Of a DNA stretch of 64,000 nt, positions 1 through 64,000 are shown piece by piece. How positions within the stretch are numbered: the stretch's first letter is position 1; the number at the start of each line of letters is the position of its first letter. The notes beneath the pieces are model-generated. The model was given only the letters and a program-made list of their open reading frames with translations, was not told the DNA's origin and did no database searches. Made by a program: the position numbers and the translations under genes. Source of the DNA: a virus; the IMG/VR virus record IMGVR_UViG_3300036853_000446, positions 248,001 to 312,000 of that record; one strand, written 5' to 3'.

Positions 1-2
1 AT

Positions 3-290
3 GCGACCCTCGAGGCGCTCTGCAACGAAAAGCACGGCGAGCTGACCGACGACATCCTAAAGCCTCTCGAGCAGGCGATCAGGGCCATTCGGGAGGCCAC
101 CGCCGCCATCCTGCTTGCCACTCCCGACGAGTCACTCGCTGGGCTCATCTCGACGCTCGAAGCCCAGACGGTGCCCGGGGGAACCGTTCCCCCGTTCGCT
201 CCCGCCACGCTCGGCCCTAACCAGGTTTTCATCTCTCGCTACCCGACCCCCGAAGACCTCATCGAAAAGCCGGAGAAGCGTCGACCCTGA
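3..290 (+). CDS. Unknown protein, C-terminal part (5' end outside window)
   Basis: The frame beginning at base 3 is open to a TGA at 288-290 and gives 95 residues rich in helix-forming Leu, Glu and Ala, ending PTPEDLIEKPEKRRP. The true start lies to the left. The overlapping frames here are less protein-like. I recognise no family; the first 60 residues could be a helical or coiled-coil region followed by a Pro-rich tail. Confidence 0.6.
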   Translation, partial: ATLEALCNEKHGELTDDILKPLEQAIRAIREATAAILLATPDESLAGLISTLEAQTVPGGTVPPFAPATLGPNQVFISRYPTPEDLIEKPEKRRP

Positions 291-350
291 ATCTCCTTGA
301 CCCCGATCCGACAAAGCTTCGCCTCGGCTCGGGCGGTGTACCCGGTCGGG

Positions 351-665
351 ATGCGCAAACCACTCACCTACCGCGACCTCCTCCGGCTGCTACGCGCCCA
401 CGACTCTCGGTTCGACATCCGCCCCGGCAAGGGCAGCGAACGGGTTCTCTGCCTCCAGGGCCGCCCGGTCACCTGCTGCCTGCCGCACCACGGCGACGGG
501 CACACGATTGGCGTCGGCCTGCTGACTCGCATCGAACGCGCCTTCAAACTGCCCCGGGGCTTCTTCGACCGGCGGGACAAGCGGAAGGCCGCGGTCGAGA
601 TTCGGGGCGCAGACGTCGTAGGCGCCGGCCGTCCCTCCTCGGCCACCTGGGAATCCCCAGCCTAA
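351..665 (+). CDS. HicA-like small protein, orphan
   Basis: This 104-residue protein has the order of elements expected of HicA toxins, which are small dsRBD-fold mRNA interferases: N-terminal RDLLRLLRAHDSRF, then a GKGSERVL strand at the place of the family's G-S-H motif, then PHHGDGHTIGVGLLTRIERAFKLP, like the P-x-H-x-G/K-E-I-x-x-G-T-L-R-x-I-L-K motif. The family's catalytic His is replaced by Glu in the GSE triplet, so ribonuclease activity is doubtful. No HicB-like antitoxin follows. I chose the ATG at 351 because it opens the conserved part; an in-frame start at 297 is less likely. Confidence 0.5.
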   Translation: MRKPLTYRDLLRLLRAHDSRFDIRPGKGSERVLCLQGRPVTCCLPHHGDGHTIGVGLLTRIERAFKLPRGFFDRRDKRKAAVEIRGADVVGAGRPSSATWESPA

Positions 666-761
666 TCCTAGTTTTCTCGCCGACTTCCTCGAACGGACCG
701 ACCGACCGTGACATCGTCGGTCTCTCGCCGATTTGTCGACGTGCCGCCCACTCCTTTCTCG

Positions 762-791
762 CGGTTCAAACCGCCGGGCTCGCCCGTACTT
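762..791 (+). promoter_or_regulatory. Shared two-box promoter
   Basis: Box 1 CGGTTCAAA (762-770), 12 bases, box 2 CCCGTACTT (783-791). The ATG of the next small gene lies 8 bases downstream. One mismatch in each box to the consensus CGGATCAAA / CCCGTACTC seen throughout the window. Confidence 0.65.
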
Positions 792-799
792 CCGGCAGA

Positions 800-907
800 A
801 TGTCACTCACCGAATCCAAGAAGGCTCTCGCCAGCTCCGACCCCGTCATTTTCGCGCGCAGGCCCGATTACTGGTTGAAGCCGGCGTTCCGCGGACTTCC
901 GATCTAG
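800..907 (+). CDS. Very small protein (35 aa)
   Basis: ATG at 800 opens a 35-residue frame, MSLTESKKALASSDPVIF..., ending DYWLKPAFRGLPI. The reading frame is short, but the start sits 8 bases behind a copy of the shared promoter, as in the other genes of that group. No family recognised. Confidence 0.5.
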   Translation: MSLTESKKALASSDPVIFARRPDYWLKPAFRGLPI

Positions 908-1024
908 GTCACTTTGGTCCGGGCTGGAGACGGCCGTCATGAGAACCCCTTGCCGATCCTAGGGGTTGGGGGCGAGTTTGAATTTTTAGGGAACGAAATC
1001 GGCGGCTGGCGTCGTCATGGTCTT

Positions 1025-2254
1025 ATGATGACGACGAGCATGCAGCGGCACGAAACCAAGGCCGAACGACTGAGTCCTCTGGCGCCTGACCACGAGCGCA
1101 ACGCCGAAAATTATCCGAGCTGTTCGAACATCTCCGCTGGTCTCATCGGCTGGCAATTCACTCTCGTCCCAGAACGGCCGTCAGGTCCACCCGAGTACGT
1201 CCACGTCCCCGTCACCAGACCCTTCTCGTGGGGAGATGAGGAAGCGCTCAAAGTTCACCTCTTCGCGACTCGCTGGAATGCCGCCTGGGAAGCGGGACAC
1301 CTGCGATCGCAGATGTTCAATGAGAGCGATGTCCCTCGAACCCTGAAGTGGCTCGGAGATTATGACGATGTGGACTTACGCCTGATCGTCGCCGGCCGGG
1401 ACAATCCGTACCTTGCTTACGAGCCCCTGTACCATCTCCTGACTCTCGACACGTTGCACCACTGCGGACTGCCGCCTCTCAGGCGTGGCATATGGCCGTC
1501 GCTCGGCCCGATTGGAAATGCCCGTATGGGCGGCTACCTTCCGAGCGATTTCTCCCACCGACTGCAATCTGGCTTCTCCCGGCAGCTCTGGCCTCATCTC
1601 GAACGCCGACATCGAGGCTCGTATTCACCTCACGAGCCACTGGTCATGCTCTCGAACTGCCTGGATTTTTGGCTACCATACCTCGATCGAGTCGCGCAGA
1701 CCAGGCTCGGCGAATTCGAACGAGTTGCCCACGACGAAGAGTCGCTGGAGGCGCTCGAACATATCCCGGCAAACGTGAGAAAAAAGATCCGGCGTCCTCT
1801 AAAGGGCGGTGACATTTGGCACGGTGAGTTGGACGCGCAAGACGCCATGACTGAGATGGTGGAAGCCGCAGACGAGCGCGGCCGTCTGCGTGGAATTGTG
1901 GACGCCATACGGTCGAACAGGGTCGAGGACGACTTTTCAGCGCGATGGTCGAAAGCCAAGGCAGACTTCGAGCGTCGCCTCTATCACAAGCGCACTCACG
2001 TCAAGGTTTCGTTCGTAGAACTGGACGATACGATCCCCGTACACGCGCCCAACTCCGAGCCCGATGGGAATCTCATCTGGCAGGACCTACTGACGCTATG
2101 CGATCGACGGGAACGCCAAGTCGTCGTGTGTCTACGCAACGGCACCACTCGAGCGACCGATATCGCCCCGAAATTGGGCTACGCCAATCATAGTCCGGTC
2201 TCGAAGACCTTGGCTCGAATCCGAGCGAAGGTCGCCAAGCTATTCGACCTCTAG
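1025..2254 (+). CDS. Unknown protein with C-terminal sigma-4-like helix-turn-helix
   Basis: About 409 residues from the ATG at 1025 (a second ATG at 1028 is possible). The large N-terminal part matches no family I know. The C-terminal 55 residues, from LLTLCDRRERQVVVCLRNGTT through DIAPKLGYANHSPVSKTLARIRAKV, look like the helix-turn-helix of sigma-70 region 4 or LuxR-type proteins: a DRRERQV-type first helix, then a turn and a recognition helix. There is no region 2, so it is not a complete sigma factor. It converges with the next minus-strand gene, overlapping by 4 bases. A DNA-binding or transcription role is inferred from the HTH only. Confidence 0.7.
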   Translation: MMTTSMQRHETKAERLSPLAPDHERNAENYPSCSNISAGLIGWQFTLVPERPSGPPEYVHVPVTRPFSWGDEEALKVHLFATRWNAAWEAGHLRSQMFNESDVPRTLKWLGDYDDVDLRLIVAGRDNPYLAYEPLYHLLTLDTLHHCGLPPLRRGIWPSLGPIGNARMGGYLPSDFSHRLQSGFSRQLWPHLERRHRGSYSPHEPLVMLSNCLDFWLPYLDRVAQTRLGEFERVAHDEESLEALEHIPANVRKKIRRPLKGGDIWHGELDAQDAMTEMVEAADERGRLRGIVDAIRSNRVEDDFSARWSKAKADFERRLYHKRTHVKVSFVELDDTIPVHAPNSEPDGNLIWQDLLTLCDRRERQVVVCLRNGTTRATDIAPKLGYANHSPVSKTLARIRAKVAKLFDL

Positions 2255-2691
2255 CGTGAGACGACCGCGGACTTCGTGACGACCCCACGAATGCCGGCCC
2301 CCGTGATATCGATGTTGCCCGTCGCGCGGTTGTATTCGATGCGCTCGACGCCTCGGAACTTCGCTTCGACCGCCTCCCGCGTGAGCGTCTCGAGGGGCGG
2401 CGACTCGGCGCCGTTCATCCTAGTGAACGTCGCGTACCCCCGGCACCACTCGGACGGGTGCGCGTGGTGCATGCGACCGCTCGCGTACCTGACGCGGATC
2501 TCGCCCTTGCAGCCGGGGCAGGTGTCGACGAAGTCCCCCAGCGAATGGTCGCGACTGAGCCAGCGCCCCATCATGTCGAGGTAGCCGTCGGCGAGCTTGT
2601 CTCCCTTCGCAGCGCTCTGCCTTTGTGCGTTCAGATGCCTTTGTCGGCGTGCGTCGAGCTGTCGTCTGCGCTTCACGTCGTCTTTCGCCAT
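2251..2691 (-). CDS. Small zinc-finger protein
   Basis: 146 residues from MAKDDVKRRRQLDARRQRH. The N-terminus is very basic and the middle carries CPGCKGEIRVRY...HHAHPSEWC, a likely Cys/His zinc site. The start at 2691 is chosen because a longer frame would begin inside the CRISPR repeats. The promoter-proximal side (2702-2723) is the trailer of CRISPR array 1. Function unknown; nucleic-acid binding is plausible from the basic helix and zinc site. Confidence 0.65.
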   Translation of the reverse strand: MAKDDVKRRRQLDARRQRHLNAQRQSAAKGDKLADGYLDMMGRWLSRDHSLGDFVDTCPGCKGEIRVRYASGRMHHAHPSEWCRGYATFTRMNGAESPPLETLTREAVEAKFRGVERIEYNRATGNIDITGAGIRGVVTKSAVVSR

Positions 2692-2723
2692 ATCGGTTTC
2701 GCCATCAGCGTGTCGTGAATCTT

Positions 2724-2980
2724 GTCGTGGTCTGGTGGGCTCCACGCAGCCTCTCAAATCTCTCTGCTCGCTGAGGAGGCAGCGCAACAGAACCAACGTC
2801 GTGGTCAGGTGGGCTCCACGCAGCCTCTCAAATGTCCGAGATCGCGACTTTAGGGTATGTAAATTCGTCGTGTCGTGGTCAGGTGGGCTCCACGCAGCCT
2901 CTCAAAGAAGGTGAACCCGTTGCTGTATGCCTTCGCGTCTACGAGTCGTGGTCAGGTGGGCTCCACGCAGCCTCTCAAAG
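2724..2980 (-). CRISPR. CRISPR array 1 (repeat family A), 4 repeats
   Basis: Four 36-base repeats start at 2724, 2798, 2872 and 2945, with three unrelated 37-38 base spacers. Read on the minus strand the repeat begins ATTTGAGAGG, has GCGTGG in the middle and ends CCACGAC; CGTGG and CCACG can pair as a 3' hairpin, as in many type V repeats. The two right-hand repeats have CTTTGAGAGG at this end. The conserved leader lies on the right, so transcription should run right to left. No cas gene adjoins. Confidence 0.9.
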
Positions 2981-3139
2981 ACGTAGCCTCAAAGTTCAGG
3001 CAATATAGGGCATTACGAGGCGGATTGCGAGAGGGTCGATCGTGCTCTGATTTGCCGTCGCGTAACCCTTCGATTTGCTTTGCATGGGCTGATCGAATCA
3101 CGTACTCGCTCGCCAAAGCCCCAAAGGGGCTCGGTCGTC
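2981..3139 (-). promoter_or_regulatory. Leader of CRISPR array 1
   Basis: This stretch is repeated next to arrays 2 and 3 with high similarity, including an invariant core containing AACCCTTCGATTTGC. On the minus strand it has a TATATT -10 box (plus-strand 3002-3007) about 22 bases before the first repeat; the -35 region (TCGCAA, 3025-3030) is weak. The outer end holds a GC-rich hairpin (AAGCCCC/GGGGCT). Confidence 0.8.
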
Positions 3140-3184
3140 ATTCGCAGGCGGACTCAGCGTGTGCTATGATTTATTAACTCAACC

Positions 3185-3745
3185 ATGGCCCAAACCGACA
3201 CCGTTGCCTCTCGGGTCGCCGCGCGTGTGCTCCACGCCATGGCCTATGATCGAAACGAATTCAGGAATAAGCTCGAAGAGCACATCGGTGGGGCTTACCT
3301 CGAGTTCTACAAGGCGCGGCTCGCAAGCAAGAACGGCCAAACCAAGTGGGTCAAGCACTGGCTCACGGAGGTGCGGCAGCTGCTCGATCGAAACCTCGTC
3401 GCCGCCATGCTGCACGAGATCCGCGGGTTCAAAGACCGGCGCAAGGTATATGAGCAGGTTTGTACCGCCATGAAGGCAAAGGACGCGGGCTACCGCCTGG
3501 CGGCTGAGAACACCGTGCTCCGTGACTACGGCCTTCGCAAGGTGCGCATGCTGCTAGACGATCAGGACACGACTAACTTTTGGGCCCTCGTCGAGCAGGC
3601 CGTCGACACCGGACTGGCAGGCAAGGCTGATGTCGAGCTGCAGGCACAACCCCAAGGCAAGCGCGATAAGGGCCGTGGCAAGCCGGAGAAGGGCGACAAC
3701 GGCCGTGGTAAGGGCGACAAGCGGAAGCGAGCGTCCGCTTCATGA
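3185..3745 (+). CDS. Array-associated basic-tailed protein, copy 1
   Basis: 186 residues. The N-terminus has an amphipathic RVAARVLHAMAYDRNEF helix, followed by KLEEHIGGAYLEFYKARL and a helical middle (TEVRQLLDRNL..MLHEIRGF). The last 35 residues are almost all Lys, Arg, Gly, Asp and Gln, ending KRKRASAS, which suggests nucleic-acid binding. About two thirds of its residues match the product of 12708-13229, and both genes begin just beyond a CRISPR leader, divergent from the array. A TATGAT -10-like box lies about 20 bases before the ATG. The family is unknown to me; N-terminal RVA(A/S)R helices also occur in virion proteins of large phages, an alternative reading. Confidence 0.8.
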   Translation: MAQTDTVASRVAARVLHAMAYDRNEFRNKLEEHIGGAYLEFYKARLASKNGQTKWVKHWLTEVRQLLDRNLVAAMLHEIRGFKDRRKVYEQVCTAMKAKDAGYRLAAENTVLRDYGLRKVRMLLDDQDTTNFWALVEQAVDTGLAGKADVELQAQPQGKRDKGRGKPEKGDNGRGKGDKRKRASAS

Positions 3746-3816
3746 AGCTCAGTTGTCCTTCGACGGATCCTGGCGCGGCCGCGTCTTCTCCTTCGACGTT
3801 CGGCTCCTGTGAAGCC

Positions 3817-4299
3817 TCAGCTCGGGTTCGCGGCAAAGTCGAGAAACCCGGTAAACGGCAAGCGCGCATCCGCCGGCAGGCATTCGAACGTCCCGAGCGC
3901 TTCTCCCGCGTCGTTCCTCTTTAGGGTTGCCCTCCACGACACGTTGCCCAGCCCCCGATGCTCGCGCGTCAAGAAGGCAGCTTCTCCGTCTTCCGCGGCG
4001 AAATACACGGCGAGCGCGCGGTAGTCACGCGCCGTTTTTTTGAACAGGAATTGCAGATGGTTCGGCTCATCCCCGTCTCCGTCGACAATCAAGATCCCCC
4101 AAGGCGTCACGGGGAACGCAGGCCCACTCGGATTGTGTGTCGCGAGGCAAAAGAAGGTCGTCTTCACATCGCCATCCGACAGGAACGCCTCCCGAAGTCG
4201 AATCATCACCCACTCGTCCAGCTCCCGGATCACGGGTTCCGAGGACAGGTCGCGACCGTCAAAGGCCTCACGAAACGTAGACTTTGAAACCCCCGTCAT
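3817..4299 (-). CDS. Unknown protein
   Basis: 160 residues from MTGVSKSTFREAF. It has a mixed alpha/beta look, with strands such as PWGILIVDGDGDEPNHLQFLF and LAVYFAAEDGEAAFL. No catalytic motif seen and no family recognised. The frame stays open upstream to an ATG at 4353. The plus-strand frames across it look like shadows. Confidence 0.6.
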   Translation of the reverse strand: MTGVSKSTFREAFDGRDLSSEPVIRELDEWVMIRLREAFLSDGDVKTTFFCLATHNPSGPAFPVTPWGILIVDGDGDEPNHLQFLFKKTARDYRALAVYFAAEDGEAAFLTREHRGLGNVSWRATLKRNDAGEALGTFECLPADARLPFTGFLDFAANPS

Positions 4300-4456
4300 T
4301 GTGGTTACGGTTACCCCCAGGATCTGTCCGGAGTCAAGAGCAGTTCCTCTCAATGAGACCCAGCCTTCTTCAGGCCACTCAAAGGGGGACTTCCATCACC
4401 CAAGGCCAGCCAGATTCAAATTCCGAGTAGGGTCATTGCGGTGTAGAATCGACCCA

Positions 4457-4735
4457 ATGAAAGCCAAACACCGACTCTTCCTGTCCGACAAAATTCTTCG
4501 AGTCATCGGTCCTCGAGAGGTTTCACCTCATGACGTGGCCGAGCTTTTGAGAAAGCGCGATCGGAGACACCCAACCGAACCTCCGTGGACGCCAGAGAGT
4601 AGAGCACTCGACACGTATCTTTCGCTGGTAATGGGGACATTACCCGAGCTTATGCGGGTCCGCCCAAACATGTTCAAGGCCCGGAACCCACATCATTTTC
4701 TCCGCATCGTGTCGAACGACTCAGGGAAGAGTTAG
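4457..4735 (+). CDS. Small unknown protein
   Basis: 92 residues, MKAKHRLFLSDKILRVIG..., basic and probably helical. A TAGAAT -10-like box (4445-4450) sits just before the ATG at 4457, implying a very short leader. No family recognised. Confidence 0.55.
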   Translation: MKAKHRLFLSDKILRVIGPREVSPHDVAELLRKRDRRHPTEPPWTPESRALDTYLSLVMGTLPELMRVRPNMFKARNPHHFLRIVSNDSGKS

Positions 4736-4852
4736 GGTCGCGGACTTTGATAAGTTGCCTTTTTTGGGTAGGGTTCTGCGACCGACCGCACCCGTCTTGG
4801 CGTGGTCGGTTCCCTTCCCTTTGCTTTTCCCATCATTCGGTTCCATTATTTA

Positions 4853-4868
4853 GGTAACCGTGGTTACC
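4853..4868. promoter_or_regulatory. Palindromic operator-like site
   Basis: GGTAACC-GT-GGTTACC is a perfect inverted repeat with 7-base arms. It covers the likely GTG start at 4860. A related GGTTACGGTTACC lies at about 4303-4315. A binding site for a repressor is an inference. Confidence 0.35.
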
Positions 4869-5549
4869 CCAAAGGCCAATCTCGTGACCCAACGGATCGC
4901 CGCCCGCGTGGCGGCTCGAACCCTCTGGGCCATGACGAACGTCGCCCCTCGGCTCTCGGGCATCCCGAATGTCTCCATCTTCATGTCGGAGGGCACGAAC
5001 GAGGGAAAAGACCTTCAGCACGGTCCCCGCGTCAAGGTCGAAAGCCTCACCGGTCGGTTCCCCGACACCAGCGTCACTATTGGTCCAAATCCCCATGTAG
5101 TCGAGGGCGGCCCGCTTCCCGCCGACGTTTTGAAGCAAGTCATCATCTGGATCGACTTGAACCGCCCCATGCTCATGCGTCTTTGGACGTCCAAGATTGA
5201 CCAACAACAGGCGGCGTCTGCCGTCAAGAGCGTCGAGCACACCGAGCCAGTAACCTTCTTCCATCCTTCTCTCGAGGCTATCAAACGTGCCCTCTTGCCC
5301 GGCGAATTCATCACGGGCAAGCGTTCGCTTGCAAAGGCTCGCGGCCTCGACCTGGCGATCGAGGCCGGCAAAGACGAGTTCTTCGTTCACCAAGTCCTCG
5401 CCTCCGTCGGCGATCAGGTCACGCGCGGCGGGACGAGCGACGTGTGGAACGCGAGCGAACGATTGCCCGTCACGGAATCAAAGAAGTTTAAAGTCCCTGT
5501 AAAACGGCGCAAGCCGCCCGCTTCAAAGAAGCGACCATCGCGCAAATAA
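4860..5549 (+). CDS. Unknown protein with GKDL-HGPR-KV domain
   Basis: 229 residues from a GTG. The N-terminus (QRIAARVAARTLWAM) resembles the amphipathic helix of the array-associated proteins. Residues about 37-125 contain EGKDLQHGPRVKV, a VTIGPNPHVVEGGPLP strand and VLKQVIIWIDLNRPMLMRLW; this resembles the DUF4160-type arrangement and is clearly related to the product of 60633-61070. The C-terminal tail is basic (KRRKPPASKKRPSRK). The ATG at 4935 is an alternative start and would place the palindrome at 4853-4868 upstream of the gene. Confidence 0.65.
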   Translation: MVTPKANLVTQRIAARVAARTLWAMTNVAPRLSGIPNVSIFMSEGTNEGKDLQHGPRVKVESLTGRFPDTSVTIGPNPHVVEGGPLPADVLKQVIIWIDLNRPMLMRLWTSKIDQQQAASAVKSVEHTEPVTFFHPSLEAIKRALLPGEFITGKRSLAKARGLDLAIEAGKDEFFVHQVLASVGDQVTRGGTSDVWNASERLPVTESKKFKVPVKRRKPPASKKRPSRK

Positions 5550-5652
5550 ACGGCGGATTCGTCCGCGCGTGCCTCCGAGTCTGGCCCGTATTCCCTCGAA
5601 TTGCCCTACCCAAGGGCCCCGCGGCGCAAAAGGAGGTACCCTACGGGGTCAA

Positions 5653-6198
5653 ATGCCCATTCTCATTGGCCACCTGCAAATCGATCCCGACCGGATGCAC
5701 ACCATCGCGGATGCGCAGAGGGTCGTGGGCTCCACGCCCGCCAACATCACGATCGTGGGCGACGTCGAGCACTATCCCGAAACGGTCCTCGAGTACCTTC
5801 TCGTTCGGGCGCTCCGTCCCATGGTCGCCCTCGGGGCCAAGGTCGAGCGCGTGCATTACTGCCGGGAATATTTCCCTCTCCACCTTCTGACGGATCACGC
5901 ATTGGAGGTTGCCCGTACTCCCCCCGAAATGACCACCACCGAGACGACGACGCCCGAAAAGACCTACACCCTCACGCTGACCGAGAACGAGATGGCTCGC
6001 GTCATCCACTCCTTGAGCGTCGACGCCGAGTCCCTACGCGCGCTGGCGGAGCCGTTCGACAGCTACGCTCTCCAGCTGGCAGAGGCTTCCGAGGCACTCA
6101 GGGACCGCCTTCGCGAAATCGTAAAGCCCTACCGTGACCCCGTCGCTCACGTCCCCACGGACGAGCGCTGGGCCGCCGAACGCCTCCACAACCTGTGA
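5653..6198 (+). CDS. Unknown acidic protein
   Basis: 181 residues from MPILIGHLQIDPDRMHTIADAQRVV. The first 80 residues look alpha/beta; the rest is helical and acidic (TLTLTENEMARVIHSLSVDAESLRALAEPF). A strong AAGGAGG ribosome-binding sequence lies at 5629-5635, rather far from this ATG. No family recognised. Confidence 0.6.
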   Translation: MPILIGHLQIDPDRMHTIADAQRVVGSTPANITIVGDVEHYPETVLEYLLVRALRPMVALGAKVERVHYCREYFPLHLLTDHALEVARTPPEMTTTETTTPEKTYTLTLTENEMARVIHSLSVDAESLRALAEPFDSYALQLAEASEALRDRLREIVKPYRDPVAHVPTDERWAAERLHNL

Positions 6199-6358
6199 GG
6201 AGCGGCGCGCGGGGGGAAGGCCGTTCACGGTCATCCCCCCGTTCGCGCTCGGCACTACACCTGTCTCTGACCCACTTTGACAAATCCAAAGCGATTTCTG
6301 TACCGTCTCGAGAGCCTTGGCGTGCCGCGTCGAGACCCAGGTGTTACTCTCACCTACC

Positions 6359-6814
6359 ATGGCTCTCAACACCGACGATCCAACAGAAACTAAACTCCGG
6401 AGCCTCGTGCTCGTCTCAAAAGATCGGGGCTCAGAAGACCTGGGCATGGGCTCTGTCGTAAACGCTGACCCGTCGCTCGTGCACCTCGGAGACGCGAGTG
6501 TACACCCCGCTGCGATTACCGAGGTCCGCATCGAGCGGTTCTGCGAGAAATACCAGGTGACGACATACGATTTGAGGACACTGGTGTCTGCTGGCTGGTG
6601 CACCTCGATTGGCACACGGTGGGGGGTTTTCCCTTCCGTTTGCATGAAATGCGGGCAGCCACCGCGCCAAGACGTCCACGAGATTCTCCGTCCCAAGACC
6701 CCCCACGGGGAGAAGGACCTCCGCGGCTGGACGCACCTGCACTGCGCGATCCATTGGTCCGAGAAGGCCAAGAGGCTGCATGATCAGGTCGAGCGCCTAA
6801 TCGCCGACGATTGA
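6359..6814 (+). CDS. Small zinc-binding protein
   Basis: 151 residues. An N-terminal strand region is followed by an FCEKYQVTTYDLRTLVSAGWC helix-turn-helix-like stretch, then a zinc site: CMKCGQPP with HLHCAIHW about 35 residues later (C-x2-C...H-x-C). This architecture is seen in phage-encoded small proteins of unknown role. GTTACTC at 6352-6358... lies close to the ATG, a weak version of the shared promoter's box 2 without a clear box 1. Confidence 0.6.
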   Translation: MALNTDDPTETKLRSLVLVSKDRGSEDLGMGSVVNADPSLVHLGDASVHPAAITEVRIERFCEKYQVTTYDLRTLVSAGWCTSIGTRWGVFPSVCMKCGQPPRQDVHEILRPKTPHGEKDLRGWTHLHCAIHWSEKAKRLHDQVERLIADD

Positions 6815-6821
6815 CGCGCCA

Positions 6822-6852
6822 CGGATCAAATGCCCGGGGCCCTCCCGTACTC
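6822..6852 (+). promoter_or_regulatory. Shared two-box promoter
   Basis: Box 1 CGGATCAAA (6822-6830), 13 bases, box 2 CCCGTACTC (6844-6852); both boxes match the consensus exactly. The start codon of the three-gene operon 6858-7596 follows after 5 bases. Confidence 0.8.
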
Positions 6853-6857
6853 TCGCC

Positions 6858-7019
6858 ATGATCCATCTCTCAAACCTTCCGGCGGAAGAAATCACGATCG
6901 TGGCATACGTTGGCCTTCTGCTCATGGGCGAGTTCATCAAACCCAAGACCAGGCCCGTGCAGATCACATTCGCGCTTCTGGCACCACTCGCAATACTCGT
7001 CCTTTGGTTCGTCAAATGA
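6858..7019 (+). CDS. Small membrane protein (53 aa)
   Basis: MIHLSNLPAEEITIVAYVGL..., with two hydrophobic segments (about residues 12-24 and 36-52) separated by a basic loop GEFIKPKTRPVQ; it ends LAILVLWFVK. The ATG lies 5 bases after the shared promoter, so the mRNA may be leaderless. The stop overlaps the next start (ATGA at 7016-7019), indicating translational coupling. Function unknown. Confidence 0.7.
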   Translation: MIHLSNLPAEEITIVAYVGLLLMGEFIKPKTRPVQITFALLAPLAILVLWFVK

Positions 7020-7312
7020 TCGCCTCCAAAGTCGCCGAGACCGAAACGTCCGACTTATCTGCCGTCGCGCATGAAGCCCTGTGCAGTCAACGCTGGGAAA
7101 TCGCCGCCGAGTTGCTCGACGCGCTCTTGGCTCGTGACGACGATTACGTAGGCGTGCCCTTCATGGGCCGGTACGCTGGCGCCCCCGATTTCATCGGGGC
7201 CCGCATCGTGGCCGTCAACGAGGCCGTCCGGCGCAACAACGACCGGGATCTCTTGCGAGTCGAGCTTGAAATCGAACAGCAAGAGGCCTCGAAGAGCGAG
7301 CGAAACGAATGA
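7016..7312 (+). CDS. Small acidic protein
   Basis: 98 residues, MIASKVAETETSDLSAVAHEAL..., helical at both ends with RAVNEAVRRNNDRDLLRVELEIEQQEA near the C-terminus. It is the middle gene of a three-gene operon with ATGA overlaps at both ends. No family recognised. Confidence 0.65.
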   Translation: MIASKVAETETSDLSAVAHEALCSQRWEIAAELLDALLARDDDYVGVPFMGRYAGAPDFIGARIVAVNEAVRRNNDRDLLRVELEIEQQEASKSERNE

Positions 7313-7596
7313 ACGTCGATAAGGTCATGTCTTACGCTCACGATCGCCACGGGCTTCTAGGCGATTTGGAAGGGCCCGGGTCGTTCGAGGCCGAGACGGC
7401 TCGTAGCGTCCGCTCGCTTCTCGAGCGTGGCTTCATCGAGCGGCGCGAGCGCACCGTCGTCATCGACCGCAGCTCGTACGGCGGCAACTGGACCGAGATG
7501 CAGCCGGTTGGCCCGACCACGATCGTCACGTGGCACCTGACGGACGCCGGTCGCGAACACTGGCTGAAGCTTCCGGTCAACGAACGCTCAGCGTAA
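7309..7596 (+). CDS. Winged-helix-like small protein
   Basis: 95 residues. The layout TARSVRSLLERGFIERRERTVVIDRSS...TTIVTWHLTDAGREHWL matches a winged helix: helix, recognition-helix-like LLERGFIERR, beta wing, then the LTDAGRE motif common in MarR- and PadR-like proteins. It overlaps the upstream gene by ATGA. DNA binding is inferred from fold only. Confidence 0.65.
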   Translation: MNVDKVMSYAHDRHGLLGDLEGPGSFEAETARSVRSLLERGFIERRERTVVIDRSSYGGNWTEMQPVGPTTIVTWHLTDAGREHWLKLPVNERSA

Positions 7597-7603
7597 ACGA
7601 GGC

Positions 7604-7634
7604 GGGATCAAACCTCCCCAGCCCGCCCGTATTC
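7604..7634 (+). promoter_or_regulatory. Shared two-box promoter
   Basis: Box 1 GGGATCAAA (7604-7612), 13 bases, box 2 CCCGTATTC (7626-7634). The ATG at 7646 is 11 bases downstream. Confidence 0.75.
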
Positions 7635-7645
7635 CCCACGACACC

Positions 7646-7945
7646 ATGAAAAGCACTCTCGATTCGATTCAGGTTTTGGCCGCGCTCGACAACAGCACGC
7701 TCAGCGTCAAAGGCCTCGCGGAGAAGCTCACGGGCGACTCGACCAGCGAGACCGAGCGCGAGGTGGCCGATACCCTCTCGCTCCTCATCGACCAGGACAT
7801 GGTTCGAGCGTTTGAGGCCCACGGCGTGACCTGGTACGAGACGGCTGAGGCACCTCTCGTCCCGCGCCCCTCTCCCAAGCTCGACGCAGGCTACGCCGAC
7901 GAGGATCCGGGCGACGGTCGACCCGACCGCCTCTATGGCAACTGA
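7646..7945 (+). CDS. Winged-helix-like small protein
   Basis: 99 residues. SIQVLAALDNSTLSVKGLAEKL...SETEREVADTLSLLIDQDMVRAFEAHGVTWYE has the helix-turn-helix and wing of a small transcriptional regulator; the last 35 residues are Pro/Asp-rich and probably disordered. It has its own copy of the shared promoter. Confidence 0.65.
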   Translation: MKSTLDSIQVLAALDNSTLSVKGLAEKLTGDSTSETEREVADTLSLLIDQDMVRAFEAHGVTWYETAEAPLVPRPSPKLDAGYADEDPGDGRPDRLYGN

Positions 7946-7962
7946 TTTTCGGAGCGGGTGCT

Positions 7963-8151
7963 TCAGCCCCGCTCAAGGGGAACCCCATGCTTTGGGTCGC
8001 GCAGCACGTGCAGCGCTGTGACCAGCCGATCGAGGACTTCGTCCCTATCGGTGGGCGGGAGCCGATCCATAATCCGGACCACGTGGTCAACCGCTTCGTT
8101 GACGGCACGATCGGCAGCCGTATCGGGCGGCAGGTCTTCATCATCATCCAT
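7963..8151 (-). CDS. Small helical protein (62 aa)
   Basis: MDDDEDLPPDTAADRAVNEAVDHVVRIMDRLPPTDRDEVLDRLVTALHVL... is strongly protein-like, with two predicted helices. A TACAAT -10-like box lies just upstream on the minus strand. The divergent gene starts at 8215. Longer forms of this frame run into the neighbour and are unlikely. Confidence 0.6.
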   Translation of the reverse strand: MDDDEDLPPDTAADRAVNEAVDHVVRIMDRLPPTDRDEVLDRLVTALHVLRDPKHGVPLERG

Positions 8152-8214
8152 CGCCCGTGATTGTATCCAAAAACTAGTGCCCTGAGCCATAGCCTTTGGC
8201 GTATATTGCCGGGC

Positions 8215-8634
8215 ATGGACTTGCTCGCAGTCGTAAAGAACGGCCGGATCGTCCTCGATGAAGCCACGGATCTCCCCGAAGGGACCGTAGTCGAACTCGG
8301 TGTCTATTACCCGGGGACGATCGCGTCCGACGCAGTCGGGTTCCTCCCTACGCCGCTGCAGCCGGCCGTGAGCACCATCTATAACCTTCGGCAAGCGCTC
8401 ACGGACGGCAAAACGGACATGGCGGCCTTCTACCGCGAACAGCTCGTCTCCGACCTGAACGGGGCTGAAGTCCTGCCCCTCTTGACCGTCGATGTTGCCC
8501 CGGCCCTTCGACAGCTGCTTCGTGCACCGGCGACCGATATTCGTCGACAGGATCTCGCGGCGCTCGAGCTGGCCTTGTTCGACGCCCGATTGCCCGATGC
8601 TGACGAGTCGTCCATCGACACTCCGATGTACTAG
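8215..8634 (+). CDS. Antitoxin-like N-terminus protein
   Basis: 139 residues. The first 30 (VVKNGRIVLDEATDLPEGTVVEL) match the strand-rich N-terminus found in many bacterial AbrB/DUF2281-like antitoxins. The rest is helical with no recognised partner toxin next to it. TATATT (8203-8208) lies 6 bases before the ATG, again suggesting a leaderless message. A toxin-antitoxin role is not shown; the gene may be a solitary regulator. Confidence 0.55.
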   Translation: MDLLAVVKNGRIVLDEATDLPEGTVVELGVYYPGTIASDAVGFLPTPLQPAVSTIYNLRQALTDGKTDMAAFYREQLVSDLNGAEVLPLLTVDVAPALRQLLRAPATDIRRQDLAALELALFDARLPDADESSIDTPMY

Positions 8635-8682
8635 GCCCACCGCTTGACCCGACCGCAACCGAGTCGCTATGGGGACTGAGGC

Positions 8683-8892
8683 ATGATCAAAAAGCGCATC
8701 ATCAACGGCAAGCTCGTAGATCTCTCAGCACTCATCCCCGAGGGCTGGGTCAAGGCATTCCGGGAGGCCGAATGCAGCGTCTGCCACGAGACGGTCCAGG
8801 AGCATTTCGAGCGCTGCCTTTATTGCGGCTCGCCGATCGACGCTTTGATGTTTCCGCCCGAGGAGCCGTCCCCCGGTACGCCGACGAACTAG
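8683..8892 (+). CDS. Small zinc-ribbon protein (69 aa)
   Basis: MIKKRIINGKLVDLSALIP..., then ECSVCHETVQEHFERCLYCGSPI: two CxxC pairs 13 residues apart, a compact zinc ribbon. The tail is Pro-rich. A TTGACC box at 8644-8649 and a CTATGG box at 8667-8672 resemble a host-type promoter. No function can be assigned. Confidence 0.65.
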   Translation: MIKKRIINGKLVDLSALIPEGWVKAFREAECSVCHETVQEHFERCLYCGSPIDALMFPPEEPSPGTPTN

Positions 8893-8910
8893 ACCTGCTC
8901 GGAGGGGCCT

Positions 8911-9549
8911 TCAGGTCCCGTCTCGTCCGTCGTCGTCTTTCGCGAGCGTTTCGCCGTGTTTCAAGTAGCCATGCTGCCGCAGGTAAGCCTCGAATCTCGC
9001 CTCTCGCTCTTCGGGAGTCAGAGACGCGGCGTTCTTACCGGCAGCGGTCGCTTCCTCGAGCATCTCGAAGAGCTGCCGATGGGGCGTCTCGACGATCTGG
9101 GAATCGTTCATGTAGAACGGCAGATCGAGGTCGGCGTTCGCGATGCGTCGCCCTAGCTCGAAGCTGACGAAGGCATCGAGAGCCTCGGAGAGGCCGGGGG
9201 GCAGCGGTCGAACGCGAGAGAGCTGTGAACTCATGAAGCCAAGCGCCCCCGGTGGGAGCCTGCCCGCCGCGTCGAGCACCCGACGGTCTTCCAAGGTTGC
9301 GATCTGTTCGGTGAGCTTTTCGCAAAAGTTGAGCTTGTGCTCGAGAACCCGCTTCTCGCTTTGGGACTCTTCAATGATAGCTCGCAGCCGAGTCCTCTCG
9401 TTCTCGAGCGCGTTCTTTTCGTCGAACACCGTTTTGAGTTTGCGTTCGATTTCCTGCACCGACCGCTCGATGCCCGCGACTTTCCGGGCAAATGACTGAC
9501 GTATCTCGGCTGGCTCGGGGGCCTCTTCACCGCATCGCTGGCATTTCAT
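8911..9549 (-). CDS. Zinc-finger and coiled-coil protein
   Basis: 212 residues from MKCQRCGEEAPEPAE; an in-frame ATG at 9573 is possible. After the single CxxC motif comes a coiled coil of about 65 residues (VAGIERSVQEIERKLKTVFDEKNALENERTRLRAI), then a helical region and an acidic C-terminus ending KDDDGRDGT. GAAAGG precedes the chosen start. No family recognised; a structural or scaffolding role is possible. Confidence 0.65.
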   Translation of the reverse strand: MKCQRCGEEAPEPAEIRQSFARKVAGIERSVQEIERKLKTVFDEKNALENERTRLRAIIEESQSEKRVLEHKLNFCEKLTEQIATLEDRRVLDAAGRLPPGALGFMSSQLSRVRPLPPGLSEALDAFVSFELGRRIANADLDLPFYMNDSQIVETPHRQLFEMLEEATAAGKNAASLTPEEREARFEAYLRQHGYLKHGETLAKDDDGRDGT

Positions 9550-9592
9550 GATTTGGCCTTTCGCTTTGGTCATTGGCTTCGCGTCGGCTTTG

Positions 9593-9781
9593 TCACGCGC
9601 CCCTCAGGGCCTCGAGGGCGAGCCGCGCCCGGTCAGCGATGATGCCCGCCGGTTGGTCCGCCTTCACCGTTACGAGCCACGTAATGGCTTTCTCGACCCG
9701 TTGTCGGCAGCCTTTTAGACTTGCCTCCAGCTCCAGGCACCGGGCCTCGAGATCGACCGCGTTCTCACCGTTTGCAATCAT
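9593..9781 (-). CDS. Small helical protein (62 aa)
   Basis: MIANGENAVDLEARCLELEASLKGCRQRVEKAITWLV..., ending ADRARLALEALRGA. A short coiled-coil-like protein; the pattern of a helix followed by an 'ARLALEALRG' tail is common in phage hypothetical proteins. A longer start at 9823 is possible. Confidence 0.5.
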   Translation of the reverse strand: MIANGENAVDLEARCLELEASLKGCRQRVEKAITWLVTVKADQPAGIIADRARLALEALRGA

Positions 9782-10015
9782 GTCGAAGCCGAGCAGTCTG
9801 CGCCCTTGGTACGAGCGCGTCAAACTCGCCCTTCAGGTTCGGCCTTTCGACCGCACCACCATCATTCAACGGGCTCGAGGCCGGCGGTTGGTAACGCAAA
9901 TCAGCAACGCTCATTGGCGGTTGTCACTCGACCCATCGATAGCGGCATCCATTTCTTGCCGTCATTAGTTTAAGCTCATCGCCGCGCGCCGGAACAACCG
10001 CCGTCCCACGACCGC

Positions 10016-10462
10016 ATGGCAAGCAACACGATCAATCACAACCGCCTCGTAATGAGGTTCGCCGATCAGTTCTCCTCCGAGTATCCGAAGCTCATGATCG
10101 GCGCCGTCTTTACGATCGGAAACATGGAGGCGGGGTGGGCCACGTTCGCGGACCTGTCCGGACTTTATAGGCCGCTCGCTCATGACCCACGCGACCGCAA
10201 CGTCATCACGAACCCACGGTTTCTGGGCGAGGTCACGAGTAACGCGAGCGAGCGAATCGATCGCGGTCCGAAGCTCGAGCTGTATCGGACGCTCCCCTCC
10301 GTCGAATCGGTCATTCTCGTCTCCCATCGCCGTCCGCACGTCGAAGTCCACCGGCGCGGCAACAGGGGCTTTTGGACCGTCACCGAGGCCACGACGGGCG
10401 AGCTTCAGATCACTGCGGACCTCGTAGTCGACGTCGACACGCTATACCGAGACATTTACTAG
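10016..10462 (+). CDS. Uma2-like (DUF820) endonuclease-fold protein
   Basis: 148 residues. The segment NPRFLGEVTSNASERIDRGPKLELYRTLPSVESVILVSHRRPHVEVHRR matches the core of the Uma2/DUF820 family, which has a PD-(D/E)XK nuclease fold: an E-V-(L/T)-S strand, the D-x-x-x-K helix (DRGPKLELY), then S-V-x-x-x-x-L-V strands. The upstream Asp-bearing strand may be DPRDRNVI. Family members are usually near 190 residues, so this one lacks part of the N-terminus. The family's cellular role is unknown. Fold assignment is from recall, not a search. Confidence 0.65.
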   Translation: MASNTINHNRLVMRFADQFSSEYPKLMIGAVFTIGNMEAGWATFADLSGLYRPLAHDPRDRNVITNPRFLGEVTSNASERIDRGPKLELYRTLPSVESVILVSHRRPHVEVHRRGNRGFWTVTEATTGELQITADLVVDVDTLYRDIY

Positions 10463-10535
10463 CCGGCCGATCCTGGCGCGATTCGATTCCCGATTCGTGT
10501 CCCATCGATCGGCGGCTCCGCTCTATAATCCCGCC

Positions 10536-10907
10536 ATGGACTTTAAGGATCGCAACGACGTCACTCTCCTCGACATTCTCGTCGATGGTTTTGAGAAGAA
10601 CGAAATCGTTGATGGGCACTGGCGCCAGCTCCCCATGCCGGACGAAGCCGCCGCGATTCGTAAATTTGGCTCCCTCGTCGAGGAAGCCATCCGCTGGAAG
10701 GGTCCTCCCCTTCGGACGCTGGAGGAGGGTAAACGGCGCCTCGCCGGCTGGCAGGACTTCGACATTCGTCAGACCGGGCTCGCGATCCACGTGCGCGTCA
10801 AGACGCCGTGGTTCAATGCATGGTGGCACGACGCCAACTGGGATCACGACTCGTTCAGCGATCTCTACGCTTGGCTCCGCGAAGACGAAAAGATCCACCC
10901 CTTCTGA
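10536..10907 (+). CDS. Unknown protein
   Basis: 123 residues, MDFKDRNDVTLLDILVDGFEKNEIVDGHWRQLP..., with conserved-looking Trp residues (WFNAWWHDANW). A perfect TATAAT (10524-10529) lies 6 bases before the ATG, so this gene seems to use a host-type -10 box with a leaderless message. No family recognised. Confidence 0.65.
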   Translation: MDFKDRNDVTLLDILVDGFEKNEIVDGHWRQLPMPDEAAAIRKFGSLVEEAIRWKGPPLRTLEEGKRRLAGWQDFDIRQTGLAIHVRVKTPWFNAWWHDANWDHDSFSDLYAWLREDEKIHPF

Positions 10908-10920
10908 GGACCCGGTCGCG

Positions 10921-11409
10921 ATGCGCAAGCGCTACCAAGTCAACGCAGTCTACCCTTGCCGCGATGAAATCTGGCTCAAGGCAAAGGTGGGCACGAAGGT
11001 GTCGTATGAGTCGACACCGTTTCGGATTATGGGCACCGAACTAGAAGAGGTTTATTATACCTATGGCCGCCTATACCCCAAGGACCATTTCGAACCGGTA
11101 GCACGACCGCCGGACGCCGAACTGCTCTTGAAACGGCTGTCGACACGTCGCGAGACCCCGCCCATCGAGTACAAGGCTTTCCAGTGCGAATACCGAATGG
11201 CGGACGGTACACGTTGCGAGGTCCGCCCCGAACCCCAGAAGCGGCGCGATCCGCACTACTGTTGGGAACACCAGCCGAAAGGGCGCATCCCCGTTTGCGA
11301 GCACAAGTGGTCGATCCACCTTCCGTGCGCCGATTGCGGTCCGGATCCGCAGATTCGAAAAGGTTTCGGGTACGCCACTCCGGACCGCAAACCTTCGTGG
11401 AGAAAGTAA
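10921..11409 (+). CDS. Cysteine-rich unknown protein
   Basis: 162 residues from the ATG at 10921, 13 bases after the previous stop. The N-terminal half is strand-rich (YPCRDEIWLKAKVGTKVSYES). The C-terminal half has Cys/His clusters FQCEYRMADGTRCE, HYCWEHQP and VCEHKW...PCADCG, which look like one or two zinc sites. Probably cotranscribed with the upstream gene. Confidence 0.6.
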   Translation: MRKRYQVNAVYPCRDEIWLKAKVGTKVSYESTPFRIMGTELEEVYYTYGRLYPKDHFEPVARPPDAELLLKRLSTRRETPPIEYKAFQCEYRMADGTRCEVRPEPQKRRDPHYCWEHQPKGRIPVCEHKWSIHLPCADCGPDPQIRKGFGYATPDRKPSWRK

Positions 11410-11442
11410 TGCCCTCAGGCCCGAGTGAAGGGACCCCCAATT

Positions 11443-11730
11443 ATGTGGCAAAAAAACAAGCGTGAGATTTCCAAGACGACCTCGGGTACCGACCTTCCCA
11501 CCGTACGCACCGAATCTGCGTTCGACATCGCCTGCGGTCGTTGTGGACGTAAGGCAGAGGGGCGTGAGATTGCAATCGAGCTGCCGAAAGCTCTCGGGCA
11601 GAAGACCATCACCTGGACCCGTCTTCCTGACGGCTGGTGGCAGGAGGGAATCATGCTCATGATGATCAACGCCAACTGTCCCGGCTGCATGGAGACGCCC
11701 TTGGCGGTGCCGGTCAGCCCCGCCGAATAA
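11443..11730 (+). CDS. Small zinc-ribbon protein
   Basis: 95 residues with CGRC near residue 31 and CPGC near residue 78, a split zinc ribbon around a strand-rich middle. AAGGGA lies 9 bases before the ATG at 11443; a GTG at 11425 is an alternative start. No function known. Confidence 0.6.
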   Translation: MWQKNKREISKTTSGTDLPTVRTESAFDIACGRCGRKAEGREIAIELPKALGQKTITWTRLPDGWWQEGIMLMMINANCPGCMETPLAVPVSPAE

Positions 11731-11832
11731 CCCGAGGGCCATTCGGGTGGGCTCCGATCGCTGGAATCGTCAGGTCGTGGTCTGGCCTCTTAACTCGAAA
11801 GACGAGCCGTCGTTGATGGGGACATGCGCTGA

Positions 11833-12521
11833 GTCGTGGTTGGGTGGGCTCCACGCAGCCTCTCAAATGGTATCGAGGAGGACGTCCTTCTCGCTGAACC
11901 GTCGTGGTCTGGTGGGCTCCACGTAGCCTCTCAAATCCACCAGGACGGACAAGCGTCCCGAGTAGTCGGCGTGTCGTGGTTGGGTGGGCTCCACGCAGCC
12001 TCTGAAATCGTCGGGCGAATCGTGTCTCATGCCGACAAGGTACTCGTCGTGGTCGGGTGGGCCCCACGCAGCCTCTCAAATCCGTTGAGAGAAGTAGTGA
12101 CCACTCGGTGTGGGATCTCGTCGTGGTCTGGTGGGCTCCACGCAGCCTCTCAAATTTTTCCTAAGGAGCGAGCCGGCGAACTATCCTCCCCGTCGTGGTC
12201 GGGTGGGCCCCACGCAGCCTCTCAAATCAAGATACCGCTGGTGCGAGACATTGGTGATACGTGGTCGTGGTTAGGTGGGCTCCACGCAGCTTCTCAAAAT
12301 CCATGACGGCGTCAGCGGTTGGTGAGGGTCATCCTCAAGTCGTGGTTGGGTGGGCTCCACGCAGCCTCTCAAATCAGCCGCTCAAATTACGCACCTCGCC
12401 ACGCTGGTTCCGTCGTGGTCAGGTGGGCTCCACGCAGCCTCTCAAATTCTTGTAATCGCCTGCGAGCCGTCCAGCCGCGGGTTGCGTCGTGGTCTGGTGG
12501 GCTCCACGCAGCCGCTCAAAT
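11833..12521 (-). CRISPR. CRISPR array 2 (repeat family A), 10 repeats
   Basis: Ten 36-base repeats (starts 11833, 11901, 11973, 12046, 12120, 12192, 12264, 12339, 12412, 12486) and nine different spacers of 32-39 bases. Same repeat as array 1 with 0-3 changes per copy. Leader on the right at 12522. The spacer at 12375-12411 starts with a 13-base copy of the repeat end (CAGCCGCTCAAAT), a probable slippage duplication. No cas gene adjoins. Confidence 0.92.
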
Positions 12522-12674
12522 TTCGTAGCCTTAAAGTTCAGTCAATATAGGGCATTGCAACGCGGATTGCGAGGGGGTCGTTTATGAGCTGGTTTGCTCG
12601 CGCGTAACCCTTCGATTTGCTTTGCGTCGGTTGATCGAATCACCTTCCCGCTCGCCAAAGCCCCAGAGTCGTCA
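12522..12674 (-). promoter_or_regulatory. Leader of CRISPR array 2
   Basis: Clearly homologous to the leaders at 2981 and 18319. The minus-strand -10 box TATATT lies at 12544-12549 in plus coordinates, 22 bases from the first repeat. The invariant AACCCTTCGATTTGC core is at 12606-12620. Confidence 0.8.
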
Positions 12675-12707
12675 GTCGCAGGTGTGCTACCCTTCGTTAA
12701 GGCCCCA

Positions 12708-13229
12708 ATGACCCAACCCGATACCGTTGTCGCTCGAGTGGCTGCGCGCGTGCTCCGCGCGATGGCTTATGACCGCAACGGCTTCAAGGACAAGCTCGAA
12801 GAACATATCGGCGGGGCCTATCTCGAGTTCTATAAGGCGCGGCTCGCGACCAAAAACAAGCAAACCGAGTGGGTTCAGCATTGGAACACGGAAGTGCGTC
12901 AGCTGCTCGACCGCAATTTGGTCGGTGCCATGCTGCACTCCATTCGTGGCTTTACGGACCGCCGAAAAGCATACGAGCAAGTTCGGACTATGCTTCGAGC
13001 AAGAGACGCCGGCTACCGGAGGGCGGCCGAAACCATCGTGCTCAAAGACTATGGCCTCCGGAAAGTCCGCATTCCTTTGGACGATCAGGATATGGAGGAT
13101 TTCTGGATCCTCGTTGACGAGGCCGCCGAGAACGGTCTAACGGCGGATCCTGATGCTGAAGTCAAGCCGCAAGGCAAGCGGCAAAAGGGAAAGCCCAACA
13201 AGCGGAAGCGAGCATTAGCCACGCCGTGA
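12708..13229 (+). CDS. Array-associated basic-tailed protein, copy 2
   Basis: 173 residues, MTQPDTVVARVAARVLRAMAY..., paralog of the product of 3185-3745. Conserved blocks are KLEEHIGGAYLEFYKARLA, TEVRQLLDRNLV, AMLH.IRGF.DRRK.YEQV and LRKVR..LDDQD. The tail is again Lys/Arg/Gln-rich (KPQGKRQKGKPNKRKRA). It sits at the same place, just beyond a CRISPR leader. Its stop overlaps the GTG of the next gene (GTGA), so the two are coupled. Confidence 0.8.
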   Translation: MTQPDTVVARVAARVLRAMAYDRNGFKDKLEEHIGGAYLEFYKARLATKNKQTEWVQHWNTEVRQLLDRNLVGAMLHSIRGFTDRRKAYEQVRTMLRARDAGYRRAAETIVLKDYGLRKVRIPLDDQDMEDFWILVDEAAENGLTADPDAEVKPQGKRQKGKPNKRKRALATP

Positions 13230-13561
13230 CCGACGTTTCCCCGGGTTCGCGCGAGACTGAATACGCGGCATGGATCGCTGCTTACGTGGGCTCTGGACGC
13301 CCGATCATCGGAGAGTGCCGCTCGGTCTGTAACGCCATGCTCGAAGCCTTCCCCGAACTCGAGCTTCGTGGGGGCTTCGTCCGCACGAGGCTCGGTCAAG
13401 ATCTCCACTACTGGCTTATCGCTCCGTCCGGGGCCATCGTTGACCCCACGGAACTACAGTTCGGCACGGTCGCACCAGAAGACTACGACGACGCGGGCAC
13501 GACCGACGCGGTTACTCTGCTCGGCCGTGTTCTCGTTTTCGGAGACGTTCCCGCGCGTTGA
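13226..13561 (+). CDS. Possible cysteine-peptidase-fold protein
   Basis: 111 residues from a GTG overlapping the previous stop. GECRSVCNAMLEAFPEL, then HYWLIAPSGAIVDPT: a Cys at a helix start, a His before a strand and an Asp after it, in the order and spacing of small transglutaminase- or papain-like proteins. The assignment is by pattern only; no residues were tested and the fold may differ. Coupled to the array-associated gene, but copy 1 at 3185 has no such partner. Confidence 0.5.
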   Translation: MTDVSPGSRETEYAAWIAAYVGSGRPIIGECRSVCNAMLEAFPELELRGGFVRTRLGQDLHYWLIAPSGAIVDPTELQFGTVAPEDYDDAGTTDAVTLLGRVLVFGDVPAR

Positions 13562-13645
13562 GCCAACTAGCCGGCGTTTTCGCCCGGTTTCTGGAGATTC
13601 TCGAGCGAGCCCAGCGCGCGCAAATCCGCTACGCTCAGGCCCATT

Positions 13646-14176
13646 ATGACGGATACCGAGTACGGCGCGCACACCAGGGCAAGATTGGCTGACATCGAGG
13701 CCCGCATCGAGGCTCTCGAGCTACGTGTCAGGGCCCAACCGCCCTCTCACGGCGCTCGCCAAAAGACCGCGACCTTTGACCCCGACGCTTGGCAAAAAAC
13801 CCTGCAGACCCCCGGGGGCGTCGCTGCGGTCGCTTCTGCCTTTGCGACGCACATCCGTGAGACCTTTGCTGCCCGCCGTCCTCGCGGTCTCGACCTCAAC
13901 GATTTGCACGAACGGACGAGCGTCACGAAGCTCGTCGAGGTTCTCGAGGCGTCCAGCGCTCGGCTTCGTGAATTCCAACCCGTCGGGGCGGCGGACGTCG
14001 ATCTCTCCCCGCTCGGCTCGCGCCCTTTTCGGACGGAATCCAAGGCGTCCACTTCCCGCTCCTGCTCGTTCTGCGGCAAGGCGCAGAACGAGGTGACCAA
14101 GCTCATCGCCGGTCCAACCGTTCTCATTTGCAATGAGTGCATCGACGTCTGCAACTCGATCGTCAGCGAGACGTGA
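13646..14176 (+). CDS. Stand-alone ClpX-type zinc-finger protein
   Basis: 176 residues. The C-terminal 39 residues are a textbook ClpX zinc-binding domain: [18 protein letters not shown], then [15 protein letters not shown], with C140, C143, C162 and C165 as ligands. In ClpX this domain dimerises and binds adaptors and some substrates. Here there is no AAA+ domain; the first 135 residues are a coiled-coil-like segment ([15 protein letters not shown]) and a linker. It could bind host adaptors, pair with host ClpX N-domains, or simply reuse the fold. Direct sequence support for the domain is strong; the role is inference. Confidence 0.85.
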
Positions 14177-14249
14177 TTCTTTGCTGAACAGTTTCGAGGA
14201 CGACGCCTATCTCCGCGACTTTAGGGTCGGGTGCTAGTATATAGAGAGC

Positions 14250-14447
14250 ATGAAGACTGTCAGCCATTCATGCCTGGATAGCACCAGCAGCACTGAGCCT
14301 TCGTGGTGGGAGACGGACGCCCAAGGCATTCCGCTTTGCAGGGTCTGCATGAAGTGCCGGACTCAAAAGCTGTCACGCTATCGAAAGGAAATCCTATCCG
14401 GCTACACTCAGGCCGACATAGACGAGCCGATCGAACCCGAGTCCTGA
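14250..14447 (+). CDS. Small conserved Cys protein (65 aa)
   Basis: The core IPLCRVCMKCRTQKLSRYRKEILSGYTQADIDEPIEPE matches a short protein family often seen in phage and plasmid genomes (CxxCxxC followed by LSRYR..IL.GY.Q.D.DEPIEP). Probably binds a metal and possibly nucleic acid. GCTAGTATATAG at 14232-14243 gives a -10-like box just before the ATG. Function unknown in the family. Confidence 0.75.
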   Translation: MKTVSHSCLDSTSSTEPSWWETDAQGIPLCRVCMKCRTQKLSRYRKEILSGYTQADIDEPIEPES

Positions 14448-14484
14448 AGCCGCTGGGCGAGCGCGCTTCTTTCCGCGCTTCCGA

Positions 14485-14514
14485 CGGATCACAACGCGAA
14501 GCTGGCCCGTACTC
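14485..14514 (+). promoter_or_regulatory. Shared two-box promoter
   Basis: Box 1 CGGATCACA (14485-14493), 12 bases, box 2 CCCGTACTC (14506-14514). ATG 13 bases downstream at 14528. Confidence 0.75.
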
Positions 14515-14527
14515 CCCTCGATCCACC

Positions 14528-14836
14528 ATGATGAACCCTTACACGCTGCACCTCACCGTCCTACAGTCCATCACGGAAGACCGCGACCCGACGCAAGTTG
14601 GTGCCATCTGTAACCCGCAACGCACCGAGGTCGCCTGGAACGACTCGTTCACGGCGTTTCGCCTCATCGCCCTAAAGTGGTGGGACGACGCTTCCTACAT
14701 CGCCTACCAGAGCGGTATCGACGGCGAGGATGACGACCGCTACGAGGGCGACCTGCAGGGCGACGAGCCCGCCGCCGTCGTAGCGGCGGTGGCACCGGCC
14801 GCTCCCCCGATCGACTCAGATGAAATCCCCTTCTGA
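14528..14836 (+). CDS. Small protein with SSB-like C-terminal tip
   Basis: 102 residues, MMNPYTLHLTVLQSITEDRDP.... The last 40 residues are acidic and Ala/Pro-rich and end PIDSDEIPF, very like the conserved acidic tip of single-stranded DNA-binding proteins (DDDIPF), which recruits repair and replication enzymes. No OB fold is evident in the first 60 residues. It overlaps the next gene by 17 bases. A similar tail ends the product of 20261-20677. Confidence 0.65.
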   Translation: MMNPYTLHLTVLQSITEDRDPTQVGAICNPQRTEVAWNDSFTAFRLIALKWWDDASYIAYQSGIDGEDDDRYEGDLQGDEPAAVVAAVAPAAPPIDSDEIPF

Positions 14837-15212
14837 ACTGCCTCCGAAACGCCCCCGTTTGACCCGCAAGGTCATCGAGGCGCTACGCGGCGTCTACGCC
14901 GACGCAGAAGTGATGCTTGACGAGCGCGCTGGAACGGACAGTGCGTTCAACAGCGACAAGCTGACATATCACGGGCTCGAGTATTTGGATGCTCTCTTTA
15001 CCTGGTACGACGCTACGCATCCCGAGACTCAACCGAAGAAGCCCGTCCCCCACGAGCACACGAGCCACAACCCCGACTGCGTCTTTTCGGACGGTCACGA
15101 AGGCGAATGCCTCAGCCAACAGGAAATCACGAGGATCGATCCCGCCACTGGAGAGCCATGGTTGACCCCGACACCACCGAAATGGCCGCCGCCGAAGGTG
15201 CGGAAGGCATGA
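14820..15212 (+). CDS. Unknown protein, tandem paralog 1
   Basis: 130 residues. RPRLTRKVIEALRGVYADAEVMLDER...YHGLEYLDALFTWYD, then HNPDCVFSDGHEGEC and a Pro-rich tail. It shares its whole layout with the next gene, including the 'NPDCVF-DGH-G-C' Cys/His motif. Overlaps both neighbours (17 bases upstream, 55 downstream). Confidence 0.65.
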   Translation: MKSPSELPPKRPRLTRKVIEALRGVYADAEVMLDERAGTDSAFNSDKLTYHGLEYLDALFTWYDATHPETQPKKPVPHEHTSHNPDCVFSDGHEGECLSQQEITRIDPATGEPWLTPTPPKWPPPKVRKA

Positions 15213-15598
15213 AGCCGCGCCTCACGAGCCGCATCGTTCGCGGTCTGCGCACGGTCCGCAGTGACGCGGCTTCCATGCTCGAGGAGCGTCAGGGGCACGG
15301 GGAAGACTCGCCGACGGACGCCGATCAGGAATGTGCTCTCGCCTGGCTCGAAGCCCTCATCGCCTGGCACGAGGAGAAGGCCGGCACGGAATCCGAGCCC
15401 GCTGCTCCCCCGCCGGTCGCCGTGGCAGTCTCCCAGAGCCACGACCCCGATTGCGTCTTCCCCGACGGCCACAACGGCGCCTGCGTCCTCGCCAGTGAGC
15501 TGGCGGACGTCGACCCCCAAACAGGGCACCTTCTCAGCCGTGGTGCCGTCAAGGCAGCGCAAACACGGCTCGAGCGCACGAAGAAAAACCCGCGATGA
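15158..15598 (+). CDS. Unknown protein, tandem paralog 2
   Basis: 146 residues from the ATG at 15158, with a GGAG ribosome-binding sequence at 15150-15153 inside the upstream gene. KPRLTSRIVRGLRTVRSDAASMLEER...ALAWLEALIAWHE and HDPDCVFPDGHNGACV match the upstream paralog. A tandem duplication is evident. Role unknown. Confidence 0.65.
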   Translation: MVDPDTTEMAAAEGAEGMKPRLTSRIVRGLRTVRSDAASMLEERQGHGEDSPTDADQECALAWLEALIAWHEEKAGTESEPAAPPPVAVAVSQSHDPDCVFPDGHNGACVLASELADVDPQTGHLLSRGAVKAAQTRLERTKKNPR

Positions 15599-15633
15599 GT
15601 CCGAGCCCGAACTCGACTCCCTCCTCTCAAACT

Positions 15634-15663
15634 GGGATCAGCCTCTTCTCCTCACCCGTATTC
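15634..15663 (+). promoter_or_regulatory. Shared two-box promoter
   Basis: Box 1 GGGATCAGC (15634-15642), 12 bases, box 2 CCCGTATTC (15655-15663). ATG 8 bases downstream at 15672. Box 1 is one of the weaker matches. Confidence 0.65.
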
Positions 15664-15671
15664 AGGGCGCA

Positions 15672-15995
15672 ATGAAGAACACCAAAATCCAACGCTTGGC
15701 CAAAAAACTCCGCCCGGAGACCGCCGTCAAGGCTGCCCCGATCGTTGCCCCTGCCAGGGCTCCCGACCTCGTCATTCCTTTGGAGGACGTCTTCCGCTAC
15801 GAAATCAAGCTTCAGCGGGGCAGAACGCTCCGCAACGCGGAAGACCTACTGTCCCGGATCCAATCATTCGTCGAACAGCTGCGCGCCGGTGAGATTCCGA
15901 GTGCGATCAACATCAACGCCGTTGCCTTCGTCCTTTCCGACCATGCGCGGCTGCTCACCCTAGAGGAGGCGCTCGAAGTCACCACGTCCAAATAA
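15672..15995 (+). CDS. Small helical protein
   Basis: 107 residues, MKNTKIQRLAKKLRPETAVK... with a basic N-terminus, an Ala/Pro linker and two helices (LRNAEDLLSRIQSFVEQLRAGEI; AINAVAFVLSDHARLLTLEEAL). Preceded by the shared promoter. No family recognised. Confidence 0.6.
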   Translation: MKNTKIQRLAKKLRPETAVKAAPIVAPARAPDLVIPLEDVFRYEIKLQRGRTLRNAEDLLSRIQSFVEQLRAGEIPSAININAVAFVLSDHARLLTLEEALEVTTSK

Positions 15996-16013
15996 CCCCC
16001 GGAGTTCCCACGA

Positions 16014-16043
16014 CGGATCAAACCGTGGGGCTCGCCCGTACTC
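16014..16043 (+). promoter_or_regulatory. Shared two-box promoter
   Basis: Box 1 CGGATCAAA (16014-16022), 12 bases, box 2 CCCGTACTC (16035-16043); exact consensus. ATG 8 bases downstream. Confidence 0.8.
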
Positions 16044-16051
16044 CCCAAGAT

Positions 16052-16594
16052 ATGACAACCACCCCCGCCGTCCGCTTTCACGCCCCCACGCGCCCCTATT
16101 CGCCGATCGACGCTCTGAACCGCCGCGCCGCCGCCACGGGCTCTCCCCGTTACGGCCAGCTGACGTCCCACGCCGACTACAACGGCCATTCCGTGTCGGT
16201 ATATTTCAACGACTATCGCCAGTACTACGTCGCCGACTACACCTGGTCGGGCCGGCAGGTTCTCGGGCGCGGCGAATTCGCAACGTGTCTCGAGGCAGCA
16301 CTTTTCGAGTACGGGCGCGGCGCCCTGGGTGGCAGTGTCTCCGTCTCGGTGCGCGCCGATGATGCCGAGGCGATTGCCTTGTGTGAGGCCTCGCCCCTGC
16401 TCGTCCCGGGCGTCGAAGCTTCGCGTCCCGTGTGGTATACGTGGCGGCATGAGGTGGCAGCTTCCTGCGCGCAAGACGCCGCCGTTCGCACGCCGAAGAT
16501 GCTCTTCGATTGGTCCTTGCTCGAGTCGGCCGAGAGCCGCGAGGCTTACGAGGCGGCCTTGAAGGCGAAGCACGGCCGGGTCTACAATTTCTGA
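16052..16594 (+). CDS. Unknown protein
   Basis: 180 residues, MTTTPAVRFHAPTRPYSPID.... A strand-rich middle (HSVSVYFNDYRQYYVADYTWSGRQVLGRGEF) is followed by a helical C-terminal half (EAALFEYGRG, ESREAYEAALKAKHG). No motif recognised. Expressed from the shared promoter. Confidence 0.6.
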   Translation: MTTTPAVRFHAPTRPYSPIDALNRRAAATGSPRYGQLTSHADYNGHSVSVYFNDYRQYYVADYTWSGRQVLGRGEFATCLEAALFEYGRGALGGSVSVSVRADDAEAIALCEASPLLVPGVEASRPVWYTWRHEVAASCAQDAAVRTPKMLFDWSLLESAESREAYEAALKAKHGRVYNF

Positions 16595-16644
16595 TAACAT
16601 TCGAAAACGAACCGGTTCAAAGCCCGTTTAGTGGGGATTTTCCA

Positions 16645-17277
16645 ATGCATGACTACGATCGCAGGCCACAACAGGACCGCACCGCAACGCACAAGTCCGT
16701 TGTAGGGCCGTTTACCAAACAGCATTACACGGCCGCTTGGGCGCCCCTTCTTCACCTGTCGCTAGACGAGCAGCGAGGGGTTTACGCCGGCCCCGACGGG
16801 CTTCCGGGCTGCTGGACGTATCAGGACGAGCGTCACTACGGCCCCTCTCTCGGCACCGCGGACAATCGACACGCGACGCCGGAGGCGGCACTCGAGTCCG
16901 CCGTGGAACGAGACGTCTACTCGGCAGCCCAGGGTGGCCCACTCACCCGAGAGGAATACGAGGCGGAGATCAAGCGGCTCCACCTCCACCAGATGTGGAA
17001 GGACCGGGATTGCGCGGCGATCATGGGTGGCGATTGGGATTTCAAGACGTACGGCGTCAAGGGAGCAGCGGAACGCATTCTCGCTGGCCGACGGGGCGCG
17101 GCGGTCAAGGAGGAGAGCCAGAAATCTGCCCCGAACAATGATGATCGCGTCGCACTCGAGATGGAGATTGCAGACCTCGAGGAGCAGGCACAAGACGCCG
17201 AGGATCGAGAGCAGCTCGGCCGTGCATCAGCCCTGCGCGCCAAGGCCCGTGCACTACGCAGCCGCACCCACGGTTGA
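16645..17277 (+). CDS. Unknown protein with C-terminal coiled coil
   Basis: 210 residues, MHDYDRRPQQDRTATHKSV.... Aromatic-rich first half (WTYQDERHYGP), a helical middle (LTREEYEAEIKRLHLHQMWKDRDC) and a charged coiled coil near the end (RVALEMEIADLEEQAQDAEDREQLGRASALRAKARALRS). Follows the previous gene by 50 bases. No family recognised. Confidence 0.6.
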   Translation: MHDYDRRPQQDRTATHKSVVGPFTKQHYTAAWAPLLHLSLDEQRGVYAGPDGLPGCWTYQDERHYGPSLGTADNRHATPEAALESAVERDVYSAAQGGPLTREEYEAEIKRLHLHQMWKDRDCAAIMGGDWDFKTYGVKGAAERILAGRRGAAVKEESQKSAPNNDDRVALEMEIADLEEQAQDAEDREQLGRASALRAKARALRSRTHG

Positions 17278-17318
17278 ATCAGAGAGGCACGAGTTAAGTC
17301 GAGCTGCAGGCCGCGTCC

Positions 17319-17453
17319 TCAGCCTTTTCCTTCGCGATCATTGAATCTGCCGGCGCGAGTGGGAGGCTTGGACCAGCTCTCTGCCAGCCGATCCCAGTCC
17401 GCCGCCACCGCCTCCTGATCGGTCGTGATCTTGCGCTTCTTCCGACGAGGCAT
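17319..17453 (-). CDS. Small basic protein (44 aa), uncertain
   Basis: MPRRKKRKITTDQEAVAADWDRLAESWSKPPTRAG... Short, basic N-terminus then a Trp-containing helix. The frame continues to an ATG at 17549 near the degenerate end of CRISPR array 3, but the extra residues are less protein-like. Real gene status is uncertain. Confidence 0.4.
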   Translation of the reverse strand: MPRRKKRKITTDQEAVAADWDRLAESWSKPPTRAGRFNDREGKG

Positions 17454-17551
17454 TGTCGTCGCCGTGGCCCCGATGTCCAGGACGCTCGCCACGGCGAGCC
17501 ACAGGTTCATGAAGCGGCTACGCTCAACTCGGCGCTGCGAGGGGGACATGA

Positions 17552-18318
17552 TCGTGGTCTGGTAAGGCTCCATACAGCCTCGCGAATAAGTTCACAGCTT
17601 GAAAGGTCAAGGACAGATCGGGTTGTCGTGGTTGGGTGGGCTCCACGCAGCCTCTCAAATCGGTCGCCTTTGACACGGGCATACTCATATCATGCTGCCA
17701 GTCGTGGTTGGGTGGGCTCCACGCAGCCTCTCAAATCCGAGCACCACCGCGTCGCGACGCGGAAGGTAGTGGGGTCGTGGTTGGGTGGGCTCCACGCAGC
17801 CTCTCAAATCGCAAGCCAAGGATGCACGTGCTACGGACGACCGCGTGTCGTGGTTGGGTGGGCTCCACGCAGCCTCTCAAATCAAGCTGGCGGAAGCTGC
17901 CGTTGACCACTCTTCTATCGTCGTGGTCGGGTGGGCTCCACGCAGCCTCTCAAATCTGAACCTCGAGTGGATGCTTAATGGACCGCTCATCGTCGTGGTC
18001 GGGTGGGCTCCACGCAGCCTCTCAAATCCAATGCGCGACGAGGCTCGTCACCTGCGTCGGATTGTCGTGGTTGGGTGGGCTCCACGCAGCCTCTCAAATT
18101 CGCCTCGAAGCAGTCGGCACTCGTATCGGATGCGCACGTCGTGGTCGGGTGGGCTCCACGCAGCCTCTCAAATTCTGCGCCTGCAGGTGCGGGCTACCGA
18201 TCACAGTGGCGTCGTGGTCGGGTGGGCTCCACGCAGCCTCTCAAATCCGTCAAGTCCTCGGCCCCGAGACGGAGGTTGTGCTGTCGTGGTCGGGTGGGCT
18301 CCACGCAGCCTCTCAAAT
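17552..18318 (-). CRISPR. CRISPR array 3 (repeat family A), 11 repeats
   Basis: Repeats start at 17552 (degenerate), 17625, 17701, 17774, 17847, 17920, 17992, 18064, 18138, 18211 and 18283, with ten spacers of 36-40 bases. The leftmost repeat has several changes (AAGG, CATACAGC, CGCGAAT), as expected of the oldest, leader-distal end. The leader is on the right. No cas gene adjoins. Confidence 0.92.
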
Positions 18319-18475
18319 CTGTAGCCATAAAGTCCAGGCAATATAGGGCATTGCAAGGCGGATTGCGAGAGGGTCATTTACGAGCTGGTTTGTTCGCGCG
18401 TAACCCTTCGATTTGCTTTGCGTGAACTATCGAATCACCTTCGCGCTCGCCGAAGCCCAGAGGGGCTTCGGCCGT
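18319..18475 (-). promoter_or_regulatory. Leader of CRISPR array 3
   Basis: Homologous to the leaders at 2981 and 12522; the -10 box TATATT (minus strand) is at 18340-18345. The outer end is a strong hairpin, GCCGAAGCCC paired with GGGCTTCGGC at about 18449-18472. Unlike the other two leaders, no basic-tailed paralog gene follows. Confidence 0.8.
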
Positions 18476-18487
18476 CCTGAGGTCCGA

Positions 18488-18748
18488 TCACGACAACCCT
18501 ACCGTCTGTTTCGTCACGCCAACCAAGCCGAGAAGTCCGGCGAGACGGATCGCCTTGTAACAGCGTTCCTCGACCAATCCCGTCTCGCGGCCGAGCCTCG
18601 CGGCAAAAACATCGATGTCCACGATCCCGAGCCGGTTCGAGAGCTGAGCGACCAACAGAACCAATGAGACCGCGCTCCCGGGCATCTCGGTTCCGTGCAT
18701 CGTAAGCTCCGGAAACCATGGCACCGTGTGGAGAGGGCTCTCGGACAT
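18488..18748 (-). CDS. Small helical protein
   Basis: 86 residues, MSESPLHTVPWFPELTMHG... with VSLVLLVAQLSNRLGIVDIDVFAARLG and a helix-turn-helix-like ETGLVEERCYKAIRLAGLLGLVGVTKQT. ATAAGAT lies 11 bases before the ATG on the minus strand. It runs toward the leader of array 3. Could be a small DNA-binding protein; low certainty. Confidence 0.5.
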   Translation of the reverse strand: MSESPLHTVPWFPELTMHGTEMPGSAVSLVLLVAQLSNRLGIVDIDVFAARLGRETGLVEERCYKAIRLAGLLGLVGVTKQTVGLS

Positions 18749-18826
18749 GGCCCAATCTTATCGTCTTTTTCCACGCGAGGGCGCATCAAAAGCGCGGTAA
18801 CCTCCACGCCCATGGGAGAAATAAAG

Positions 18827-19282
18827 ATGGTCGACAAATGGGCACACACGACCGATGAGTTGCAGACGATGATCTCGAAGATGCAGGGCGTGAGCAACTG
18901 GTTCTACACGCACGCGCAAAGGACCGGCTGTCATGCATTCCTGGAGTTTACGGGCCTCATGAACGAGTACATCACGTTATGTCGTGCCGCGCTCTCGCAA
19001 GGCATCGACTTTACCGACACCAACGTGCACGGCCCCGGCAAGGCTCTACCGATGCAGAGCTTTCACCGCGATTATCTGAACGAGAAACTCCAGTGTATTT
19101 ATGGCGTGAGTCTCAACGCACTCACGAAGGCGCGACCGAGCGAAGAATCTGCTGACGAACAGCCCGCGCGTCTCCGAGCGACATGGGAAGAGGGACTCGC
19201 ATCGCTTGACGAGCACGGTCCGCAGCTCGAAACGGATGAGGAATTTGAGGCATTCCTGGACGAGTGCGAAGCGGAGTCGTGA
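18827..19282 (+). CDS. Unknown acidic helical protein
   Basis: 151 residues from MVDKWAHTTDELQTMISKMQG, with GGAGA 8 bases before the ATG; an upstream in-frame ATG at 18812 is weaker. Helical throughout and ending in a very acidic tail (LETDEEFEAFLDECEAES). No family recognised. Confidence 0.65.
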   Translation: MVDKWAHTTDELQTMISKMQGVSNWFYTHAQRTGCHAFLEFTGLMNEYITLCRAALSQGIDFTDTNVHGPGKALPMQSFHRDYLNEKLQCIYGVSLNALTKARPSEESADEQPARLRATWEEGLASLDEHGPQLETDEEFEAFLDECEAES

Positions 19283-19332
19283 GGTGAAATCTTGTCTTTC
19301 CCCTCCGCTCGTTCGTGGGTATCCTTCCGGCC

Positions 19333-19980
19333 ATGGAGGAGGTGTCTGGCGACATCACGTCGGCCAAATTGGCCAATGCGTACACGTGGGCCATTCGCGT
19401 CCTGCGGTTCGACGACGGCGGGCTGCTTCCGGAAATACGGGAGCGCTACGAAAGACTGGAGGGAAAGCCTGTCGAGGGGCCCTGGGGCCCTTCGCGCTCC
19501 GTATGGCAGCCGGGAATCTGGAAAACGGAACCGGATCTGGTCGAGTGGCGCTCGGCCGCCGTTCCATACCCGCTCTTGATCATCCGTGGCGACGTGGGTG
19601 CACTTTGCGGATACGTCGGTGTCCCGCCTTCGCATCCGTTTCATGGACGCTCGCCCCGCGATGTCGGCTTTGAGTTCGGCATCAATTGGGCAGGTCCCTG
19701 TGATGGCTATCGCATTCCCACGGGCGAACCTCCTGACTGCTGGTGGTTCGGCTTCGACTGCGCCCACGCGGGCAATTACGTGCCCGCTATCGCCGCCCTC
19801 GAGCAATCGATCAGCGACCTCACCGGGGCTCCCCTGAGGCTCATGAAAACGGGATTTCTCTCGAGTGGGTATTACGTGGACATCGCTGAATTGCGCCTCA
19901 GGACTGAAGCTGTAGCGATCTGGTTGTTCGAGGCGAATCAAACCGACGCACCCGACCGTACTCCCAGCAACGTCCCATGA
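19333..19980 (+). CDS. Conserved phage-type hypothetical protein
   Basis: 215 residues. The segment GALCGYVGVPPSHPFHG...DVGFEFGINWAGPC...CWWFGFDCAHAGNYVP is the hallmark of a family common in phages and mobile elements (GYVGVP-x-HP...WWFGFDCAH-x-GD). The conserved Cys, His and Asp suggest a metal or catalytic site, but the family's function is not known. The stop overlaps the next start (ATGA). Confidence 0.7.
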   Translation: MEEVSGDITSAKLANAYTWAIRVLRFDDGGLLPEIRERYERLEGKPVEGPWGPSRSVWQPGIWKTEPDLVEWRSAAVPYPLLIIRGDVGALCGYVGVPPSHPFHGRSPRDVGFEFGINWAGPCDGYRIPTGEPPDCWWFGFDCAHAGNYVPAIAALEQSISDLTGAPLRLMKTGFLSSGYYVDIAELRLRTEAVAIWLFEANQTDAPDRTPSNVP

Positions 19981-20206
19981 TCGATCTCAAAACCGCAATT
20001 TGTCATGCCGTCAATGACCTGACACAGGAGCAGGCGCTCTCGCCGTTTACAATGCCCTGGCTCAGTGGCACGAAAACACGAGCGTCGGCCTCGAAGAGGA
20101 ATCCTCCGAGTCCCGGGAGACCGCGCGGTTCACGGCAGCTGTGGACGCGGTGGGCGCCGTCGTGGCGGCCTGTGATGCGGAGTTGGCGCGCGTCGCGCTC
20201 AGCTGA
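19977..20206 (+). pseudogene. Frameshifted small gene
   Basis: The ATG overlapping the previous stop opens MIDLKTAICHAVNDLTQEQA; after about 20 codons this frame loses protein-like character. The +1-shifted frame continues convincingly as LAVYNALAQWHENTSVGLEEESSESRETARFTAAVDAVGAVV..., ending at TGA 20204-20206. One inserted or deleted base near 20035-20042 would restore a protein of about 76 residues. A sequencing or assembly error is as likely as a real mutation. Confidence 0.55.
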
Positions 20207-20224
20207 TCAAAACACCGGAATCTC

Positions 20225-20254
20225 CGGATCAACCCGTCGGGATTGCCCGTACTC
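20225..20254 (+). promoter_or_regulatory. Shared two-box promoter
   Basis: Box 1 CGGATCAAC (20225-20233), 12 bases, box 2 CCCGTACTC (20246-20254). ATG 6 bases downstream. Confidence 0.8.
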
Positions 20255-20260
20255 TCGGGT

Positions 20261-20677
20261 ATGAAGCACACGATCAAGCGCGGCGCCCTGATCATTGGGA
20301 CGATCGATTGCCCCGGCGACTCGGGCGCCTCGGTTTACGGGATGGAAGTTCTCGTGGAGTCAGCCTTCCCAGCCGTCGACCCAGACGCTGACACTCAGTT
20401 CGAGTCGTACGAGCGCGGAGAGAAGTACCTCCAGAGCGCGTACGAGGCCCACTGTGAGGCCAAGGGTATCGAGGCTATGCCGATGCCGGCCGCGTCCAAA
20501 GACCTCGACCAGGAGGACGCCTGGTACATGCGCGCCCGGGAAGCCGAGGAGGCCGCGTACTACGCCAGTCAAATGGAAGGTGTCGTCGAGGAAGTCCCCG
20601 CTGGCCAGGAAAGCCTCCCCGCATCCGCCGAGTTGCCTCCAGTCGCGAGCGACGAAGCCGATGATTTCCCTTTCTGA
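20261..20677 (+). CDS. Acidic protein with SSB-like C-terminal tip
   Basis: 138 residues from the ATG at 20261. The N-terminus is strand-rich (KHTIKRGALIIGTIDCPGDSGASVYGMEVLVES); the rest is acidic and helical, ending SDEADDFPF. That tip matches the acidic Asp-rich, Pro-Phe-COOH terminus of bacterial SSB. It is the second protein of the window with such a tail. No OB fold recognised. Confidence 0.65.
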   Translation: MKHTIKRGALIIGTIDCPGDSGASVYGMEVLVESAFPAVDPDADTQFESYERGEKYLQSAYEAHCEAKGIEAMPMPAASKDLDQEDAWYMRAREAEEAAYYASQMEGVVEEVPAGQESLPASAELPPVASDEADDFPF

Positions 20678-20701
20678 ACCTGAGCTGGACGAAAAAAGAG
20701 A

Positions 20702-20763
20702 GGCGACCCCCACAGCGTCGTGCAAGCGGTGGGGGGCTCCAAACTCACGATCGGGGGGTCGCC
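20702..20763 (+). terminator. Long-stem hairpin after 20261 gene
   Basis: GGCGACCCCC (20702-20711) pairs perfectly with GGGGGTCGCC (20754-20763), with a further smaller stem possible in the 42-base loop (CCCCAC/GTGGGG region). It lies 24 bases after a stop codon. There is no clear T-run, so it may be a terminator or a structured RNA. Confidence 0.45.
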
Positions 20764-21227
20764 CTCTAGGAGGGTAGTGTAGGTGAAACGCTCTTGTCCG
20801 TCCATTTCACTCGATTTCTCGGCAAGTCTTAGCCGGACGGGTTCAAAGAGAGAATGGAGAGCGATCCACCCTCGGCCACAGCCCGCAAAGCCCCCGGCCC
20901 CCTACCCCGTTTGTCTTTGCGCGGGCACCGGAAGGACCGCCCTCCGCATTCGACGTTTGTCTGACCAGGCAGTCGCCGTCAAGTTCAGTGTTTGGCTGTG
21001 CTTGCGCCGCTTTACCCCCCAATTGGGTTGTCATCTGCGCGAGGCCTGTCTCACCGGCTAGTCTGGCCTTGGGCTTAGGCAATCGAGCGCTCATGCATCG
21101 GGTTACTGAAGCTAACTTGCTCTGAGAATATTTCCGGCCAACCTCGCGTAGTTTAGGCTACGTTTGGTTTGGTTGGGGTTAAGGGCTCGCGTAGCGGCGG
21201 TGCGCCTGTGTCAGCGGGGGGTTCCAA
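20764..21227. other. Intergenic stretch without a convincing gene
   Basis: About 460 bases with only short, arginine-rich shadow frames. No promoter of the shared type and no repeat family seen. Confidence 0.5.
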
Positions 21228-21404
21228 ATGGTAAGTCACCGGTCCGTCTATCGGACCTTCGGGTTTTGTTGTGCCCTGATCTTCGTCCTGCTCTGGCAGG
21301 GACTTGTGAGCCATGTCATCGGCCCAGAGCTGAGGGGCGGTTTCCTGTTTCTGGGAATGATCATTTGGGCCGTGTGGGATGAGCGTGGCGATGTCGCCCC
21401 ATAG
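21228..21404 (+). CDS. Small membrane protein (58 aa)
   Basis: MVSHRSVYRTFGFCCALIFVLL..., two hydrophobic segments (about residues 11-31 and 37-50) and an acidic end WDERGDVAP. A GGGGGG tract lies 7 bases before the ATG. The other frames here are arginine-rich shadows. Role unknown. Confidence 0.6.
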   Translation: MVSHRSVYRTFGFCCALIFVLLWQGLVSHVIGPELRGGFLFLGMIIWAVWDERGDVAP

Positions 21405-21622
21405 ATTTTGTCTTCAAGTTCCCTATTTGCCCCGTACTTCGCCACCGATGCGGGGCCACCTCGGCATAGGTGGAGGCAGAAAAAACTAAGACCCCCTGGC
21501 TTGCCCGTTTGTCAGAGCGGGCCGACTGGTGCGACTTGACGGAACCTCCGTCGTCTCTGGCCTTTGGGGCCGCACCTCGCACGGCGCTTGTCCCGAGCGT
21601 AGCACCACGTACGCTACGAGCC

Positions 21623-21880
21623 ATGTCTTACGCGCGCCGCGGAGCCGAGTCCGATGTCTACATTTTTTCCGACGGCGTCTACGTCATCTGCATGGACTGT
21701 GAACTCGCGATTAACGGGGGTACCATCGCTGAAACCCACTATGGGCCGATGATCGCGCATCTCGAGGAGCATCGTGCACGCGGGCACAAGGTACCCGAGA
21801 GTGCTTTCGCTCGGCTCCGTGAAGAGGAGCGTCTTTCCGCGGTCGTCGCAGAGGCGAGACTCGAGGGTGACGATTTTTGA
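21623..21880 (+). CDS. Small conserved phage-type protein
   Basis: 85 residues: SDVYIFSDGVYVICMDCELA...THYGPMIAHLEEHRARGHKVPESAFARLREE. The pattern D-V-Y-x-F, CxxC, M-x-x-HL-x-x-H, G-x-x-VP-x-x-A is a family seen in many phages; Cys and His residues suggest zinc binding. Function unknown. Confidence 0.7.
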   Translation: MSYARRGAESDVYIFSDGVYVICMDCELAINGGTIAETHYGPMIAHLEEHRARGHKVPESAFARLREEERLSAVVAEARLEGDDF

Positions 21881-22122
21881 GTCTCTCGTCATATTTTTGT
21901 GTGAAATCTCAGACGGTGGGGTTTTCGATTCGCCGCGTCGTCTTACGACCGTCATGCGTGCGATCGATCATCATACAGATCTTGTTGGTCGTGGGTGCTT
22001 TGGCAATTAGTTTCAAAGTCCTCAGCCTGCATCTTTCGATCATGATGGTTCGTGTCATGCTCTCGTTAATTGCAGCCGTAATGATAATTGTTTATCTGAA
22101 AATTCCCAAAGATCATTCTTAG
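21877..22122 (+). CDS. Small two-segment membrane protein, start uncertain
   Basis: The frame to TAA 22120-22122 encodes two transmembrane stretches: IIIQILLVVGALAISFKVL and VMLSLIAAVMIIVYLKI. The most upstream start is a TTG overlapping the previous stop; a GTG at 21957 would give about 54 residues. Function unknown. Confidence 0.5.
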   Translation: MSLSSYFCVKSQTVGFSIRRVVLRPSCVRSIIIQILLVVGALAISFKVLSLHLSIMMVRVMLSLIAAVMIIVYLKIPKDHS

Positions 22123-22208
22123 ATCCGGTTACGAGAAAGTTTCAGAAAGCGCTGGATGGCTCAAGCCCCGAGTTTTGGATTGTGCCAATTAAGAGTGTGA
22201 GATCCCCC

Positions 22209-22529
22209 ATGGACGACGACAGCCTCCAGCCCGACGCCTTCAATGGTAAGAATTTACTCATCGCCGAGAAGCCTTGTGACGAATGCTTGTTCTCGAAGAA
22301 CAAGCTCGTCGACGAGCAGCGTAAGCGGGTGATCCTTCAGCAATGCTACAAGGATGGCTCGTATTTTATCTGTCACAAGGCCACGCTCGTCGGACGAGCG
22401 GTCATCTGTCACAACTTCGCGAAGTCGAATGAAGGCGCCGGGAATGCGACCATCAGAGTCGCACAATTCTTTGGTATGATCGAATACGTGGAACCGGGAT
22501 GCACCAGCGCCAACCCGAAGAAGCCCTGA
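22209..22529 (+). CDS. Cys/His-rich phage-type protein (DUF6283-like)
   Basis: 106 residues. PCDECLFSKNKLV...QCYKDGSYFICHKATLVGRAVICHNF has the spacing CxxC...C...F-x-CH...C of a phage family resembling DUF6283, probably a zinc-binding fold. Assignment is from recall of the pattern. Function unknown. Confidence 0.65.
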   Translation: MDDDSLQPDAFNGKNLLIAEKPCDECLFSKNKLVDEQRKRVILQQCYKDGSYFICHKATLVGRAVICHNFAKSNEGAGNATIRVAQFFGMIEYVEPGCTSANPKKP

Positions 22530-22860
22530 GCGGGGCGCGCTCGCCCGAAGCCGACATGATTCGGCTAAAGTCACTCAGCGGTCGAGCGCCACGTCCGACT
22601 GAGGCCGGTTGCAAGGCAAGGTGCGCCGCGGTCGACATGACGTTCTCCACACTCGGGGCACCAGAGGAGCATTGGGATTGTCTCGGTCATGAGCCGTTTT
22701 TACACCGTCGAGCTGCCACCTCGCATACGGTCCCATTTTGGTGAGCCAAATGCGCGGCAGTCATTGGACGCGGCACCGATTTTAGCGCATGATTTATCTG
22801 CGGCTCGGGGAAACCCGAGCATGCAAAACCACCCACCGACCACCCTAAAGAACCACCACC
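22530..22860. other. Intergenic stretch, no clear gene
   Basis: About 330 bases. A plus-strand frame from 22689 (MSRFYTVELPPRIRSHFGE...) looks protein-like only for its first 35 residues. Nothing else supported. Confidence 0.4.
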
Positions 22861-23130
22861 GTGATCATTTCCGCCAAATTCGCCAGTGCTTGCCCCTGTT
22901 GCTCGAGCCGTATCGCCGTCGGCAGCAAGGTCGAGTGGAGCAAGGGTGTAAAAGCCCGCCATATCACCTGTGCGGCCAAGCCCGGCGCCGTCACGGTAGC
23001 GAGTGCTCCGCGAGTGAGCGCTTACGGTCGCGGCTCCGGCGGAGGTCTCTGGACGGGCTGCTCGTGCGGCTCTCGCGAGGGTAACCCGCGTGACAGTGAC
23101 TGCGCGAGCTGCCAATACGACAACGAGTGA
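22861..23130 (+). CDS. Zinc-binding small protein
   Basis: 89 residues from a GTG. ACPCCSSRIAVGSKVEWSKGVKARHITCAA matches a common zinc finger (CPxC-x2-I-x2-G-x2-V...H-x2-C) seen in phage proteins; the C-terminal part is Gly-rich with CSCGSREGNPRDSDCASC, a possible second site. Function unknown. Confidence 0.65.
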   Translation: MIISAKFASACPCCSSRIAVGSKVEWSKGVKARHITCAAKPGAVTVASAPRVSAYGRGSGGGLWTGCSCGSREGNPRDSDCASCQYDNE

Positions 23131-23167
23131 TCCCTGCGCTTCCGGCAAGAAAAGAGACCACCACCAA

Positions 23168-23569
23168 ATGACCACCAGCGAAATCGAACCCGAAAAGAAG
23201 ACCATCAAAGTCAAGCTTTCCGAGCGCCGTCCCGTCACGCTCGATCCCGAGCAGTGGCCCATCATCGCCAAGGCGACGTGGTTCGACGGGCAGCACCGGA
23301 GTCAGGCCAATCACGAGGCGTATGTCCTGGTGCGGCAGCATGAGGACGGGCGTACACTCGTCTACTCGAAACTGTTTGCTGGAGGCGGCGGCGTTTTCGT
23401 CGGATTCCGCGAATTGGCAGGCGGTTTCCTACTGCCCGCCCGCGGCTCGAGCAACGAGCGGGAGTACGCCGACGAGATTGTCCGCGCCATCCGTCGCTGC
23501 GCTGGCATCATCGACATGCCAGAACTCGGTGACGAGTGCATCTCGGACCTGCCCGCCGAAGAGATCTGA
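23168..23569 (+). CDS. Conserved phage/bacterial hypothetical protein
   Basis: 133 residues. KKTIKVKLSERRPVTLDPEQWPIIAKATWFDG...QANHEAYVLVRQHEDGRTLVY and the final DLPAEEI match a widespread family whose members keep 'VKLSERRPV', 'WP.IA', 'VRQH.DGR' and 'DLPAEE'. Biological role not established. Confidence 0.75.
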   Translation: MTTSEIEPEKKTIKVKLSERRPVTLDPEQWPIIAKATWFDGQHRSQANHEAYVLVRQHEDGRTLVYSKLFAGGGGVFVGFRELAGGFLLPARGSSNEREYADEIVRAIRRCAGIIDMPELGDECISDLPAEEI

Positions 23570-23584
23570 ACATCGGAGAAAACG

Positions 23585-23794
23585 TCAGGGCCCGCGGGAT
23601 GATCCGCTAGTCTTGGTGCCCTCGCAAACGTGGCAAGTGACACGCAGCCGGCCGAGTCCTCCGAGCCACAGCACGCCTTCACCACGGCATTCTGGACAGG
23701 GCTCGGGGGAGCCCGCCGTTTCGCGATCTTTTTGCTCGTTCCTACGCTCCGCATCCAGCTCGTTTGAAGGTTCCTCAGGCTTCGACGTGGACAT
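23585..23794 (-). CDS. Small DnaJ-like zinc protein
   Basis: 69 residues, MSTSKPEEPSNELDAERRNEQKD..., ending with CPECRGEGVLWLGGLGRLRVTCHVCEGT: two CxxCxG motifs, as in the DnaJ zinc domain. GAGGAGGGAACC directly precedes the ATG at 23794, a strong ribosome-binding site that decides this start over 23848. Confidence 0.65.
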   Translation of the reverse strand: MSTSKPEEPSNELDAERRNEQKDRETAGSPEPCPECRGEGVLWLGGLGRLRVTCHVCEGTKTSGSSRGP

Positions 23795-23850
23795 GGTTCC
23801 CTCCTCCTCAGAGACACCTGAGAAGCCACACGACGCTCCAACCGGCACCG

Positions 23851-24372
23851 ATGCCGCCTGAGACGAGCGAAGCCCCCCAGCGAGGCTCCCAGCCTACCAG
23901 AGGCCCCTTCCGTACGTCGACCGGCAAGCCCGGCGAGTCGTTCGGTAACACCACCGGCCTAGCGGAATCTCATATCGTTTGTGGAGACCTCTGGCCGGCC
24001 AAGCCGAAGACAGTTCCGGCGTGCCTTCTTGGAGCCAGGAATCATACTCTTCGCCCCTTGTCCTGCGACACCCACGGTCCATTTCCGTTTGCCGCCGTGC
24101 GCGATCTGCTCGGAATTACCCGCGCCCTGTACCGAGCCGAAATCGCTGGAGCGGCCGACGGCGCGCGGCTGCGAAGTCTCGAGGAAATCGGCAGGGGCTA
24201 TCGCAGTGCCCTCGACTTGGCTCGTCGAAGCGGAGAGGGAACGCTCGGTCGTCGTGCAGCGTGGTCATGGGCTGAGAAATCAACGTCCGCTTTGGGCAAC
24301 CTCGTCGCGGAGCAATCACAAGTGGCGACGCTCGTGCGTGCGTCGGCGGCTCTTCTCGGGAGACGACCCTAA
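23851..24372 (+). CDS. Unknown protein
   Basis: 173 residues from MPPETSEAPQRGSQP. The first 60 residues are Pro/Thr-rich; the rest is helical (FAAVRDLLGITRALYRAEIAGAADGARLRSLEEIGRGYRSALDLAR). No family recognised. Confidence 0.55.
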   Translation: MPPETSEAPQRGSQPTRGPFRTSTGKPGESFGNTTGLAESHIVCGDLWPAKPKTVPACLLGARNHTLRPLSCDTHGPFPFAAVRDLLGITRALYRAEIAGAADGARLRSLEEIGRGYRSALDLARRSGEGTLGRRAAWSWAEKSTSALGNLVAEQSQVATLVRASAALLGRRP

Positions 24373-24517
24373 CTCACTGAGTTCTCCACAACGACGCCAT
24401 GCCAAATGCTCACCAAATCGGTAGGCCACCGAGGGAGTCTCACAGAACCCAAAAGAGGGGCTTGCCTTCCCCGAGCCGAGCTGGCAAACCCGTCCACTCG
24501 AGGAGGCGTGAAGCCGT

Positions 24518-24874
24518 ATGGGGGACGCTGACGCCGCTCTTACCGACGAGCAGTTGATCGAGACCATCAGAGAGGGAATGCAGGCCTCGATTGGCCGCGC
24601 CGCACAGTCCCTCGCCGATGGCAAGACGCTCGCTGACGTTTTGGAGGCAGAGCCCATGTCGCTGCAGATTGTGACCATCGTCGCTGACGATCTCCGCGAG
24701 ATTGGCTCTTTCGTCCTCGAGACGCCCCACGGCAATCGGCGTCATTGGGTCTATCGACGTCGCGACGATCGGAAGATCGCCTACGCCGTCAGCTGGACCA
24801 ATCGCATGAGACTTCAGCAACTGGGATTCGCTCAACTCGAAGCGTTCGTTTGCGATCCAAACATTAGTAACTGA
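24518..24874 (+). CDS. Unknown protein upstream of HTH/zinc gene
   Basis: 118 residues, MGDADAALTDEQLIETIREGMQ..., helical first half, then ETPHGNRRHWVYRRRDDRKIAYAVSWTNRMRLQQLG. It lies 13 bases upstream of an MqsA-like gene, the position a type II toxin would hold, but I see no toxin family motif. Confidence 0.6.
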   Translation: MGDADAALTDEQLIETIREGMQASIGRAAQSLADGKTLADVLEAEPMSLQIVTIVADDLREIGSFVLETPHGNRRHWVYRRRDDRKIAYAVSWTNRMRLQQLGFAQLEAFVCDPNISN

Positions 24875-24887
24875 GGGGGGTAAAAGC

Positions 24888-25418
24888 ATGAAATGTACCG
24901 AGTGCGGTGAAGACATCGTGCGTTCGAAACCGTGCGCTTATGCCTATGATGGGCTGGGCCTCGATAACGTCGTCCTCACGGAGATTGAGGTCCGTGAGTG
25001 TACGGCCTGCAATTGGTCGGCACCCGGTATTCCTCAACCGTCGGCCCTGCATCGGGCGATCGCGAAGGACTTGCTCCACGAGCGGCGCTTGTTGTCGGGG
25101 CGCGAGCTTCGTTTCTTGCGCAAGATACTCGACTGGTCGGAGGAAGCGCTGGCGCGCCATCTCGGCGTCGAACCTTTCATCGTGGGCGCGTGGGAGCACG
25201 ACTGCAACGACGGAACCGAGCGCATCGAAAGCCCCGTCTTACCGGCCTTGATGGCCCCCATTGACCGCCTCCTGCGCGTCCTCGTCGCGTATCGACTCGA
25301 GGCTCCCTTAGACATTTTCAACGTGTTTCCCGACGTCAAAGATCAGAAAACACCGTGCATTCGGAAGGCCGCCTTCAGGGACGGCGCGTGGACCGTCGCC
25401 AAGGAAAGGGTCGCCTGA
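24888..25418 (+). CDS. MqsA/YgiT-like zinc-finger and HTH protein
   Basis: 176 residues. The N-terminus MKCTECGEDIV...VRECTACNW is a two-CxxC zinc ribbon; residues about 63-110 (LSGRELRFLRKILDWSEEALARHLGVEPFIVGAWEHDCN) are a Cro/C1-type HTH. This is the layout of MqsA/YgiT-type antitoxins and autoregulators. A GGGGGG ribosome-binding stretch precedes the ATG. Its next neighbours overlap or nearly touch it, so an operon of 24518-25681 is likely. Whether it neutralises a toxin is unknown. Confidence 0.75.
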   Translation: MKCTECGEDIVRSKPCAYAYDGLGLDNVVLTEIEVRECTACNWSAPGIPQPSALHRAIAKDLLHERRLLSGRELRFLRKILDWSEEALARHLGVEPFIVGAWEHDCNDGTERIESPVLPALMAPIDRLLRVLVAYRLEAPLDIFNVFPDVKDQKTPCIRKAAFRDGAWTVAKERVA

Positions 25419-25681
25419 TGGACAACCATCCTTACGATCCACAATGTCCGGATTGCGTCCCAGCTCTCATCGATCCCGAGACGGGCGAGATCATTCCGAA
25501 GAGTGATCCGATCATGGTGACCATAATGAAGGTCTGGAATGCGGCGTCGGTCGAAGACCGGCAGGCATTCATGAACATCACCTGGGCCAACAGCCAAGAA
25601 CCCGTCGATCGAGAGCGGATGAGCCTCCTCATGCGTCGAATCCAGAAGGCCGTGGACGTTTACACGAAGAACTTGTCCTGA
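25418..25681 (+). CDS. Small protein in HTH operon
   Basis: 87 residues, MDNHPYDPQCPDCVPALIDPETGEIIPKSDP..., with one CxxC, then a helical C-terminal half. The start overlaps the previous stop by one base (TGATG), showing translational coupling. No family recognised. Confidence 0.65.
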   Translation: MDNHPYDPQCPDCVPALIDPETGEIIPKSDPIMVTIMKVWNAASVEDRQAFMNITWANSQEPVDRERMSLLMRRIQKAVDVYTKNLS

Positions 25682-25726
25682 GTCGAGTCTTCCTCGAAGA
25701 AGGGCCGTATGCTAAGGTCGAGGAGC

Positions 25727-26425
25727 ATGCAGTTCAACTGGGATGGCGCCGAGATCGTCACGCTCGACGCGAGTCATGAAACCGAGATCCTCGCCGGGCT
25801 CGACGCCGAGTGTCTCGACGAGAAGGGTCGCCTCAAGGCCGTGCCCGCGAGCGTCTACGCGAATCGGTCGCGAACGGATCTTGCGCTATGGTGTGTCCGG
25901 CGCGGCTTCTATTGTCTGCCGACGCTCGAGCTGGTGGAATTTCTTCGCGAGCAAATTATTGACGGCGACACGATTGAAATCGGCGCCGGCAACGGAGCCC
26001 TCGGGCGCGCGGTTGGGATCCGGATGACCGATTCACGGCAACAGGAACGGGACGATGTCCAGCAGCTCTATCAGAATATCGAGCAGGCAACCGTCCCGTA
26101 CGGTGAGGACGTCGAGAAGCTCACGGCGCTGGAGGCCGTGGAGAAATACCGCCCGACCGTGGTCCTAGGCGCGTGGGTCACGCACCGATGGAATCGCGAC
26201 CATCCTCAGCGGCGTGGCAACATGAATGGCATCGACGAGGGTCGCATACTCGACAAGAAATTCGTGAAGAAATACATCTTCGTTGGCCACGAGCACGTAC
26301 ATGCACTCAAGCCAATACTCGGTCGACCACGCGAGACGTTTCGGTTGCCTTACCTCTACTCGCGATCGCCCGACCCTCGCGACGTCGTCTGGGTCTGGTC
26401 GCGCTCTCGGCGCTTAGCAGGCTAA
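25727..26425 (+). CDS. SAM-dependent methyltransferase-like protein
   Basis: 232 residues from the ATG at 25727. Residues about 81-97, DTIEIGAGNGALGRAVG, form motif I (E/D-x-G-x-G-x-G) of class I methyltransferases; YRPTVVLGAWVTHRW may be the motif IV strand. The order and size fit, but the substrate cannot be told. In some phage homologues the fold serves nucleic-acid or small-molecule methylation. Stands alone, with convergent genes downstream. Confidence 0.65.
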   Translation: MQFNWDGAEIVTLDASHETEILAGLDAECLDEKGRLKAVPASVYANRSRTDLALWCVRRGFYCLPTLELVEFLREQIIDGDTIEIGAGNGALGRAVGIRMTDSRQQERDDVQQLYQNIEQATVPYGEDVEKLTALEAVEKYRPTVVLGAWVTHRWNRDHPQRRGNMNGIDEGRILDKKFVKKYIFVGHEHVHALKPILGRPRETFRLPYLYSRSPDPRDVVWVWSRSRRLAG

Positions 26426-26435
26426 AGAGAGCAGG

Positions 26436-26810
26436 CTAAAGAGAGCCTTCGGCCCGTTCATTCTCGGTCGCGCTCTCGAACGCGCTCACTGCAGCGTCGA
26501 GAGTCGTCTTCGCCTGCAGCAGAACGGGACCGAGCGTGGACCCATCCGGCAAGATCCCGCGAAACGTCCGAACCTCGTCGTAGAGCGCTCTCTCGGTTGG
26601 ATCGAGGATTGGCATGATGTAGATGAAGGGGAGGCCTTTGACATCGTCGCTGCAGATGAGCAGTCGCACGCTGACGCCCGTGCGGTGGCGCACCACGACC
26701 TTGTACGCGGTTCTGCAGACGACACTGCAGACGACCTGTCCGAGGGGCTCGAGATCTCGAGCGATCCACCCCTGAATGTTCTCCAGGTCCCTTGCCCCAA
26801 TTTCAAACAT
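26436..26810 (-). CDS. Unknown protein
   Basis: 124 residues, MFEIGARDLENIQGWIARDLEPLGQVV..., strand-rich middle (YKVVVRHRTGVSVRLLICSDDVKGLPFIYIMPIL) and a helical C-terminus. No family recognised. Converges with the methyltransferase-like gene. Confidence 0.6.
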   Translation of the reverse strand: MFEIGARDLENIQGWIARDLEPLGQVVCSVVCRTAYKVVVRHRTGVSVRLLICSDDVKGLPFIYIMPILDPTERALYDEVRTFRGILPDGSTLGPVLLQAKTTLDAAVSAFESATENERAEGSL

Positions 26811-26902
26811 CGCCGCCAGATCATAGATACGGCCGCTGCATCTCTCCTGGGCGACGGATGACGTTCACCCTTAGAAGTTGTCATCTCGAAGATCCGTTCG
26901 TG

Positions 26903-27112
26903 TCAGACGCCTCGGGTCTTCAACGCACGATCGATCCGACCGACGAGCTTTACGCGACGCTGGAGGTTCGGGTCAGCTGCGATGTCGTCCTCAGAATTGC
27001 TGTGGATTTCGGTCATGAACTCCCGCCGGGCGTCTTCGAGCAGCTTACGCAAGGATGGGCTCAATGCGGAGCCCGCGCGCGCTCGTGATTTCTTACCGGC
27101 TTTCGATCTCAT
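26903..27112 (-). CDS. Small basic helical protein
   Basis: 69 residues, MRSKAGKKSRARAGSALSPSLRKLLEDARREF.... Last gene of a run in which the starts and stops overlap (27109-27112). No family recognised. Confidence 0.6.
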   Translation of the reverse strand: MRSKAGKKSRARAGSALSPSLRKLLEDARREFMTEIHSNSEDDIAADPNLQRRVKLVGRIDRALKTRGV

Positions 27113-27357
27113 TTAGTCCGCTCGGAGATCGTCGTCAGCGTTGTCAGATCCGCCAAGCGGACGAACGTTGGCTCGAGAGACTCGGCGTACAGGCGCCGCA
27201 CCTTCTCGACCTCGAGACGAATGACTTCACATTCGGCTTCCGGCAATCCCGTTTCGCGCGGGATGTCCTCGAGAAGCCAAGATTCGGTGCACCAGTAGAG
27301 AGCAAAGTCGGCGGTGGTCATGTTGTCAGGACGCGCCGAGCCCCTCGATTCTGACAT
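27109..27357 (-). CDS. Small protein in minus-strand operon
   Basis: 82 residues from ATG 27357, or 71 from an ATG at 27321 (MTTADFALYWCTESWLLEDIP...). Helical; no motif. It begins directly after the upstream gene's stop and overlaps the next by ATGA. Confidence 0.6.
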   Translation of the reverse strand: MSESRGSARPDNMTTADFALYWCTESWLLEDIPRETGLPEAECEVIRLEVEKVRRLYAESLEPTFVRLADLTTLTTISERTK

Positions 27358-27582
27358 TTACTTTTCGCCGCGCCGGGCGCCGCCCCTCAGACTCGTCCGT
27401 TTCGTTTTGGTGGTCTTGCTGGTCTGTTGAACGGCCTCGAGCTTCTTGTTCTTTTTGAGCTGTGCGGCGCGCTGTTTGGCCGTGAGTTGGAGCCCGGGCA
27501 TGCAGAAACCCAGGATGTGAAGATTCGAAGCCATGCCACAGTTGATGCAAACCGGGGTGGCCTTCTCGTTCGTGCGTTTCAT
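27358..27582 (-). CDS. Small basic zinc-site protein
   Basis: 74 residues: VCINCGMASNLHILGFCMPG near the N-terminus (CxxC and a later Cys, with His) and a strongly Lys/Arg-rich C-terminal half (KKNKKLEAVQQTSKTTKTKR), suggesting nucleic-acid contact. First gene of the 26903-27582 run. Confidence 0.6.
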   Translation of the reverse strand: MKRTNEKATPVCINCGMASNLHILGFCMPGLQLTAKQRAAQLKKNKKLEAVQQTSKTTKTKRTSLRGGARRGEK

Positions 27583-27637
27583 CGGTTCAGTGTTTCTCGA
27601 GGATCATCGGGGTGGTTGGGGTGGGGGTGGCAGGGTG

Positions 27638-28186
27638 TCATCGGCCGAGCAATCGCAGGTCGCGCTCCGCCTTTACCAGGTCTTCGCGAGCCTGCTCCAG
27701 GCTATGGCCGACTTTGATCGAATGGTCCCGATACTTCTGCAGGTCCCTGTCGCCCTCGGGCGTGCCCATGCACCGGTTGTCGGCGTCTTCTTCCTCCTGC
27801 TCCAACTGCTTCACACGGGCCTTCGCGTCTTCCACGTCCTTCCGCAGAATCGTTTGATAATCGTCGTCGGACATGACAGGCACCTCCACTGGAGCCTCCG
27901 GTTCTCCGATGGCCACGAGGGCCTCCCGGACGGCGGTGAAGCCGGCTGCACGCCGTTCGGCGGCCTTAGTCTTGGCCTGAATGTCCTCCAAGTCCGTATC
28001 GGCTTCCTCGACAGCGACAACGATGGCTCGGAGCAGATCTTTGGCGCGCTGCTCGGTCATCGCAAAGATGATGTCGTTGACGGTTCGCGTGGGCTTCGAG
28101 GAGGGGGTGCTGGCTTTGAGGCGTCTCATATGGGCTTTCATTTGGCTTTTAGGGTCAGTTGGGCGCGCGCGGCGCATGTTTGGCAC
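27638..28186 (-). CDS. Coiled-coil protein
   Basis: 182 residues from ATG 28186; ATG 28141 (MKAHMRRLKAS) is also possible. A basic N-terminus is followed by two long helices, RAKDLLRAIVVAVEEADTDLEDIQAKTKAAERR and DVEDAKARVKQLEQEEEDADNR...LEQAREDLVKAERDLRLL. Likely an elongated homo-oligomer. The long plus-strand frame opposite it is a shadow. Confidence 0.65.
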   Translation of the reverse strand: MPNMRRARPTDPKSQMKAHMRRLKASTPSSKPTRTVNDIIFAMTEQRAKDLLRAIVVAVEEADTDLEDIQAKTKAAERRAAGFTAVREALVAIGEPEAPVEVPVMSDDDYQTILRKDVEDAKARVKQLEQEEEDADNRCMGTPEGDRDLQKYRDHSIKVGHSLEQAREDLVKAERDLRLLGR

Positions 28187-28222
28187 CAGCGCGACGGCAT
28201 GTGGTATGCTTTCGACAATCGT

Positions 28223-28720
28223 TCACTCCGGGCAGTTGATGCGCGTCCAGTCCGCGCTCGTCGACTGCCACTGCCAACCGCGGGCCTCGAGTTCGGCCAT
28301 GATCGCCGCGCTGCTCTGCCCTCGCGAATTGGGGAACCAAAGCTTCAGCGCGGAGGTCGCTTCCCGGCGGCAGATTGCGTCAAAGTTGATGCGCTCCAGA
28401 TACAGGCCGATGAACGCCGCGCCGGCCGTGAAGTGCCAGTTCGTGTCGTGGGTGTGAGCCTTTCCTTGCCTCACGAAGCCCTTCCGCTCGAGCGCGCGCA
28501 TCGTCGACACGCTGTGCCCGCCACGGCCCGAATGCGTCGTGGTGCTCTCGACCGCGCGCAACAGGACGGTCTTCTGCGCCTCCGACAGGTCCGCGACAAC
28601 CTCGCCGGTCGACTTCTCGACGTGCGACTTGCAAGCGGGCCGGAGGTCGGGTTTCGTACCGCCAACATCGCACAGACCAACGATGTCAGTGCTCGGGCAG
28701 AGGTGGCAAATCGTGTTCAT
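28223..28720 (-). CDS. Winged-helix-like protein with Cys-rich N-terminus
   Basis: 165 residues from ATG 28720. CHLCPSTDIVGLC near the start may bind zinc; EAQKTVLLRAVESTTTHSGRGGHSVSTMRALERKGFVRQGKAHTHDTNWHFT has winged-helix character (RALERKGFV followed by a wing). The start is set by a copy of the shared promoter 5 bases upstream. Confidence 0.65.
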   Translation of the reverse strand: MNTICHLCPSTDIVGLCDVGGTKPDLRPACKSHVEKSTGEVVADLSEAQKTVLLRAVESTTTHSGRGGHSVSTMRALERKGFVRQGKAHTHDTNWHFTAGAAFIGLYLERINFDAICRREATSALKLWFPNSRGQSSAAIMAELEARGWQWQSTSADWTRINCPE

Positions 28721-28725
28721 GCTGG

Positions 28726-28755
28726 GAGTACGGGTCAGCGGCTTCTTTTGATCCG
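28726..28755 (-). promoter_or_regulatory. Shared two-box promoter
   Basis: Minus strand: box 1 CGGATCAAA (28755-28747), 12 bases, box 2 CCCGTACTC (28734-28726); exact consensus. ATG 5 bases downstream at 28720. Confidence 0.8.
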
Positions 28756-29070
28756 GGCGCGTTCGAAGCGCTGATCCATCACTTTGTGGAACGTGTCGTT
28801 CACAACCATGTCGTGGCACGTCTTGTGCGCGAAGTTCCCATCGATGAGCCAGGACCCCTTCCGGGCCGGCGCGTCGCAGTACATGCAGGCATCGTAGGTA
28901 GCGACCGTCGGGTCGGCGTGGCGTGCACAGGCAATTTCGAGGGAGCCGCCTTCCGGACGGCGATCACGGAGGCCCACGACCGTCTGGCAGTCGCAGGCGT
29001 AACATTGCTGGCCACCGTGGAACGGGAGCTTCTTTTGCGTGGACTGCACGGTCTTCTTTGCCTTTGCCAT
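28735..29070 (-). CDS. Zinc-binding small protein
   Basis: 111 residues from ATG 29070. CYACDCQTVVGLRDRR...IACARHADP and CMYCDAPARKGSWLIDGNFAHKTCHDMV give two Cys/His clusters typical of treble-clef or zinc-ribbon folds. The end overlaps the promoter of the next gene. Expressed from the shared promoter. Confidence 0.65.
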   Translation of the reverse strand: MAKAKKTVQSTQKKLPFHGGQQCYACDCQTVVGLRDRRPEGGSLEIACARHADPTVATYDACMYCDAPARKGSWLIDGNFAHKTCHDMVVNDTFHKVMDQRFERARIKRSR

Positions 29071-29075
29071 GTGTC

Positions 29076-29105
29076 GAGTACGGGTGAGGGTCAGGGTTTG
29101 ATCCG
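29076..29105 (-). promoter_or_regulatory. Shared two-box promoter
   Basis: Minus strand: box 1 CGGATCAAA (29105-29097), 12 bases, box 2 CCCGTACTC (29084-29076); exact consensus. ATG 5 bases downstream at 29070. Confidence 0.8.
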
Positions 29106-29420
29106 TCCTGAGGCGGTGGCCAGGTACCCACCGATCTTCTTGCCGAAGTCCGTCAGCTGCCACGCCTTGTCGTGTTGTTTCGCGAGCCCGCGCCGCTCGA
29201 GGCGGGCCATGGTTGATTTCGACACGGTCCGGCTGGTGGCCACGTGGGGCTTGTCGTGACACGCAGCCAGGACCCTGCGCGCCGTCGACCCGAGCATGTC
29301 CGCTTCCTCTCGCAGGACGACGGGATCGGATTCGATGCTCGCGATCCAGGCCGACATGTCGTCGTCGGATAGGATTTCGGGCTCTAGGTCGAGTTCGTCG
29401 GGGGACAGGGGGCGGCTCAT
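29091..29420 (-). CDS. Winged-helix-like small protein
   Basis: 109 residues. Acidic N-terminal third, then TSRTVSKSTMARLERRGLAKQHDKAWQLTDFGKKIGGYLA, a helix-turn-helix plus wing with the L-T-x-x-G-x-x motif of small regulators. Coupled to the upstream gene (start and stop share base 29420). Confidence 0.65.
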   Translation of the reverse strand: MSRPLSPDELDLEPEILSDDDMSAWIASIESDPVVLREEADMLGSTARRVLAACHDKPHVATSRTVSKSTMARLERRGLAKQHDKAWQLTDFGKKIGGYLATASGRIKP

Positions 29421-29692
29421 CAGCTCTTCGACCCGCGAGTCTCCCGGTGAATGCGGGTGTGCTCGTTGCCCGTGCTCGTCGCGTTGCCGTTACAGGCGCG
29501 TTTGACCCGCTCGGCGAATTCCGTTGCGGACATCGCCCGGAACGATGCGACCAGGTCGGCCACCGTGGCACTACTGTCGATTTCGTCGACGATCATTTTG
29601 GCGTAGGCCGTCAGCTGCTCGTCCGAGAGATCGGACTCGAGGGCGAGCCGGCAGAAGGTGTCGAGACTGTCTTTTTTGATGGTCGTTGTCAT
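29420..29692 (-). CDS. Small helical protein
   Basis: 90 residues, MTTTIKKDSLDTFCRLALESDLSDEQLTAYAKMIVDEI..., helical with a basic tail. GGAGG lies 10 bases before the ATG, unusual for this promoter group, and the promoter is 13 bases upstream. No family recognised. Confidence 0.65.
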   Translation of the reverse strand: MTTTIKKDSLDTFCRLALESDLSDEQLTAYAKMIVDEIDSSATVADLVASFRAMSATEFAERVKRACNGNATSTGNEHTRIHRETRGSKS

Positions 29693-29705
29693 GGTGTTGT
29701 CCTCC

Positions 29706-29735
29706 GAGTACGAGCGACGCCTTCGGTTTGCTCCG
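29706..29735 (-). promoter_or_regulatory. Shared two-box promoter
   Basis: Minus strand: box 1 CGGAGCAAA (29735-29727), 12 bases, box 2 CTCGTACTC (29714-29706). One mismatch in each box. ATG 13 bases downstream. Confidence 0.7.
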
Positions 29736-29740
29736 TGCGT

Positions 29741-30271
29741 TTAGCCCCAATGAATTTCCGTGGCGCCGGCCGCAACCGCGCTCCGGACGAATGACTCGAA
29801 ACGGTCGATGCGCTCGACCAGGCCCTCGACCGAGAGCCCTGCGGAGTGGCTGCGGATGGGCCGCATGGCGACCGTCCCGTCCTCCTGCACGCGCGGCCCG
29901 CCGTACGTGGTTTCCTCCGCCCGGACCAGGTTGCCCAGGTTCATGTTGCGGGCGCGTACGAGGGCCCGTCGAGCGTCGGCAACCGGGCACTGGCCGAAGT
30001 CCTGGGCCAGGCCAAGGGCTGCAAGCAGACGCCGGGCGTTGTCCAGGCACAGATCGAGATGGTGGGGCGACTCCACGGGCGTGTTCTCCACGCCCGTACC
30101 GCCACAGGACATGCAGCGCGGGTCGGCCTGCTTGGCGAGGTCTGCTCGGACCTCGATCGAGTCCTGCCCGCGCATCATGAGGATGAAGCCGTCGCCCATT
30201 TGGGCACAGAGGCAGGGGACCTCGACGGTCCCTTCGGGTGGCGGCAGATTGGTGGAAAACGTGATGCCCAT
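29741..30271 (-). CDS. Unknown protein with Cys motif
   Basis: 176 residues, MGITFSTNLPPPEGTVEVPCLCAQMGDGFILMM..., with C-x-C near residue 20 and CMSCGGTG near residue 53, a possible zinc site shaped like CxxCxGxG. C-terminal helices (LSVEGLVERIDRFESFVRSAVAAGATEIHWG). The start follows the shared promoter. Confidence 0.65.
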   Translation of the reverse strand: MGITFSTNLPPPEGTVEVPCLCAQMGDGFILMMRGQDSIEVRADLAKQADPRCMSCGGTGVENTPVESPHHLDLCLDNARRLLAALGLAQDFGQCPVADARRALVRARNMNLGNLVRAEETTYGGPRVQEDGTVAMRPIRSHSAGLSVEGLVERIDRFESFVRSAVAAGATEIHWG

Positions 30272-30281
30272 ATGACGCTGA

Positions 30282-30311
30282 GAGTACGGGCGAGCCTGGC
30301 TCTTTGATCCG
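30282..30311 (-). promoter_or_regulatory. Shared two-box promoter
   Basis: Minus strand: box 1 CGGATCAAA (30311-30303), 12 bases, box 2 CCCGTACTC (30290-30282); exact consensus. ATG 10 bases downstream at 30271. Confidence 0.8.
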
Positions 30312-30406
30312 TGGGCCATCACTTTAGTGAGCGCCCATCGCGGGCTTTTACTTTATACTCGTAGGTGCAACGGCGCAGCCTTAAATGGACGCGGCCACTC
30401 AGTCGA

Positions 30407-30437
30407 CGGATCAATCCGACGGTGCCCACCCGTACTC
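30407..30437 (+). promoter_or_regulatory. Shared two-box promoter
   Basis: Box 1 CGGATCAAT (30407-30415), 13 bases, box 2 CCCGTACTC (30429-30437). ATG 5 bases downstream at 30443. Confidence 0.8.
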
Positions 30438-30442
30438 GATTC

Positions 30443-30730
30443 ATGGGAAGTTCGCGAAGCGTAAAGTACACCGTTGAAATGACCACCACCGACGTTACGG
30501 GGGGTAAAACCTACACCTGCACGCCCGCCGAGTGGCGCACGCGGACGCGCGGACGATTCGAAGGTCTCGGCAAGCCGACGACCGAGAACCTCGCGAAATA
30601 CGTCGCCGCCTTCGAGGCGTCGACCCAGGATAAGGGTTGCAACGCACACCTCGGAGTCCAGAAGGTCATCCAGGCCAGCATTCTCGACCAGGACACATGG
30701 GTTGTCGTCGCGACGTTCTCGAGCCATTGA
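30443..30730 (+). CDS. Small unknown protein
   Basis: 95 residues, MGSSRSVKYTVEMTTTDVTGGKTYTCTPAEW..., strands then a helix (TENLAKYVAAFEAST) and strands again (VIQASILDQDTWVVVATF). The start is fixed by the promoter 5 bases upstream. No family recognised. Confidence 0.65.
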   Translation: MGSSRSVKYTVEMTTTDVTGGKTYTCTPAEWRTRTRGRFEGLGKPTTENLAKYVAAFEASTQDKGCNAHLGVQKVIQASILDQDTWVVVATFSSH

Positions 30731-30802
30731 GGGGCATGGCCAGCCAAGCTGGACGAGCTGGGCCGTTGGCGTCGAGACGTCTCGTCTTGCATGCACGAGT
30801 CA

Positions 30803-30832
30803 CGGATCAAAGCGCGACCGCTGTCCGTACTC
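30803..30832 (+). promoter_or_regulatory. Shared two-box promoter
   Basis: Box 1 CGGATCAAA (30803-30811), 12 bases, box 2 TCCGTACTC (30824-30832). ATG 5 bases downstream at 30838. Confidence 0.8.
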
Positions 30833-30837
30833 CCAGC

Positions 30838-31026
30838 ATGAAGACCATCGTTGTGAGAGACATTCAGGTCGGTATGGTGGTTGACTTGGGCGACAATTAC
30901 CCCGTCCGTGTCGACCGAATCAAGGTCAACAAGACCACGGTGCGCATCGAATACACGTTGGGCAATACGGGCCAGACGAGCGCACACGGTTTCAGAATCA
31001 ATCAAGTTTTGACGGTGGTGGGCTGA
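30838..31026 (+). CDS. Small beta-rich protein (62 aa)
   Basis: MKTIVVRDIQVGMVVDLGDNYPVRVDRIKVNKTTVRIEYTLG... is nearly all strand, like a small barrel (KOW- or Hint-like 'I.VGM.VDLG' opening). The next ATG is 1 base after its stop, so both are probably one transcript. Confidence 0.65.
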   Translation: MKTIVVRDIQVGMVVDLGDNYPVRVDRIKVNKTTVRIEYTLGNTGQTSAHGFRINQVLTVVG

Positions 31027-31027
31027 A

Positions 31028-31393
31028 ATGACGACGACACTGACAGAGAATGAAACCGCGCTGCGTGCGGCGGTCACGGAGCATTACCTCGAGACGAACA
31101 AACCGGTGGACGCCGCGCAGCTTGCCGAGCGCCTCGGATGGGCCCCTGCAAAGATTCGCCGCATCATGGCCGATGGCCTCGCGGGCGTGTCCTCCGAGAC
31201 CGAGATGCGAGCGAGCTACTCCAAAAACTATCGCGGGTTCCAGAGCGGCGCGCACAAGGTTGCGGTCTACTACCCCACGATCAGCCACCTCCGCACCCTG
31301 GTGCTCGAGGCACGCAAGCCCTCACCGGTCGCCGAAGGCACCGCGTTTGCGCCCGATGGCACCATCCGCCGCGTCACGATCCCGAGTCGATAG
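31028..31393 (+). CDS. HTH-like small protein
   Basis: 121 residues. TALRAAVTEHYLETNKPVDAAQLAERLGWAPAKIRRIMADGLAGVSS is a helix-turn-helix region; the C-terminal half has strands (HKVAVYYPTISHLRTLVLEARK). Probably cotranscribed with the preceding gene. Confidence 0.65.
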   Translation: MTTTLTENETALRAAVTEHYLETNKPVDAAQLAERLGWAPAKIRRIMADGLAGVSSETEMRASYSKNYRGFQSGAHKVAVYYPTISHLRTLVLEARKPSPVAEGTAFAPDGTIRRVTIPSR

Positions 31394-31498
31394 ACGATGA
31401 ACGTCGCGACCATCTCATCGACAATGCGCGCCGGCTGGGACACGAGTCTCAGACGACAGACGTTGGCCACCATTGCCTCGTAATCTTGCCGGGAGCCT

Positions 31499-31528
31499 CG
31501 GATCAAACGGCTTCCGTCACCCGTATTC
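31499..31528 (+). promoter_or_regulatory. Shared two-box promoter
   Basis: Box 1 CGGATCAAA (31499-31507), 12 bases, box 2 CCCGTATTC (31520-31528). ATG 10 bases downstream at 31539, opening the 31539-35092 operon. Confidence 0.8.
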
Positions 31529-31538
31529 TGGATGAATC

Positions 31539-32189
31539 ATGAAGAAGGAGATTTCCGACGAGCAGCTCTATACGACGATAGAGGGTATCAAGAAGCAGCT
31601 GGCCAAGCCACTCTCGAAGCTAGGCAAGGTCAGCCTGCAGAAGGGTACGAGCCTGGACCGAGCCATCAGGGTGAGGACTCCCCTGGGTTCGCATCTCAAT
31701 GTCGTCGTCCGCCACGAACACAGTGGTGGCTTCTCCTGTAAGCCGACCGGGCTGTACGCCGTCCTGGTACAAGAGGTGCGAACGGCCGACTCCAGAATCA
31801 AATATCGCGCTCGTGACTTCACGGGGCTCGCCCCCAAGCTGACCGAGAAGCAGGTCACGGACATCGTTGCCTGCGTGCAGAAGCATCTGGTTGCACAGAA
31901 CGAGCGGACTCGCGACGTAGATGCTCGAATCGCCGAGTCCGAGCACTCCGAGAAGGAGAAGGCGGCACGTGAAGCTGGTCTGCGCGCCACTCTCGAACGT
32001 CATGGTATCAAAGCAGGCGAGCTGAGCATCTACTGCGAGGGAGCGACTTTTAATGTGCGGCTCCGGCTCGAGGAAGACGAACTCGAGCAATTTCTGAAGT
32101 TCTGGAAGACGCGCGACCGCGGGTCACCAGTCCCCCAGGGAAGGCGTCGAGCGGAATTACCTTCTCGGGCCAAAAAGGCAACCAAATGA
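31539..32189 (+). CDS. Unknown protein, first gene of GHKL operon
   Basis: 216 residues. A strand-rich first half (GSHLNVVVRHEHSGGFSCKPTGLYAVLVQEVR) and a charged helical second half (VQKHLVAQNERTRDVDARIAESEHSEKEKAAREAGLRATLERHGI), with a basic end (GRRRAELPSRAKKATK). Its stop overlaps the ATG of the GHKL gene (ATGA). No family recognised; the coupling suggests a shared function with the ATPase. Confidence 0.7.
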   Translation: MKKEISDEQLYTTIEGIKKQLAKPLSKLGKVSLQKGTSLDRAIRVRTPLGSHLNVVVRHEHSGGFSCKPTGLYAVLVQEVRTADSRIKYRARDFTGLAPKLTEKQVTDIVACVQKHLVAQNERTRDVDARIAESEHSEKEKAAREAGLRATLERHGIKAGELSIYCEGATFNVRLRLEEDELEQFLKFWKTRDRGSPVPQGRRRAELPSRAKKATK

Positions 32190-33649
32190 CTGAACCCGCC
32201 ATCATCGTCGACCGCCGTGGTCTTGCCAGTAAACTCGCAAACCGCCCTCGTGCATTCATCCTGAACGAGCTGCTGCAGAACGCCTGGGACGAGAACGTCA
32301 CGACGGTCCGCGCGACCGTCGAGCCCCTCCCGGGCAAGGCCCAGTGCCGGATCACGGTCGAGGACGACAGCCCCGAGGGTTTCTCCGACCTGACGAGCGT
32401 CTACACGATGTTCAAGCATTCGAAGAAAGCTCCCGACCCGACGAAGCGCGGCCGCTTCGAGATGGGTGAGAAGCTCGTGATCGCCCTGGCGCTCAGCGCT
32501 GAGGTCACATCGACCAAGGGCACGGTCATTTTTGACGAGGACGGTCGGCGCACGTCACGGGCGACACGCAAGGCGGGAACGGTCTTCACGGGCGTTTTCC
32601 GCATGACTCGCGAGCAATACATCGAGCTGATCGCTTCGGCAAAGATGTTGATCCCCCCGCCCGGCATCAAAACCTATCTTGACGGCGACCTGCTCCCGCC
32701 ACGAGAGGTTCTTCATTCTTTCGAGGCGACCCTACAGACGATCCGAGCGGACGCGGACGGCAATCTGGCGCCGACGCAGCGCAAGACGGCCGTCAACGTC
32801 TACGAGGTCCTCGAGGGCGAGACGGCGCACATCTACGAGATGGGCATCCCCGTCGTCGAGACCGGCGACCGCTGGCACTACGACGTCGAGCAGCGCGTCC
32901 CCGTCAATTGGGAACGCAACAACGTGCCGCCGGCATTCCTCAGGACGTTGCGCGTGGAGGTCCTCAACGCCATGCACTCGCGCCTCTCGGAAGACGAGTC
33001 TACCGCGGCCTGGGTGACCGAAGCGGCCGCCGACGGTCGCTGCGCGCCCGAGGCCATCACCACGGTCGTTCACCGCCGCTTCGGCGACAAGGTCGTGATC
33101 CACGACCCCTCCGACCCCGAGGGGACGAAGATTGCCGTCAGCCAAGGCTACACGGTCATCCCCGGCGGGGCCTTCTCGAAGGGCGCATGGGAGAACGTCA
33201 AGACATCCGGCGCCGCCCTCCCCGCGGGGCAGGTGACGCCGAGCCCCAAGCCTTACGATGAGAACGGACGGCCCGAGAACGTCATCCCGCCCTCAAAGTG
33301 GACCCCGGATATGTCGAGAATTGCGGCCTTTGCAGAGCACATCTTTTTAAGGCTCACCGGCAAGACCTGTCGCACGACGATCGTCAGGGAGCTGCAGGCG
33401 TCGTGGGCCGCCAATTTCGGGCCCACCGATGACGGGGGCTTTCGCCTTTGCCTAAATTACGGCCGGCTCGGCAAGAAGTGGTTTGCCCTGGCGAAACGTG
33501 ACGAGCGCGTGCTCGACTTGCTGCTCCACGAGTTCGTTCACTACGAGGTGAATGATCATCTGTCCAACGAGATGCACGAAGCGGCGACGAAGCTCGGCGC
33601 GCGTCTCGTGGGAATTGCCCTCGACGAACCCAATCTTTTCAACGACTGA
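32186..33649 (+). CDS. GHKL ATPase with C-terminal HExxH motif
   Basis: 487 residues. The N-terminal domain has GHKL (Hsp90/MutL/histidine-kinase type) ATP-binding motifs: N-box ELLQNAWDE (E28, N32), G1-like EDDSPEGFSDL (residues 60-70) and a glycine lid segment KRGRFEMGEKLVIAL (residues 87-101). The last 45 residues contain LLLHEFVHYEVND, a zinc-peptidase HExxH (H448, E449, H452), with a downstream NEMHEA that could give a third ligand. Phage rIIA-type proteins also use a GHKL domain, but I know of no described fusion with a metallopeptidase motif. Coupled upstream by ATGA; followed after 12 bases by a second HExxH gene. Confidence 0.8.
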   Translation: MTEPAIIVDRRGLASKLANRPRAFILNELLQNAWDENVTTVRATVEPLPGKAQCRITVEDDSPEGFSDLTSVYTMFKHSKKAPDPTKRGRFEMGEKLVIALALSAEVTSTKGTVIFDEDGRRTSRATRKAGTVFTGVFRMTREQYIELIASAKMLIPPPGIKTYLDGDLLPPREVLHSFEATLQTIRADADGNLAPTQRKTAVNVYEVLEGETAHIYEMGIPVVETGDRWHYDVEQRVPVNWERNNVPPAFLRTLRVEVLNAMHSRLSEDESTAAWVTEAAADGRCAPEAITTVVHRRFGDKVVIHDPSDPEGTKIAVSQGYTVIPGGAFSKGAWENVKTSGAALPAGQVTPSPKPYDENGRPENVIPPSKWTPDMSRIAAFAEHIFLRLTGKTCRTTIVRELQASWAANFGPTDDGGFRLCLNYGRLGKKWFALAKRDERVLDLLLHEFVHYEVNDHLSNEMHEAATKLGARLVGIALDEPNLFND

Positions 33650-33661
33650 GAACGGTATCAA

Positions 33662-34036
33662 ATGAAGATGGAATTGACGAACGAGACGGGCTTCCGAGAT
33701 GATCTGATCCGCGCACTCATATACAGGGTCCTGGTCGTCATAGGCTACCGCCTGAAGGCCCACTCCCTTGAAGTCGAAGTTGTCCACAGCCGCAGTCATG
33801 GCGTGAGCGGTCGCGCCCGCGTTGGTACGAACCGAATCAAGCTCTACGTACCGAAGCCTCGCGCCTGGCGAAACGACACGTGGCGGCTAATCGTCGCCAC
33901 GGTTTTTCATGAGTGCCTGCACCTGGTGGGCGTCCGAGACGACGACATGATCGACGAGGTGCTGCGCGCCAACTTCCCGTTGCAAGCTTGGGCGAGAGAC
34001 TTGCAGCCCTTCTGTCGCGTCGCCCATCGGGTTTGA
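33662..34036 (+). CDS. Small SprT-like HExxH metalloprotein
   Basis: 124 residues. Central IVATVFHECLHLVGVRDDDMIDEVLRANFP has the HExxH signature (HECLH) followed by a downstream acidic helix, as in SprT-like or minimal zincin proteins; the N-terminal strands RVGTNRIKLYVPKP precede it as in SprT. Activity and substrate unknown. Operon with the GHKL gene upstream and ParB-like gene downstream. Confidence 0.65.
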   Translation: MKMELTNETGFRDDLIRALIYRVLVVIGYRLKAHSLEVEVVHSRSHGVSGRARVGTNRIKLYVPKPRAWRNDTWRLIVATVFHECLHLVGVRDDDMIDEVLRANFPLQAWARDLQPFCRVAHRV

Positions 34037-34096
34037 CCCCACGAAACGCTCGAAGGAAAAGGCCGCTGAACGAAGTTCCCGGTGTAACGACGAGGG

Positions 34097-35092
34097 GTGA
34101 AACGGCGCCTCAAGGAAATCACCCCGAATATCCACAACGAAAAGCTGTTTGACTCGACGGACGAGAGCCTGGCTGAGCTGGGGCGCGACATCGAGCGGAA
34201 CGGGCTGCGGTGCCCGATCCGCATCACGAAAGTTGGTGCGGTCATCATCGATGGTGAGCGTCGGTGGCGTGTCTGCAAAAAACTCGGCTGGACCCTCATC
34301 GATGTCGTGGAGGAAGACGTCCACCGGAACGAAATTCTCGGTCTCCTCATCGACACCGTTTCACAGCAGCGGCACATGACGTTGATCGAGCAGGCCCGCG
34401 TTTACGCGACGTATTACAACCACCTAAAGAGAGCGCACCGGAAGGGCGATCTCAACCACATCGCGGCCAAGCAGATCGCACTCGAGAAAGCGCGACTGCC
34501 TTTCCGATCGGTGGCTCTCGCCGATCAACTCGTGCAAGTCGTCGACCGAGGCCACCCCGACCTGCATGAGAAATTGCTCCGCGGGGAGATGAGCATCACT
34601 GGGGCCTACGAGGCCATCCTGCGACGCTTGTATAAGCCCATGAAATACGAGCTACTCCCCCGCCCCGAGCGTACCCTCGAACAGCTCGCTCGAGCCAAGC
34701 GGCATGAAGACGAACGGCTCGAAAGGCAGGAAGAGCTGGAATTTACCCAGACTTACATTGATGCCCATCTGGATGACCTCGAATCGGTGGAGGCGCAACG
34801 AAGGCTGCTCGGACTGTTCGAGCCCGATCCGCCTCCCGCGGCGCTGAAATACCGAGACAACCCCGAGAGCCAAGTCATCGCAGAGGCCTTTGAGTCCCTG
34901 GCTGTGAAGGAGCCCCCCGAGCTGCTCGTTGGGCGCCTCACGATGTTCATCGAAGAGATCGCGGCGAGCGTCCAAGGCGTCGATGAGTCGCGCGCGCGGG
35001 ACATCGTTCGAGACGTGGTCAAGCCGATGGTCCTTCGTCTCGCGCAAGCCTTCCCGCGCCAGGAGTTCGAAGTCCCCGTCAATCGGGAATGA
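34097..35092 (+). CDS. ParB-like protein
   Basis: 331 residues from a GTG with GAGG just upstream. The N-terminal ParB/Srx-fold signature is clear: LAELGRDIERNGLRCPIRITKVGAVIIDGERRWRVCKKLG, with GERRWR at residues 53-58, the CTP/phosphate-binding box of ParB. A helical centre (TLIEQARVYATYYNHLKRAH...AIALEKARLP) is in the place of the KorB/ParB HTH. The remainder is helical and unlike canonical ParB dimer domains. It may segregate the replicon, or act as a transcription or nuclease factor; no ParA lies next to it and no parS-like palindrome array was seen. Confidence 0.8.
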   Translation: MKRRLKEITPNIHNEKLFDSTDESLAELGRDIERNGLRCPIRITKVGAVIIDGERRWRVCKKLGWTLIDVVEEDVHRNEILGLLIDTVSQQRHMTLIEQARVYATYYNHLKRAHRKGDLNHIAAKQIALEKARLPFRSVALADQLVQVVDRGHPDLHEKLLRGEMSITGAYEAILRRLYKPMKYELLPRPERTLEQLARAKRHEDERLERQEELEFTQTYIDAHLDDLESVEAQRRLLGLFEPDPPPAALKYRDNPESQVIAEAFESLAVKEPPELLVGRLTMFIEEIAASVQGVDESRARDIVRDVVKPMVLRLAQAFPRQEFEVPVNRE

Positions 35093-35123
35093 ATTCCTCG
35101 AACCGTTCGAACCCTTCGAGGGT

Positions 35124-35771
35124 TTACGGGGCTACGTAGCTTGCCAGAACGACGATCTTGCTTTGAACTTCGAAGCACTCATGACGGAAATAGCAATCGA
35201 GGCGGCCGTCTTTGATGAAGTAGATCTCGTCGTAATCGGGATCGGGGTTTTGCTCGACGCGCTCGAGCAGATACTCCGTGAGCCCCAGGCGATCGCGCCA
35301 GAGTTGGGCCTCCTCTTCGGCTTGGACTCGTGAACGCCCCTGCAGCGTGAGCATGGGGCCGTCCGCCGTCACGAGCTGTCTGCGAATCAGGGCATCGCCC
35401 ACAATCTTGCCGACGTTATACCTGCCTTCGGACTTGATGATCCCGTAGTGGTAGAGAACGTTGCCCCAGTCGCACTGGTCTTGCACCTCCAGTTCGGCGA
35501 TGATCTCCAACATGCACACCTGGTGGTGAGTGAGATCGGGCTTGGGGTGCAGCTCGGGCAAGGCTTCGATCGAAAGCGTATCGAGCAACTTTTGAACGGC
35601 TTCCGTGATCTCGCTTTTGGGAACGACCTTGAAAGCGCGGTCGGAGAGAAGTTGCTCGATCGTAACGGTTTCAGGGTCGAGATGCGTGGGCATCTCGACC
35701 ACGCCGTAGCGTGTGATCACCCGCTTCTTGTCGAAGGCCTGAACCCATCGGTTGCGACGCCGACGACTCAT
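35124..35771 (-). CDS. Unknown protein with winged-helix-like middle
   Basis: 215 residues, MSRRRRNRWVQAFDKKRVITRYGVVEMP.... The region HHQVCMLEIIAELEVQDQCDWGNVLYHYGIIKSEGRYNVGKIVGDALIRRQLVTADGPMLTLQGRSR looks like a winged-helix domain. Coupled to the upstream gene by overlap at 35768-35771 (ATGA). Confidence 0.65.
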   Translation of the reverse strand: MSRRRRNRWVQAFDKKRVITRYGVVEMPTHLDPETVTIEQLLSDRAFKVVPKSEITEAVQKLLDTLSIEALPELHPKPDLTHHQVCMLEIIAELEVQDQCDWGNVLYHYGIIKSEGRYNVGKIVGDALIRRQLVTADGPMLTLQGRSRVQAEEEAQLWRDRLGLTEYLLERVEQNPDPDYDEIYFIKDGRLDCYFRHECFEVQSKIVVLASYVAP

Positions 35772-36331
35772 GGCTCGGAAGTCGGTCGGGAGCCCTTCGG
35801 GAGCGACTCGATCAATTCGCCGCCCAGAATGACCTCGTCCGCCGTCGGGAGCGACTCGTCGTAGGCGTGCTGCTCCGCGGATGGTGTGATCCCGAGCGCC
35901 CGAGCCACTCCGACCTCGAGTTTAAAGCCGCTCTCGGAACGTCGAGGCTCCTCGGGGCCAAACCCCGGAGTGTGCGGCGGCCACTGCCCGCTCTGAAAGC
36001 TCTGCAAGTGTCGCAGCGGCAGTCGGTTGCCTTCGAATGTCGGAATGCCTTCGTTATGACAGCGCTCGAGGGCTCTCAACATCCCGGTCGACATGCCGAG
36101 ATCCATGAAGAAATAGTGAGTAACGTCGGGTAGCCAGAACCAGGGCATCCCTATGCCGGCGTCCCTATCCGCCGCGATTCGATCGTCCATGAACCACGGT
36201 GCTACCAAATGACTCGCGAGGGGCGAGTAGCCACACTCGTGCATGTGGCGGCAACACCAGGTGGCGTAGCGGCGGTTGGTAGCAAAATCCCCGTTGAGCG
36301 GGCTTTCGATGATGATACGTTGATGCTCCAT
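35768..36331 (-). CDS. Nucleoside deoxyribosyltransferase-like protein (DUF7768 type)
   Basis: 187 residues from ATG 36331. RIIIESPLNGDFATNRRYATWCCRHMHECGYSPLASHLVAPWFMDDR...DLGMSTGMLRALERCHNEGIP has the pattern of phage proteins related to nucleoside 2-deoxyribosyltransferases (I-E-S-P-x-x-x-x-x-x-N-x-x-Y, later D-x-G-x-S-x-G-M). Likely a nucleotide or nucleoside processing enzyme, role in the phage unknown. Assignment by motif recall. Confidence 0.7.
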   Translation of the reverse strand: MEHQRIIIESPLNGDFATNRRYATWCCRHMHECGYSPLASHLVAPWFMDDRIAADRDAGIGMPWFWLPDVTHYFFMDLGMSTGMLRALERCHNEGIPTFEGNRLPLRHLQSFQSGQWPPHTPGFGPEEPRRSESGFKLEVGVARALGITPSAEQHAYDESLPTADEVILGGELIESLPKGSRPTSEP

Positions 36332-36508
36332 CGTGAGCATCTACACCGGTCACGGCGATACGCTCGCTCGCTCGAATTTGTGCAGAATAAGCCATGAGCC
36401 GAGGATGCTCTAGTGGTGCGGACGGAAACGAAATGATCATCAATTCCCCCAGATGTCATTGTTCACTCGCCGCTTCCCTCTCCCATGGCCTTTCCCGCAT
36501 GTGCGGTC

Positions 36509-36991
36509 TCAGGCGACCGCCGCGAACGACAAATTCCAAATCACCCTGTTGAAGAAACGAAGATATTCAACCATCTGTCGCGCCGTCACCAGGCGGAGGT
36601 CTTTGACCTTCCAATCGGCTGCGTAGAACGAGAGATTCTCGGCGGCTCTATCCCCATACGCAGCAGCCCAAATTTCCCTCGCCTTGGCGGGAATCATCAC
36701 AACCTCCGGGTCGTCGATACCCGTCCGCTTGCATTCATCGTCAATCCACCGCTGCGCAGGCGGTGCCACATTCTCTCCCAGACCGATCGCAACGCCACGA
36801 CGGTTGTGTCGCACGGGCACCATGGCTGCGGCGAGAATCAACCCTGCCAAGCAGAATGTCCGACGCGGCACTCCTCTTGTTTTCCTCTTACCTGACGAAC
36901 GTCTCACCTCTGAGAACTCCGACATGCCTAAGACGTCAGGCTCCCGTTTTAACCGCTCAATGATTCTGTCTTGTAACTCTCGTTGGTCCAT
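36509..36991 (-). CDS. DUF6197-like protein
   Basis: 160 residues. TFCLAGLILAAAMVPV at residues about 46-62 and the following ENVAPPAQRWIDDECKRTG resemble the 'W/FCLAGAI..A' motif of DUF6197 proteins found in phages and actinobacteria. The middle stretch could also be taken for a transmembrane helix. Function unknown. Confidence 0.55.
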   Translation of the reverse strand: MDQRELQDRIIERLKREPDVLGMSEFSEVRRSSGKRKTRGVPRRTFCLAGLILAAAMVPVRHNRRGVAIGLGENVAPPAQRWIDDECKRTGIDDPEVVMIPAKAREIWAAAYGDRAAENLSFYAADWKVKDLRLVTARQMVEYLRFFNRVIWNLSFAAVA

Positions 36992-37880
36992 TTTTACCTA
37001 TTGCCTCCTTCGGTCGCCTTAAATTGGGCTCGCGTTGACTTCAACGCAGCCTCGAGAACGACGGAACCCATTCGTCGAGGTCGCATTGCGCGCGAAGAGC
37101 CACGCGCTCGACACGCTTTTTGAAGTCCCTGAACCCTCGCGCCATCGGATGGCGTCTTTGAGTCCCCCTAGTGCCCACCCCGCTCTTTGGGAGAATTTTG
37201 CCCCCAAATGTGGCCATCGTGGGCCGTTATGAGTTGATAGAGTACCCGGGTGTTCTAGTCGGCGTCTACCGGATCGCCATGGGGTGTGACAGTTTAGTGA
37301 GCAACATGCCTACACACCTCCTGAACTCTAGCTTTCACTTTGGGTTTGAACGGGTCCCTCCCTTTGTCTTTACTTGGGTTTGTCCCATTTGTTTGAGGTT
37401 AGGTGATCCAGTGAGTCCACCTGGAGGTCAGGAGCGAGATGACACATGACAGATGTGGCAAACGGGTAACCACTAACATCGCGCCGCTGTCATCGACCAT
37501 TACAGACGATTTCAAAAGGTGAGCAATTCTGAGCGTTTGTGGGAGACTACCCCATATCAGCACACAGGCGCGCTAGAGCAATTCTATAACTGCTCATGCA
37601 GCAAGCCGAACACGTTGACGGCGCAGTACCGCCAAGAGCCCTTTCGGGCACGGTTTATAGAATGGGTCTGGCGGGAGCCACCATCAACCTGGCGGGAGCC
37701 CGTGGGCCCTTGCAGTGGTTGGCGTTGCCCCAACCTCGTCGTTCACGTTGCAGCACGGTCGACGGTTCGGGGCCGAAAAGCACGCCCGCGGATGCGGACG
37801 GCTAGTTGCCAAGGGCGCTCTCGAATTTTAGTTGGCTGGTAAAGGCCCCGAGGGGAAGGAGGCGGCCTCCCCTCACAAAG
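36992..37880. other. Long stretch without a convincing gene
   Basis: About 890 bases. Short plus-strand frames at 37171-37449 and 37519-37842 are not clearly protein-like. Direct repeats of TGGCGGGAGCC occur at about 37668-37702. A repeat-like element sits at its left end (37020-37060). Confidence 0.45.
37020..37060 (+). repeat. CRISPR-repeat-like (possible anti-repeat) element
   Basis: TTGGGCTC (37024-37031) and AACGCAGCCTC (37043-37053), separated by a small palindrome-forming insert (CGTTGACTTCAACG), match two blocks of the plus-strand form of repeat A (GGGCTC and ACGCAGCCTC). An RNA read from the plus strand could pair with the 5' part of the family A crRNA repeat. A relic repeat is the simpler reading. 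Confidence 0.35.
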
Positions 37881-38363
37881 TCATTCGCCAGACGTGGTCG
37901 AAGGCGCGGTGGAGGCTGGGGACGGTGCAGTGCCGCCCATCACTGCAGACGGAGTCACAACCGTCCTCCGTCTAACGGTCGGGGCTGGCTCGTCGGAATT
38001 GACCCCACAGACCACCCTCAAGTTCTCCCAGATCTTTTCGGCCTCGATGAAGCCGATTTTCACGACGGCTGTCCGAAACTGCTCCGCATATAGCGAGGCC
38101 TCATTTGAGGTCGAGGGGCGACCACTCTTTACGGCTCGCGGCACCTTCCCGCTCTTGGTCGCCTGCTTCCTGTCCGTCGCTCTAATGTTGTAGACGTGGT
38201 TCTCGGATAACGCGAGCCCTTGCTTCTTGGCGAGGGCCACGACCTCCGACGCTGGCACATCGACGGCGACAGACCGCACGAAGGCTGATTTAGCACCAAA
38301 CTCGACTTTGGGAGCTTTGCTGGCTTTGCCGGTTTTGCTGGTGCGTTTGGTTGATTTAGGCAT
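37881..38363 (-). CDS. AFVRS/VYNIR family protein, copy 1
   Basis: 160 residues from MPKSTKRTSKTGK (ATG 38363). A very basic N-terminus, then FGAKSAFVRSVAVDVPASEVVALAKKQGLALSENHVYNIRA, a helical module that recalls small HTH-like domains, then EEAEKIW helices and a Thr/Pro-rich tail. A paralog lies at 45158-45478. Similar 'SAFVR...VYNIR' modules are frequent in GC-rich proteobacterial genomes. DNA binding is a guess. Confidence 0.7.
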   Translation of the reverse strand: MPKSTKRTSKTGKASKAPKVEFGAKSAFVRSVAVDVPASEVVALAKKQGLALSENHVYNIRATDRKQATKSGKVPRAVKSGRPSTSNEASLYAEQFRTAVVKIGFIEAEKIWENLRVVCGVNSDEPAPTVRRRTVVTPSAVMGGTAPSPASTAPSTTSGE

Positions 38364-38707
38364 AAAACTCTTTCGAGGAAGTTGACATCGTTGGATTGTT
38401 ACAACGGCTTTGTGGCGGCTATAATAGCAGCTCGTGATGTTTGTGAGTGCATTTAGGGCAGATAACCCGCCCGGGATGGCACCTAGGCAGCTCCAATGGC
38501 CGAGATGTCTCACACACCCGTCGTGTGGCCAAGCATAACACACAAAAGAACCCAACGCGCGGTAAACCGCTCAAAGTACTCAGAACGTCCTGTAGGTTTG
38601 AACGCCCAATACCTGTCGAATGAGGTTACCGAGGCACACATCTTCGGCGAAGTCCTCTTTAGGGCCCGAATGGTTCGTCGAGTGCGTCGGCCAATACACG
38701 AAAGGAT
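38364..38707. other. Intergenic region, promoter side of 37881 gene
   Basis: About 340 bases. On the minus strand TATTATAG at about 38418-38425 may serve as a -10 box for the 37881-38363 gene. No gene seen. Confidence 0.4.
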
Positions 38708-39010
38708 TCAAATCTTCTTGGGTCGCCCCCGCCCCAGCCTGCTCTTGCGCGGCGCCTTGGGCGGCATCAACAGCTCGACCACGGGAACCCCGAGGGCATT
38801 GGCGAGTCTCACCATGGAGGCAAGGTTGAGGTTCTGCAGGCCTCTCTCGACATGAGAAATCCACTGAACCGTAGCCGGAACGGCACTGGCCAGTTCTTGT
38901 TGAATCCACCCCCTTTCGCGACGAATTTCGCAGACCTTCTGCCCCACTCGCTTGGCGACCTCGTCAACCTTCTCGGACACTCGCAACGGTGACCGTAGAC
39001 GGCTATCCAA
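38708..39010 (-). CDS. XRE (Cro/C1) family repressor
   Basis: 100 residues. VGQKVCEIRRERGWIQQELASAVPATVQWISHVERGLQNLNLASMVRLANALGVPVVELL is a complete HTH_3 domain: helix 2-3 IQQELA..VPATVQWISHVERG, then the conserved NL-x-x-M-x-x-L-A-x-A-L-x-V hydrophobic helices. The C-terminus is basic. A phage repressor or Cro-like switch is plausible; its targets are unknown. Confidence 0.85.
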   Translation of the reverse strand: MDSRLRSPLRVSEKVDEVAKRVGQKVCEIRRERGWIQQELASAVPATVQWISHVERGLQNLNLASMVRLANALGVPVVELLMPPKAPRKSRLGRGRPKKI

Positions 39011-39394
39011 ATAAACCGCATTGTAAGGCTATATTAACCGTTTTTCGCGGAGTGCTTATCGATCGAAACGTGAGCGCTAGGCACCGCCTCGGTAGGCTGA
39101 TGAGACCTATTTCCCAGGCACGTTCCATGGGCAAACCCTCCCCCGTGCCAATCTAGCGGGGCGGGTTTGTTGGTGTCCAGTATCAGTCGACGATCGCCGA
39201 AGGGGCCTGCGTCCAGACGTTGACGAGTGCGATCATGTCTCGACCTCGCGCCCTTGATGTGATCTGGCAATCTCCCGGAGCCAATCGGGTATGGCCGCCG
39301 TACGTGCGCACCATGTGGGTCGGCCCATTGGACAGTTGCCGGTGTTCGTGGTGTATAGGCCATCATTACTCAGGCCGAAGGTGTTTGATGCCTC
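39011..39394. other. Intergenic region without a gene
   Basis: About 380 bases between the repressor gene and the promoter at 39395. Only shadow frames. It may hold the repressor's own promoter and operators, but no clear palindrome was found. Confidence 0.4.
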
Positions 39395-39424
39395 CGGATC
39401 AAACGGAAGTGCTTGTTCGTACTC
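39395..39424 (+). promoter_or_regulatory. Shared two-box promoter
   Basis: Box 1 CGGATCAAA (39395-39403), 12 bases, box 2 TTCGTACTC (39416-39424). ATG 5 bases downstream at 39430. Confidence 0.8.
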
Positions 39425-39429
39425 TAGGC

Positions 39430-39735
39430 ATGCGAAACGTCCACGAAGTCCATGGCTGGAAACTCACTCCCGCGATCGGTCGTTCCACCTACGAAGGGAA
39501 GGAGGAAACCATGGCGGTTACCAAGGTCAACTGCGGCCGGGACGGGGACGGTTACCACGTCGAGTCACCGCAAGGCCTGACGTACTTCGTTCAGTTTTGG
39601 GACACGGACCGCAGGTGGACTTCGCAGAAGCTCGTGGGAGAGACCCCGAGCATGTGGCTCGAAAACTCCTCCAAAACGCTCAAGGGCATCCTCGAGACGC
39701 TCCGATTTCTCGCGTGCAAGCGGACTGCCTCGTGA
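39430..39735 (+). CDS. Small unknown protein
   Basis: 101 residues, MRNVHEVHGWKLTPAIGRSTYEGKEETMAVTKVNC..., with strands GDGYHVESPQGLTYFVQFWDT and a final helix. An internal ATG (39511) with GGAGGAAACC upstream is a strong alternative start, which would give 74 residues. Confidence 0.6.
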   Translation: MRNVHEVHGWKLTPAIGRSTYEGKEETMAVTKVNCGRDGDGYHVESPQGLTYFVQFWDTDRRWTSQKLVGETPSMWLENSSKTLKGILETLRFLACKRTAS

Positions 39736-39782
39736 ACGCGCCAGACAGCAACCGCCCGATGACGGATCCGTCAAGGAGAAAC

Positions 39783-40031
39783 ATGACCTTAGAGAAGAGA
39801 GCTGCTGAGGCCCTGCGCAAGGGCGAGTGTCATAAGAAACCCTGTCCATCGAAGGCAAATGCCCTCAAACGAATCGAAAGCGGAAAGGCGGACGCGATGT
39901 CCGTCGACCCATATTCCATGGGCGAGGTGACCCTCATGAATCACTTTGCGATTCGGTTTCACGATCGAACACTCGGCGCGGCGGTTCGCAAGCTGACTCT
40001 TCGCGGCTTCGGACGCGGATCAAACGACTGA
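39783..40031 (+). CDS. Small basic protein
   Basis: 82 residues, MTLEKRAAEALRKGECHKKPCPSKANALKRIESGKADAMSVDPYSMGEVTLMNHFAIRFHD.... GGAG lies 6 bases before the ATG. Two Cys residues (C-x4-C) in a basic context. Runs into the promoter of the next gene. Confidence 0.6.
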   Translation: MTLEKRAAEALRKGECHKKPCPSKANALKRIESGKADAMSVDPYSMGEVTLMNHFAIRFHDRTLGAAVRKLTLRGFGRGSND

Positions 40032-40045
40032 CGTCGCCCGTACTC
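40016..40045 (+). promoter_or_regulatory. Shared two-box promoter
   Basis: Box 1 CGGATCAAA (40016-40024), 12 bases, box 2 CCCGTACTC (40037-40045); exact consensus. ATG 8 bases downstream. It overlaps the end of the preceding gene. Confidence 0.8.
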
Positions 40046-40053
40046 GAAGCACG

Positions 40054-40335
40054 ATGACCCAAGACAAGATGACCGCAGTGGCCGAGCAACTACGAGCCCA
40101 AGGGCTCCGCGTCGCGGTCAAAAGAATCTACGCCTGCGTCGATGGCGTGGCCCGGGACGTCTACTCGCTAGACATCGACACCGGCCGCTTCGGCACGGCT
40201 AGCTGCACCGTTTTCGAGACCGAGATCGACGGTCTCGACGCCGCCAAGTTCGCAAAATCGCTGCGCGCCTCCGAGAAGAAAGCAGCACGTGCCAAGGCTG
40301 CCACCGCGTATTACACACGGTTTTTGCCGAAGTGA
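40054..40335 (+). CDS. Small alpha/beta protein
   Basis: 93 residues, MTQDKMTAVAEQLRAQGLRVAVKRIYACVDGVARDVYSLDIDTGRFGT.... Helix, strand, strand, then a Lys/Ala-rich helix (SLRASEKKAARAKAATAYY). Expressed from the shared promoter. No family recognised. Confidence 0.65.
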   Translation: MTQDKMTAVAEQLRAQGLRVAVKRIYACVDGVARDVYSLDIDTGRFGTASCTVFETEIDGLDAAKFAKSLRASEKKAARAKAATAYYTRFLPK

Positions 40336-40380
40336 AGGTCGGGCTGCGGCGGTTGGCTCCCCCAGGGGGTTGGCCGCGGC

Positions 40381-41064
40381 TCAAATGGCTTCACCGCTCG
40401 GTCGAAGCCCGGTGAGCGCCCCTAGGCCAGGTCTCGTTCTACGGGGCAGTTCCGCGGCAACGTCCCATGCGCTCCTCGAGTCCCCCTGTTCGAGCACGAT
40501 CACGATGGGCTCCGGGAGCGGTTCAATGGGCGCCCCCCACTCGAGAGTCCCGCCGCGCGCCTCACGAATCTCGGCGACGCGCCGCTCGACGTTGCGGGCC
40601 CAGACGGCCGTCGCCTCCTCCAGCGCCGCCTCCCGGGAGTGAAACGACTTGGTTCCCGTCTGAGGACGGGGCTTGCCGCTGCGCCGGAGCTTGGGGACGG
40701 CGGCGGGGTTGATGACGGGGGTGAGACGGCTCCCGAGGCCCAACCAGGCGAGCCAGGTGCCTCCCGTGGCTTCGGACGTGTGCCTCACGACGACGTACGC
40801 CTCCGGGGTGCCGAGCAGGAGGCAGCCCGCGTTCTCGACAGCCTTGGCGCCCCCCACGGACGCCGGGGCGACGTAGTTCCAGTCTCGCTCGGCTTCGGCA
40901 CGGGCTCGAGGCTCGCCCCCGTGCTCGTCACAGTAGGCGGAGACGGCGTCAGGGCGATTTCTGGGGCACCGGAGGCGGACCTCGACGGCGTCCCGCGGGC
41001 ACCACTCGTCTTCACCCAGCCATTCATTGCAATGGGTGCCACTGTGGGCAGCTCGCGTCCTCAT
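40381..41064 (-). CDS. Unknown Cys-containing protein
   Basis: 227 residues. An N-terminal Cys/His region (THCNEWLGEDEWCPRD...RLRCPRNRPDAVSAYCDEHGG) suggests a zinc site as in some phage proteins. The middle AYVVVRHTSEATGGTWLAWLGLGSRL...FHSREAALEEATAVWARNVERRVAEI is alpha/beta. Last gene of a four-gene ATGA-coupled operon (41922 to 40381). Confidence 0.65.
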   Translation of the reverse strand: MRTRAAHSGTHCNEWLGEDEWCPRDAVEVRLRCPRNRPDAVSAYCDEHGGEPRARAEAERDWNYVAPASVGGAKAVENAGCLLLGTPEAYVVVRHTSEATGGTWLAWLGLGSRLTPVINPAAVPKLRRSGKPRPQTGTKSFHSREAALEEATAVWARNVERRVAEIREARGGTLEWGAPIEPLPEPIVIVLEQGDSRSAWDVAAELPRRTRPGLGALTGLRPSGEAI

Positions 41065-41270
41065 ACTTCTCCCGACTCCTTTCCACTCGAGGATTCAGAG
41101 AGCAAGATCTTACCCGTCGCGAGATTGCCTAGCCGGTAAATGCGCTCAGCCGCGCTGGTGACCCGCCATTTGCCACCGCAATCGTGTGACATGCCTTGAC
41201 GGCCCGGCGAAAATCCCGCGTCAATGTCGGCGACGACCTCACTGCACCGGTCACATGTGCTGTTCTTCAT
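41061..41270 (-). CDS. Small zinc-finger protein (69 aa)
   Basis: MKNSTCDRCSEVVADIDAGF...HDCGGKWRVT has CxxC followed by H-x-C, a minimal zinc finger. ATGA overlaps at both ends couple it to its neighbours. Confidence 0.65.
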   Translation of the reverse strand: MKNSTCDRCSEVVADIDAGFSPGRQGMSHDCGGKWRVTSAAERIYRLGNLATGKILLSESSSGKESGEV

Positions 41271-41653
41271 TGCATCCTCGCGTGTACGAGTCGGGCGATG
41301 TGAAGGGTCGATTCAACGTCGCCTCGGCGCGGAGCATGAATGATGGCCTCGGCACTCTCTAGTCCGCAAAGGTCGGTCAGGATTTCTCGACCGCGTCGCG
41401 ACCCGGCAGCCATTTCGAGATACTGGCGGCAATCTTCCACCGTGGCGGCGCATGCCGCGACGTTCGGCCGCTCGTGAGGCATGTCCCAGGGACCCTGCTC
41501 TTCGTGCCGACCATTGATGTTGCAGTGCCGGACAGCGCCGCAGCGGCAGTGCTCGGTGATCTTGACGTTCCCGTGCGCAGCAGGATTGTATTCGGCGCCG
41601 CTGATCGGCGCAGAAAAGGCGTGTGTATCCGAACGAAATACAACGTGACTCAT
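41267..41653 (-). CDS. Unknown Cys/His protein
   Basis: 128 residues from ATG 41653. HCRCGAVRHCNINGRHEEQGPWDMPHE is Cys/His-rich; the rest is helical (ATVEDCRQYLEMAAGSRRGREIL). Third position counted from the operon end, overlaps on both sides. Confidence 0.65.
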   Translation of the reverse strand: MSHVVFRSDTHAFSAPISGAEYNPAAHGNVKITEHCRCGAVRHCNINGRHEEQGPWDMPHERPNVAACAATVEDCRQYLEMAAGSRRGREILTDLCGLESAEAIIHAPRRGDVESTLHIARLVHARMQ

Positions 41654-41922
41654 GAAGATTCCTCGCTCGTCTCGATGGTCGCGGAGCACGGCTGCACGTC
41701 GTCATCCGACTCCGTGTCACTCCAGTCGGCGAGTTCGACCGTCGCGTAGCGGTAGTTGCCTGCGCCGGGCCGGTCCGTGTGGATCGGACCCTCGAACGAA
41801 CACACGCGATACAGCTCGCCATCGTCTCCCGGGACGAGGTCCCCAACGTCGGGGAACCCGTTGCCACGCTCGGTGATGGTTGCACGCGCGGTCTGCGAAA
41901 CGGCACAATTACGCTCATTCAT
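41650..41922 (-). CDS. Small acidic protein, first gene of operon
   Basis: 90 residues from ATG 41922, with GGGAGA 11 bases upstream. NGFPDVGDLVPGDDGELYRVCSF...HTDRPGAGNYRYATVELAD looks strand-rich; the C-terminal 25 residues are Asp/Glu/Ser. It starts the minus-strand operon that diverges from the Cas12-like gene. Confidence 0.65.
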   Translation of the reverse strand: MNERNCAVSQTARATITERGNGFPDVGDLVPGDDGELYRVCSFEGPIHTDRPGAGNYRYATVELADWSDTESDDDVQPCSATIETSEESS

Positions 41923-42159
41923 GATGTCAGGTCTCCCTGTGAGGACGCTGCGACCGGAGCCGCAACGTCGAGTAGAACCTAAAGATAGCATGGCTCTCTA
42001 GTGGGCGCCAGCGGGGCGGGCGGCCGGGGACTTACGCAATCGAGTCCAGGGTTCAAAAGGCTTCCCGGAGCTGCCTCGCGACCAAAGGCGAATCACGGTC
42101 ATTGTTTCCCTTCCCTTTGGATCCCGTCGGAGGCAAACTCGCACCCCATTGAGGGGTCA

Positions 42160-43602
42160 ATGGCAAAGAGGAAGTCAAAGACGACGAGTGTCCAGCCCGG
42201 TGAAGTGCTGAAGGGGTTTCGCGTCAAACTCAGACCGACCCAGGAGGATCTGCGTTACCTATCGACGGCTCAAGTCGAGCTGATGACGATGTGGAACATC
42301 CTCGTGATAACGTGGAAGACGCACGTCGATTACTGCGTTCGGCATTGCGAGGACCTCGGGCTCATCGGACCCGTACCGCCACGACCGACCTCGGACCAAG
42401 ACACGAACGTGCCCGAAGAGATCGCCGAATGGGAGGAGTACGCGGCACTCTGCCGTGAACGCCGCCGAAGCGCTCGCGAGCAGTGTAAGACCGTCGAGGG
42501 TCTGACACGGCGCGACTGGGCGAATCGAGCCCTCGATTACCACCAACTTGATCTCACGGAGAAGGCTCGAGAGCAGACGCAGATCGATTACCGCGTCCTG
42601 CGGTCCGCCGTGAAGGGCGTCACGACGGCCCATATGGCCCAGGCCGTCATCGAGACTTACAAGGCGTCATTGCAGAAAGGGCGGCCGCCACCGAAGCTCA
42701 AGAGACGCCCGCTCGAGATGCCTCTCTTGCTTCGCAGCGGTAAGGATTTGCTTACGCTTTCAGCGAACCACTCCACCCGAACGACGGCGTCCGGGAAGAA
42801 GCGGCTCACCGGCTCCCACCACTGCATCGTCAAGTTTGGCCCGCTCAAGATCGGGGGACGATTCAACCGCCCGCCGTCGGGTCCCTTCCTCCAGGGCATT
42901 TCGATCGGGCTCGAGAAGGACGGCTGGTACGCCTCCGCGAAGGTCCGGACCCTACCTGAGGATCTGCCGAAGCCAACGAAGGAAATCATCGCGATCAACC
43001 CGGGACTCGAATGCCTCTACGCCGACAATGAGGGTTATGTGATCGAGAACCCACGGGGCAACGCTTACTCCCTCCGGATGCGCGAGATGAGCGATTGGAT
43101 CGACGACGCCGAAACCCAGTGGGACGAAGCCCACCGTCGCAACCATCAAGCTCGATATGCCGAGCGTTTCGCGCGGCACACGGAGGACCTCATCTACAGC
43201 CGCATCCTCCCGAAGCTCGCCGATTACGAGACGATTCTCATCGGCAAGGCCGGCAAAACCGCCGCTCAAGGTCGACAAAACCGCATCAGTAAGAACGACG
43301 AGGGCGGCTACGTTTCGGCCATGAGCTTGATGCAGCAGCTCATCATCCAGAGGTATGGCCTCTATGACCCCGACGAGAATCCGACGGGGCGAGTGCGAGT
43401 GCTGGAGTCCATGGGAATTTCCCGGAGGTGCTCGCGTTGCGGAACCGAGCACGCAACCCGTTATCAACGCAACAATTTACGCCGGTATGACCAACAGACC
43501 GATTGCCAGGAACCCTCGTGTCGGCTCAAGATACACGTCGATGTTGGCGCCGCTCGCAACCTGCTTTCCAACTATCGGGATTTGCAGGCGGCAGCAGAAT
43601 GA
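42160..43602 (+). CDS. Compact Cas12-like effector, predicted nuclease-dead
   Basis: 480 residues from ATG 42160 (GAGGGG just upstream). The C-terminal half has the type V/TnpB RuvC plan: strand KEIIAINPGLECLYADNEGY (272-293), bridging helices about 310-348, strand DYETILIGKAGK (355-366), a zinc ribbon CSRCG (424-428) with CQEPSC (449-454), and HVDVGAARNLL (459-469). In active Cas12/TnpB these three sites carry Asp, Glu and Asp. Here they read N280, G362 and D461, so two of the three catalytic residues are lost while the fold signatures are kept. The N-terminal half is helical with a FKVKLRPT-like opening (GFRVKLRPTQED) typical of this superfamily. A CRISPR array begins 2 bases after the stop. 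Phage-encoded Cas12 families (CasPhi, Cas-lambda, Cas-mu) and non-cutting Cas12m exist; I cannot place it in one of them. Likely RNA-guided DNA binding that silences target genes. No cas1 or cas2, and no tracrRNA found. Confidence 0.88.
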   Translation: MAKRKSKTTSVQPGEVLKGFRVKLRPTQEDLRYLSTAQVELMTMWNILVITWKTHVDYCVRHCEDLGLIGPVPPRPTSDQDTNVPEEIAEWEEYAALCRERRRSAREQCKTVEGLTRRDWANRALDYHQLDLTEKAREQTQIDYRVLRSAVKGVTTAHMAQAVIETYKASLQKGRPPPKLKRRPLEMPLLLRSGKDLLTLSANHSTRTTASGKKRLTGSHHCIVKFGPLKIGGRFNRPPSGPFLQGISIGLEKDGWYASAKVRTLPEDLPKPTKEIIAINPGLECLYADNEGYVIENPRGNAYSLRMREMSDWIDDAETQWDEAHRRNHQARYAERFARHTEDLIYSRILPKLADYETILIGKAGKTAAQGRQNRISKNDEGGYVSAMSLMQQLIIQRYGLYDPDENPTGRVRVLESMGISRRCSRCGTEHATRYQRNNLRRYDQQTDCQEPSCRLKIHVDVGAARNLLSNYRDLQAAAE

Positions 43603-43604
43603 CC

Positions 43605-44869
43605 CTCAGAACGGCAGCGTGGTGCCTACCCTCCCACGACGAGGAGTTCGGTGGCCGCGCGCGATGATGTGCAAGACCTCAGAACGGCAGCGTGGTGCCT
43701 ACCCTCCCACGACACGAGGTCGGAAAGAGTCTCAATCTCGGCAATCTCACGCTCAGAACGGCAGCGTGGTGCCTACCCTCCCACGACGACCTGCGGAAGA
43801 AGGGCCTTCGCCGATCTACTTGGGCTCAGAACGGCAGCGTGGTGCCTACCCTCCCACGACGAAGTGACGTCTACCAATTGGGCTTGGTCCTCTATCACTC
43901 AGAACGGCAGCGTGGTGCCTACCCTCCCACGACTTATGGGGATGAACCGAGAACCAGCCTCGATCGATGTCTCAGAACGGCAGCGTGGTGCCTACCCTTC
44001 CACGATAGCCGCGTCCTCCAAACTGCCGAATCGATTCCGAAACTCAGAACGGCAGCGTGGTGCCTACCCTCCCACGACGGCATCTCCACTCGTTCCCTCG
44101 TCCTCCGGGTATGGACCTCAGAACGGCAGCGTGGTGCCTACCCTCCCACGACTACGGCTGGCGGTCCCCCGCCAAACGAGGTTGGCGTGCTCAGAACGGC
44201 AGCGTGGTGCCTACCCTCCCACGACGAAACATCACGCGCCTGGGCAACAGCATCAGCGTCGCCATCTCAGAACGGCAGCGTGGTGCCTACCCTCCCACGA
44301 CCAACGACATGACCCCGTGGAACCTGTGAGCTTGCTCGGCGCTCCTCGGAACGGCAGCGTGGTGCCTACCCTCCCACGACGGAAAGACTCGTTCGTGATC
44401 CCGAGTCGACCCCCATGCTCAGAACGGCAGCGTGGTGCCTACCCTTCCACGACGAGGAGTTCGGTGGCCGCGATGGTGATGCGCAAGCCCTCAGCATGGC
44501 AGCGTGGTGCCTACCCCTCCACGACTTCGAGCAACACGTCAACGCGCGTATTGGCTCGTTCAGCCTCAGAGTGGCAGCGCGGTGCCTACCCTTCCGCGAC
44601 ACGTCCCCCAGTTAGCGGAAAGCCTCGGTACTGGTCTCAGAATGGCAGCGTGGTGCCTACCCTTCCACGACCACATCCGTGGATAGAGAGTCCCCCTCCG
44701 GAGTCAACCTCAGAACGGCAGCGTGGTGCCTACCCTTCCACGACTTTCCGATCTCGTTAAAGTAGATGCGGACTTATGGCAGCGTGGTGCCTACCCTTCC
44801 ACGACGTGCACGGGTCTTCTCAAAGAAAGACGCCTCAGAACGGCAGCGTGGTGCCTACCATTCCACGAC
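43605..44869 (+). CRISPR. CRISPR array with Cas12-like gene (repeat family B), 18 repeats
   Basis: Eighteen 36-base repeats start at 43605, 43678, 43752, 43825, 43898, 43971, 44043, 44117, 44190, 44265, 44345, 44418, 44490, 44565, 44635, 44709, 44771 and 44834; 17 spacers, mostly 36-38 bases. The repeat begins CTCAGAACGG and ends CCCACGAC, with GCGTGG able to pair with CCACGC-like ends as a 3' hairpin. Repeats at the right are more degenerate, so the leader end is on the left, at the effector gene. Family A and B repeats match at about 26 of 36 positions, so they share ancestry. Spacers 1 (43641-43677) and 12 (44454-44489) are near-identical. Confidence 0.93.
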
Positions 44870-44912
44870 CCAATGCTCATAGATGGCAGACGCCACAGGC
44901 TTACAGAACTGG

Positions 44913-45083
44913 CTAGGCTTCCCCGATCTCAACGCGCTGGACATAGCTCGCGTCGTCGCTCATCCAGACAGCGATTGCCTCTCCGTTGTCGAGACGCTGG
45001 TAGACGTGGAGTTCGAGGCGAAAATCGAATTCCAGGACGCCGCCCTCGACGTCTTCCTCCGCATAGTCCCACCATTCGGCCAT
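44913..45083 (-). CDS. Small acidic protein (56 aa)
   Basis: MAEWWDYAEEDVEGGVLEFDFRLELHVYQRLDNGEAIAVWMSDDASYVQRVEIGEA: strand-rich, aromatic and acidic, far more protein-like than the opposite plus-strand frame (44883-45161). Lies 43 bases beyond the CRISPR array. No family recognised. Confidence 0.6.
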   Translation of the reverse strand: MAEWWDYAEEDVEGGVLEFDFRLELHVYQRLDNGEAIAVWMSDDASYVQRVEIGEA

Positions 45084-45157
45084 GCTCTTTTGTCGGGCGG
45101 AGCCGACGGCAGTTGCGTGGCCGACGGCCGGCTTTGCGGAGTTTTTGTCGATCGGGA

Positions 45158-45478
45158 TTAGAGCGCCCGCAGGGAACTCTTTAGTTCGGAGAGGACCTGC
45201 TCCGCTCGATCCAAGCCCACTCGAATTACTAGGGTTCGCAGCTGCTCGTCTGTGGACGATCCCTTGGAGGATGGCTGCGTCTCGTCTCGCCGCTGGATCT
45301 CCTGGGTCCCATTCCCCGTTTCCTTCTTCTTGTCCGCGGCGCGGATATTGTAGACATGGCCTGCCGTTAGAGCCATTCCCTGCTTTTTTGCTGCGCTGAC
45401 AAGCTCTTGGGCCGACAGGTTAGGGTTTGAGCGAACGAAGGCTGCTTTAGCACCGAGTTGTAGTTTCCTGCGAGGCAT
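45158..45478 (-). CDS. AFVRS/VYNIR family protein, copy 2
   Basis: 106 residues from MPRRKLQLGAKAAFVRSNPNLSAQELVSAAKKQGMALTAGHVYNIRAADKKK. Shares the whole 40-residue module and the C-terminal EQLRTLVIRVGLDRAEQVL helix with the product of 37881-38363. Basic N-terminus. Its closeness to the CRISPR locus may be accidental. Confidence 0.7.
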   Translation of the reverse strand: MPRRKLQLGAKAAFVRSNPNLSAQELVSAAKKQGMALTAGHVYNIRAADKKKETGNGTQEIQRRDETQPSSKGSSTDEQLRTLVIRVGLDRAEQVLSELKSSLRAL

Positions 45479-45626
45479 GGTGGGTAAGACTACCACTTTT
45501 TGCTGCTGCGAGTGAAGGGTCTCTTTACTCCGCCGGGCCGCGGTGCGGTGAGCCTCTCATAGGTACCTTTGCAACGCCTCAAGCCCGCCTCGCCAACCAA
45601 CCAACAGGAGGCAGGCAGTACTCCCG

Positions 45627-45902
45627 CTAACGCGCGCCGCCGTCCGTCTCGGGTCCACGCTTCGCTTCCTCGAGTCGGCGGAGCAGCTCGTCCCCACTGT
45701 CGGCCGTAATCGTCACGTCGTGCCGGCTGATGCAGAGTCCCCAATCCTCACACGTCCGGTGCACGGCCGAATCTGAGAAGCCTTTCTTGAAGAAGACTGC
45801 TTTGACGTCCTCGACGGTGGGGTTCTCGGGCGCGTCTTTTTCTGGCCAGATTTCTTCGATCGTGAACGAATCACAAACATAAATATCGATCCTGAACTTC
45901 AT
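45627..45902 (-). CDS. Small unknown protein
   Basis: 91 residues from MKFRIDIYVCDSFTIEEIWPEKDAPENPTVEDVKAVFFKKGFSDS..., ending with a helix LLRRLEEAKRG. Strand-helix-strand arrangement. The frame upstream of this ATG runs into a CRISPR repeat and is not coding. Confidence 0.65.
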   Translation of the reverse strand: MKFRIDIYVCDSFTIEEIWPEKDAPENPTVEDVKAVFFKKGFSDSAVHRTCEDWGLCISRHDVTITADSGDELLRRLEEAKRGPETDGGAR

Positions 45903-45975
45903 GACTGCGACTACACCGCCGGGCTCTTGTTCTGATTTTTGGTTTGACTTATGCTGCACGGGCTCTTCTCGGCGC

Positions 45976-46160
45976 GGTTGAGAGGCTGCGTGGAGCCCAC
46001 CCAACTACGACGGTATCATTCGGCTTTTTATCAGGTCCCCCGATCCGGAGTAACTTGCGAGGCTGCGTGGAGCCCACCCAACTACGATATGCCCGTGCCG
46101 ACGTGGCGCTTCCAAGAAAGGTACATTTGAGAGGCTGCGTGGAGCCCATCACACCACGAC
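45976..46160 (+). CRISPR. Remnant CRISPR array 4 (family A), 3 repeats
   Basis: Repeats at 45976-46011, 46053-46088 and 46125-46160 with spacers of 41 and 36 bases. crRNA orientation is plus, opposite to arrays 1-3. The repeats carry several changes (CTACGAC, CTACGAT, CCCATCACACC), and no leader homologous to the others was seen. Probably an old or inactive array. Confidence 0.85.
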
Positions 46161-46250
46161 TTGCTTGGATCGTTGACTTGATAGGTTTTCAACCCTGATG
46201 ACAGGCTTGCACCGATGAACCCGGTTGGCTCGACCCCAAACCCGGGTAAC

Positions 46251-46286
46251 GATGAAATGGCAGCGTGGTGCCTACCCTTCCACGAC
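46251..46286 (+). repeat. Orphan family B CRISPR repeat
   Basis: A single copy (GATGAAATGGCAGCGTGG..., ending CTTCCACGAC) like the degenerate right-hand repeats of the 43605-44869 array, 1.4 kb away. Its first 8 bases are not conserved. Suggests the array once extended further or was broken by insertion. Confidence 0.8.
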
Positions 46287-46348
46287 GGATCTACGGGCGA
46301 GGCGACCGCAACAGCTACCCCAAGACCAAGAGCGGCTTCGGGATTTGC

Positions 46349-46693
46349 TCACGGCGCTGGCTTTTTAATCGGCCCCGAAACGATGGCCTCTCGAAGGCTC
46401 TCGGCGAGCGCCGTGCTCGGACTTGGCATCGGCCTCGGAATGGCCCACGTCCGAGGAGCCTCGACCTGCTCGACCTTGTCGCCGTGCAGGTCGTAGACCT
46501 CCATCACCTTGGTCATCGCGACGTCGCTCTCGTAGTCTTGGGCGATCTGGTGGACGGTTTTCTCTCCATCCGCCATCACGTAGACAGGGAAATCCGTCCA
46601 GTCGAATTTGTCCGTTACGATAATCATGAAGGCCGCGCCTCGCGTAAGGCCTTCCTCGAACCATAATGAGAGCTGTTCTCGAGTAGTGCTCAT
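46349..46693 (-). CDS. Conserved phage hypothetical protein
   Basis: 114 residues from MSTTREQLSLWFEEGLTRGAAFMIIVTDKFDWTDFPVYVMADGEKTVHQIAQDY...MTKVMEVYDLHGDKVEQ. The 'D(H)M.VV.D.FD..D.PVYV' and 'VMEVYDL' motifs mark a family common in phage genomes. Function unknown. Confidence 0.75.
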   Translation of the reverse strand: MSTTREQLSLWFEEGLTRGAAFMIIVTDKFDWTDFPVYVMADGEKTVHQIAQDYESDVAMTKVMEVYDLHGDKVEQVEAPRTWAIPRPMPSPSTALAESLREAIVSGPIKKPAP

Positions 46694-46749
46694 CAAACGG
46701 CTTAGCCCCCGTCCCATTCTCCACCAGATGATCCCAAGGATGCAAGTCG

Positions 46750-47292
46750 TCAGTCATTCAGCCAGGACATGAAATCATCATCATCTTCCGACTCGGGTCC
46801 CTCGTCTGATTCTCGAGCCTCCGCGGGATCCCGCAGGAAATCCTTCCCGGCCATCGTGACGCGCAGCAACGTCGTCTGGTTCTCCGCGCTCGGATCCCAC
46901 ACGTACGCGGCGGCCACTTTCTCGAGGCCCTTACGCCACCGACCGCGAACCAGGACGCCGGGTCTGTCACCGTTCGACCACTGTTCATACCACTCGAAAC
47001 ACGCGCCCGGGGCCAACATCAAGATGTCGGCGTACCGCCCTCTCGACGTCTTCCGCCTCTCGCCTGTTGTCACGAGGATCCCGGCTTGACGAAGATTCGT
47101 GATCCGAGCCGAAATCGTGTTGTAGCGCTCGCCGCCGAGCAGGTTGAAGGCTTCATCGCAGGTGAAGTTGCCACCCTGATAGAGCACGATGATCCTCTTG
47201 ACGTCGTCATGATCGCTCGTGAGGGATTCGGCAGCGGCCTTGCTGGTCTCGCTATCTTTGATGTAGGGGATCCGTTTTTTATTCTCAGTCAT
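46750..47292 (-). CDS. Winged-helix protein, phage family
   Basis: 180 residues from MTENKKRIPYIKDSETSKAAAESL. FTCDEAFNLLGGERYNTISARITNLRQAGILVTTGERRKTSRGRYADILML is a winged-helix domain (T-C-D-E, helix, SARI-x-x-L recognition helix, wing R-x-T-x-G-R), as in many phage proteins linked to replication. A low-complexity acidic end, ESEDDDDFMSWLND. Confidence 0.75.
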   Translation of the reverse strand: MTENKKRIPYIKDSETSKAAAESLTSDHDDVKRIIVLYQGGNFTCDEAFNLLGGERYNTISARITNLRQAGILVTTGERRKTSRGRYADILMLAPGACFEWYEQWSNGDRPGVLVRGRWRKGLEKVAAAYVWDPSAENQTTLLRVTMAGKDFLRDPAEARESDEGPESEDDDDFMSWLND

Positions 47293-47467
47293 CCCAGGCC
47301 ATACACCGGCGCGATGCAAAGCTGATCGCGAGGTGGGCTGCGCCTTGTCTGACTGGTCCCACTCGTGAAGAAGGTCAGAAGCCAAAGCGGCCAGGCATGA
47401 CCACCCCGTGCCGCTAGCACCGGCCAACAAGGACTCCGGCCCCCGTCCGCATCGTCGTCGCTCGAGC

Positions 47468-47632
47468 TTACGGGGGGCCCGGACGGGTCACCAAGATTCG
47501 AAGGTGCAGCGCCACGATCAAACCGATCGCCGCCGCCGTAGCCCAGCGGTGCGTGACCACGAGCACCCAGAACACAACGAATCCCGTCACTAGGGACGCC
47601 CAATCGAGAGTCCACCGAGTCGCGGCGGTCAT
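47468..47632 (-). CDS. Small membrane protein (54 aa)
   Basis: MTAATRWTLDWASLVTGFVVFW..., then VVTHRWATAAAIGLIVALHLRILVTRPGPP: two transmembrane helices. It overlaps the upstream gene by ATGA (47629-47632), indicating coupling. Role unknown. Confidence 0.65.
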   Translation of the reverse strand: MTAATRWTLDWASLVTGFVVFWVLVVTHRWATAAAIGLIVALHLRILVTRPGPP

Positions 47633-47874
47633 CGCTTCTCTCCGGGAGACTTGCCCCCGACCCTGATCCTTCTTCGAAGGGCCTCTGCCCGGATTGTCTC
47701 GGAAAACGCCTTGAACGCAGCGTCGTCCAGAGCACTGAGAGGCTCGATTCCTGGATCTTCGAGTTTTTTGTCCAAGGCTTCCGCGATGATCAAACGCGCG
47801 GACTCGACGTGACCTGCTTGGAGGAGCACGGCGAGGGTTATTAGAATCCGCTGCTCTCCGATTGTGAGCGTCAT
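47629..47874 (-). CDS. Small helical protein (81 aa)
   Basis: MTLTIGEQRILITLAVLLQAGHVESARLIIAEALDKKLED...AFKAFSETIRAEALRRRIR. All-helical with a basic end. Coupled to the small membrane protein downstream. Confidence 0.65.
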   Translation of the reverse strand: MTLTIGEQRILITLAVLLQAGHVESARLIIAEALDKKLEDPGIEPLSALDDAAFKAFSETIRAEALRRRIRVGGKSPGEKR

Positions 47875-47963
47875 CGGTTCGAGTTTACACCCAAATTTGG
47901 GCGGGTGAAACGCCGAACCGCCTCTCGGTCGGTGGGCAGTAGCTGCCGGTGTATCCCGAACAG

Positions 47964-48566
47964 ATGAATCGCGCCGAGCTACGAGCCCTCGTCTCCGAGC
48001 TGCAGGAACGGAATCCCGAGGTGCGGGTCGAGCTGCAGCGCCTGCTTACTCCGCGGGGAGCAATGCGAGACGGAAGGTATTTTCAGGTCAACGTCACCCT
48101 GCAAGTCGTGGAGTCCTTCTATATCGACCAGGGAATCATGACTACCGCAAATGTTGTTGGTCAGCAGATGACAGCGGAAATTCAGACGCTCCGCGAGTCA
48201 TGTTCACAAGGAACGCGCGACAGACTGCGCCACGAACGACTCGTGAGAGAAGCCCCAGAGAGCAGCGTCGCCCGTCAACTCCTGCAAGCATCCCCACGGC
48301 TACGGCCATATCTGTGGTCACCAACGCCCGAATCACCACCGCCGTCGCTGCTGCAGACGCCACCACGACCAATGAATCAGGTACCCGTACCCTTCCCCGA
48401 CTCATTCCGCCGGGCTCTTTCGATCCAGGTGCCCACGATGCCGGCGCCGGCAGCACCAAAGATTAAAGTCGGGGAAGCTGTCACTCAACCCCGGCCGTCA
48501 CTGTGGGACCTCCTCGAGTCGGACGACTCTTCTGATGACGGAGCAGCCGCCACGAAAGCCAAATAA
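47964..48566 (+). CDS. MxRAEL family protein, tandem copy 1
   Basis: 200 residues from MNRAELRALVSELQERNPEVRVELQRLLTPRG. N-terminal helical module, strand pair (GRYFQVNVTLQVVESFYID), a long Pro-rich linker, and an acidic end PSLWDLLESDDSSDD. The next gene repeats this arrangement. The C-terminal 'SLW-LLES-D' peptide may be a docking motif. Confidence 0.65.
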   Translation: MNRAELRALVSELQERNPEVRVELQRLLTPRGAMRDGRYFQVNVTLQVVESFYIDQGIMTTANVVGQQMTAEIQTLRESCSQGTRDRLRHERLVREAPESSVARQLLQASPRLRPYLWSPTPESPPPSLLQTPPRPMNQVPVPFPDSFRRALSIQVPTMPAPAAPKIKVGEAVTQPRPSLWDLLESDDSSDDGAAATKAK

Positions 48567-48595
48567 GCCGCAGCGCTCCGGTGTAATGCCAGGTG

Positions 48596-49054
48596 ATGAC
48601 GCGCGCTGAACTGAAAGCAATTATTGCCGACCTGCAGGCGGCGCACCCAGACGTCAAAATCGAACTCAACCGGAGGCTGAGCACACGAGGGGGTCTCTAC
48701 GACACGCCAGGGTTTCGCGTCAGCATCAAGCTTCCCGTCGTTCACGACGTCTACTTCGCGACGGAGGACGCTTGGGATGTCGCTAGCGTCGTTGAACGCA
48801 TCGAGGAAGAGATGACCACCCTCATTGAGCTAACCTCCGAACGTGGAATCCTACGCACAAGGGCAGCACGCATGATGCAGGAATCCGCGCGAGCCGCAGC
48901 CGCCGAACGGCTCCTTACCCCTCCAATTCCTCCTCCAATTCCTCAACCGAGACTCGATCCGCCACCGGTGGCGATTCCGCGAGCCGCCGTCTCGTCTGCC
49001 TCTCCGCCCGGGTCGTCATTATGGGAACGCCTCGAGTCCTCCGACGAGGATTGA
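48596..49054 (+). CDS. MxRAEL family protein, tandem copy 2
   Basis: 152 residues from MTRAELKAIIADLQAAHPDVKIELNRRLSTRGGLYD. Same N-terminal module, strand pair (GFRVSIKLPVVHDVYFAT), Pro-rich linker and terminal SSLWERLESSDED as copy 1, 29 bases upstream. A recent tandem duplication with diverged linkers. Confidence 0.65.
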   Translation: MTRAELKAIIADLQAAHPDVKIELNRRLSTRGGLYDTPGFRVSIKLPVVHDVYFATEDAWDVASVVERIEEEMTTLIELTSERGILRTRAARMMQESARAAAAERLLTPPIPPPIPQPRLDPPPVAIPRAAVSSASPPGSSLWERLESSDED

Positions 49055-49340
49055 TTCAACTCACCCAAAAAACACCCGCCCCTCGGCCCCAGCGCCGGTG
49101 ACGAGCCCTCTCGCGCCCCGCACCCTGTGTTCCGCGAGCCGGTCGCCCTCATCTTTGATTCCTTCCAACAAAAGGACGAGTCAAAGATCAAACCCAACCG
49201 GTTAAATCCTTGGGTTTTTGGAGTTTCGAAAGGTGCGCCATGACTTATCCCAAGTTCTCAATCGTTAGGGAACCGAATGGACGTTCAGCATCCTTTTCGG
49301 AGTCTCCGGTGTACTACCGAATCACGAAGGGGGTCATCCG

Positions 49341-51872
49341 ATGCTCAGAGAGTCAGGGGCAGCTCGCGCGAGGGACTGTGCACCCTCAAGTGCCGTCCAC
49401 CGCACCGCTAAAACAGAGCCCGTTGTCATTCAGTGCTTTGAGGCACCGTGCGGGACACGACCACATAACCTGCCGAAACGAAAAGGAAAGGATAAAGCGT
49501 ACGTCCCGAACAGGTCGCAGCGTGCCAGCTACACAGCCCTGGATGGTCAACTCCTTTGTATACTTACCAAGCCAACGGGTAGCGGAAAAACCATTGACAT
49601 CCTAACACTTGCACTGAGCGACCTCGCAAAGCCCGACGGACGAAAACAGGTCGTCATCTACTCGATGACGGACATCGGTCCTGGCTTCGGTGGCCCAGGA
49701 AGGCAGGAGGGCCCCATCACGATCGACGTTCCGGGGCATGGGCTCATGACCTGGACCCCGATTTGTGCCTCTGAACAGACCGTCGAAACGATCATCAACT
49801 TCTTGCGACGGCGCCCCGCCAAGGATCGCAGTCAGCGCATGCTCATCTGCACCCACCTTGCTCTGGTGCTGGCTCACGAGGAAATGCTGCGACGTGGTTA
49901 TAAGCGCCCCTTCAAAAAAACCTCACTCTACATAGACGAGTGCCACCACATCTGCTGGGACATGTCGAGTGGCACAGCCGTCACGAACGGCCTCGGTAAG
50001 ATCGTTTCCCATTACTACGAGTGCCGGCCCGGCAAGCTCGTGCTTGCCACTGCCACGTTCATGCGCCCTGACGGGCAGGTCATCCCGCCCGAGTATCGCG
50101 ACAAATTCGCCGCCTACGAGCTTCCGATGCATGAGCACCTTGCATCGATGCCGCACCTGAAGGGGATACGCTTCCACTTCGTGATGGCGTCCGCTGTCGA
50201 GGCTGTTGAGACGATCATCGGGGGAGACCCTCATCGCCCGACGCTAATGTGGTTGCCAAACAACGTGATCGGCAGCGCCAAGGCGCCTTATGTCAAGCGC
50301 TTGGTCGACGCTACACCTGACTGTATTCGCGACCGAATTTACGACTTCACGGATGACGAGCAGGTGTCCGAGATTCGAGAGCGCTTTCACCGGCTCAAAC
50401 TGGACCCTGTCGAGTACCCGTGCCTTGGGATTGCCCTGCGTCGGTTGCTCGAGGGAGTTGACTCACCTATGGCGAGCCGCGGGATCATCCTCGGGCTTCG
50501 CGGTATCCGGGACATCATCCAGATGGTCGGGCGCTTTATCCGCGACTTAGAAGGCAAGCCGTATGCTGATATCTACATCGTCGTCGACCCTCCCTCCGAA
50601 GACGAAGCAGACGTTGTCGAGCACCTCGAGGACAATCTCTCCGCCATCTTCATTGCGATGATCGCGGGGTGGCAGTACGGCCCGGCCCGCAAGCCCCGGA
50701 ACAAGGCGGAGCGGGATCTCGCCGAGAAGGTGGGTAAGATTCTCAGCAACCCGGAAGCAACCACCGTAGTGCTAAACGCAATCGCGAGCGCGGTCGCCCG
50801 TCACGCTGACGGTGAGCCGGAGCAACTCAGCGCCGGCATGCACGAATCCATGCGTCGACTGGCAGAAGAGCGACCGGACCTCGCGGACATGAAGGACCCT
50901 GCGGTTCGGTCACGACTCGTCGAGGACGTCGACGAAAGAATGGCAGGACCTGCTGCCGAAGCCGAGAAGAAGCTGAAATACAAGATCCCGGGGCTCAAGG
51001 GAGCGCGAGATCTGACTGGGCTCAAGTTGACGGCTGAGCAAGGTCTTGCTCGCAACATCACGGTCCTCGGCTTCACGTGCGGCGCGCGCAGCATGAAGAT
51101 GATGAGGGAGAGTTTAGCGTCGGATACAATTGAACTCGTATACGAAGATGTGCGAGAAGCCGCCCTCCGATGGTGGGAAGCAACCGGTAAGTTCCCCCAC
51201 GCGGGAATGGTGGGCGTAGTGGTTGATATCGGAGGCCGTCAGCATTGCTGGCGTCAGGTCAACGGCTGGCTGAGCCGGCACTGCAGCTCGTCCTTGGGCA
51301 AACTCAGAATCGAGTGCACGGGCAACCTCGGCAGGGGTCTGATTCCGTATGATCTAGTCGCAGAGGAGGCATCTGAATACCGGGCCCGGACCGGTGAGTG
51401 GCCTCGAATTAAATCGGGACCCCTCGCTCGATTGCGTACTACGTGGGAGACACTATACCAAAAGTTCATTCGGGAAGGCACTAGCCTGGAAGACTTTTTG
51501 GAATCCAGGTTCGGGCCCTTGCGACTGAGACACTTCGACACCTATGACGAATGGCGAAAACACGCACTGGATGCAAACGTCGGTTGTCATACGGACTATC
51601 AGAGAGCGCGCGGTGAGTCTCGCATTGACAGCCGATTCCCCTCAAATCCGCGAGATTATTACGGTGCCGGGTGGAAGGGGTGGCCAAAAGACCGCAAGGT
51701 CTCACGTGGTGAAAGCCATGGATGCGCAAAGTTGTCCGATGCATCGATCAAGCGAATGCGAAGGCGATTTAAGCAGCGTTTCACAAAGCGCGCCGTCGCC
51801 GAAGAGTTTGGTGTCTCCATCTCAACCGTCAAGCTCATCAAGTCTGGGCGCATTTGGGCACACGTGAAGTGA
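49341..51872 (+). CDS. SF2 helicase with C-terminal HTH
   Basis: 843 residues from ATG 49341. Walker A TKPTGSGKT (residues 76-84), Walker B YIDECHH (197-203, DECH box), motif III ATATF (236-240) and motif VI QMVGRFIRD (394-402) identify an ATP-dependent superfamily 2 helicase or translocase. Residues about 540-760 hold repeated Trp-rich segments (EDVREAALRWWEATGKFPHAG; EEASEYRARTGEWPRIKSGPLARLRTTW) that look like helicase-associated or homeodomain-like repeats. The last 50 residues, ASIKRMRRRFKQRFTKRAVAEEFGVSISTVKLIKSGRIW, are a helix-turn-helix, suggesting specific DNA binding. The stop overlaps the next gene's GTG. Confidence 0.85.
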   Translation: MLRESGAARARDCAPSSAVHRTAKTEPVVIQCFEAPCGTRPHNLPKRKGKDKAYVPNRSQRASYTALDGQLLCILTKPTGSGKTIDILTLALSDLAKPDGRKQVVIYSMTDIGPGFGGPGRQEGPITIDVPGHGLMTWTPICASEQTVETIINFLRRRPAKDRSQRMLICTHLALVLAHEEMLRRGYKRPFKKTSLYIDECHHICWDMSSGTAVTNGLGKIVSHYYECRPGKLVLATATFMRPDGQVIPPEYRDKFAAYELPMHEHLASMPHLKGIRFHFVMASAVEAVETIIGGDPHRPTLMWLPNNVIGSAKAPYVKRLVDATPDCIRDRIYDFTDDEQVSEIRERFHRLKLDPVEYPCLGIALRRLLEGVDSPMASRGIILGLRGIRDIIQMVGRFIRDLEGKPYADIYIVVDPPSEDEADVVEHLEDNLSAIFIAMIAGWQYGPARKPRNKAERDLAEKVGKILSNPEATTVVLNAIASAVARHADGEPEQLSAGMHESMRRLAEERPDLADMKDPAVRSRLVEDVDERMAGPAAEAEKKLKYKIPGLKGARDLTGLKLTAEQGLARNITVLGFTCGARSMKMMRESLASDTIELVYEDVREAALRWWEATGKFPHAGMVGVVVDIGGRQHCWRQVNGWLSRHCSSSLGKLRIECTGNLGRGLIPYDLVAEEASEYRARTGEWPRIKSGPLARLRTTWETLYQKFIREGTSLEDFLESRFGPLRLRHFDTYDEWRKHALDANVGCHTDYQRARGESRIDSRFPSNPRDYYGAGWKGWPKDRKVSRGESHGCAKLSDASIKRMRRRFKQRFTKRAVAEEFGVSISTVKLIKSGRIWAHVK

Positions 51873-52297
51873 GACAACGCCAGGCGAAGTCCAATGGAAC
51901 GAGCGTTCCCACTCGCGTCCTGACCTGGTACCTCGCCACGAGCGCGAAAGGTGGCACCGTCGACGACTGCTCTCGCTCTCTGGGGCTCGCGAATCAGTCG
52001 GTGTCGGGGGCGGTGACACGGCTCACGAACGCCGGCAAGCTGTCAAAGACCGACCTCACGCGCAGCACTCGACTGAAGCGCCCGGCAGCCGTCTACGTCC
52101 ACAGCAAATTCGCAAAGGGCCCGTCCAATGCGAACAAGGCCGAAGCTTCCCGAGCTGAAGCCGCTCGGGAAGCAAGAGTCCTCCAACTCTTCCGGCAGTA
52201 TGTGGAGGCTCGGAAGAAGGCAGGGAAGGACGAGCGGGCGATCCAGCGGGCGCTCATGCGGTTAATGAAAGGGCTGGCGGTCGAGGCGGAGCGTTAA
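51869..52297 (+). CDS. Winged-helix protein coupled to helicase
   Basis: 142 residues from a GTG that overlaps the helicase stop (GTGA). TRVLTWYLATSAKGGTVDDCSRSLGLANQSVSGAVTRLTNAGKLSKTDLTRSTRLKRPAAVYVHSK is a winged helix (MarR-like); the C-terminal half is a long charged helix. Coupling suggests it works with the helicase, for example in replication or its control. Confidence 0.7.
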   Translation: MRQRQAKSNGTSVPTRVLTWYLATSAKGGTVDDCSRSLGLANQSVSGAVTRLTNAGKLSKTDLTRSTRLKRPAAVYVHSKFAKGPSNANKAEASRAEAAREARVLQLFRQYVEARKKAGKDERAIQRALMRLMKGLAVEAER

Positions 52298-52579
52298 ATG
52301 GACTGCTGCACCGGTCGTATGCACCACTGGTCCGCAGCCAGTGCTGCGCATGTGAAGGGAAACATGCACCACGTCACGATTGCTCAGCTAGAGACACAAA
52401 TTGACCTGGACTACGACTTCGATTCCATGGGTCGAATTCTACCGATGACAAAGCGAGTTGTCGGGCGTCGAGGGAGTGTCACCTTGTTATCTGACAGAGG
52501 GGAAAGCCTGACGCTGAAGGTCGACCATGAGGATGTGGCCAGAATCCGAGCCCTCATCAGGCGCCGTATATTTGCCTAG
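52298..52579 (+). CDS. Small unknown protein
   Basis: 93 residues starting directly after the previous stop (TAAATG). The first 20 residues are Cys/His/Met-rich (MDCCTGRMHHWSAASAAHVKGNMHH); a later ATG at 52364 (MHHVTIAQLETQ...) is an alternative. Then strands SVTLLSDRGESLTLKV and a C-terminal Arg-rich helix. Confidence 0.55.
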   Translation: MDCCTGRMHHWSAASAAHVKGNMHHVTIAQLETQIDLDYDFDSMGRILPMTKRVVGRRGSVTLLSDRGESLTLKVDHEDVARIRALIRRRIFA

Positions 52580-52796
52580 CGATGAATACAGGCATCCTCG
52601 CGCGGTGAGCTGGTTCAGCGGCTCGGTATCGGGGCTCCAGACCTGGTCTGAGACTCGAGCTATTCCGCCAAATGCGCTGGATCTCGACACCCTGGGCTGA
52701 TATCGCCGAAGCAATCCGAGCCTGGCGCAAGAACGCGGGCTGATGCGGCGCCAATGTAAGGCGCTGCATGAGACTTCTGGCTCTGCAGTCCGCGCG

Positions 52797-53381
52797 TCAG
52801 CTATTCCCAGACAAGGCCGCCTGGCGCCCCCGTCTTGTCTCGAGCAACCTGTCCACAGCCTTCATGACCCCGCAGCGCTCCTGGTTCCCAAAGCCCTCAA
52901 GATGTCTCTTCAATCCGAGCGGGAACGCAAAGCCATGATCGCCTTTAACCGGAATCGAAAGTCCACTGATGAGGAACTTCCCCCCTGGAAGGGGGCCAGC
53001 GGGGATGTTCTGGTAGCGCTGAGAGGGCCCTTGCCGACACAGCGGACAGAGTGCACGCGGGGGGTCATTGGTCAGATGGGCAAAGTTGTGCGGCGGTAGC
53101 TCGACGGCAGCATCCATGACGGTGTCCACGACCAAGGCTATGTCGACTTCTTCGAACACGAACCGCTCAAGCAGCTCTTCCAGAGGTTTTGGCTGCATCC
53201 TGATGATGAGCCAATACGTCTCTTTAGATTCCCGCTCCAGCATGTAGATCTGGCCCTGCAGCTTCCGAATCGTCTCTTCGGCTGGGTCGATTGGCATCGC
53301 GGTGGACGCCATGGTACGAGGTTTTCGCTTCACCTGCGGCACCTTGGTTTGCTTTGGCGTTGGGTCTTTTTTGGATGCCAT
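52797..53381 (-). CDS. Unknown protein
   Basis: 194 residues from MASKKDPTPKQTKVPQVKRKPRT, with a basic N-terminus, a helix (TIRKLQGQIYMLERESKETYWLIIRMQPKPLEELLERF) and a CPLCRQG zinc-like motif in the middle. No family recognised. First of five minus-strand genes to 58206. Confidence 0.55.
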   Translation of the reverse strand: MASKKDPTPKQTKVPQVKRKPRTMASTAMPIDPAEETIRKLQGQIYMLERESKETYWLIIRMQPKPLEELLERFVFEEVDIALVVDTVMDAAVELPPHNFAHLTNDPPRALCPLCRQGPSQRYQNIPAGPLPGGKFLISGLSIPVKGDHGFAFPLGLKRHLEGFGNQERCGVMKAVDRLLETRRGRQAALSGNS

Positions 53382-53432
53382 TGGGTTCTCAGTTGAGTGC
53401 GAGCCGGTCACTTGACCACCCGCAGGGGACGT

Positions 53433-54314
53433 TCAGCGCCGCCTTGCTGCGGAGATGTCCGTCACGTTCGGGGGGAGGCGCGGCCCGCCCTGCCCTTGCA
53501 GGGCCCTTGCGACGGCTTCCACCTCGCTCCACTTCTCATTCGCGACCGCTCTCTGCAGGTCAGCAACGAGCGAAGCCTCGTCCTTTCCTTTAGGCATGGT
53601 GGCCTTGGCGAGATGAGCTTGTCTCCTCTTCGCGTCGTGTTTGATCGGCGGGTTCTCGAGCAGCGGCGAGCGGAACATGTAGCCCTTCTTGCCGATGCGC
53701 TCGAATCCGAGCTTGCGGTAGTACCGCTGGAGCTTTTGCAGCGCAGCTTTCTCGCTAACCTCGTCGAACATCCCGTACAGCTCGCGCATACGTGGGGCTG
53801 CCTCGGAGTCCTGCTCCACGTACTGCAATGGCCTCGGAAAGAGGACCGCGAGATCGTGAGGCACGGTGTCGAGGATCTGCTGCATCATCTCGAGCCCGAG
53901 ATTAACGCCGCGATGCGCCGGCTCCACATGCAACCGCTTGAACAACAGCATGTCACCCTGGAAAACTTCGAGGCGGTGGAACTTCGAACGGAACTGACAA
54001 CCGTGGTCGAGCATGTAAACCTCCTCCGCCGCTTCATACAGCTCCTGCTCTTCGGCATCGGCTGTCATGATTGGGTCCTCGCGGTATTCCTCCGCGGTTC
54101 GGGCCCGGAGCAATTCGGCGGTCAACTCGCCGACAACGACATGCCGATCGTCCTCCGTAAAGAGGGCCTGTGACGTGGCACGGATGATGAAGTGGCGTGG
54201 CGAATCACCCATGTTGCCGCCAGCCTGAAGCACGCAGCCTTTGAGGTGAATCTCGAGCCAGTAGTCGCGGTCTTTTTCGGGGGCGCTGACGGGGGACGGG
54301 GTTTCTGTCTTCAT
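53433..54314 (-). CDS. GNAT acetyltransferase-like protein
   Basis: 293 residues from MKTETPSPVSAPEKDRDYWLEIHLKG. FKRLHVEPAHRGVNLGLEMMQQIL matches GNAT motif A (V-x-P-x-x-R-G-x-x-x-G-x-x-M-x-x-x-x-L), preceded by a strand with EVFQGDMLL. The fold binds acetyl-CoA; the substrate is unknown. A second short stretch of this gene's N-terminus (DRDYWLE) occurs as a relic at 56252-56272. Confidence 0.6.
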   Translation of the reverse strand: MKTETPSPVSAPEKDRDYWLEIHLKGCVLQAGGNMGDSPRHFIIRATSQALFTEDDRHVVVGELTAELLRARTAEEYREDPIMTADAEEQELYEAAEEVYMLDHGCQFRSKFHRLEVFQGDMLLFKRLHVEPAHRGVNLGLEMMQQILDTVPHDLAVLFPRPLQYVEQDSEAAPRMRELYGMFDEVSEKAALQKLQRYYRKLGFERIGKKGYMFRSPLLENPPIKHDAKRRQAHLAKATMPKGKDEASLVADLQRAVANEKWSEVEAVARALQGQGGPRLPPNVTDISAARRR

Positions 54315-54368
54315 TTGGTGGGGTTTCTTTGTCTTGAGCGGCGTCGAGCAATGCTTGCCCATCTCACT

Positions 54369-55895
54369 TCACACAGCCCTGATGCGGCGCTTTTCGAGAG
54401 CCAAAACCTCGGCAGCGCGATCGGCACTCAATTCCTCTTGCAAGGGTGCAACAAGTTCGATCAAACTCCCCGTTCTGCGCTGCTTTATCCGGCCGTGGAT
54501 GATGTGTCCACCGCGATCGATGCAATGGACGCCCGGGATGCCCGTCGGCGTGACCGAGTAGGGATCGCGGTCATCGAAGAAATCGAGCACCGGCAGTTCG
54601 AAATTACACGGCGGCTTGGCGAGTGCTTCCCTCACCAGCACGAGAAACTCACCGACGAATCGGGAGTTATGGACGGCATGGCCGTTGACTCTAACCCAGT
54701 TGGCTTGGCAGACCCAGGCCAACAGCTTCGACCCGCTTGCCTTCACGACGTCGAGCTGGATCCGAGTCTCCTTGCGCCATGCCTTTACGGCAGCGAGTGC
54801 TTCACCCTCGGTGCCGTAAGCCAGGAGGCTGCCGCGCTCCATAATTCCGTACAAGAATTTACTGCTGCGGATTTGAGTCACGTGCACAGGCTGCTTGCCA
54901 CGAGTGAGGCACCAGAGGTGCACATCACGAAGCTTGTCGAATATTTCGTGATGAGGGCCGCGCTCGAGACACCATATTGCCGTTTGAAAATTACGGCTGT
55001 TATGCGGAACGAGCACAACGGTGGAGGTGTCCATTCGGTTTAGCCTCCAGTCCCTGGTGTTGATGTTCCCGATGGTCGCGGCGACATCGCTGATATGGAG
55101 ATAGGACCGATCCAAGTTGTGCAAGATAAGGGGCTCCTTGGTTGAGTCAAATACGTGCTGCACGACCGGAAGCGCTATCTCGCGCGTCTTTACGCCCGAA
55201 CGGTCGAGGAAGACATGGGCGATATGTTCTTGGTCGTGACTCCATTGATCGCGGTTGACCACGACGGCATCAAGCGGAATGACTGTGCTCTTGACTCGAC
55301 CGGCTGCGATAGCGTCGACCAACTTCTCGGCATCCTCAAGAGTCCCTCGGAAGGCCGTGAGCGGGAAAGGCAGAGTGTCGGTTTTCCGGGCGAACCGTCC
55401 GGCTCCGGCGACAATGGGAATGGCTGCGAGGTTCGCTTTCAAGTCAGAAGCGGTCTGCGACCAGAGGAGCCGATGCTCCGTAAACTTATCGCGGTTCGTG
55501 CGCGACTCGACCTGATCGACATAGACTTGAACCTGTCGGGGTTGGCCGAAGACCGCTCGCCCGACAGTCACAGGTAAGGGGCAGGGCCCTCCCCTCGTGT
55601 CGATAACCAAGAGAAGGTCGAGATCGCCTGATCCCGCGGCGCCACGCGCAAACGATCCGAAGACATGCACCTCGATGACTTCAAGGTCCCCCGCATGATA
55701 GATTGGCGGTGGCCATGGCCACTTCATGCGCCAATGGTAGACGCGGCTCGGTTCCGCAATGATGCCTGCCAAGAGAGTTTCTAGTTTGGTCTCCCAGTAG
55801 GCGCGCGGTTTGGGCTGGCGCAAATGCAACGAGCCAAGGACCGCATTCTGTTCTGCTGCTCGAGCCGCTGATCGTTCGTTAATTCGTCTGCCCAT
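54369..55895 (-). CDS. Nucleotidyltransferase-fold protein
   Basis: 508 residues. EVHVFGSFARGAAGSGDLDLLLVIDT has the polymerase-beta/MNT nucleotidyltransferase signature: G80-S81 ... R84-G85, then D91 and D93 as metal ligands. The remaining 400 residues are unlike MNT antitoxins or CCA enzymes I know. Members of this superfamily add nucleotides to proteins, RNA or antibiotics; some occur in defence modules. Neighbours on the same strand are a GNAT-like gene and two unknown genes. The long opposite-strand frames are shadows. Confidence 0.75.
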   Translation of the reverse strand: MGRRINERSAARAAEQNAVLGSLHLRQPKPRAYWETKLETLLAGIIAEPSRVYHWRMKWPWPPPIYHAGDLEVIEVHVFGSFARGAAGSGDLDLLLVIDTRGGPCPLPVTVGRAVFGQPRQVQVYVDQVESRTNRDKFTEHRLLWSQTASDLKANLAAIPIVAGAGRFARKTDTLPFPLTAFRGTLEDAEKLVDAIAAGRVKSTVIPLDAVVVNRDQWSHDQEHIAHVFLDRSGVKTREIALPVVQHVFDSTKEPLILHNLDRSYLHISDVAATIGNINTRDWRLNRMDTSTVVLVPHNSRNFQTAIWCLERGPHHEIFDKLRDVHLWCLTRGKQPVHVTQIRSSKFLYGIMERGSLLAYGTEGEALAAVKAWRKETRIQLDVVKASGSKLLAWVCQANWVRVNGHAVHNSRFVGEFLVLVREALAKPPCNFELPVLDFFDDRDPYSVTPTGIPGVHCIDRGGHIIHGRIKQRRTGSLIELVAPLQEELSADRAAEVLALEKRRIRAV

Positions 55896-55975
55896 GACTC
55901 CTGCGCGGCCTTCTCTTCGAGCTGCCAGACAGAGGCAACTTACTGAAGTTTAGCATGCGCTCCACCGACCGATGC

Positions 55976-56027
55976 TAGGGTTCTGGCAGAGCCACGAAGT
56001 ATAGTCCGCCGATCTGACGAATCGATG
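55976..56027. repeat. 52-bp element, copy 1
   Basis: TAGGGTTCTGGC (55976-55987) and, starting exactly 32 bases later, GCCGATCTGACGAATCGATG (56008-56027). Both blocks recur with the same offset at 58395-58446. Each copy lies upstream of a minus-strand gene, so it may be a regulatory element. Confidence 0.7.
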
Positions 56028-56251
56028 TCGCCTCGGATTTAGAACCACGACGTTGATCCGATTCGGCGCACGTCGATGTCGCCGTCAGTTGTGCGGACCC
56101 GGCGCGCTCAGGGCACCCTTCACTCGTGAAGGTATCGAGGCGCAGATGACAGAAGCCCGGCAGGGCATCAGGCGAATGCGTGCACTTCAGAAGGCCGCTG
56201 AGGGCGGGCGTGCCACCGGTGAGTGGCTTTCGCCCACGCCTGAAAACTGAC

Positions 56252-56272
56252 TCGAGCCAGTAGTCGCGGTCG
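56252..56272 (-). repeat. Relic of 53433 gene N-terminus
   Basis: A 20-21 base stretch identical to 54252-54272, the part of the GNAT-like gene encoding DRDYWLE. Suggests that a paralog once lay here and decayed. Confidence 0.5.
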
Positions 56273-56298
56273 TGATTGGAGGGCGTTGGCCGGCAATG

Positions 56299-57066
56299 TC
56301 ACGGGTCTGCTGTCCATTGGTAGCGGCCCTGATCGTTGCGTTGGATCCAGCCGGACAGGCGTTTCGGCTTCTTGTAAGCAACGATCTGATGGAGCGCCGC
56401 AGCTATTGATGCGGCGTTCTTGTGCTTGATCGCCGTGGCCACCTCCTCGGGAGTCAGCGCCTTCGCAGCGTCGCGCAGTGCTATCGCGATGCGGTCGACG
56501 ATGGCCGGTTTCTTCTCCCGTGGCCCCTCCCCTCGATTTGCAGGCCGCGTCACCAGAGGTTCGTGCTTCCGGTGAATCCGGTTCAGATATTCCTCCTCTT
56601 GCTTCTCGCGCTTCTCCACGTAAACCGCGTTGCGGACAACCTCCTTCAGCAGCTCCCTAGCCTTCGGCACGACCTTCTCGTAGTCGGGGACGAAGATGAG
56701 TTCGGTGCCGTACAAGCCGTGCCAGAAGATCCTCGGGTCCACGCCGAGAGCATCCTGCACCTGGAAAGCCCATCCGTAGAGGAGGATACTCAGCCGTGAG
56801 CCGTGGTACCTCGACTTCCAGATGCCCTCGTCGTTCTCGTCTTCGGGTCCCATGCTTTCGAACCTGAGCCCCGTGTGCGCGAGAGCGTCGATGAGCATTT
56901 CGTGGGTCGGCACGTCTTCTTCGTCGGGAGCCTCGTCCTCGAAGAACAACTCCCACTCGTCATGCACCATCGCCGTGCTGAAGCCATGCCAGGTCTCTGC
57001 AGCGTCGATTTGCGCGAGCGGGTGCGCGTACGCCGTGTACCCGTGGATCTTGTCGTTGACCGGCAT
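56299..57066 (-). CDS. Unknown protein with C-terminal winged helix
   Basis: 255 residues, MPVNDKIHGYTAYAHPLAQIDAAETWHGF.... The C-terminal 80 residues, VDRIAIALRDAAKALTPEEVATAIKHKNAASIAAALHQIVAYKKPKRLSGWIQRNDQGRYQW, form a winged helix with a Lys-rich wing. The N-terminal domain is acidic and aromatic. Nine bases separate it from the upstream gene. Confidence 0.7.
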   Translation of the reverse strand: MPVNDKIHGYTAYAHPLAQIDAAETWHGFSTAMVHDEWELFFEDEAPDEEDVPTHEMLIDALAHTGLRFESMGPEDENDEGIWKSRYHGSRLSILLYGWAFQVQDALGVDPRIFWHGLYGTELIFVPDYEKVVPKARELLKEVVRNAVYVEKREKQEEEYLNRIHRKHEPLVTRPANRGEGPREKKPAIVDRIAIALRDAAKALTPEEVATAIKHKNAASIAAALHQIVAYKKPKRLSGWIQRNDQGRYQWTADP

Positions 57067-57075
57067 CCTAAACCT

Positions 57076-58206
57076 TCAATGCGGCACGACGCTGTCATCG
57101 TCAAGCTCGTCATCGGCAGCAGCTCCGACGCTACCGTGATCGCTGGCGTATCGAGCGCTCAACTGCTCGAGGTCGAGCTGGGTGGGGGGCATCGCGTAGC
57201 CGATCGTCTTGAGTCGGTTCAAATACTTCTTCAGCGTCTCTTGTTCGATGTCACTTTGCGACGGGCGCGACAAGAGCTGCCACTCGACGGTCGGGGAGTC
57301 ATCGGGAGACGTTCTTCGGGTCGTGTTTGGATTGGCGAGGGCGCACACGCCCGCGACGAGGCGCGCGAAAAGAACCATGATGCCTTCGCTAGCGTCGCCC
57401 TCAGGGATGATCGGTTTCATCAAGTGCTGTCGGCGGACGAGGCCCAGCTGCTCTGTCAGCAGCGATTCACCCTGGAGAAAGCCGCGGTCGCCGGACATCC
57501 CGTACAAGCCCCAGCGCTCGCGGGGGCGCTCTGCCATAAGGCGCTCGACCTTCGCGAAGGCGCTTCGCACATCGCTCGGGACTTCGTCCTTCAGGGACGG
57601 CAGGACCGGCGTTTCGTACCGGTGGAGCATCACCTCGGTGTACTTGACGCCGTCCCATTCGATGTTGAGCCCCTCTGGCAGCCGAATCAGGAATGCATCC
57701 CACGGTGGCACGAGCCCGTCGACGAACTCGGGCGGGTAGCTCGTAAGCATCATCGCGGCGGCCAGCCCAGCATCCAACGAGATCGCCGGACACCTGAACG
57801 ATTGCCAGCGACTCTCCCGGTACAAGGTCTGAATTGTGCTGAGGGTGCGATCGAAGTCTGCCGGCCCCCTCTCGTTGAATATCATGCCGATCGCGCTTTT
57901 GGCGAAGCACGGGGGGAGCAGTTCCCCGAACTGCTTCAGCTTGAGGATGAAGTCGCCCGAATCAGCCGTGACGGGGAGCGCCGTGCCGACGAGAGTTCCC
58001 AGCAGGCGCCACGGAATGTCGTAGTAAGGGCTCTCTGACTCGCGCTGTTGAAGGGCATCCTCCTCGATGGCGCCGAGTAGACGCTCGATCTTCTTTATGT
58101 GGAGGTCCGACGATTCGCGGCTCGCACCAGCTGGCCTTCTCTGCTGCTGGCGAAGCTGTTTTCTCTGCTGCCTGCGGGCAGACTTGATTTTGGACTTGTG
58201 CGACAA
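57076..58206 (-). CDS. Unknown 376-residue protein
   Basis: Extremely basic N-terminal 25 residues (SKIKSARRQQRKQLRQQQRR), then a helical body with conserved-looking GLYGMSGDRGFLQGESLLTEQLG and an acidic tail (DDELDDDSVVPH). No family recognised. Transcribed with the next gene (gap 9 bases). The basic start suggests binding to RNA or DNA. Confidence 0.65.
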   Translation of the reverse strand: MSHKSKIKSARRQQRKQLRQQQRRPAGASRESSDLHIKKIERLLGAIEEDALQQRESESPYYDIPWRLLGTLVGTALPVTADSGDFILKLKQFGELLPPCFAKSAIGMIFNERGPADFDRTLSTIQTLYRESRWQSFRCPAISLDAGLAAAMMLTSYPPEFVDGLVPPWDAFLIRLPEGLNIEWDGVKYTEVMLHRYETPVLPSLKDEVPSDVRSAFAKVERLMAERPRERWGLYGMSGDRGFLQGESLLTEQLGLVRRQHLMKPIIPEGDASEGIMVLFARLVAGVCALANPNTTRRTSPDDSPTVEWQLLSRPSQSDIEQETLKKYLNRLKTIGYAMPPTQLDLEQLSARYASDHGSVGAAADDELDDDSVVPH

Positions 58207-58394
58207 TTTGGGGGTTCGCTCTGCTTGGGGTTTCTATTAGACGCGGATGCCTGACAGCTGACCACGGTGACAGCACCGAATCCGCTTTACAGCGTCCGAA
58301 GTGGGAGGCTCCTCTGGAGTACACCGAGACGAGCGAATAATGCATATATATGCCATATTCGCTCCGGGGTCAAGCCGCATTTATCTAAGCGATT

Positions 58395-58446
58395 TAGGGT
58401 TCTGGCGGGCCGCTCTAAGTCTGGCTGCCGATCTGACGAATCGATG
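58395..58446. repeat. 52-bp element, copy 2
   Basis: Same outer blocks as copy 1: TAGGGTTCTGGC (58395-58406) and GCCGATCTGACGAATCGATG (58427-58446), at the same 32-base offset. The middle differs. Confidence 0.7.
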
Positions 58447-58495
58447 ACTCCAGAAGTCGGCCGCCTGTCGAGCAGGTCGGGCAAGACCGCCTAGA

Positions 58496-58535
58496 GGGGT
58501 TGGAATGATGTTGAAGGGGTTGGAATGATGTTGAG
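58496..58535. repeat. 20-bp tandem repeat, two copies
   Basis: GGGGTTGGAATGATGTTGAA at 58496-58515 and the same with a final G at 58516-58535. Confidence 0.75.
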
Positions 58536-58842
58536 CAAGGCTGCGACTCGGGAGGCTCGGAGCATCTTTTAGAGATGGGCCTTTTCGGAACGTCCGATGG
58601 CCCTTGGCGGTAGTGGCAAATGGATTGTAGCTTCAACAGGCGGCCAAATCGGCCACGCGCGAGGCCGGTGTACTTGTATGGATGGCAGCACGTCGGACCC
58701 GTTCACCATCACAAGCGCCATCAGAGCCGAATGCCGAGACGGTGCGCGTAACCTGTTACCAGGTCGACGTTTCGCGGGAACAGCAACAAGCCATTCATCA
58801 GCAGCTTCTCGAATTACTCGCTGAAATTTATCGGAACCTTAA

Positions 58843-60420
58843 ATGAAGGCTGCAATCTACGCCCGTGTGTCGTCCGACCAGCAAAGGGAGCGCCACACCA
58901 TCGGCTCGCAGCTCACCGAGCTACCCAAGTACGCAAAAAGCCAAGGCTGGACGGTTGTCCGACTCTACCAAGACGACGGCAAGTCGGGAGAGAGTATCGA
59001 CGGGCGTCCAGAGTTTCAGGCACTTCTCGAGGACGCCGAGAAGAAACTCTTTGAAATTGTCCTCGTCATCGACCTCGACCGCATCACTCGCTCGAAACGT
59101 GATCAGGAGGGGGCTTTCATCTACGACACGTTTCGGTTGCATGGCATCAAGCTGGCGACTCCGAGCAACGGTCTCATCGATCTCGAGAATGAGGACCAGG
59201 ACCTTCAGATCGGTATCCTTCAGGCTTTCGCAAAGTTTGAGAAGCGGAAATTTCTCCGCCGAACGATGCGAGGTAAGTATCAGGCCGCTAAAGACGGGAA
59301 GCGGTATGGTTCGATCGATCCCTACGGGTATCGGTGGGTTATCGACCCGGTCTTGAAGGCGGGGGGCTCGTACCAGATCGTCGAGGACGAAGCTAAAGTC
59401 GTTCGTCGCATCTACAGCCTCGCTCTCGAAGGTCATGGCGTGGCAATGATCGCTTGGATGTTAGAGAATGAGGGTATTCGGACGCGACCACGCGCACCCC
59501 GTGGCACCGAAGGCAAGATCGCCGGTCCTTGGTGGCGCTCGTCTGTGCTGAAGGTTCTGCATTCCGTGACGTACACGGGATCGTTCAAAGTCCTCAAGGG
59601 GAAGGAGAGCGAACCCCTCTCGATCAAGGTCCCGCCTATTGTCACCCGGGCAACCTGGGACGCAGCCCAGAGGGCGCTCACACAGCGCAAGATGTCCTCG
59701 GGCGCTCCGGCACGACACGACCACCTCTTACGCGGATGCGCCTCGTGCGGCGTCTGCGGGTACAAGATGTGGATCGTTACCCCTAGGGCCGGCAAAAGCG
59801 CTGCCTACTACAGATGCTGCACGACCAACGGATGGCGCGGCATGGGCCTCAAGGGCCCATGTGGCAACAAGCACCACCGAGTGGACCGCACGGACCATGA
59901 GGTCCAGACGAAGGTGCTCGAGATTCTGCAAAATCCAAAGCTGCTAGCTCAAGCGTGTTCGTTGCAGGGTGAACCTACGGACGGGGTCGACTGGAAAGGT
60001 CAGCTCCGAGGTCTCGAGCAAAAGCTTGCGATACTGGATGAGGCCGCGTCCGACGCGATGGTCCGTCAGCGTCGGGGAATCATTCCTTCCGCGGTCGCCG
60101 AGAAGGAACTCCTGAACATTGCCCGCGAGCGAAAGCTCGTTGACCGAAACGTCAAACTAGCGCGTGTCAGATCCGGTAAAGCCTCAGCTGAACGCAGCCT
60201 GCGCCAAAATATCGAGGATCAAGCAAAGGCCCTAAGCAGCGGACTCGATCAAGCGGACTTTGAAACGCGACGGAAGATTATCACCCTGCTCCTTCCGAGA
60301 GAGCTGGGCTGCGGTGTCGTCCTGCACCGGGACGGTGGTATCGACATCAAATGGGTCCTGCCACTGCCCGGCGACATCGAGCACGTGGAACTACGCACCG
60401 CCCTCAAAAAAGTTGGGTGA
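58843..60420 (+). CDS. Large serine recombinase
   Basis: 525 residues. The resolvase domain is complete: AIYARVSSDQQ (catalytic Ser about S10), ELPKYAKSQGWTVVRLYQDDGKSGESIDGRPEF, IVLVIDLDRITRSKRD and the E-helix region to about residue 140. A recombinase domain follows (YGSIDPYGYRWVID...VVRRIYSLALEGHGVAMIAWMLENEGIRT), then a zinc ribbon with CASCGVCGYKM...YYRCCTTN...GPCGNKH, then a coiled coil. This is the architecture of phage integrases and transposon excision enzymes that join attP and attB. It may mediate integration or genome rearrangement. attP was not identified; the hairpin at 60495-60542 is a candidate neighbour. Confidence 0.92.
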   Translation: MKAAIYARVSSDQQRERHTIGSQLTELPKYAKSQGWTVVRLYQDDGKSGESIDGRPEFQALLEDAEKKLFEIVLVIDLDRITRSKRDQEGAFIYDTFRLHGIKLATPSNGLIDLENEDQDLQIGILQAFAKFEKRKFLRRTMRGKYQAAKDGKRYGSIDPYGYRWVIDPVLKAGGSYQIVEDEAKVVRRIYSLALEGHGVAMIAWMLENEGIRTRPRAPRGTEGKIAGPWWRSSVLKVLHSVTYTGSFKVLKGKESEPLSIKVPPIVTRATWDAAQRALTQRKMSSGAPARHDHLLRGCASCGVCGYKMWIVTPRAGKSAAYYRCCTTNGWRGMGLKGPCGNKHHRVDRTDHEVQTKVLEILQNPKLLAQACSLQGEPTDGVDWKGQLRGLEQKLAILDEAASDAMVRQRRGIIPSAVAEKELLNIARERKLVDRNVKLARVRSGKASAERSLRQNIEDQAKALSSGLDQADFETRRKIITLLLPRELGCGVVLHRDGGIDIKWVLPLPGDIEHVELRTALKKVG

Positions 60421-60494
60421 CGCGCTCGTAACACCTGCAGCGCTCGCGAGCGCACAGGCTGAGGCGGAACTAGGCTGATCTCTCGGCATTTCGA

Positions 60495-60542
60495 GGTAAT
60501 AATGTGGCCATACCCTGCTCAAGTTGTGGCCACATTATTACC
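60495..60542. repeat. Perfect 16-bp inverted repeat
   Basis: GGTAATAATGTGGCCA (60495-60510), a 16-base loop, then TGGCCACATTATTACC (60527-60542), all 16 bases paired. It lies 75 bases after the recombinase stop. No T-run follows, so a terminator is unlikely; a recombinase, operator or cruciform site is more probable. Confidence 0.6.
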
Positions 60543-60632
60543 GGCGTAAACTGTTGATTCTTCGTGAATTTTTGAGTGACCTCTCATGCTTGCGGCGCCG
60601 TTCTCAGGCCGATTCGCGGGTATGCTGCACCG

Positions 60633-61070
60633 ATGGCCGAGACCACTGAACGGCCATCTTCTCCGGCGGCTCATGCTAGACTCGAGACGATGTCGACCGC
60701 CGAGCGCGTTGTCTCTCAATTTATCGAGGTTGATTTCGAAGTCGCTGCCATGAGCAACGTTCTCCCCGAGGACAGCGGCGTCGAGGATGCCGTCCTCTGG
60801 ATCAGCCCGGGTGAGTCCGATGGTAAAGACCTGGCGCACGGCCCCCGCCTCAAGGTCGTGCTGGGCACCAAGATAACGGCAGAGAGCCTCCGCGATTCCG
60901 TGAGCGTGACGATTGAGGCAACCCCACGGGTCATCGGGTCGCGGACGCTCCCGGGCAAGGTCAAGCGTCAGGTGGAAGCCTTCATTCACCTGAATCAGGA
61001 CGTCTTGCTCCGCCACTGGCGCGGTGAGCTTGGGTCGAAGCAGACGCTCAACCTGCTTCAGCCCATCTGA
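60633..61070 (+). CDS. GKDL-HGPR-KV domain protein, paralog of 4860 gene
   Basis: 145 residues from ATG 60633. VEDAVLWISPGESDGKDLAHGPRLKVVLGTKITAESLRDSVSVTIEATPRVIGSRTLPGKVKRQVEAFIHLNQDVLLRHWRGEL matches the central domain of the 4860-5549 product (GKDL-HGPR-KV, SV-TI, PRVI/PHVV, F/WI-LN, L-R-W). The resemblance to DUF4160 is loose. Function unknown. Confidence 0.7.
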   Translation: MAETTERPSSPAAHARLETMSTAERVVSQFIEVDFEVAAMSNVLPEDSGVEDAVLWISPGESDGKDLAHGPRLKVVLGTKITAESLRDSVSVTIEATPRVIGSRTLPGKVKRQVEAFIHLNQDVLLRHWRGELGSKQTLNLLQPI

Positions 61071-61143
61071 AGTCCCGGACATCTCTACACACGGGCGCGA
61101 ACGTCGGGGCCCTCCCCAATGAGGTCGCGGTGTATGAGCAGAG

Positions 61144-61953
61144 ATGCAGGTAGTATCGCGGGGAAAGTATGAAGGAGTACCTTGGGAGGAATTCTTCGAG
61201 GACTTCGACTTCGGCGTAGAAGAGCATGCAGAGGACTACCTCGATGTTCTATTGGCGCCGCTGCGCGAAAGTGGCAAGTACGTGCGGCGTGAGATGCCGC
61301 AGGCCGATGCGTTCTCCGAATGGTTCGGCCTCAATACTCCGGCTATGCTCGAGGCGAAGACGAGAGCCGGCATGGTCACCTCGATCTATCGGCAGATCGG
61401 CATTGGCTGTGAGCGCCTCATGCGGAGAGTTATCCAAGACAATCTTGGCGTTCCCGCGTCGAGCTGTTCATGGGCGCACGTCGTCGAGGGACAAAATCGC
61501 TCACTGGATGCCCGAATACCGCTCGAATCAATTACGGCGAGGCGCAACGAATTTGAAGGCTGGATCTGCGAGGCCTCGGCACATCTTGGATGCGGTCCGA
61601 TGAATGCCGGGGCAGTGTTTGAGGTACGACAAGGCCACAAGAGCGGTGATTCGAAGAGGCAGGTAGGGGATCGCCTCAATGCCGCAAAGGCACTATCGGA
61701 GGGCTACCTTCCCGTCATGTTAGTAGTCTCGACGCAAATTCCAGAGGCGACACGAAGACGATACATCAAGGATGGTTGGCTAGTGTTGACAGGCAGGTTT
61801 GGCGGTGGCGCACTCAGGAGCAGCTACGCCTTCTTCGCTGACGTCCTAGGTTTTGACCTTGCCGGCTTCCTGGAAGACCACCAAGTGCACTTGAAAGAGT
61901 TGGTCCAATCCACTCTCAGTCGGGGCATGACGCCGCACTCGATGCAACCGTAG
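61144..61953 (+). CDS. Possible restriction-endonuclease-fold protein
   Basis: 269 residues. LDARIPLE..., then FEVRQGHKSGDSKRQVGDRLNAAKAL has the Asp...(E/D)-x-(K/Q)-like sequence and 'SGDSKRQ' helix reminiscent of PD-(D/E)XK nucleases (D at about 120, E at about 161). A second strand LVVSTQIPEATRRRYIKDGWLVLTG follows. The signal is weak. The neighbouring recombinase and the lack of a methyltransferase leave the role open. Confidence 0.45.
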   Translation: MQVVSRGKYEGVPWEEFFEDFDFGVEEHAEDYLDVLLAPLRESGKYVRREMPQADAFSEWFGLNTPAMLEAKTRAGMVTSIYRQIGIGCERLMRRVIQDNLGVPASSCSWAHVVEGQNRSLDARIPLESITARRNEFEGWICEASAHLGCGPMNAGAVFEVRQGHKSGDSKRQVGDRLNAAKALSEGYLPVMLVVSTQIPEATRRRYIKDGWLVLTGRFGGGALRSSYAFFADVLGFDLAGFLEDHQVHLKELVQSTLSRGMTPHSMQP

Positions 61954-62025
61954 AAGCCCAAGCGCGCGAACATGCGGTGCCCTTCGGGTGAGAGAGGGCA
62001 AGCAGCAGTCCGACAAGCGTTCACG

Positions 62026-62574
62026 CTAAGGGCGCGTCGGAACATCGTGCTCGGGTAGCACGCGACAGAGCCGGTGGTCCCGCACGAGGAGCCGCCAGCG
62101 GGGCTTTCCAAACTTGGCGCCGCGTCCCTTGGCCCGCCACAACTCGTTGCCGTTGTCTTGCGTCCGCGAGAACGACGCCGTCCTCAGGACCTCCGACAGC
62201 TCTTGCCGGGCCTTTGCCAAGCCGGCTGGGTTGTCCTCGCCACACGAGAGCAAACAGAAATCGCGGACCACGCTGACCGACAGCTTGCCGGGCTCGCATT
62301 CGATGTAGCGCTCGGGAGCCGGTACTTGAGCGACGTTGGCCCTCAACGTTTCAGCCCGCGCGCGGTGTCTCTCGGTGGTTACGATCTCGACCTTCCACGT
62401 GTCGCGGGCGTCCGTACCGCTGCCCGTGAGCGTGAGGCGATCCGTGACGTAACCCCGCTCCGCACAGCGCGTCGCGATCGCTTCGAGACTCGCCGTCACC
62501 TCCGACCAGAAACGCCCGTCGGAGGTGACACGCTGTGCCGCGTCCGGCTCGGTGACGCGGAGAGTCGACTTCAC
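62026..62574 (-). CDS. Unknown protein
   Basis: 182 residues from a GTG that overlaps the upstream stop (GTGA). KSTLRVTEPDAAQRVTSDGRFWSEVTASLEAIATRCAERGYVTDRLTLTGSGTDARDTWKVEIVTTERHRARAETL... alternates helix and strand. No family recognised. Coupled to the 62571-63092 gene. Confidence 0.6.
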   Translation of the reverse strand: MKSTLRVTEPDAAQRVTSDGRFWSEVTASLEAIATRCAERGYVTDRLTLTGSGTDARDTWKVEIVTTERHRARAETLRANVAQVPAPERYIECEPGKLSVSVVRDFCLLSCGEDNPAGLAKARQELSEVLRTASFSRTQDNGNELWRAKGRGAKFGKPRWRLLVRDHRLCRVLPEHDVPTRP

Positions 62575-63092
62575 GCCGCCGTCGAGGCGCTGAGAAACTG
62601 CGCCAGAAGCGCACGCAACACCGGTTCCGCCTCCTGCAGGTCCTCGAGTGTGGGGGTCATCCGCTCCCATTCGATCGTAATATCACGGTCGCGGTCGCCG
62701 GGGTGGGCGGCATATTGGCCGACGCGGCCGGTGCCCGATTCATCGGAGCTGTACCAGAAACCATTGCGTCCGAGGTAGCAGCCACCGTCGGTCGTCTGCC
62801 GGCGCCAGGTGTGATAGAAGCCCGTCTCCGTCGGCACGTCCTCGGTTTCTCGACCGCGGACACGGACGACCGAAGGTCCGCGGCCATGCCGCTCTTCGCT
62901 CGGTGGGTAACTGTTGTCGAAATGCCCCGCCTCATCCGTGATGCTCGTGCTGGTGCCCTTCCAGACGTCGGGCTGCCGACGCGCCAGGATCTTGCCCATT
63001 GCGTTACACAAGCGCAGCAGCCGGGTCTGTTCCTCAGCGTCGGTTTGCTCGATTTTGGCGGCCAGTTCTTCGAGCTGTTCAATCGTTATCAT
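62571..63092 (-). CDS. Unknown protein
   Basis: 173 residues from MITIEQLEELAAKIEQTDAEEQTRLLRLCNAMGKILARRQPDVW. Helical start, strand-rich middle (GFYHTWRRQTTDGGCYLGRNGFWYSSDES), helical end. GGGAGAG lies 8 bases upstream and a shared promoter 46 bases upstream; of the promoter copies this one has the longest 5' leader. Confidence 0.65.
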   Translation of the reverse strand: MITIEQLEELAAKIEQTDAEEQTRLLRLCNAMGKILARRQPDVWKGTSTSITDEAGHFDNSYPPSEERHGRGPSVVRVRGRETEDVPTETGFYHTWRRQTTDGGCYLGRNGFWYSSDESGTGRVGQYAAHPGDRDRDITIEWERMTPTLEDLQEAEPVLRALLAQFLSASTAA

Positions 63093-63438
63093 GATCTCTC
63101 CCAAGGGTGAGCGCTTGTTGACGTGCGCTTGCCCTAGAGAGTACGGGCCAGGGTTCAGGTTTGATCCGTTGGGTCGTAACGCCCTCTTGTGGGACGTTCC
63201 CCGAATAACCTACGAGGCGTTCTTCGCCGTGCACTCGATACAGCCAAAGAACCCAGGATGGGTCTTCGGCGAGTTGAGCCAGCTTCGCGGAGTCAACGAA
63301 GCGATCGCAGTGAGCGCAGCGCCGGAGACGAGTCCGTCCTTTGGCCTCCGCGGGATGCGGAAAGCCCCGCCGGTCTCGAGTCTTGTGCCCGGGGCACTCG
63401 GGGCAGCAGGCGTCGGGTCCATGGTGCGGGCAGGTCAC
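63079..63438 (-). CDS. Zinc-binding small protein
   Basis: 119 residues. MTCPHHGPDACCPECPGHKTRDRRGF...RLRRCAHCDRFVD: Cys/His clusters forming one or two zinc ribbons, then LAQLAEDPSWVLWLYRVHGEERLVGYSGNVP. Its end overlaps the downstream gene's promoter and start region. Confidence 0.6.
   Translation of the reverse strand: MTCPHHGPDACCPECPGHKTRDRRGFPHPAEAKGRTRLRRCAHCDRFVDSAKLAQLAEDPSWVLWLYRVHGEERLVGYSGNVPQEGVTTQRIKPEPWPVLSRASARQQALTLGRDHDND
63139..63168 (-). promoter_or_regulatory. Shared two-box promoter
   Basis: Minus strand: box 1 CGGATCAAA (63168-63160), 12 bases, box 2 CCCGTACTC (63147-63139); exact consensus. The served start (63092) is 46 bases downstream. Confidence 0.8.
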
Positions 63439-63636
63439 GGCAGCTTTTACACCGCCAGGGCGCGGGCACGAGCGGTGTCGTTCCGCTGAGATTTCGCAGG
63501 GGCGTTCGCAATTTCCGACACAGCAGGTGCAGCCTCACTTCAGCGCCTAAATTCATGACCTTTCGGGTCGACAAACTGACTGCCAAAAATGCTCGTCTCG
63601 GTATACAATTCCCTTTGAAATCGATGACGAAAAACC

Positions 63637-63786
63637 ATTTCAGAGGCTGCGTGGAGCCCGCCCAACCACGACTCATTCAATCGGCAGAACTTGGTTCAAA
63701 TATGAAGGGCTGCGTGGAGCCCACCCAACCACGACAAGATTCACGACACGCTGTGAGAGGCCGCGTGGAGCCCACCCAACCACGAC
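63637..63786 (+). CRISPR. Remnant CRISPR array 5 (family A), 3 repeats
   Basis: Repeats at 63637-63672, 63700-63735 and 63751-63786, spacers of only 27 and 15 bases. crRNA orientation plus. The second spacer (AAGATTCACGACACG, 63736-63750) plus the next 3 bases match the trailer of array 1 exactly. Repeats show changes (CGCCCAACC, ATGAAGGGC, GAGGCCGCG). Probably decaying. Confidence 0.85.
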
Positions 63787-63871
63787 AAGCACCAGGATCA
63801 CTTTGTCCAGCTGAGCCGCCGGAGTAGTTCCCGGTGGCCCAGGCGACGGCCTCCCGGAGGCTTCGCGCGCT

Positions 63872-64000
63872 TCATTTCTTCGCGGCCTTCCTCTGGCGGT
63901 ATTTGACGACGTCGGCGGCGACCTTCTCCTGCTCGACGCCGAACATGTCGGCGACGAACCCGACGGTCACGTAGCTGTGGACCATCTCGGGATCCAAGGC
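63872..64000 (-). CDS. Small basic protein, C-terminal part (5' end outside window)
   Basis: Frame open from the right edge to TGA (63874-63872): ALDPEMVHSYVTVGFVADMFGVEQEKVAADVVKYRQRKAAKK, with a helix-turn-helix-like VGFVADMFGVEQEKV and a basic tail. The start lies beyond 64000. No family recognised. Confidence 0.55.
   Translation of the reverse strand, partial: ALDPEMVHSYVTVGFVADMFGVEQEKVAADVVKYRQRKAAKK

What the first reader, a model, noticed from the sequence alone, without database searches (positions are those of the whole stretch)
42160..44869. Compact Cas12-like effector with a mutated RuvC site and its own array
Seen: RuvC-I strand reads IIAINPG (N280 where active relatives have Asp), RuvC-II strand reads ILIGKAG (Gly where Glu is expected), RuvC-III keeps D461, and the zinc ribbon is intact. 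A type V-like array starts 2 bases after the stop. Known: some Cas12 proteins (for example Cas12m) bind DNA without cutting, and huge phages encode small Cas12s. Inferred: an RNA-guided DNA-binding silencer carried by a mobile genome, perhaps aimed at competing phages. It may be a new subtype.
Basis: partly seen in the sequence, partly recalled or inferred. Interest (0 to 1): 0.92.

Follow-up and report, generated by a model that had tools for sequence, protein, structure and literature searches.

The report
Phage-carried non-cutting CRISPR-Cas12 silencer

Summary
A 480-aa TnpB/Cas12-fold protein (window 42160-43602) has N280 and G362 where the catalytic Asp and Glu belong, and keeps D461 and the zinc ribbon. 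An 18-repeat CRISPR array starts 2 nt after its stop.

Searches found four related phage effectors (25-30% identical), each with its own array directly downstream. Three keep D-E-D. One (L186) is also dead, as S-E-R. All repeats fold the same crRNA pseudoknot, with compensatory changes, as in Cas12m crRNA. The protein is nevertheless not Cas12m: the Cas12m profile matches two genuine phage Cas12m in the same collection at 1e-84 and 1e-52, but does not list this protein. The family is one clade (100/100) apart from TnpB and Cas12m.

Best reading: an RNA-guided DNA binder that blocks transcription, derived inside a phage-borne type V family by loss of cutting. Dead binding itself is known (Cas12m, TldR, Cas12k). 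Targets are unknown: no spacer matched. In one relative, a lone repeat upstream of the effector carries a guide to its own promoter region, suggesting self-silencing. Whether the family was named elsewhere could not be tested.

The parts
42160..43602 (+). compact type V (TnpB/Cas12-fold) effector gene, 480 aa, predicted nuclease-dead (N280-G362-D461)
42997..42999 (+). codon of N280 at the RuvC-I Asp position
43243..43245 (+). codon of G362 at the RuvC-II Glu position
43429..43521 (+). zinc ribbon C424/C427/C449/C454
43540..43542 (+). codon of retained RuvC-III D461
43605..44869 (+). array B: 18 repeats of 36 nt (CTCAGAACGGCAGCGTGGTGCCTACCCTCCCACGAC), spacers mostly 35-43 nt (two of 25 and 28); crRNA pseudoknot GGCA/TGCC plus CGTGG/CCACG
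45976..46160 (+). array A4: 3 degenerate A-type repeats
46251..46286 (+). lone B-type repeat
2724..2980 (-). array A1: 4 A-type repeats (ATTTGAGAGGCTGCGTGGAGCCCACCCAACCACGAC class), no effector gene recognised beside it
11833..12521 (-). array A2: 10 A-type repeats
17625..18318 (-). array A3: 10 A-type repeats
63637..63786 (+). array A5: 3 degenerate A-type repeats; shares a spacer start with A1
2982..3126 (-). conserved leader-like stretch 5' of array A1
12524..12668 (-). conserved leader-like stretch 5' of array A2
18320..18464 (-). conserved leader-like stretch 5' of array A3

Best explanation
A phage-encoded, single-protein type V CRISPR effector that binds a single crRNA (pseudoknot scaffold plus about 20 nt of guide) from its own arrays and occupies matching DNA without cutting it, blocking transcription there; in effect a natural CRISPRi. 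It descends from a phage-borne family of cutting (D-E-D) effectors by loss of the RuvC Asp and Glu. Shown: gene, arrays, crRNA covariation, lost residues, clade, phage context. Inferred: crRNA loading without tracrRNA, use of the A arrays as well as B, DNA binding, transcription block. Unknown: what it targets.
For: Catalytic D to N and E to G in a well-fixed alignment register. RuvC and zinc-ribbon fold kept at high model confidence; Foldseek to Cas12f, Cas12p, TnpB, Cas12m2 and TranC, all at probability 1.00. Gene intact with coding-like codon-position GC. Repeats near perfect and covarying as an H-type pseudoknot, including a double change CGTGG/CCACG to CGCGG/CCGCG in the window and many in the relatives. 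Relatives show the same gene-then-array layout, and a second member is also dead (L186, S-E-R) while its crRNA pseudoknot stays intact. No anti-repeat of 14 nt or more in the window outside the arrays, against a tracrRNA. The crRNA layout, with a pseudoknot next to ...AC at the 3' end, matches that published for Cas12m2, which binds and silences without cutting (PMC10442227, PMC11013384). In L096 a lone repeat upstream of the effector carries a guide matching its own promoter region for 14 nt from guide nt 1 (0 of 20,000 shuffles), as expected if partial guides silence.
Against: No spacer target was found, so function at DNA is not shown. P0001 sits on a long branch (2.1 changes per column), which could also mean relaxed constraint. 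One metal-binding acid remains (D461). Most array-bearing relatives are D-E-D and presumably cut, so family membership alone does not say 'silencer'.
Confidence: 0.68

Rival explanations
1. Decaying effector: the nuclease was lost by drift and the locus is a relic; the arrays persist only because they are young or neutral.
For: Long branch of P0001; degenerate repeats at the 3' end of array B and in A4/A5.
Against: Intact ORF with coding-like codon-position GC, intact zinc ribbon, most B copies identical to or one or two changes from consensus, and a second dead member (L186) with an intact 478-aa frame and intact crRNA fold.
Confidence: 0.13
2. Decoy or inhibitor: the dead protein soaks up crRNAs or blocks sites of a competing cutting system of host or rival phage, as proposed for a phage-encoded RuvC-dead Cas9 (review PMC11656645).
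For: Precedent in the literature. Solitary repeats with the same pseudoknot sit at gene junctions of other phages without a detected effector, so repeat mimicry around this family may be real.
Against: It has its own arrays with about 40 different spacers, which a pure decoy does not need.
Confidence: 0.08
3. RNA-guided recruiter or activator: the dead protein brings a partner (sigma factor, transposase or other effector) to the target, like Cas12k in CAST or dead Cas12f with a sigma factor (the latter from my own knowledge).
For: Dead type V effectors have been exapted this way (Cas12k in PMC11656645); many neighbouring genes have no known function.
Against: No sigma factor or Tn7-like gene recognised among the window genes tested. 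The serine recombinase at 58843-60420 is 15 kb away, and relatives have only the array directly beside the gene.
Confidence: 0.07
4. The protein still cuts, using D461 and non-canonical residues, or cuts RNA.
For: Some RuvC proteins tolerate unusual triads; D461 is kept.
Against: Two of three metal ligands are gone with no acid at the equivalent places. Cas12m2, with the milder HDD triad, does not cut dsDNA (PMC10442227).
Confidence: 0.04

Closest known systems
Cas12m (type V-M), e.g. Cas12m2 and GoCas12m
   Same: Compact type V effector on mobile DNA; altered RuvC triad; no sign of a tracrRNA; 36-nt repeat whose 3' half is a pseudoknot ending ..AC; expected to silence by binding
   Different: Cas12u1 (V-M) profile not listed for P0001 and only 26 bits for one relative, against 283 and 175 bits for true phage Cas12m L063 and L038. 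Profile-profile comparison aligns only the zinc ribbon, 55 columns. 427-480 aa against about 596. Triad N-G-D is not among those I found published (HEK, HQK, HDD, DED, NED, DND, NDD)
TldR (TnpB-like nuclease-dead repressor), some of them phage-encoded
   Same: TnpB-like size, RuvC inactivation in several lineages, phage carriage, expected RNA-guided repression
   Different: TldR uses a gRNA cassette beside the gene; here guides come from multi-spacer CRISPR arrays with a pseudoknot repeat
TnpB and Cas12f / Cas12n / TranC (small type V neighbourhood)
   Same: Best sequence and fold matches: TnpB 8h1j/8bf8, CnCas12f1 8hr5, RdCas12n 9j09 (full length), LaTranC
   Different: 14-19% identity to TnpB rows; own clade 100/100. 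As far as I know Cas12f, Cas12n and TranC use a second or longer RNA; no anti-repeat was seen here
Phage-encoded type V systems of jumbo phages (CasPhi, CasLambda, Cas14j-like clusters; landfill megaphages PMC12607003)
   Same: Small effector without cas1, several arrays, jumbo phage
   Different: CasPhi and CasLambda only weakly similar. The sequences of the unnamed landfill clusters are not held here, so identity with one of them cannot be excluded

Membership tests
Cas12m / type V-M | full-length match to the V-M (Cas12u1) profile | tested here: not met
   No Cas12u1 line for P0001 even at E <= 1; L048 alone 8e-7, zinc-ribbon end only; positive controls L063 1.5e-84 and L038 7e-52
Cas12m / type V-M | crRNA as pseudoknot with conserved ..AC 3' end, no tracrRNA | tested here: met
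   no anti-repeat of 14 nt or more outside the arrays; Cas12m2 description; phage Cas12m L063 repeat CCCC-ATCGCGGC-GGGG-AAGAA-GCCGCG-AC has the same layout (sequence)
Cas12m / type V-M | REC2 coiled-coil insert and Arg-rich pocket | not tested
   REC region modelled at low confidence (residues 110-150 about 50 pLDDT)
Cas12m / type V-M | binds target DNA without cutting | not testable with these tools
   needs biochemistry
TldR | TnpB-like protein with inactivated RuvC | tested here: met
   TnpB model NF040570 reached by relative L074 (109.5 against cut-off 100) but not by P0001 (23.6)
TldR | single gRNA cassette, no CRISPR array | tested here: not met
   18-repeat array beside the gene; arrays in the relatives
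Cas12f (V-F) | score above the curated cut-off of a Cas12f model | tested here: not met
   Pfam Cas12f1-like_TNB 21.8 against 26.3; NCBIfam Cas12f2 not listed for P0001 and far below its cut-off of 450 for relatives
Cas12f (V-F) | works as a dimer with tracrRNA | not testable with these tools
   no anti-repeat of 14 nt or more found; dimerisation untestable
C2c8 (V-U2) | score above the NCBIfam V_cas_c2c8 cut-off | tested here: not met
   14.2 against 350; relatives 35.9 and 19.8
type V CRISPR effector (general) | RuvC + zinc ribbon (TnpB/Cas12) fold beside a CRISPR array | tested here: met
type V CRISPR effector (general) | RuvC D-E-D nuclease site | tested here: not met
   N280-G362-D461

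The most novel reading that the evidence does not exclude
An unnamed, apparently phage-only type V subtype whose members have shed DNA cutting (twice, or once followed by different further losses) and become multi-guide, self-regulated transcription silencers, while other phages counter it with solitary repeats that mimic its crRNA scaffold.
Probability: 0.3. Interest if true: 0.85.

Novelty: new variant of a known kind. Interest (0 to 1): 0.7.

Why it matters
It would be a natural CRISPRi of 480 aa, smaller than Cas12m (596 aa), running on a short pseudoknot crRNA with apparently no tracrRNA. It sits in a family where dead and live members are close enough to compare directly, so the open question of why type V effectors on mobile elements repeatedly drop cutting while keeping guides becomes testable. 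The possible self-silencing guide and the solitary look-alike repeats in other phages suggest regulation of, and warfare around, this family.

Tried and rejected
Single-sequence searches of the viral, genome, phage and plasmid collections found no relative; at E <= 10 only TnpB and chance hits. Exact searches for the window's own repeats in viral contigs found none, and three hits to a looser form were not arrays. Relatives came only after a degenerate zinc-ribbon DNA pattern and alignment-based scans. Cas12m was my first guess, from the crRNA layout; rejected as membership by profile and profile-profile tests. Spacer targets: none in phages or plasmids, in the contig or in fetched loci beyond short chance matches. 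No Cas1 in the contig. No pair count was made on the joint alignment A7 because MAFFT misaligned the two repeat classes; they were counted apart. Rfam has no family for the solitary pseudoknots. Two full independent losses of the nuclease are favoured by tree and residues but one origin is not rejected (p-AU 0.114).

Full report
WHAT IS THERE. The window is bases 248001-312000 of a 407,634-base IMG/VR virus record. The contig carries phage hallmark genes: terminase large subunit, DNA polymerase, helicase, ribonucleotide reductase and tail-fibre/decoration proteins. The finding sits at 42160-43602 (480 aa), followed after two bases by an 18-repeat array (43605-44869). It is the only TnpB/Cas12-like protein found in the contig, and no Cas1 is present. 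Five further arrays of a sister repeat (A) lie in the same window, three of them (4, 10 and 10 repeats) on the minus strand behind a shared leader-like stretch of about 145 nt that is 81-89% alike. None of these repeats occurs elsewhere in the contig.

THE ACTIVE SITE. Three lines agree that N280, G362 and D461 stand at the RuvC-I Asp, RuvC-II Glu and RuvC-III Asp. (i) In a 40-row alignment the columns are D, E and D in nearly all TnpB rows. (ii) A family profile aligned to solved ISDra2 TnpB puts them on its catalytic residues. (iii) In the AlphaFold2 model (pLDDT 78.5, pTM 0.72; RuvC mostly around 90) N280 follows strand 274-279, G362 ends strand 356-362 and D461 opens helix 460-479. No other acid stands at the equivalent places. 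The fold is Cas12/TnpB without one clear subtype: Cas12f, Cas12p, TnpB, Cas12m2 and TranC all match with probability 1.00 and TM-scores of about 0.4-0.5.

THE FAMILY. Single-sequence searches found nothing. A degenerate zinc-ribbon pattern in viral contigs gave 65 TnpB-like proteins, two of which match P0001 at 7e-25 and 4e-14. Alignment-based scans added two more. The members are L095 (=L074), L094, L096 (=L048) and L186, on contigs of 37, 149, 61 and 30 kb. Each has its own CRISPR array directly 3' of the gene, with about 70-75 nt periodicity in most. L094, L095 and L096 have D-E-D. L186 reads VIGVSMGL and HRRINAARN, i.e. S-E-R, so it is predicted dead too, by different residues. The five form one clade (99 in a quick tree with TnpB and Cas12m; 100/100 in a careful tree with TnpB). 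L186 groups with D-E-D L094 (82/94), which favours two losses, but holding P0001 and L186 together is not rejected (p-AU 0.114). The second hits (E362G in P0001, D to R in L186) differ in any case. No bacterial copy was found in about 1,190 genomes of three phyla, a weak negative.

THE GUIDE RNA. Both window repeats fold the same H-type pseudoknot: B GGCA-G-CGTGG-TGCC-N7-CCACG-AC and A GGCT-G-CGTGG-AGCC-N7-CCACG-AC. The relatives have the same plan with other letters: GGGC-G-TGCAG-GCCC-N6-CTGCA-AC, CGGA-G-TGCAG-TCCG-N4-CTGCA-AC and CGGC-G-TGCAG-GCCG-N4-CTGCA-AC. Pair counts: 98.6% and 98.5% of cells paired against 33-49% and 9-46% when slid, with 6 and 13 two-sided changes, 0 of 500 shuffles as high. 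One degenerate window repeat (44565) changes both sides of a pseudoknot pair (U-A to C-G). Related copies inflate such counts, but the alternation across two repeat classes and several phages is hard to explain otherwise. The plan matches the crRNA described for Cas12m2, with a pseudoknot helix beside A(-2)C(-1) and no tracrRNA (PMC10442227, PMC11013384). No anti-repeat of 14 nt or more was found in the window outside the arrays.

HOW IT PROBABLY WORKS. Inferred chain: an array transcript is cut into single crRNAs; the pseudoknot is held by the effector; the guide's first 17-20 nt pair with target DNA; with two metal ligands lost the DNA is held, not cut; transcription is blocked. Two hints on guide use. 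Array-B spacers 1 and 12 share exactly their first 19 nt and differ beyond, which fits a short working guide but could also be recombination. In relative L096 a lone repeat 20 nt before the effector's ATG carries a guide whose first 14 nt match the opposite strand about 100 nt upstream (0 of 20,000 shuffles). This resembles crRNA-like autorepression described for other CRISPR systems (my own knowledge) and implies silencing by a partial guide; an ordinary inverted repeat is the alternative, though its edge falls exactly at the repeat-guide border. The window's own guides do not target its effector's upstream region.

WHAT IT IS NOT SHOWN TO BE. It is not Cas12m by membership tests: the Cas12u1 profile is absent for P0001 while two genuine phage Cas12m in the same collection score 283 and 175 bits (L063 also matches solved Cas12m at 4e-60), and profile-profile alignment covers the zinc ribbon only. 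It is not a TldR in the strict sense, because its guides come from arrays (TldR description). Published jumbo phages carry several arrays and unnamed small type V clusters (PMC12607003); whether this family is one of them could not be tested.

VERDICT. Observation confirmed; interpretation partly supported. A new variant of a known kind: a phage-borne type V family, distinct from the models held here, containing nuclease-dead members with intact multi-guide arrays.

Noticed in passing
L096:5396-5445 (IMGVR_UViG_3300050004_000011): Lone pseudoknot repeat 20 nt upstream of the effector ATG; its guide TAGACAACGGTGTG matches the opposite strand at L096:5321-5334, i.e. the effector's own promoter region; looks like an autoregulatory guide.
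   Followed up: partly
L266, L267, L269, L270, L272, L273, L274 (single sites listed): Solitary pseudoknot repeats (GGNGTGCAGNCC..CTGCAAC) in other, partly very large phages with no family effector found, several of them at gene junctions among structural genes; candidates for RNA-based anti-CRISPRs (solitary repeat units, PMC10651486). No Rfam match.
   Followed up: partly
window 43641-43677 and 44454-44489: Array-B spacers 1 and 12 share exactly their first 19 nt and are similar beyond; two guides against related targets, or recombination.
   Followed up: partly
window 2706-2723 and 63736-63753: Arrays A1 and A5, about 61 kb apart and in opposite orientation, share an 18-nt spacer start AAGATTCACGACACGCTG.
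   Followed up: no
window 3185-3742 and 12708-13226: Two paralogous genes of unknown function (186 and 173 aa) lie head-to-head with arrays A1 and A2, beyond their shared leader; no Pfam match.
   Followed up: partly
L063:2331-4277 and L038:847-2835: Two phage contigs encode genuine Cas12m with arrays next to the gene; useful controls.
   Followed up: yes
L030, L049, L062, L082, L148 and L209: Other TnpB-like genes within about 0.3 kb of short interspaced repeats; may be array-like or transposon-end repeats.
   Followed up: no
window 39395-40051 and 762, 14485, 16014, 19934, 20225, 30803: Recurrent CGGATCAAAC...CCGTACTC motif of 32-36 nt between genes; possibly a phage promoter or regulator site.
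   Followed up: no
G000 bases 134812-136404; window 58843-60420: The phage contig reads as carrying a GroEL-like chaperonin (recognised by eye, not searched) and a large serine recombinase (Pfam).
   Followed up: no
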